From Mycoplasmoidaceae bacterium (GTDB lineage Bacteria > Bacillota_I > Bacilli_A > Mycoplasmatales > Mycoplasmoidaceae): 18,940 nt of DNA. The stretch spans positions 1-18,940 of the forward strand of contig JAKSVP010000013.1 of the NCBI GenBank assembly GCA_024427265.1. Direction: 5' to 3'. The notes beneath the pieces were generated by a model that saw only the letters and a program-made list of their open reading frames with translations, searched no databases and had not been told where the DNA came from. A program made the translations under genes and the position numbers. This document shows positions 1 to 18,940 of the stretch, one piece after another; position 1 is the stretch's first letter, and every line of letters starts with the position of its first letter.

Positions 1-37
1 CTATTGTTGCCAACAGCGATTGACTGTTAGGCTATAG
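1..37. other. Imperfect palindrome at window edge, downstream of polC
   Basis: AACAG at 12-16 pairs with CTGTT at 24-28 around a 7-nt loop. GCC at 9-11 pairs with GGC at 30-32 next to a bulged A, and CTAT at 1-4 pairs with ATAG at 34-37. There is no T-run, so it does not look like a standard terminator. On the minus strand a TATAAT lies just before it (39-44), right after the polC stop. It could be the start of a structured transcript or of a downstream gene outside the window; I cannot tell which. Confidence 0.35.
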
Positions 38-46
38 GATTATACA

Positions 47-3000
47 CTAAAACAAGCGCATTTGATCATCAGCATCTAAATTATCTAGAACATGAAGATC
101 TTTTAGCTTGTTAATCAAAGTTGTAGACAACTTTGTACGTTGTTGCAAGTCTTGAATTGAACTGAATGGTTTTTCTTTTCTTGCTGCAACTATAGAATCA
201 GCAGCTTCTTTACCCAAACCATCTAAACTTGTAAATGGTGGAAGAAGTGTTTTGCCTTCGGCAATAAATTGAGTAGCAGTTGATTTGTTAATATCAATGT
301 TCTTCATTGTGATACCACGAGCAAACATTTCTAGACAAACTTCAAAGATTGGAATTAAATCAATTTGTTTGTTTGTCAATTTTGTTTCAGCATTCTTGTC
401 TTTTAATCTTGATTTGTAATCTTTAAATACACGTTCTACTTCTTGTGGCCCTTTAACTACAGTTTCGATGTCAAAGACATCAGAACGTATAGAGAATCAT
501 ACAGCATAGAATTCTGTTGGGTAGTAAACTTTGTATCATGCTGTTCTAATAGCATCAAGTACATAAGCAGTAGCATGAGCTTTAGGGAACAAGTATTGAA
601 TCTTCTTGCAAGAATCAATATATCAAGAAGGAACTTTAGCATCTGTCATTTCTTTTTGATATTGTAAAGATACACCTTTTCCTTTTCTAATTTTTTCAAC
701 AGCATCAAAGGCATGGACATAGTCCATTCCACAGTCAATTAAATATTGGAAAATATTTTCTCTACAGGCAGCTACTTGAGATAGTTGAGCTCCTTTAGAT
801 ACTAAGTCTTCAGCATTTCCTTGTCATACACCAGTTCCATGACTTAATCCTGAAATTCTAATTAAGTCTCCAACGCATGTTGGTTTTGTTTTAGTTACAA
901 TCTTTCTTGTTAGTGTTGTTCCAAATTCAGGCAATGCCATTGTTGCAAGTTGTTCTTGGTCATAATTTTCATCAACAATACCTAATGACTTGCTATTAGC
1001 AAACAATGACAATACTTTATCATCATGGTTAGGAATTGTTCTTGGATCAATCTTTGTAATATCATGTAAGTGTTTTAAAATTGTAGGTTCATCATGACCT
1101 AGAATATCAAACTTTAATAAGTTGTTTTGAATTGAATGATATTCAAAGTGTGTTGTTAATCAACCTTTTGTTTTATCGTTAGATGGATAGTTGCATGGAG
1201 TAAATTCAATAATTTCATGTCCTTTAGGAACAACAACTATACCACCAGGGTGTTGACCTGTAGTTCTCTTAACACCTTCACATTTACTAGCTAAAGCTAA
1301 GACCAAAGCATTTGTTGGATGGAAGTTAGGATCAATTTGTTCATAATAAGATTTAACATAACCGATTGCTGTCTTATTTGCTACAGTTCCAATTGTTCCT
1401 GCTCTAAAAGCATGCCCTTCACCAAACATATCACGAATGAATTCGTGAGCTTTAGCTTGATATTCTCCTGAGAAGTTCAAGTCAATATCTGGAAGCTTGT
1501 CAGCTTTAAATCCTAAGAATGATTCAAATGGAATGTTGTGTCCATCTCTAATCATTTCTTGTCCACACATAGGACATTTTTTAGGTGGCAAATCAAATCC
1601 ATCTATATTTCTATCTGGATATGCTTCATAATGTTTGCATTTAGGACATAAGTAATGTGGAGGTAATGGGTTAACTTCAGAAATATTAGATAAGAATGCT
1701 ACAACAGAAGATCCTACAGATCCTCTTGATCCAACTAAGTAACCATCTTTATTTGATTTCTCAATCAAAAGGTGGCTTATCCAATAAATAACTGCATAAC
1801 CTTTTGAGCAAATACCATTTAATTCCTTATTTATTCTTTCTTCGATTTCTTTGTCTAAGTTTTCACCATATAGTTTCTTAGCGGTAGATCAAACTAAGTC
1901 TTTTAGTTTTTGTTCCGCTTCAGGCATATCTGGTTTACACAAAGCATCATCACCTTCATTAAATGGTATTACCTTGTTAATTTGCTTTGCAAACTCTTGT
2001 GTATTAGTGATAACTATTTCTTTAACTAATTTCTTATCACCAACAAAATCAAATGCATCTAACATTTGTTGTGTAGTTAAACAGTGTAAATCAGGAACAA
2101 ATGTTGTTCCGTCATGACGATATAAACCATTACGTTTACCACCTAATTGTTTAGTGTAAACATATATCTCATGGATTTGTCTTTCAAAAGGCATTAAATA
2201 ATATGCATCAGAAACAGCACATATTTTCTTATTCAACTTAGTTGAAGTTTCAATAATTTTCTTAAGTGCTTTAGTTGTATCAGATTTAGTTATTTTGTCT
2301 TGAACAGCCAAATGTTCAATGTTTTTAGCCGGTGCAACAAACACATAATCATATTTTTTAATCTTTTCTTCTAAGCTTGCTTGGGTTTCACTAATTGCCG
2401 CTTCTCAAACATCACCATCATATGGGTGAGGACAAATAATTAAATTCTTACGGTATTGTTCTAATTCATCAAAATGTAATTTTGGTTGACCATTTGACAA
2501 TAATATCTTGTCATCATCGTCATCCTTTTGATATAGTTGTTCAGTTAATGCTAAACTCAATAAACGGTAAAGGTCTTGCAAACCTTCTCTGTTTTTAACA
2601 TAAACATCAACAGCATAACCTCTACGGCTTGCTCTTAGTGCAGCAGTTTGGAGTTTATCATTTATTTCATCAATGTTTTCTATCTTCTCTTGAGTTGTTA
2701 AGCGTTTAATGAAGTATTTTCATACTTCTAGTAAGTATTCACTATCCTTATCAGCACGGTGCGCTTCTAGTGGGTTATATTCAACTCTTAGTTTGCTTAC
2801 TAAAGTTCCAAGTGTGTGCTTTGCATACTTTTTGTTAACAGCATGTGATATCTCAAGTGTATCGATTAAACAGTTATTAATTGGTTCAACTCCAAATCTC
2901 TCACATAGTTTGTTCAAGAAGTTTAAGTCAAATCTAATACCATTGTGTGCAATTAAAACGTCATTGCCAATTCATTGTTTTATTTTTAATAAAGCATCTT

Positions 3001-4456
3001 TTTGACTTAATCCATTTTCAACCATTTCATTTGTGATATGGCTTAAGTTAATTGCAACATTAGTTAATGGTTTAGTTGGTTTAACAAAGAAATCAATACG
3101 ATCAACAATTTCACCTTTTTGGAATTTGATGGCACCAAATTCAATTAAGTCATCATATTCTGGATACAATCCAGTTGTTTCAATATCGAAAACAACATAG
3201 TCAGCTTCAATCAATGATTTATTTACTGGATTAACTACAATTGGAATTTTTCTTTCAATTACTTCAAATTCACATCCATAGATTGCTTTGATGTTTTCAT
3301 AGTTTTTGTTTGCATTGTAAATTAATGGAATGGATTGAACGTTATTACGTTCTAGAATTGCAATTGCGTCATAACCACAATCATTAGCATGTTTTAAAAT
3401 TGCTTCAGGAGCATCAATTCCTTCATATGCTGTCATGTTTGAGTGAATTAATAATTCAACACGTTTATTTTTTGCTTCATCCTTAGAAATTAAATGTTCT
3501 GGACGTTTAGCATGACACATTTTGTTAATCTTACCAGCAGGTTCAAAGTTTGAATATTTATTTGATTCAATTTGACATTCTACATTTACTCATTGACCTT
3601 TTTTAAATGTATTTAAATAGTCCACTGGCATCATTTGTTTTTTTCATGTTGGGTATTGTTGCAAACTATTTAATGCAATGAATGAGCATTTAAGTGCACC
3701 ACCAACATAATCGTAAACAATGAATTCATAAACAGTTACATTGCCATTTTTCTTTGGTGTTTTCTTTTCACAACTTACTATTTCACCAGCAATATTGATA
3801 TTTGAATTTACATAAGAGTCATCAATTTCTTTGATATCAATGAATTCACCAGATACTTTGTATCTTCTATCATATACTTCTGTTTGACCCATCATCTTTT
3901 GACTTTGAGCAATAAGTTTGGCAATGTCATTCTTTCTGATGTTTTCTTGTTCTAGAATTCTGTTTTGCTTAACTTGATTGAATTCATACTTGATTTCTTT
4001 AACATCAAAGTTAGTGTTATTCAAGAATTCAATAAAATCCTTTTCTATCTTTTTTAGTTGTTCTAATTCAGATTTAGAAACATACTTAACAGTCATAACA
4101 CATTTTTCAATGGTGTAATTAGACTTTTGCAATAGATCTTGCAAAATGAAAGAATTAGGATAATTCTTCTTTAATCAAGATTGAATATAGTCATCTATTT
4201 GTGAATAGTTAGTAACACCTGATGTAGATTTGATAATTATTTGTAACTTTTCATCAGGAAAATTTGTTAGCTTGTTATAAACTTTTGTAGGAAGAACCCC
4301 ACTAGGAATAATATAAACAATAACTTTGTTATGTGAAGCTTCTGGCATTTCAATACCAAAATCACAAAAATCAATTATCGCGTTGATTTCTTCGTCATTT
4401 AAAACTTTGGCTTCTAAAAAGAAATTCTTAACGTAATCCTTTGGGACTTTAATCAT
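47..4456 (-). CDS. polC: DNA polymerase III PolC (Gram-positive-type alpha subunit with proofreading exonuclease)
   Basis: Replicative DNA polymerase, 1469 residues, a normal length for PolC. The frame runs from ATG 4456 to TAG 47-49 once UGA is read as Trp. Domain order: N-terminal region (1-190), OB fold (about 195-300), first part of a PHP domain (about 330-410), an inserted DnaQ-like 3'-5' exonuclease with DIETTG (Asp424, Glu426) and a later HRADKD motif, the second PHP part, then the polymerase. The polymerase has a Cys4 zinc knuckle (CPKC near 937-940, CPMC near 961-964), the catalytic DIDLNFSGEYQ near 990, and RTTGQHPGG. A helix-hairpin-helix region lies near the C-terminus, which ends in the clamp-binding-like QMRLF. 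The PHP metal ligands look lost: HxH reads LIH near 336-338 and TDH reads LER near 368-370. It has its own -10 box behind the dxr terminator, and no clear SD. Confidence 0.97.
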
Positions 4457-4466
4457 AAGTAATAAA

Positions 4467-4472
4467 ATTATA
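4467..4472 (-). promoter_or_regulatory. -10 box of polC promoter
   Basis: A perfect TATAAT on the minus strand ends 10 nt before the polC ATG. The position 17 nt upstream for a -35 lies inside the dxr terminator stem and matches poorly. Transcription would start about 3-5 nt before the ATG, so the polC mRNA is predicted to be nearly leaderless. This is inference from spacing. Confidence 0.5.
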
Positions 4473-4475
4473 TAA

Positions 4476-4502
4476 AAATAAATACTCTAAGAGTATTTAT
4501 TT
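4476..4502 (-). terminator. Rho-independent terminator at the end of the tsf-dxr operon
   Basis: A 12-bp perfect stem (4476-4487 with 4491-4502) and a TAA loop. On the minus strand it is followed by a T-rich tract. The dxr stop codon (4497-4499) sits inside the 5' arm as transcribed. The hairpin separates the dxr operon from polC. Confidence 0.75.
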
Positions 4503-5588
4503 TCAGTATTTGATTGACGCTAATCTTGCTTCTTTGTCAAACTCGTAAATATCATCAATTGTTGTGATCTTTTTTCGTTTTATTTTCTTTATTGAGTTTT
4601 CGATGTATTCAACAATTTGATCAAACCTTAGCATCTTTGCTTTAAATAATTTAATTGCTACTTCATCAGCAGCATTGATGATGATTCCAAGTGAATGTGT
4701 TTTATCATTCATCACATCATATGCCCAACTAATTGGTTTGACTTTGTTTAATTTTGTTAAAACTCTAGTTTTAGCATCAGCTTGTAGTTGTTTAGGTAAC
4801 TTATAGTTAAAGTTTGAAATTGCTCATGCTATTGGGCTTGTCATTAAAGGTTTGGAATTCGAATAAGCAAATTCACCATTATTAAGCAAAATTGCAGAAT
4901 GAATGATAGATGTTGGATCATGCAAAACACTTATTCTGTCAGTGTTAAAATATCAATATGCTTCAATTACTTCAAAACATTTATTAATCAAAGTATTTGA
5001 GTCAATTGTTATCTTATTGCCCATTATTCAGTTCTTATGAGAAATTGCTTGTTCATAAGAGACTTTTGCTTTTTCTTCTTTAGAAGCATTTAAATATTTA
5101 CCTCCTGAACCAGTGATATATATTTGGTTAACATCATTAGCTTTAGTTTGCAATAACTGATAATATAAATTTGTATGTTCTGAATCAATTGGGTAAACGC
5201 TAATGCCATGTTTCTTTGCATAGGGCATAATGTATCAACCAGCAACAACAATTGATTCTTTATTAGCTAAAGCTAAATTAACTTTATTATGTAATGCAGC
5301 TAATGTTCCTTCTAATCCAGCAAAACCAATAATTGCATTTACAACTAAATCAGGTTTTGCCTTTTTAATCATTTCATTAAAGCCTGAACAATTTCCAAAA
5401 TCACTATTAGCTGAGCAATATGAGAAAGGAATTTTATTTTCTTTCACTAGTTGTTTGCCTAGTGTTTGGTTATTATGAAAACTACAGCCAACAATTTTGT
5501 AGCCTAGCTTTTTAGCTATAGCTACAGTTTGGGTTCCAATTGAACCAGTTATTCCTAAAATACAAAGTTTGGTGGAACATCCCCTCAT
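4497..5588 (-). CDS. dxr: 1-deoxy-D-xylulose-5-phosphate reductoisomerase
   Basis: NADPH-dependent conversion of DXP to 2-C-methyl-D-erythritol 4-phosphate, the committed step of the MEP isoprenoid pathway; cytosolic. It has 363 residues, slightly short of the usual 380-400. Visible motifs are the nucleotide-binding loop GITGSIGTQ near the N-terminus, ALANKES, the metal/substrate motif PIDSEH, TGSGG, the flap HKNWIMG (His, Trp and Met of the family conserved), [14 protein letters not shown] with the third metal ligand Glu, and NAADEVA. The usual HPQSIIH reads HDPTSIIH, so the first His is displaced by one position. The true end is TAA 4497-4499, after two codons that follow an in-frame UGA(Trp) at 4503. 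ATG 5588 overlaps the end of cdsA by 34 nt with no clear SD, suggesting translational coupling. Last gene of the operon. Confidence 0.93.
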
Positions 5589-6697
5589 AAATATATCAAC
5601 CCATCAGCATTACTAAATGCTAATAACATTACTAATTGAATCACAATAGTTAAGAAGAAATAGAAAGTAAATGTAAAGATTAGGGCATCTAATCTATCTA
5701 AAATGCCACCATGTCCTGGTAATAAATTACTAAAGTCTTTAATGTCAAATCTACGTTTAATAAAACTAAAGAATAAATCGCCTAAAACACTAACAAACAT
5801 TATTACTAATGTTGCTACTACATAAATAGCTCAGAAATATGGTTCTAAATTGATAGGCTTTCCAGCAACTAGTAGAGGGCAACATTGGCATCCTAAGAAA
5901 CGATAAAGGGAACTGTCTAATTCTTCTGCTCCAGGGATTGCATAGAACAACGCATAGATTAAGCACATTGCTGCTAATGTAACACCTGCTCCAAATAAAA
6001 CGCCTTCTCATGTTTTCTTTGGACTAATTTTAGGCGCCATTTGGTGTTTACCAAAATGTGTTCCACCAATATAAGCAAATACATCACAACCTGTACTAAT
6101 CAAAATTAAAAAGGCAAATGTTGTTAAAGAGTGAATAATTGATGTGTAAATAAATCCAACAAAGAATGTATTTAAAACAAAGATTAAGAATGGATATCAA
6201 AATCTTGTTTTCTTACCTACATATATAATATGGCGAGACATTATTACTCACACTAATGTTGACACAAGTGTGAAGAAAATAATGCCACCCAAGCCTATAA
6301 TTAAGAACAATGTGAAATTGTTTATCTTATTGTCTAAATTAAGGGTAAAGAATTCATATCTCATTCCTAGCAAGAAAAATGACATTCCCATTGTTAACAC
6401 AAATAAGGCAATAGTTGTATATATGAATACTGCTTTATGTGTTGGAAAACACAAGTTCGTTATTTCTTTGGAGACAAAGACAATAATTGGAATAACCATT
6501 AAAACATTACATAGGTTTAGAACAAATTGAACATTCATCATTGTTCTAACATCTAATCACATTAATGGAGGAAATCACTTCTCATTAGAGAAATATAAAA
6601 ACAAAAAGAACAAAACATAGAAAGATACAATAAAGATTGCAGATCTTCCTCTAGTAAAAAATACTTTCTTTCTTTGTTCAATTTGTTTTTTGTTCAT
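5555..6697 (-). CDS. cdsA: Phosphatidate cytidylyltransferase (CDP-diacylglycerol synthase)
   Basis: Makes CDP-diacylglycerol from phosphatidate and CTP in the membrane, the precursor of phosphatidylglycerol and so of cardiolipin (compare cls in this window). It has 380 residues. It starts at ATG 6697 with a basic cytosolic tail ([11 protein letters not shown]) and then many hydrophobic segments. The family signature is complete near residues 295-325: SFIKRR, KD, LLPGHGG, then ILDRLD. The SPKKTWEG motif lies upstream near residue 220. The start is 2 nt after the frr stop. An in-frame UGA at 5585 must be read as Trp, so the protein continues nine codons to TAG 5555-5557 and overlaps dxr. In Firmicutes uppS normally lies between frr and cdsA; it is missing here, which fits a wall-less cell. 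Confidence 0.95.
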
Positions 6698-6699
6698 AA

Positions 6700-7254
6700 C
6701 TATAAAGACATTAAGTCTTTTTCTTTATTTGCAAAAATATCTTCTAGTTTTTTATTAGCTTCTTTTGTTACTTTGTTTAATTGATCTTCAAAGTATCTAA
6801 TGTCATCATCTGAAACATCAGGAGCTTTCTTATATTTAGCTTGAACATCTTGTCTTACAGCACGAAGTTTTTGTACAGCTTGATTGTAATATTCTTTTGC
6901 TTTCTTAACAGCATCTCTACGAGTTTCTTCAGTTAATGGAGCAAAAATAATACGAATGCAATCTGGGTTAACTTGTGGGTTAACATGATATTCAGATTCT
7001 GCTAATGCTTTAGCAACTTCTTTAATTAAACTACGATCATATGGTTTAATCAATAATTGTCTAGCGTCAACAGCTTGCACGTTAGCAAGTTGCATTAAAG
7101 GAGTCTTTTCACCATATGCATCAACTTTTAGTTGGTTGAACATATTTGGATTAACTCTACCTGAATTTATTTTTTGAAATTCGTTTTGTAAATATGTAAA
7201 AACTGATTGAGAGTTTCTATCAAACTCAGCTTTTAATACATTTCAGTCAATCAT
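6700..7254 (-). CDS. frr: Ribosome recycling factor
   Basis: Splits post-termination ribosomes together with EF-G. It has 184 residues, the normal family length. The N-terminus MIDWNVLKAEFDRN contains an in-frame UGA(Trp). Family landmarks are the GRVNPNMF region (family GRA.P..), the YG..TPL segment, and the C-terminal helical region with RRDAVKKAKEY, DDDIRYFEDQL and the KLEDIFANKEKDLM tail. ATG 7254 is supported by a perfect AAGGAG SD that lies across the pyrH stop codon, so the two are probably coupled. Confidence 0.96.
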
Positions 7255-7260
7255 AAAGAT

Positions 7261-7266
7261 CTCCTT
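7261..7266 (-). promoter_or_regulatory. Shine-Dalgarno of frr, overlapping the pyrH stop
   Basis: AAGGAG on the minus strand lies 6 nt before ATG 7254 and shares two bases with the TAA stop of pyrH (7265-7267). It fixes the frr start upstream of the internal ATG at 7143. Confidence 0.85.
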
Positions 7267-7969
7267 ATTTGTGAATATGAGTAAATTTAGCTTTTTTCTT
7301 AAATGTCTTTAAGATATTGTCTTTAGCTAAAACATCAAAGACATAAATGTCAATGTTGTTTTCCATACATAGAGTTAAAGCTGATAGGTCCATAACACCT
7401 AATTCTCTACTAATTGCTTCTAAGAATGTTAAACTCTTGAAGAATTTAGCTTTTTTATTTTTGTTTGGATCTGATGAGTAAACACCATCTACACCATCTT
7501 TGCCCATTAAGATAACATCAGCGTGCATATCAATTGCTCTAATTGCACAAGCTGTATCAGTTGTAAAGAATGGATGTCCTGTTCCACCTGCAAAAATAAT
7601 GACTTTGTTTTTTGCTAAATCATCATTAATCTTGTCAATAGCAATTTTGTGTGTGATTTTGTCAACTTCTAAAGCTGAATAAACTTCAGCCTTAACACCG
7701 ATCTTGTGTAGTGTTTCTTTGAAGGCAATACCGTTCATAACGGTAGAAAGCATTCCCATGTAGTCGGCATTAGCTCTTCTAAATGCACGATCTTTGGTCA
7801 TGTTTCCTCTTCAAATATTTCCACCACCTAATACTAGTCCAACTGAAGCTGTCTTGTTTAAAACAGCTAGTTGTTTACACAAAGCTAGTAATTTTTGGTT
7901 GTCATAAATATCTCCGTGAGTGCCTTTAATTGCCCCACCAGAAATCTTGACTAGAACTCTTTTTTTCAT
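7265..7969 (-). CDS. pyrH: UMP kinase
   Basis: Phosphorylates UMP to UDP with ATP; a hexameric amino-acid-kinase-fold enzyme unrelated to eukaryotic UMP/CMP kinases. It has 234 residues, typical for bacterial PyrH. Visible are the N-terminal KKRVLVKISGGA loop, the glycine-rich LGGGNIWRG (Trp encoded by UGA), RRANADYMGML, the acceptor-site GGTGHPFFTTDTACAIRA, and the ATP-site segment KDGVDGVYSSDP. The ATG overlaps the tsf stop by one base (TAATG), a classic coupling arrangement. Confidence 0.97.
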
Positions 7970-8853
7970 TATTTGTTAGTTCCCATTTGTTGAGCTACTT
8001 CAGTAGCGAAGTCAACAGTTTTCTTTTCAAGTCCTTCACCAACTTCATATCTAGCAAAGCTTAACAGCTTTATACCTTTTGAAGCTAGTAATTGACCAAC
8101 TGTAATAGTTGGTTCAAAGTCAAATTCTTGATTGCATAGACAAACTTCAGCAAGTCTCTTTGCTAATCTTCCTTCAACGATCTTCTTTAGGAATTTAGCA
8201 GGTTTGTTGCCATTTTGACTTGTCTTTTCAATAATTGTCTTTTCAGTTTCAACTCAGCTAGCATCCACTTGCTTAGCGTTGATGAACTTAGGGTTTCTTG
8301 CAACAATGTGCATACAAATTTGTTTCTTTAAAGTTTCATCAACTTTTTTGTCAAATAGACAAATTGAAGCATATTTCTTGTTTGCATGTTGATAGAAAGC
8401 AACATCTTGTCCTGCTTGTTTTACAATTCTACCAAATCTTCTAACTGAAATCTTTTCTCCAGTTTTTGCAGTTAATGTATCACATTTAGAACCAACTGTT
8501 TCACCATCAGAAAGTTTTAAGTTCTTAACAACTTCAATGTCAAGACATTCTGAATTATGAATTTGTTTCATAATTTCTTCACATAGTTTAATAAAGTGTT
8601 GGTTCTTAGCAGCAAAGTCTGTTTGAGTGTTAATTTCAATAATGTAAGCACTCTTGTCATTAACTCCAGATAATGCAACACCTTCAGCGGCAATTGCTCC
8701 AGCTTTCTTAGCAGCTTTTGCTAGTCCTTTTTCTCTTAGATATTTGCTAGCAGCTTCAAGATTGTCGTGGCATTCAATTAATGCTTTCTTACAATCAACA
8801 AAACCGGCTTGCGTCATATCTCTTAATTGTTTAATTAATTTAGCGTCAGCCAT
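7969..8853 (-). CDS. tsf: Translation elongation factor Ts
   Basis: Guanine nucleotide exchange factor for EF-Tu, whose gene ends at the right edge of the window. It has 294 residues. The N-terminal UBA-like module LIKQLRDMTQAGFVDCKKAL matches the family, followed by the GLAKAAKKAGAIAAEG linker and the core motif INTQTDFAAKN (family NSETDFVA). The later EVCLCNQ and GQDVAFYQHAN segments match the dimerisation/core repeats. Start ATG 8853 has an AGAGG SD about 7 nt upstream. First gene of the tsf-pyrH-frr-cdsA-dxr operon; rpsB, its usual upstream partner, is not here. Confidence 0.97.
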
Positions 8854-8870
8854 AATTTACCTCTATATTT

Positions 8871-8899
8871 TTGTATTTTAATTATTATATAATTAAAAT
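8871..8899 (+). promoter_or_regulatory. Candidate cls promoter
   Basis: TTGTAT (8871-8876), a 17-nt spacer, then TAAAAT (8894-8899). The -10 ends only 8 nt before the cls ATG, so the mRNA would be nearly leaderless, and no SD is present. A TATAAT at 8888-8893 is an alternative -10 without a good -35. Confidence 0.4.
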
Positions 8900-8912
8900 T
8901 ATAAATTATGAA
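8884..8912 (-). promoter_or_regulatory. Candidate promoter of the tsf-dxr operon
   Basis: Minus strand: TTCATA (8907-8912), a 17-nt spacer, then a perfect TATAAT (8884-8889). Transcription would start near 8877, giving a leader of about 24 nt that carries the AGAGG SD. The -35 overlaps the cls start codon, so the two divergent promoters interlock and may compete for polymerase. Confidence 0.5.
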
Positions 8913-10455
8913 TAAGAATAAGATACTAATTTCAGGAATAGTCGCAACATTGCTGCTTCTTGGAATAATAGGAGCTACTTGCCTATTTATTTTTATCCAT
9001 GTTTTGTGACCACTTGTTATTGCATTAGCTGTTGTTTTAGTATTGGAAATTGGTTTTGCTATAAGAATCATTATTTCCCCAAGAAGTAGCTATGCTAAAG
9101 CGAGTTGGATGATTGTTATTCTTGTCTTTCCTGTTATAGGATTATTAGTTTTTATAATCTTTGGTGTTTATCCTTTAAGAAAAAGGCAAAGAAAAGCATA
9201 TTTGAATCAATTAAAACAAATTATTGATTACGAAGATTTTAAATTGAGTGAAGACATCGAAATTGATCCTAAATTAAATTGATTATTCAATTATGGTTTG
9301 AAGCATCAATACAAACCAATAAATAAGAATAATGATATTAGAGTTATCACAGATAACACGCAATTATTTGAAGAATCAATCAAGCTAATTAAATCAGCAA
9401 AAGAATATATTAATGTTCAAAGTTATATCTTTAGTTATGATGGTTTTTGATCTAAAGTTTTCTTCACTGAATTAATTAAAAAAGCTAACGAAGGTGTTAA
9501 AGTTAGACTTATTTATGACTGACTTGGAGCGCACAAGAGAGTTAATAACAAAATCTTCAAACAATTGCAACAATATGGTGTAGAAGTTGCTTGTTTCAAC
9601 CCTAAAGGTTTTACACAATTTAAAGGAGCAACAAACTATCGTTTGCACTCAAAATTTGTTATCGTTGACAACAAATCTGCTTTATATGGCGGAAGCAACT
9701 TTGCTGATGAATATTTATCAATGAATAGAAGCAATTGTCATTGAAGAGACTTAAACTTCTTAATCACTGGACCAATTGTTAATTCAATGAACATAACGTT
9801 CGTTAACTATTGATTAGCATTTTGCAAAACAACAAATGACAAGATTAGTAAACAAAACATCTTAAATGATGCTCAATTAATCTTTAGAAAACATGAATTT
9901 AAGCCAACACCAACGCTTTGTCAACTTCTAGTTTTTGAACCAGACTTTAACGAATTCGCACTTGAAAATGCATTATTACATGCCTTCTACAATGCTAAGA
10001 AATCAATCAAGATTTTAACACCATATTTCTGTCCACCAAACAGTTTGATTGAAGCATTAAGGTCTTGTCATTTTAATGGAATTAAAGTTGAAATTATTGC
10101 TCATAACAAAAACCAAAAATATGTTCAAATGATGAACAGAGAAAACTATAAAAAACTGGCTGATGCAGGAATGAATGTTTATGAATATGATGGTTATCTC
10201 CACTCAAAATGTGTAATTATTGATGATGAATATGTTATGACTGGATCATGCAACGTTGACTGACGTTCAATTTATTTAGACTTTGAATCAGAATTAATTG
10301 TCTATGACAAAAAATTCACAAATGAAGTATTAAGTGTGTATGAAAACACAAAGAAAAACTCAACACTTCAAACTGCACAAATACTCCATAAAAAACTAAA
10401 TTTGTGATCTCGTTTCTTGCTTAAATTACTTAACTTCGGTAAGAGTTTGTTCTAA
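8908..10455 (+). CDS. cls: Cardiolipin synthase (phospholipase D superfamily)
   Basis: Membrane enzyme that joins two phosphatidylglycerol molecules into cardiolipin plus glycerol. It has 515 residues, a normal length for the bacterial ClsA type. Two or three hydrophobic N-terminal segments (about 5-50 and 63-88) are followed by the basic PLRKRQRKAY. There are two PLD catalytic HKD motifs: HSKFVIVD with GGSN (His247, Lys249, Asp254) and HSKCVIIDDEYVMTGSCN (His432, Lys434, Asp439). Several Trp are UGA-encoded, one directly after the second motif. Transcribed divergently from tsf with no SD; it ends in a terminator. It works downstream of CdsA in anionic phospholipid synthesis. Confidence 0.95.
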
Positions 10456-10457
10456 AG

Positions 10458-10484
10458 TTTTGGAAGAAAATTCCAAAATTTTTT
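10458..10484 (+). terminator. Rho-independent terminator after cls
   Basis: Stem TTTTGGAA / TTCCAAAA (10458-10465 with 10471-10478), loop GAAAA, then six T and a further T-rich stretch. It begins 3 nt after the cls stop. Confidence 0.85.
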
Positions 10485-10515
10485 ATTTTTCTGCGAAGAG
10501 TTATATGAGGCTCTT

Positions 10516-10998
10516 ATGAACAACAATTTAGGAATGTATATAGAACAATTGGTAGACAGAACCATAACATACTACCAATTTAATAATCTTGGTTTTTTAG
10601 AAAAAAGGCAAATACCAATTAAGGTTTTAAAACACATAAACGAAACAACTGTAGTAGCTAAACTTGTAGCTAAAGCTAAAGTTGACTATTTTGGTTTTAT
10701 TAGCAACAACTATCTTGAAATTGAATGCAAACAAACAAAACATGAATTCTTCGATATATCATTAATAAAACACCACCAACTCAACTATTTAAAATATGTT
10801 AGTGAGAATAATTGCAAAGCATTTGTTCTTATCTATTTTGAGCAATATAACAAAGTTATAGCGCTATCGTATGGGCAATTATTAAAGTGTAAGCAAATAG
10901 CAAAGAAAAATGCCCTGCCATTTAATATTGTGGCAGAGCAAGGAATTGAATTAGAAATTATCTATCCTGGAATATTAAACTTAAAGAAGTTATTGTAA
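10516..10998 (+). CDS. recU: Holliday junction resolvase RecU
   Basis: Structure-specific endonuclease that cuts four-way junctions in recombination and repair, acting with RuvAB. It has 160 residues, shorter than B. subtilis RecU (about 206), mainly at the ends. The PD-(D/E)XK core is visible: KVDYFGF with Asp57, then YLEIECKQTK with Glu70 and Lys72, followed by the family HHQLNYL segment. GFLEKRQIPIKV corresponds to the HKRPTPIQIV region that contains the conserved Arg. ATG 10516 has a TGAGG SD 5 nt upstream. No separate promoter was clear; a short leader with GCGAAGAG follows the cls terminator. The 3' end overlaps the rpiB-like gene by 9 nt, tail to tail. Assignment is by motif recognition; the overall divergence is high. 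Confidence 0.82.
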   Translation: MNNNLGMYIEQLVDRTITYYQFNNLGFLEKRQIPIKVLKHINETTVVAKLVAKAKVDYFGFISNNYLEIECKQTKHEFFDISLIKHHQLNYLKYVSENNCKAFVLIYFEQYNKVIALSYGQLLKCKQIAKKNALPFNIVAEQGIELEIIYPGILNLKKLL

Positions 10999-11958
10999 TT
11001 CTTTTGGAACAATGATACTCTTTTCAAGTTTAATTTCTTTAAACTTAGCTTTATCAAATTCCATACCAAATTCATCAATTTTCTTATAAATTGGATTGTC
11101 TTTTGCAGGAGTTTCTAAATATGTATCTACAGTTTTTAGAGCTTGTTCTTTATTAGAGAACTTAGATCCCATAACTAAAGTATTAGCACCATAAACTTCT
11201 CTAGCAATCTTAGCATTTTCAGGAGTCATGCAAACACATGCTCTTATTCCTTTAAACTTGTTTAAAGAGTTTGCCATGCCCATGCCTGTGTAGCAGAATC
11301 CAATAGCAAAGCTTGCTTCAGGAATGTGTTGGGCCATTGCTGCGCCAAATAATGAATAGTGTGTTGAATCTAATGAGTTTGTACCAACATCAATGATTTT
11401 GTATCCTTTAGATACTAAATGTTCTTTAACAGCTTCTTTTAATGCAAAACCAGCATGGTCTGAACCAACTACTACTGTTTTATTTGGAGTCTTTGAATAT
11501 TCAATTGACTTTGTTGTTGGAGACATAGCACCATGGATGATTTGCAATCTAGTTACATGTCTTCCAGCTTCAAATTCAGAAACACAGAAGGCATTAATAA
11601 TATTATTAAGTTTTTCGTTTGGGTTAATTCTCTTAACTGGGATAATGCAAACTTTTGAGTTGTTGTGCGCTCTAATTAAGTTCGCACTATATTCATCAAA
11701 AGCCGATGTTGCTACTCATCCTTTTTGTTTAGAAATAAACAAGAAAGGTCCATAGGCATAATCATCAATAATAATGAATCTTCTGAATTTTCCGTGTATA
11801 AATCCTTTGTATGCTTCTTCGAAATCTTCAAGTCAATTTTGATCGTTGTATGTTTGGATCAAATCTTGACTTTCAGCAAGATTTTTATTATTTTTGATTG
11901 TTTCCAAAACATTATATGTTTTGTCAATACTTTCTTTTACTAATACTTTAATTTTCAT
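10990..11958 (-). CDS. rpiB: Double-domain RpiB/LacAB-type sugar-phosphate isomerase (fused, composite active site predicted)
   Basis: A 322-residue protein with two RpiB-fold domains in tandem; normal RpiB has about 150 residues. C-terminal domain (about 159-322): SDHAG (Asp167, His168), GFCYTGMGMA with the catalytic Cys222 and Thr224, NKFKGIRAC, GANTLVMG. It lacks the family HND (reads Val255-Tyr256-Gly) and the phosphate-binding EFEGGRHxxR tail. N-terminal domain (1-140): no DHAG and no C-x-T-G, but it keeps FDEYSANLIRAHNN (His98) and EFEAGRHVTR (Arg133, Arg137). Each half keeps what the other has lost. RpiB and LacA/LacB form dimers whose active site uses residues of both subunits, so I infer a fused pseudo-dimer with one working site. 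Likely reaction: ribulose 5-phosphate to ribose 5-phosphate; another aldose/ketose phosphate pair is possible. Start ATG 11958 lies 8 nt after a TATAAT; there is no SD. Confidence 0.85.
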
Positions 11959-11966
11959 ATATATTT

Positions 11967-11995
11967 ATTATATTAAATAAGATAAAAAATGCCTA
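11967..11995 (-). promoter_or_regulatory. Candidate promoter of the rpiB-like gene
   Basis: Minus strand: TAGGCA (11990-11995), a 17-nt spacer, then a perfect TATAAT (11967-11972) ending 8 nt before the ATG. The mRNA is expected to be almost leaderless. The 46-nt divergent gap must also hold the start signal for the plus-strand helicase, for which I see only weak candidates (TAAGAT at 11978-11983) and no SD. Confidence 0.45.
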
Positions 11996-12004
11996 AAAAC
12001 GAAC

Positions 12005-15000
12005 ATGCCATCTAAAGTCTTACAAGAAAAACGTAAAAATTTACTAGAACTAAATAAAAACAGCCAAGAACTATTTTTATCAAAAGGATTTGTCAATATT
12101 CTAAAGTTCATAAGCTATGAACAACTACTAGCTTTTGCTCAAGATCCAAACTCTTTTGAAATTAAAGTTGACCTAACAGAATTGTTAAATTCAACAACTA
12201 ATACATTAAGTATGTGTCAAACTAATCTTGAATTAAAAAACAAGATTGAAGAACTAAAAATTGACTATGACACAACTAAGATAGATGTGCAAAATGGTAC
12301 AGACACACAAAGAAAGAATATTGTTAATGCTATAGGCAAAGACATTATTGATGAATTTAAACAAATTCATAAGATGTGTAAATTATCAACTGATGAATTC
12401 TATGATTCAGGCAAATGATGTTTATGATTATGCTTTGGTGTGCTTGAAACATCACTAGCAACTGTTATCTCTACAGAGAAGTTTAATGTAAGAGCACCTT
12501 TATTGGCTTTGCCAATTGGTGTTAAGAAAGTTTCTGACACAACATACACTTTATTTAAAAGAGATAAAGAATTTTATAGTAACGAAATCTTAAGTATCTT
12601 TCTAAAAGACAAATTAAATATTAAATATATTGAAAACACCCAATTGGAACAAATTACATCAATTGAAGATACTTTAGCAAATATTGCTACAAAGATTCCT
12701 AACTGTCAATTTAATAAAGATATCCACAACTTAAATGTTGTGAAGAAAACAGAATACAAAACAATTGATGCAGCTAAAATTGATAATATCTGCATCTTAG
12801 GATTTGTTAATCCTGTTGGTGGAAAGATGTTAGAAGATTATGATGAGATCCTTTCTAGCGATTATACTTTCCCTCAAGAAAACTTAATGTTTACTAACCA
12901 CGGCCTTGATCAATTAATCTATCAAGATGACCAAGTTATGGAACTTGGTAGACTATTAAATGTCAACCAAAAGAAAGCAGTTGTAGCAAGTTTAAAAACT
13001 AATACATTAATATATGGTCCTCCAGGAACTGGTAAGTCAGAAGTTGTTACAAGCATTATTGCTAACAATATAAATCAAGGATTTAATGTTTTAATTTCGT
13101 CAGAAAAGAAGGCTGCCCTAGATGTTATTATTGATAGATTAGATGCACTTAAATCAATAACTATCTCAGTTAATCCTGAAGATATTGAATCATTCTATGA
13201 TCGTATCATTGCTTTAAATGATGAAATCATTAATGCTAACCAAATGACATTTGATACAGCTAAACCTACTTACTTATCATTAGTTAACTATGTTAAGAGT
13301 TTATTAGACATTGCAAATGATGCAAACAAAGCAACAGCTTTAGATAATTTGCAAAATAAACAACAAAGCGCAACAAACACAAATAAAGATATATTACAAG
13401 CTATGCTTAACAAAATCAAAGCTTCAAAAGTAAGCATTGCTGATTTTGTTAAACAACTTTACCGTTTCCATAGTGCTGCTAGCATTATTTGCAAATACTA
13501 TCCAATCAATTCCTCAATTGTTCATGTCTTTAAACAAGAAAATGTTATCAAAGCAATAGAAGCTATTGAAAAACAAGAAAACCCAAGCAAAAAGTTTGCA
13601 ATCATTGAAAACTTTGTTAGGTATAACAAAATCAAAGCTGGATTATTTGTTCCTAAAATAACAGCTGAACAAATGACTCAACTTGATGAAATGCTAAAAG
13701 CATTGACATATATAAAGGAAAACAGTCCTTTAGCATTCTTCATTAACTATAGTGATTGGTTGAGTGTTATCAACAGCCATGATGAACAATCATTATGCAA
13801 TGATTTGGATATTGACCAAACTCAACATGAAGAAGGTTTTGTTTCAATCTTTAATAACATTAATAGTGGTAAATTGTTATACACATATCTAGATGAATAC
13901 TGAACATCTAGTTTATCAAAAGCGTCGGTTGCTGCTAAGCTTATCAAAGATAAGTATCTTTATGAATTAAAACAAAAATTCATTAATGACCCAAAGATGC
14001 AAGCGACATGAATTGAAATGGTTAAGAAAGCTCACCTTCCAACAAAAATAAATGTTGCAAGATTTATTAAGGAATATTATTCTATTCTTAAGTTTGTCTT
14101 CCCAATTTGAATTCTATCACCAGATAACGTTGCTAACTACATTCCTTTAAACCAACACGAATTTGCAGTTGGTATCTTTGATGAAGCAAGCCAAATGCGA
14201 GTAGAAAGATCAATCCCATTGATCTATCGCTGTACAAGATCAGTTGTATCGGGTGATGACAAACAATTAAGACCAAGTAGATTCTTTGCTGCAAACATTT
14301 CAATTGATGAAGAATCATTAACATCAGATGAAGAACTAGATAATGTTGAATCATTGCTTGATAAAGCAAAGATTGCTAACTGATCAAGCTTTACTCTATC
14401 TAACCACTATCGTTCAAACTGCGAAGAACTTATTAATTTTAGTAATAAGTATATTTATGAAAACAAATTACTATGTATTACTAAAAATGGCTGCAACAAT
14501 ACAAAACCAGTTGAAGTAGTGCAAATGCCTGAAACTACTATCTACGATAGAAGTACTAACACAAACCCTGATGAAGCAAAGAAGGTTGTTGATATAGTTA
14601 AATCTTCAGAACAATATAAGAAGATTGTAATTATTACATTCAACCAAAAACAAGCTGATCTAATTGAAAATATGTGTTATCAATTCCCATTCTTAACAGC
14701 AAGAATTGAAGCAGATACTATTCGTATCAGATCAATTGAAAATGTTCAAGGTGATGAAGCGGACTTAGTTGTTATCTCAACTACATTCGGTACAGATGCT
14801 GCAGGAAAGTTTATTCAAAACTTTGGTCCAGTTGGACAAGCTGGTGGTAAGAACCGTATTAACGTTATGGTTACTCGTGCAAAAGAAAAGATGATTGTTG
14901 TTAAATCATTTAAGTCTGATGCTATTACATCAACAAACAATGACAACCTATACATCTTAAAGATGTTCTTGTTCTATATTGAAAACTTGCAAGAAAACAA

Positions 15001-15352
15001 AAACATTATTACAAGTGATGCTGCAAAAGGTATGGACAAACCAATTACTCAGGATGTAGCTAATCAATTAGCTAACAACTTTGCTGGTTTAGAAATTAAA
15101 ACTAATTATGGTATTGGCTCACATAGCTTCAACATTGCTGTTATGAATCAAGACAAGATTGAATTATTAATCTTGATTGATGACAACAATGACTTCAAAT
15201 CAAAGAAAGAAGTCAATGCATGAATTGATAGCTTTGATCAAGAAAAATACTATGTTGATCGAGGTTATAAAGTTTTAAGGTTTAATGAAGTTGAATGAAA
15301 CTTTGCTAAACAACAAATTATTAATAAAGTCAAACATTTATTAAATAAATAA
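12005..15352 (+). CDS. Superfamily 1 DNA/RNA helicase, MG140-like, with C-terminal nuclease-like domain
   Basis: A 1115-residue ATPase. Its length and organisation match my memory of the uncharacterised helicase MG140 of M. genitalium (about 1113 residues). Helicase motifs in order: Walker A YGPPGTGKS (338-345), a long insert (about 400-700, helical with coiled-coil-like stretches), motif II FDEAS (726-729), motif III SGDDKQLRP, NHYRSN, motif V with QGDEAD (915-920), and motif VI NVMVTRAKEK (953-962). This is the Upf1/Dna2-type arrangement. From about 1028 the tail resembles Vsr-like endonuclease domains (GIGSHSFNIAV, then ILIDD, a spacer, and RGYKVLRFNEVEW), but the expected Asp reads Asn1043 and the E-x-D reads I-D-D, so it may be inactive. 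Several UGA(Trp) codons interrupt a standard-code reading. A role in repair or RNA metabolism is inferred. ATG 12005 has no SD; an in-frame TAA at 11978 limits any extension. Confidence 0.88.
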
Positions 15353-15360
15353 GATATTTT

Positions 15361-15390
15361 TTGCTTTTACCCTATAAAATCTAATAATAT
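15361..15390 (+). promoter_or_regulatory. Candidate guaB promoter
   Basis: TTGCTT (15361-15366), an 18-nt spacer, then TAATAT (15385-15390). The predicted start near 15397 would leave only a very short leader carrying the AGAGG SD (around 15399-15402). There is no room for a riboswitch. No terminator hairpin is seen between the helicase and guaB, so readthrough is possible. Confidence 0.4.
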
Positions 15391-15409
15391 ATTACAAAGA
15401 GGTTTAACA

Positions 15410-16909
15410 ATGGCAAAGATATTAAAAGATGAAGCTCACACATTCAATGAATATTTGTTAATCCCTGACTATAGTGGGGTTAAAAATATTCCATCTAATG
15501 TGAGTTTAAAAACTCCATTAACAAAATTTAAAAAAGGTTCTAAACCAAAAATTGCAATGAACATTCCAATGGTTAGTGCAATTATGCAATCTGTTTCTGG
15601 TGATAAATTAGCAATAGCTTTAGCTAAAGAAGGTGGTGTAACATTTATCTTTGGTGCACAATCTATTGCAAATGAAGCAGCAATGGTTAGAAACGTTAAA
15701 GCACAAAAAGCAGGTTTTGTTATTAGTGACTCTAACTTAAAAGAATCTGCTACTCTAGCAGATGTAATTGCTCTAAAGAAGAAAACAGGGCATGAAACTA
15801 TTGCTATTACTTCTGATGGAACATGCAATGGAAAACTATTAGGTCTAGTTACATCTAAGGACTATCGTCCTAACCGTTTACCTCTAACTACAAAAGTTAA
15901 AACTTTTATGACGCCTCTTAAACAATTAGTAATTGCTCATGATGGTATTTCATTAGAAAAAGCTAATGACAAAATCTGAGATAACAAAGTTAACCAATTA
16001 CCAATTGTTGATAAGAACGGTAATTTAAAATACCTAGTCTTTAGAAAAGACTATGATGAACATGAACTATATCCAAACGAATTATTAGACGATAAGAAGC
16101 GTTATATCGTTGGTGCGGGAATTAATACTCGTGACTATAAAGAAAGAGTTCCTGCATTAGTTAAAGCAGGTGTAGACGTTGTTTGTCTAGACAGCTCAGA
16201 TGGTTTTACTCAATGACAAGCTGATGCTATTAAATGGATTAAAAAACAATATCCATCATTACCAGTAGGTGCTGGAAATGTTGTTGATGGTAAAGGATTT
16301 AGATTCTTAGCTAAAGCTGGTGCTGACTTTGTCAAAGTTGGTATTGGTGGCGGATCAATTTGTATCACACGTGAAACAAAAGGTATTGGTCGTGGACAAG
16401 CAACAGCAGTTATTGACGTATGTCAAGAACGTGACAAATATCTAAAAGAAACTGGATACTATGTTCCAGTATGTTCAGATGGTGGTATTGTTTTGGATCA
16501 CCACATAACTCTTGCTTTAGCAATGGGAGCTGACTTTGTTATGTTAGGTAGATACTTCGCTAGATTTGATGAATCACCAAGTAACAAAGTTAATATCAAT
16601 GGAACATTCTATAAAGAATATTGAGGTGAAGGTTCAGCAAGAGCTAGAAACTGACAACGTTATGATTTAGGTGGCGATGCTAAACTTAAATTCGAAGAAG
16701 GTGTTGATAGTTATGTTCCATATGCTGGATGTTTAAGTGATAACGTAAGACTATCACTTGAGAAAGTAAAATCAACAATGTGCAACTGTGGTGCTTTATC
16801 TATTAAAGAACTACAAAAGAATGCAACTTTAACACTTGCAAGTTCTACTTCAATTATTGAAGGTGGAGCACACGATGTTGTCTTAAAAGACAAAGTAAAT
16901 GTAAAATAA
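15410..16909 (+). CDS. guaB: IMP dehydrogenase
   Basis: Oxidises IMP to XMP with NAD+, the committed step to GMP. It has 499 residues and a full (beta/alpha)8 barrel. A CBS-type insert lies at about 110-215 ([19 protein letters not shown] through [11 protein letters not shown]). Catalytic features are the Cys318 loop [10 protein letters not shown], the substrate Asp in [20 protein letters not shown], the mobile-flap Arg417-Tyr418 pair in NWQRYDLGG, and [15 protein letters not shown] 15410 has an AGAGG SD 8 nt upstream. From start ([10 protein letters not shown]) to end ([11 protein letters not shown]) it resembles the Tritrichomonas foetus enzyme that I remember more than the B. subtilis type, with the catalytic Cys and Arg-Tyr pair offset by one residue. 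It feeds XMP to the convergent guaA. Confidence 0.96.
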
Positions 16910-16930
16910 GAGCCGTCAAGCTCTTATTTT
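16903..16930. terminator. Shared bidirectional terminator between guaB and guaA
   Basis: An 11-bp perfect stem (16903-16913 with 16920-16930), loop CGTCAA, with T-rich flanks on both strands. The guaB stop (16907-16909) lies in the 5' arm, and the guaA stop (16931-16933) directly abuts the other arm. It can serve both converging genes. Confidence 0.8.
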
Positions 16931-17881
16931 TTATTCTCATTCTATTGTACCAGGAGGTTTTGATGTTACATCATAACCAACTCTGTTGATACCATCTACT
17001 TCATTAGTTATACGTTTAGAGATTTTTGCAATAACACTATAAGGTAATTGAGCAAAGTTTGCAGTCATAGCATCTTTAGATTCTACTGCTCTAATGACAA
17101 CAAAGTTGTCATATGAGCGTTTACCATGTTTAATACCTGTTGATTTAACATTTGGTAATACTACAAAGTATTGTCATAGTTTTTTATTTAATCCTGCTTT
17201 TTCAATTTCTTCACGAACAATTGCATCAGCTTCTTGAAGAATATGAACTTTAGCTGGAGTTAGTTCTCCTAGAACTCTAACTCCTAAACCAGGACCTGGA
17301 AATGGTTGTCTAATAAGGAAAGAACTTGGTAAGCCAAGTTGTTTGCCAACTTCTCTAACTTGTGGTTTGTATAACATCTTAAGTGGTTCTACTAAACCAA
17401 GTTTTAAATCTTTTGGTAAACCACCAACATTGTGGTGAGACTTAATTACATTAGATTTTTTAGATTCAACAATGTCAGGATAAATTGTTCCTTGTGCTAA
17501 TCATTTTAAACCTTTAATGCTCTTAACACATGTTTTGAAAACATCTATAAATGTTTTACCAATAACTTTCCTTTTTTGTTCTGGGTCAGTTACACCTTTT
17601 AGATTTTTAAAGAAAGTGTTTTGAGCATTAACATATTTAAAGTTAATGGCGGGAAAAGCTTTCTTAAAGCTTGCTTGTACTTGCTTGCCTTCATTCTTTC
17701 TCATTAATCCCGTATCAACAAAGACACAAGCTAATTGTTTGCCAATAGCTTTGTAGACAATAGCAGCAGTTACTGCTGAGTCTACTCCACCAGATAAAGC
17801 ACAGATAACTTTTTCTTTACCAACTTGTTTTCTAATGGCTTTAATTTGCTTATTTACAAAGTCTTTAATATTTAATTTCAT
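16931..17881 (-). CDS. guaA: GMP synthase, ATP-pyrophosphatase (synthetase) part only
   Basis: Activates XMP with ATP and aminates it to GMP. The 316 residues cover the ATP-PPase and dimerisation domains only: [11 protein letters not shown]-loop near 30-39, [32 protein letters not shown], the [15 protein letters not shown] segment, and the C-terminal XMP-site end KPPGTIEWE (Trp is UGA). Bacterial GuaA normally has a further N-terminal glutamine amidotransferase domain of about 190 residues with a Cys-His-Glu triad. It is absent: an in-frame TAA lies two codons upstream of ATG 17881, and the start has a GAAAGG SD. The enzyme must use free ammonia or a separate glutaminase subunit (as archaeal GuaAa/GuaAb do), not visible here. 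Sequence motifs look bacterial, so domain loss is more likely than archaeal origin (inference). Confidence 0.95.
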
Positions 17882-17958
17882 TATTTAAGCCCTTTCTCTT
17901 GATCATCTAGAACGACAACGTCTCTTAAGTTTCTAAACTCTCCTATACTTTAATTTTA
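17882..17958 (-). promoter_or_regulatory. guaA leader with weak promoter and small hairpin
   Basis: A possible -10 TAAAAT lies at 17953-17958 with a poor -35. The leader contains an AGGAG motif (about 17939-17943) with no start codon at a suitable distance, a small hairpin (AGA, bulged G, ACG, loop TTGT, CGTTCT), and the true SD GAAAGG before guaA. One frame of the leader is open for about 20 codons without ATG and ends in a TAA that overlaps the guaA ATG by two bases (TAATG). I do not recognise a known purine riboswitch core. Confidence 0.3.
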
Positions 17959-17976
17959 AAATAAAATTAATAAAAC

Positions 17977-18009
17977 AAAAAAAAGAAACCTGAATAGGTT
18001 TCTTTTTTT
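17977..18009 (-). terminator. Rho-independent terminator after the zinc-ribbon gene
   Basis: Stem AGAAACCT / AGGTTTCT (17984-17991 with 17996-18003), loop GAAT in plus-strand orientation, flanked by A- and T-runs that extend the stem. On the minus strand a run of eight T follows. It ends the 18018-18200 gene 9 nt past its stop. Confidence 0.85.
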
Positions 18010-18017
18010 ATATGTAA

Positions 18018-18200
18018 TTAATTAGTTGTTCCAGTTAATTCCATTTTTGTTTTGCATTTTGGACATTTAGGTGTCTTCATTGCAGTTATTGATCCAACCA
18101 AGCCAGAAACTGATTTAGTCATAGTAAATCCACATTTTGGGCATTGATAAGATCTAGTAGGAACATTTCTGGCCTTAACAGTGTTATTAAATAACCCCAT
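18018..18200 (-). CDS. Small zinc-ribbon protein of unknown function
   Basis: A 60-residue protein, MGLFNNTVKARNVPTRSYQ at the N-terminus. It has two CPKC knuckles (Cys20/Cys23 and Cys46/Cys49) separated by 22 residues, typical of a single four-Cys zinc ribbon. I do not recognise a specific family; zinc ribbons of this size bind nucleic acid or protein. ATG 18200 is chosen because an AAAGG SD lies 8 nt upstream and a strong promoter lies just before it. The longer open frame to 18272 would begin upstream of that promoter and run through its TA repeat, so it is not credible. Monocistronic: own promoter and own terminator. Confidence 0.75.
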   Translation of the reverse strand: MGLFNNTVKARNVPTRSYQCPKCGFTMTKSVSGLVGSITAMKTPKCPKCKTKMELTGTTN

Positions 18201-18221
18201 ATTTAATCCTTTCTTACGCTC

Positions 18222-18250
18222 ATTATATATATATATATAGAAATGAGCAA
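18222..18250 (-). promoter_or_regulatory. Promoter of the zinc-ribbon gene with (TA)n spacer
   Basis: Minus strand: TTGCTC (18245-18250), exactly 17 nt, then TATAAT (18222-18227). The spacer is mostly an alternating TA run that merges with the -10. GCTCATT and AATGAGC flank the TA run as inverted repeats. The leader to ATG 18200 is about 15 nt and carries the SD. Confidence 0.7.
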
Positions 18251-18270
18251 AAACCTGAAAATAGCAAAAC

Positions 18271-18294
18271 AAAAAGAAGCCCGGCCGAGCTTCT
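18271..18294 (-). terminator. Rho-independent terminator after the lipoprotein gene
   Basis: Minus-strand RNA: stem AGAAGC/GCUUCU, extended by a U-G wobble and a C-G pair, small GC-rich loop, then five U. It is GC-rich against an AT-rich background. It lies 28 nt past the stop of the 18323-18793 gene and is identical in copy B. Confidence 0.85.
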
Positions 18295-18322
18295 TTTAAT
18301 AATATTATGGCTAAATAAAATG

Positions 18323-18793
18323 TTATTTTAATGATGTTAAAACCAAATGTATGCGCCCTTGGATTCTGCTTATAACATGGATAACAATTTTATCATTTAC
18401 CTTTGGGTTTTTATAATTTTCAACAATATATGAGTTATGAAATGTACCCTCATGGAATATCACTTCATAGTTAGATATTGTTCCATCTTCAGATGTAACC
18501 TCGCAGCTTTTAACATCAAGGGGATAATCTTTATCACCTTTAACATCAATATCAGATATTTCAAAATAAAAGTAGACTCAATCTGTTGTTGTAGAATGCT
18601 TCCCTACATTAACTATAATGTCCAATTCTTGTCCTTTAGTTAATCTGCCATCACCTCAAAAAGACCAACTTGTAGTTAAATCGTTTCATGTTAATCGAAT
18701 ATTCTTTAGTGCGCATGAAGATATTACAGGCAAAGTTGTTGTTGCAACTACACTAGCAAAAGCAATAGGTAATATTTTTTTAAGAGTTTTCAT
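18323..18793 (-). CDS. Small surface lipoprotein, unknown function
   Basis: A 156-residue predicted lipoprotein. The signal peptide has a basic start (MKTLKKI), a hydrophobic core and a lipobox-like VISSC ending at Cys27, which would be lipidated and anchor the protein outside the membrane. The mature part is rich in alternating hydrophobic/polar stretches (LDIIVNVG, WVYFYFEISDIDV, YEVIFHEGTFH, DKIVIHVISRI), suggesting a beta-sandwich. I do not recognise a family. Three Trp codons are UGA and one is UGG. ATG 18793 has a GGAG SD about 8 nt upstream and the cassette-B promoter just before it. It has its own terminator, so it is a single-gene unit between tuf and the zinc-ribbon gene. Confidence 0.85.
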
Positions 18794-18808
18794 ATTCTTC
18801 TCCCGCTC

Positions 18809-18837
18809 ATTATATATATATATATAGAAACGAGCAA
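18809..18837 (-). promoter_or_regulatory. Promoter of the lipoprotein gene with (TA)n spacer
   Basis: Minus strand: TTGCTC (18832-18837), 17-nt spacer made of GTTTC plus the TA run, then TATAAT (18809-18814). The ATG is 15 nt after the -10, with the SD (GGGAG) between them. Confidence 0.7.
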
Positions 18838-18849
18838 AAACCTGAAAAC

Positions 18850-18873
18850 AAAAAGAAGCCCGGCCGAGCTTCT
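18850..18873 (-). terminator. Rho-independent terminator after tuf
   Basis: Same GC-rich stem as the terminator at 18271-18294 (AGAAGC/GCTTCT plus wobble) followed on the minus strand by five T. It lies 23 nt past the tuf stop. Confidence 0.85.
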
Positions 18874-18896
18874 TTTTAGTAAAATTTGAAGAAAAA

Positions 18897-18940
18897 TTAA
18901 GCAATAATTTCAGTAACGTTTCCAGCACCTACTGTGTGGC
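18897..18940 (-). CDS. tuf: Elongation factor Tu, C-terminal end (partial, runs off the window)
   Basis: The last 14 codons read HTVGAGNVTEIIA plus one partial codon at the edge, then TAA at 18897-18899. This matches the strongly conserved EF-Tu C-terminus (RTVGAGVVTEII). EF-Tu delivers aminoacyl-tRNA to the ribosome; its exchange factor Ts is encoded at 7969-8853. The start and GTPase domain lie beyond the right end. Only the tail is seen, but this tail is diagnostic. Confidence 0.85.
   Translation of the reverse strand, partial: HTVGAGNVTEIIA

Follow-up and report, generated by a model that had tools for sequence, protein, structure and literature searches.

A fused pair of RpiB/LacA/LacB-family domains in Mycoplasmoidaceae, a probable single-chain, one-site ribose-5-phosphate isomerase

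In an 18,940-nucleotide stretch of DNA from a Mycoplasmoidaceae bacterium (contig JAKSVP010000013.1; hereafter the window), we found a gene that joins an A-type and a B-type domain of the RpiB/LacA/LacB isomerase family in one reading frame. Its product is probably a single-chain, one-site sugar-phosphate isomerase, acting on ribose 5-phosphate, that arose by fusion of an A gene and a B gene. The gene lies at positions 10990..11958 on the minus strand and encodes 322 amino acids in genetic code 4, with TGA read as Trp at residues 42 and 81. Re-translation gave the same coordinates, strand, and residue numbers as a first-pass annotation of this DNA, which had described a fused pair of RpiB domains. 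Pfam results agree with that description. The whole protein matches PF02502 in two stretches (170.2 bits), and each half taken alone is over the gathering score of 24.7, residues 1 to 140 with 48 bits (E value, 1.6e-12) and residues 157 to 322 with 126.1 bits (E value, 1.3e-36). By Pfam, NCBIfam, and predicted fold, and for the first domain also by its place in a tree, an A-type (LacA-like) domain takes up residues 1 to 142 (N-half; 11533..11958, minus strand) and a B-type (RpiB/LacB-like) domain takes up residues 160 to 287 (C-half; 11098..11481, minus strand). They are separated by a linker of residues 143 to 159 (11482..11532, minus strand), the bounds of which are our choice. The C-terminal tail, residues 288 to 322 (10993..11097, minus strand), is conserved across the fused family.

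A protein search with the fused isomerase gave 51 matches, of which 23 (P0002 to P0024) are relatives of the fused protein, 21 of them full length (306 to 328 amino acids) and two, P0021 and P0023, short. The remaining 28 (P0025 to P0052) have one domain only and cover 35 to 50% of the query. The first-pass annotation had proposed to look for the same fusion in relatives, and it is present, for example, in "Candidatus Hennigella equi," placed in the Mycoplasmoidaceae in the part of its description cited here (PMC8957277), where the copy is 88% identical to the window protein and has the same surrounding gene order. Compared with this copy, dN/dS is 0.10 over the whole gene (dS, 0.78). Given these 23 relatives and this dN/dS value, the fused gene is no product of chance or of assembly error.

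We compared the catalytic residues with those of LacAB (EC 5.3.1.26) from Lactobacillus rhamnosus (4lfk). According to the sections of the crystal structure paper cited here (PMC3755991), LacA gives Met92, His96, Asn97, Arg130, His131, and Arg134 to one LacAB site, and LacB gives Asp8, His9, Ile10, Arg39, Tyr42, Cys65, Thr67, Ile69, and Thr73 to it; the other possible site is vacant, being occupied by hydrophobic and bulky residues. In the fused chain, the catalytic residues are split between A and B in the same way. The N-half retains R96-A-H98-N99-N100 and F-E-A-G-R133-H134-V-T-R137. By alignment, these contain the ring-opening His98-Asn99 (11662..11667, minus strand; LacA His96/Asn97) and the phosphate-binding segment Arg133-His134-x-x-Arg137 (11548..11562, minus strand; LacA Arg130/His131/Arg134). 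The C-half retains D167-H168-A-G, with Asp167-His168 (11455..11460, minus strand; LacB Asp8/His9), and the catalytic base loop Cys222-Tyr-Thr224-Gly225 (11284..11295, minus strand; LacB Cys65/Thr67). What one half keeps the other has lost. In the N-half, Ser10-Ile11 align to the Asp-His of DHAG and Asp65-Asp-Tyr67-Ala68 to Cys-x-Thr-Gly. In the C-half, Val255-Tyr256 align to His-Asn, and Pro289, Ile290, and Lys293 align to the Arg, His, and Arg of the Arg-rich tail. The first-pass annotation had read these retentions and losses correctly; to its residue list we add Tyr201 (LacB Tyr42 equivalent), retained in the C-half only. Apart from Gly225, all residues of the live site match the separate contributions of LacA and LacB as given in the sections cited (PMC3755991). 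LacAB and the fused chain thus both have one live and one dead site on the PF02502 fold, and A stands before B in the lacAB gene order of L114 to L116 as in the domain order of the fused chain. However, LacAB is two chains and the fused protein is one, LacA Met92 is replaced by Leu94, and LacB Arg39, the third phosphate ligand, is replaced by Ser198, a residue shared by all 22 fused rows.

Conservation was counted on the 22 full-length rows (37 to 99% identical to the window protein) of an alignment of 24 proteins including that of the window, with P0021 and P0023 left out. The 11 live-site positions are our pick from the pocket list of the LacAB paper plus Gly225; outside the count are LacA Met92 and LacB Ile10, Arg39, Ile69, and Thr73, of which Met92 and Arg39 are the two replaced in the window protein. 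Ten of the 11 are invariant (His98, Asn99, Arg133, His134, Arg137, Asp167, His168, Tyr201, Cys222, and Gly225), and the sole variable position, Thr224, is Ser once. At the homologous positions of the dead site, the count is 0 of 11. The hypergeometric value for this contrast, 2e-8, is post hoc, because we chose the positions and five pocket residues were uncounted; the evidence is the residue-by-residue contrast. Three dead-site positions, Trp42, Asp65, and Tyr256, are nearly fixed (21/22 each). The second pocket is thus under more than plain drift, and it may stay filled for a structural reason or to serve some other role. To us the dead pocket appears filled by bulky or charged residues, like the vacant site of LacAB. 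An RpiB-type arrangement, with both half-sites within a single domain, was not found in either half in the 22-row alignment. The 10/11 versus 0/11 contrast, together with the agreement of the residues with those published for the LacAB crystal structure, makes one composite site per fused chain very likely.

The structure models are confident (pLDDT, 92.5 and 91.6), and in the predicted structures and their structural matches both halves have the Rossmann-like fold of RpiB and LacAB. For residues 1 to 140, the absence of an RpiB fold had been named beforehand as a possible refutation; the fold is present in the predicted structure. Among the Foldseek matches of the N-half, LacA (4lfk_A) is only at rank 16 and is not the best structural match.

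Starting from what is demonstrated, namely both domains, their predicted folds, and the complementary conservation across 22 proteins, we propose the following one-site mechanism. The A-type N-domain would supply His98 and Asn99 for ring opening and Arg133, His134, and Arg137 for phosphate binding, and the B-type C-domain would supply Asp167, His168, Tyr201, and the base Cys222 with Thr224. If the two domains pack like LacA and LacB or like the RpiB dimer, they would form one live pocket, and the pseudo-symmetric second pocket would have lost its catalytic residues. The most likely job of such an enzyme would be the interconversion of ribose 5-phosphate and ribulose 5-phosphate, and its most likely origin the fusion of an A gene with a B gene next to it, a pair that relatives still carry in that order.

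We investigated how the half-sites are packaged among relatives. PF02502 is present in 265 of the 298 genomes of the order, and the window protein was matched in 69 of the 95 family genomes. Single-frame fusions occur in 3/95 family genomes (G001, G228, and G278), and an order-wide profile search, with matches listed to an E value of 1e-30 and weaker ones missed, found uninterrupted single-frame fusions in the same three of 298 genomes. Adjacent genes, A then B, are found in 16/95 (G124, G250, G177, G132, G244, G109, G118, G242, G144, G135, G189, G168, G156, G224, G272, and G186); nine of these have three PF02502 matches, the third of which we read as a canonical RpiB, and seven have the pair alone. 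In seven more genomes outside the 16 (G002, G004, G012, G018, G024, G030, and G036), our pick from the two-match genomes of the order, adjacent pairs are the only PF02502 matches. The LacA/LacB-like gene pairs of Mycoplasmoidaceae resemble the fused chain in having complementary A and B partners (18 pairs) and in that LacD was not found with them. They differ from it in being two genes and in the Arg39 equivalent, which is present in 15 of the 18 B genes. Examples among the family genomes are L069, L072, L079, and L080; the last two have Ser or Thr at the Arg39 position, where the fused protein has Ser.

In a third arrangement, detected with Pfam in 4/95 genomes (G192, G256, G216, and G094), the A-half stands behind a Sua5/YrdC (TsaC) domain and the B-half is encoded elsewhere. 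G216 has a third PF02502 match under the cutoff, and G198 is a probable fifth genome of this kind, with its second, sub-cutoff match at a contig end. TsaC is a t6A tRNA modification enzyme. The A-type half is at the C terminus of Sua5/YrdC in L066:2298-3287, L064:3027-4040, L109:829-1812, and L111:1474-2466. These loci show the same half-site split as the fused chain, but their A-half is joined to Sua5/YrdC, apart from the B-half, and has His-Asp-Asp instead of His-Asn-Asn. A protein search with one TsaC-A fusion gave 56 matches, 35 with both PF01300 and PF02502; P0064, among the matches, is named Ureaplasma ceti. RpiB domains were also seen with other fusion partners (PF14681/PF00156, PF01451, PF00923, and PF00834) in P0038, P0040, P0046, P0047, P0029, P0048, P0039, and P0052. 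We take these partners to include uracil phosphoribosyltransferase (PF14681/PF00156), low-molecular-weight phosphatase (PF01451), and ribulose-phosphate 3-epimerase (PF00834). Among the matches listed in the open-licence PMC literature, no paper dealt with LacA joined to LacB, with two RpiB domains in one chain, or with RpiB joined to TsaC.

Phylogenetic analysis of 98 domains groups LacA, the split A genes, and the fused N-halves together (100/100), and the fused C-halves form one clade (100/97). This clade falls with the RpiB genes of the order and the B genes of the TsaC lineage, outside the LacB-type clade (99/85; 100/94 in a tree without the A rows). It is therefore possible, if somewhat doubtful, that the chain is a chimera of a LacA-type subunit and a C-half derived from RpiB and not from LacB, as both trees suggest; this concerns the origin and is compatible with the one-site mechanism. 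However, approximately unbiased (AU) tests do not reject a union with the LacB-type B genes, which gave a log likelihood (lnL) 0.77 higher (p, 0.52) in the full tree and 8.2 lower (p, 0.31) in the tree without A rows, and relatives carry A and B genes side by side. The TsaC-attached A-half falls among RpiB in the free tree, as it would if its origin were independent of LacA, but its union with the A-type is not rejected (p, 0.27). Two other origins were rejected, an in-gene tandem duplication of a single rpiB (AU p, 0.007) and a single ancestry for every fused and TsaC-clade half, separate from LacA/LacB and the remaining RpiBs (p, 0.004). Because the 98-domain tree has long branches and a bootstrap that is not fully settled, we limit our claims on origin to two: judged from sequence, the N-half is A-type (LacA-type) and the chain is no simple internal duplication.

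As for the substrate, the genome content points to ribose 5-phosphate. In G001, the metagenome-assembled genome (MAG) of "Ca. Hennigella equi" (completeness unstated), the fused gene is the only PF02502 gene found, and RpiA was found in none of the 15 genomes examined, G001 included. Transketolase (14/15), Rpe (13/15), and phosphoribosyl pyrophosphate (PRPP) synthase (14/15) are present, all three in G001, which leaves a pentose-phosphate route without an isomerase unless the fused gene provides it. A ribose-5-phosphate isomerase is therefore the most likely assignment, and the fused protein of this gut mycoplasma is probably the cell's route to ribose 5-phosphate. The absences are weakened by MAG incompleteness. 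PF01791 has one match each in 14/15 genomes; a scan of 11 of these genes, that of G001 included and those of G244, G012, and G124 excepted, identified all 11 as deoC over the cutoff.

The fused chain shares with RpiB (TIGR01120; Mycoplasma genitalium 6mu0) the fold and the Cys-x-Thr-Gly base loop, but the RpiB homodimer has two equivalent sites with both half-sites in each chain, whereas the fused protein has one half-site per domain. In Mycobacterium tuberculosis RpiB, Arg113 fills the phosphate role of Arg39, according to the sections cited (PMC3755991); the Arg113 position is Arg in 25/25 single-domain RpiB rows and Lys266 in the fused C-half. The Arg39 position is Ser in 17 of the 25 single-domain RpiBs and Arg in 3/3 reference LacBs. 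The fused C-half and RpiB thus share Ser at the one position and a basic residue at the other, and they probably catalyze the same reaction. In NCBIfam, the best models of the C-half are RpiB (112 and 110.3 bits). For TIGR01120 (cutoff, 138.65) the whole chain scores 145.6, a sum over two domains, and the C-half alone scores 110.3; the whole chain is over the general RpiB/LacA/LacB model TIGR00689 (146.9 versus 88.3).

A one-chain galactose-6-phosphate isomerase, with the true function of LacAB in a tagatose-type or other, unknown hexose-phosphate route, is unlikely. The partition of residues is that of LacAB, LacA models are the best NCBIfam matches of the N-half (53.7 and 53.6 bits, below cutoff), the C-half has Thr-His-Tyr (199 to 201) as in LacB where RpiB mostly has x-Asp-Tyr, and the model aligns to LacB (4lfk_B) into the C-terminal tail, up to model residue 314 and chain residue 170. 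However, the whole chain is below the equivalog cutoffs of both LacA (best, 107.6 versus 164) and LacB (best, 83.5 versus 234), as is each half scored alone, no other ribose-5-phosphate isomerase candidate was found in G001, and LacD (TIGR01232) was found in 0 of the 95 family genomes, with positive Escherichia coli and Lactococcus lactis controls, so that no continuation of a galactose 6-phosphate route is apparent. With Ser198 at the Arg39 position in all fused rows and no LacD found, the substrate is probably something other than galactose 6-phosphate. Arg39 is no clean substrate marker, since most split B genes keep its equivalent, yet LacD is found in none of the family genomes. The first-pass annotation had predicted a one-chain version of the LacA/LacB heteromer with a single composite site; its layout is well supported by the conservation counts and the residue match to LacAB, but galactose 6-phosphate as the substrate is made less likely by gene content and Ser198.

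That the sites form between two fused chains of an intertwined or swapped oligomer, and not within one, is a little less probable still. LacAB itself is a higher oligomer of AB pairs, according to the sections cited (PMC3755991), and the linker has only about 17 residues, but the full chain was modeled as a monomer with a pTM of 0.90. The live residues fall one set per domain, so there would be one live site per chain even in a swapped oligomer. It is very improbable that the N-half is no more than a decayed remnant, with the C-half acting as a normal homodimer: the N-half is more diverged from PF02502 (48 versus 126 bits), but its His, Asn, Arg, His, and Arg are invariant in 22/22 rows, the C-half equivalents are other residues, so that a C-half homodimer would be without the His and Arg side, and the low dN/dS covers the whole gene.

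If the fused protein is a one-site ribose-5-phosphate isomerase, the same role may extend to the adjacent pairs. "Candidatus Mycoplasma girerdii," as described in the part of the paper cited here (PMC4206474), has a galactose-6-phosphate isomerase gene pair and no tagatose kinase or aldolase, and the roles were called unclear. We tentatively suggest, at close to even chances, that in several lineages of this wall-less family the two-site homodimeric RpiB has been replaced, as the sole ribose-5-phosphate isomerase, by an obligate enzyme of A and B half-sites, descended from LacAB-like genes, in three packagings: adjacent genes, a fused chain, and a TsaC-tethered A-half with a separate B-half. 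Not every pair is accounted for by a role in the pentose-phosphate route, because G012, a pair-only genome, is without transketolase and Rpe. Were the A+B enzymes ribose-5-phosphate isomerases, this could answer why mycoplasmas such as "Ca. M. girerdii" retain genes for galactose-6-phosphate isomerase when the other tagatose pathway genes are missing, as far as the cited part of that paper goes (PMC4206474); in reduced genomes of this kind, the pentose-phosphate route would then be complete and galactose-use annotations would be mistaken. The fused chain would also be a composite-site dimer in natural single-chain form, with a dead twin site that allows comparison with the live site at each residue.

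The window and L001 ("Ca. Hennigella equi") have the same genes in the same order around the fusion: guaA, guaB, helicase, fused gene, RecU-like gene, cls, tsf, pyrH, frr, cdsA, dxr; the names are our readings of the open reading frames (ORFs), except for the RecU-like gene and dxr, which are named after their best NCBIfam models, below cutoffs. The RecU-like gene (10516-10998, plus strand; 117.7 bits, cutoff 154) and the fused isomerase gene are convergent, and their 3' ends overlap by 9 bases. The helicase-like protein (1,115 amino acids; 12005-15352, plus strand) is similar to the C-terminal region of the anti-phage proteins ProA and Hhe (by NCBIfam, with scores well under the cutoffs) and to the PADLOC models PDC-S37 and Hhe, and it is found at the same place in L001. 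The Dxr-like gene of the MEP isoprenoid pathway (4497-5588, minus strand) scores 235 bits versus an equivalog cutoff of 315.7 and adjoins ORFs that we read as frr, cdsA, and polC. Near the end of the window there are two ORFs, which we read as a ribosomal-protein-type gene (18018-18272) and a lipoprotein gene (18323-18928; no NCBIfam match). Beside them, at 18211-18297 and 18798-18876, lies a duplicated leader (51 nucleotides, 94%) with an identical 32-nucleotide hairpin-like stretch with a T-run.
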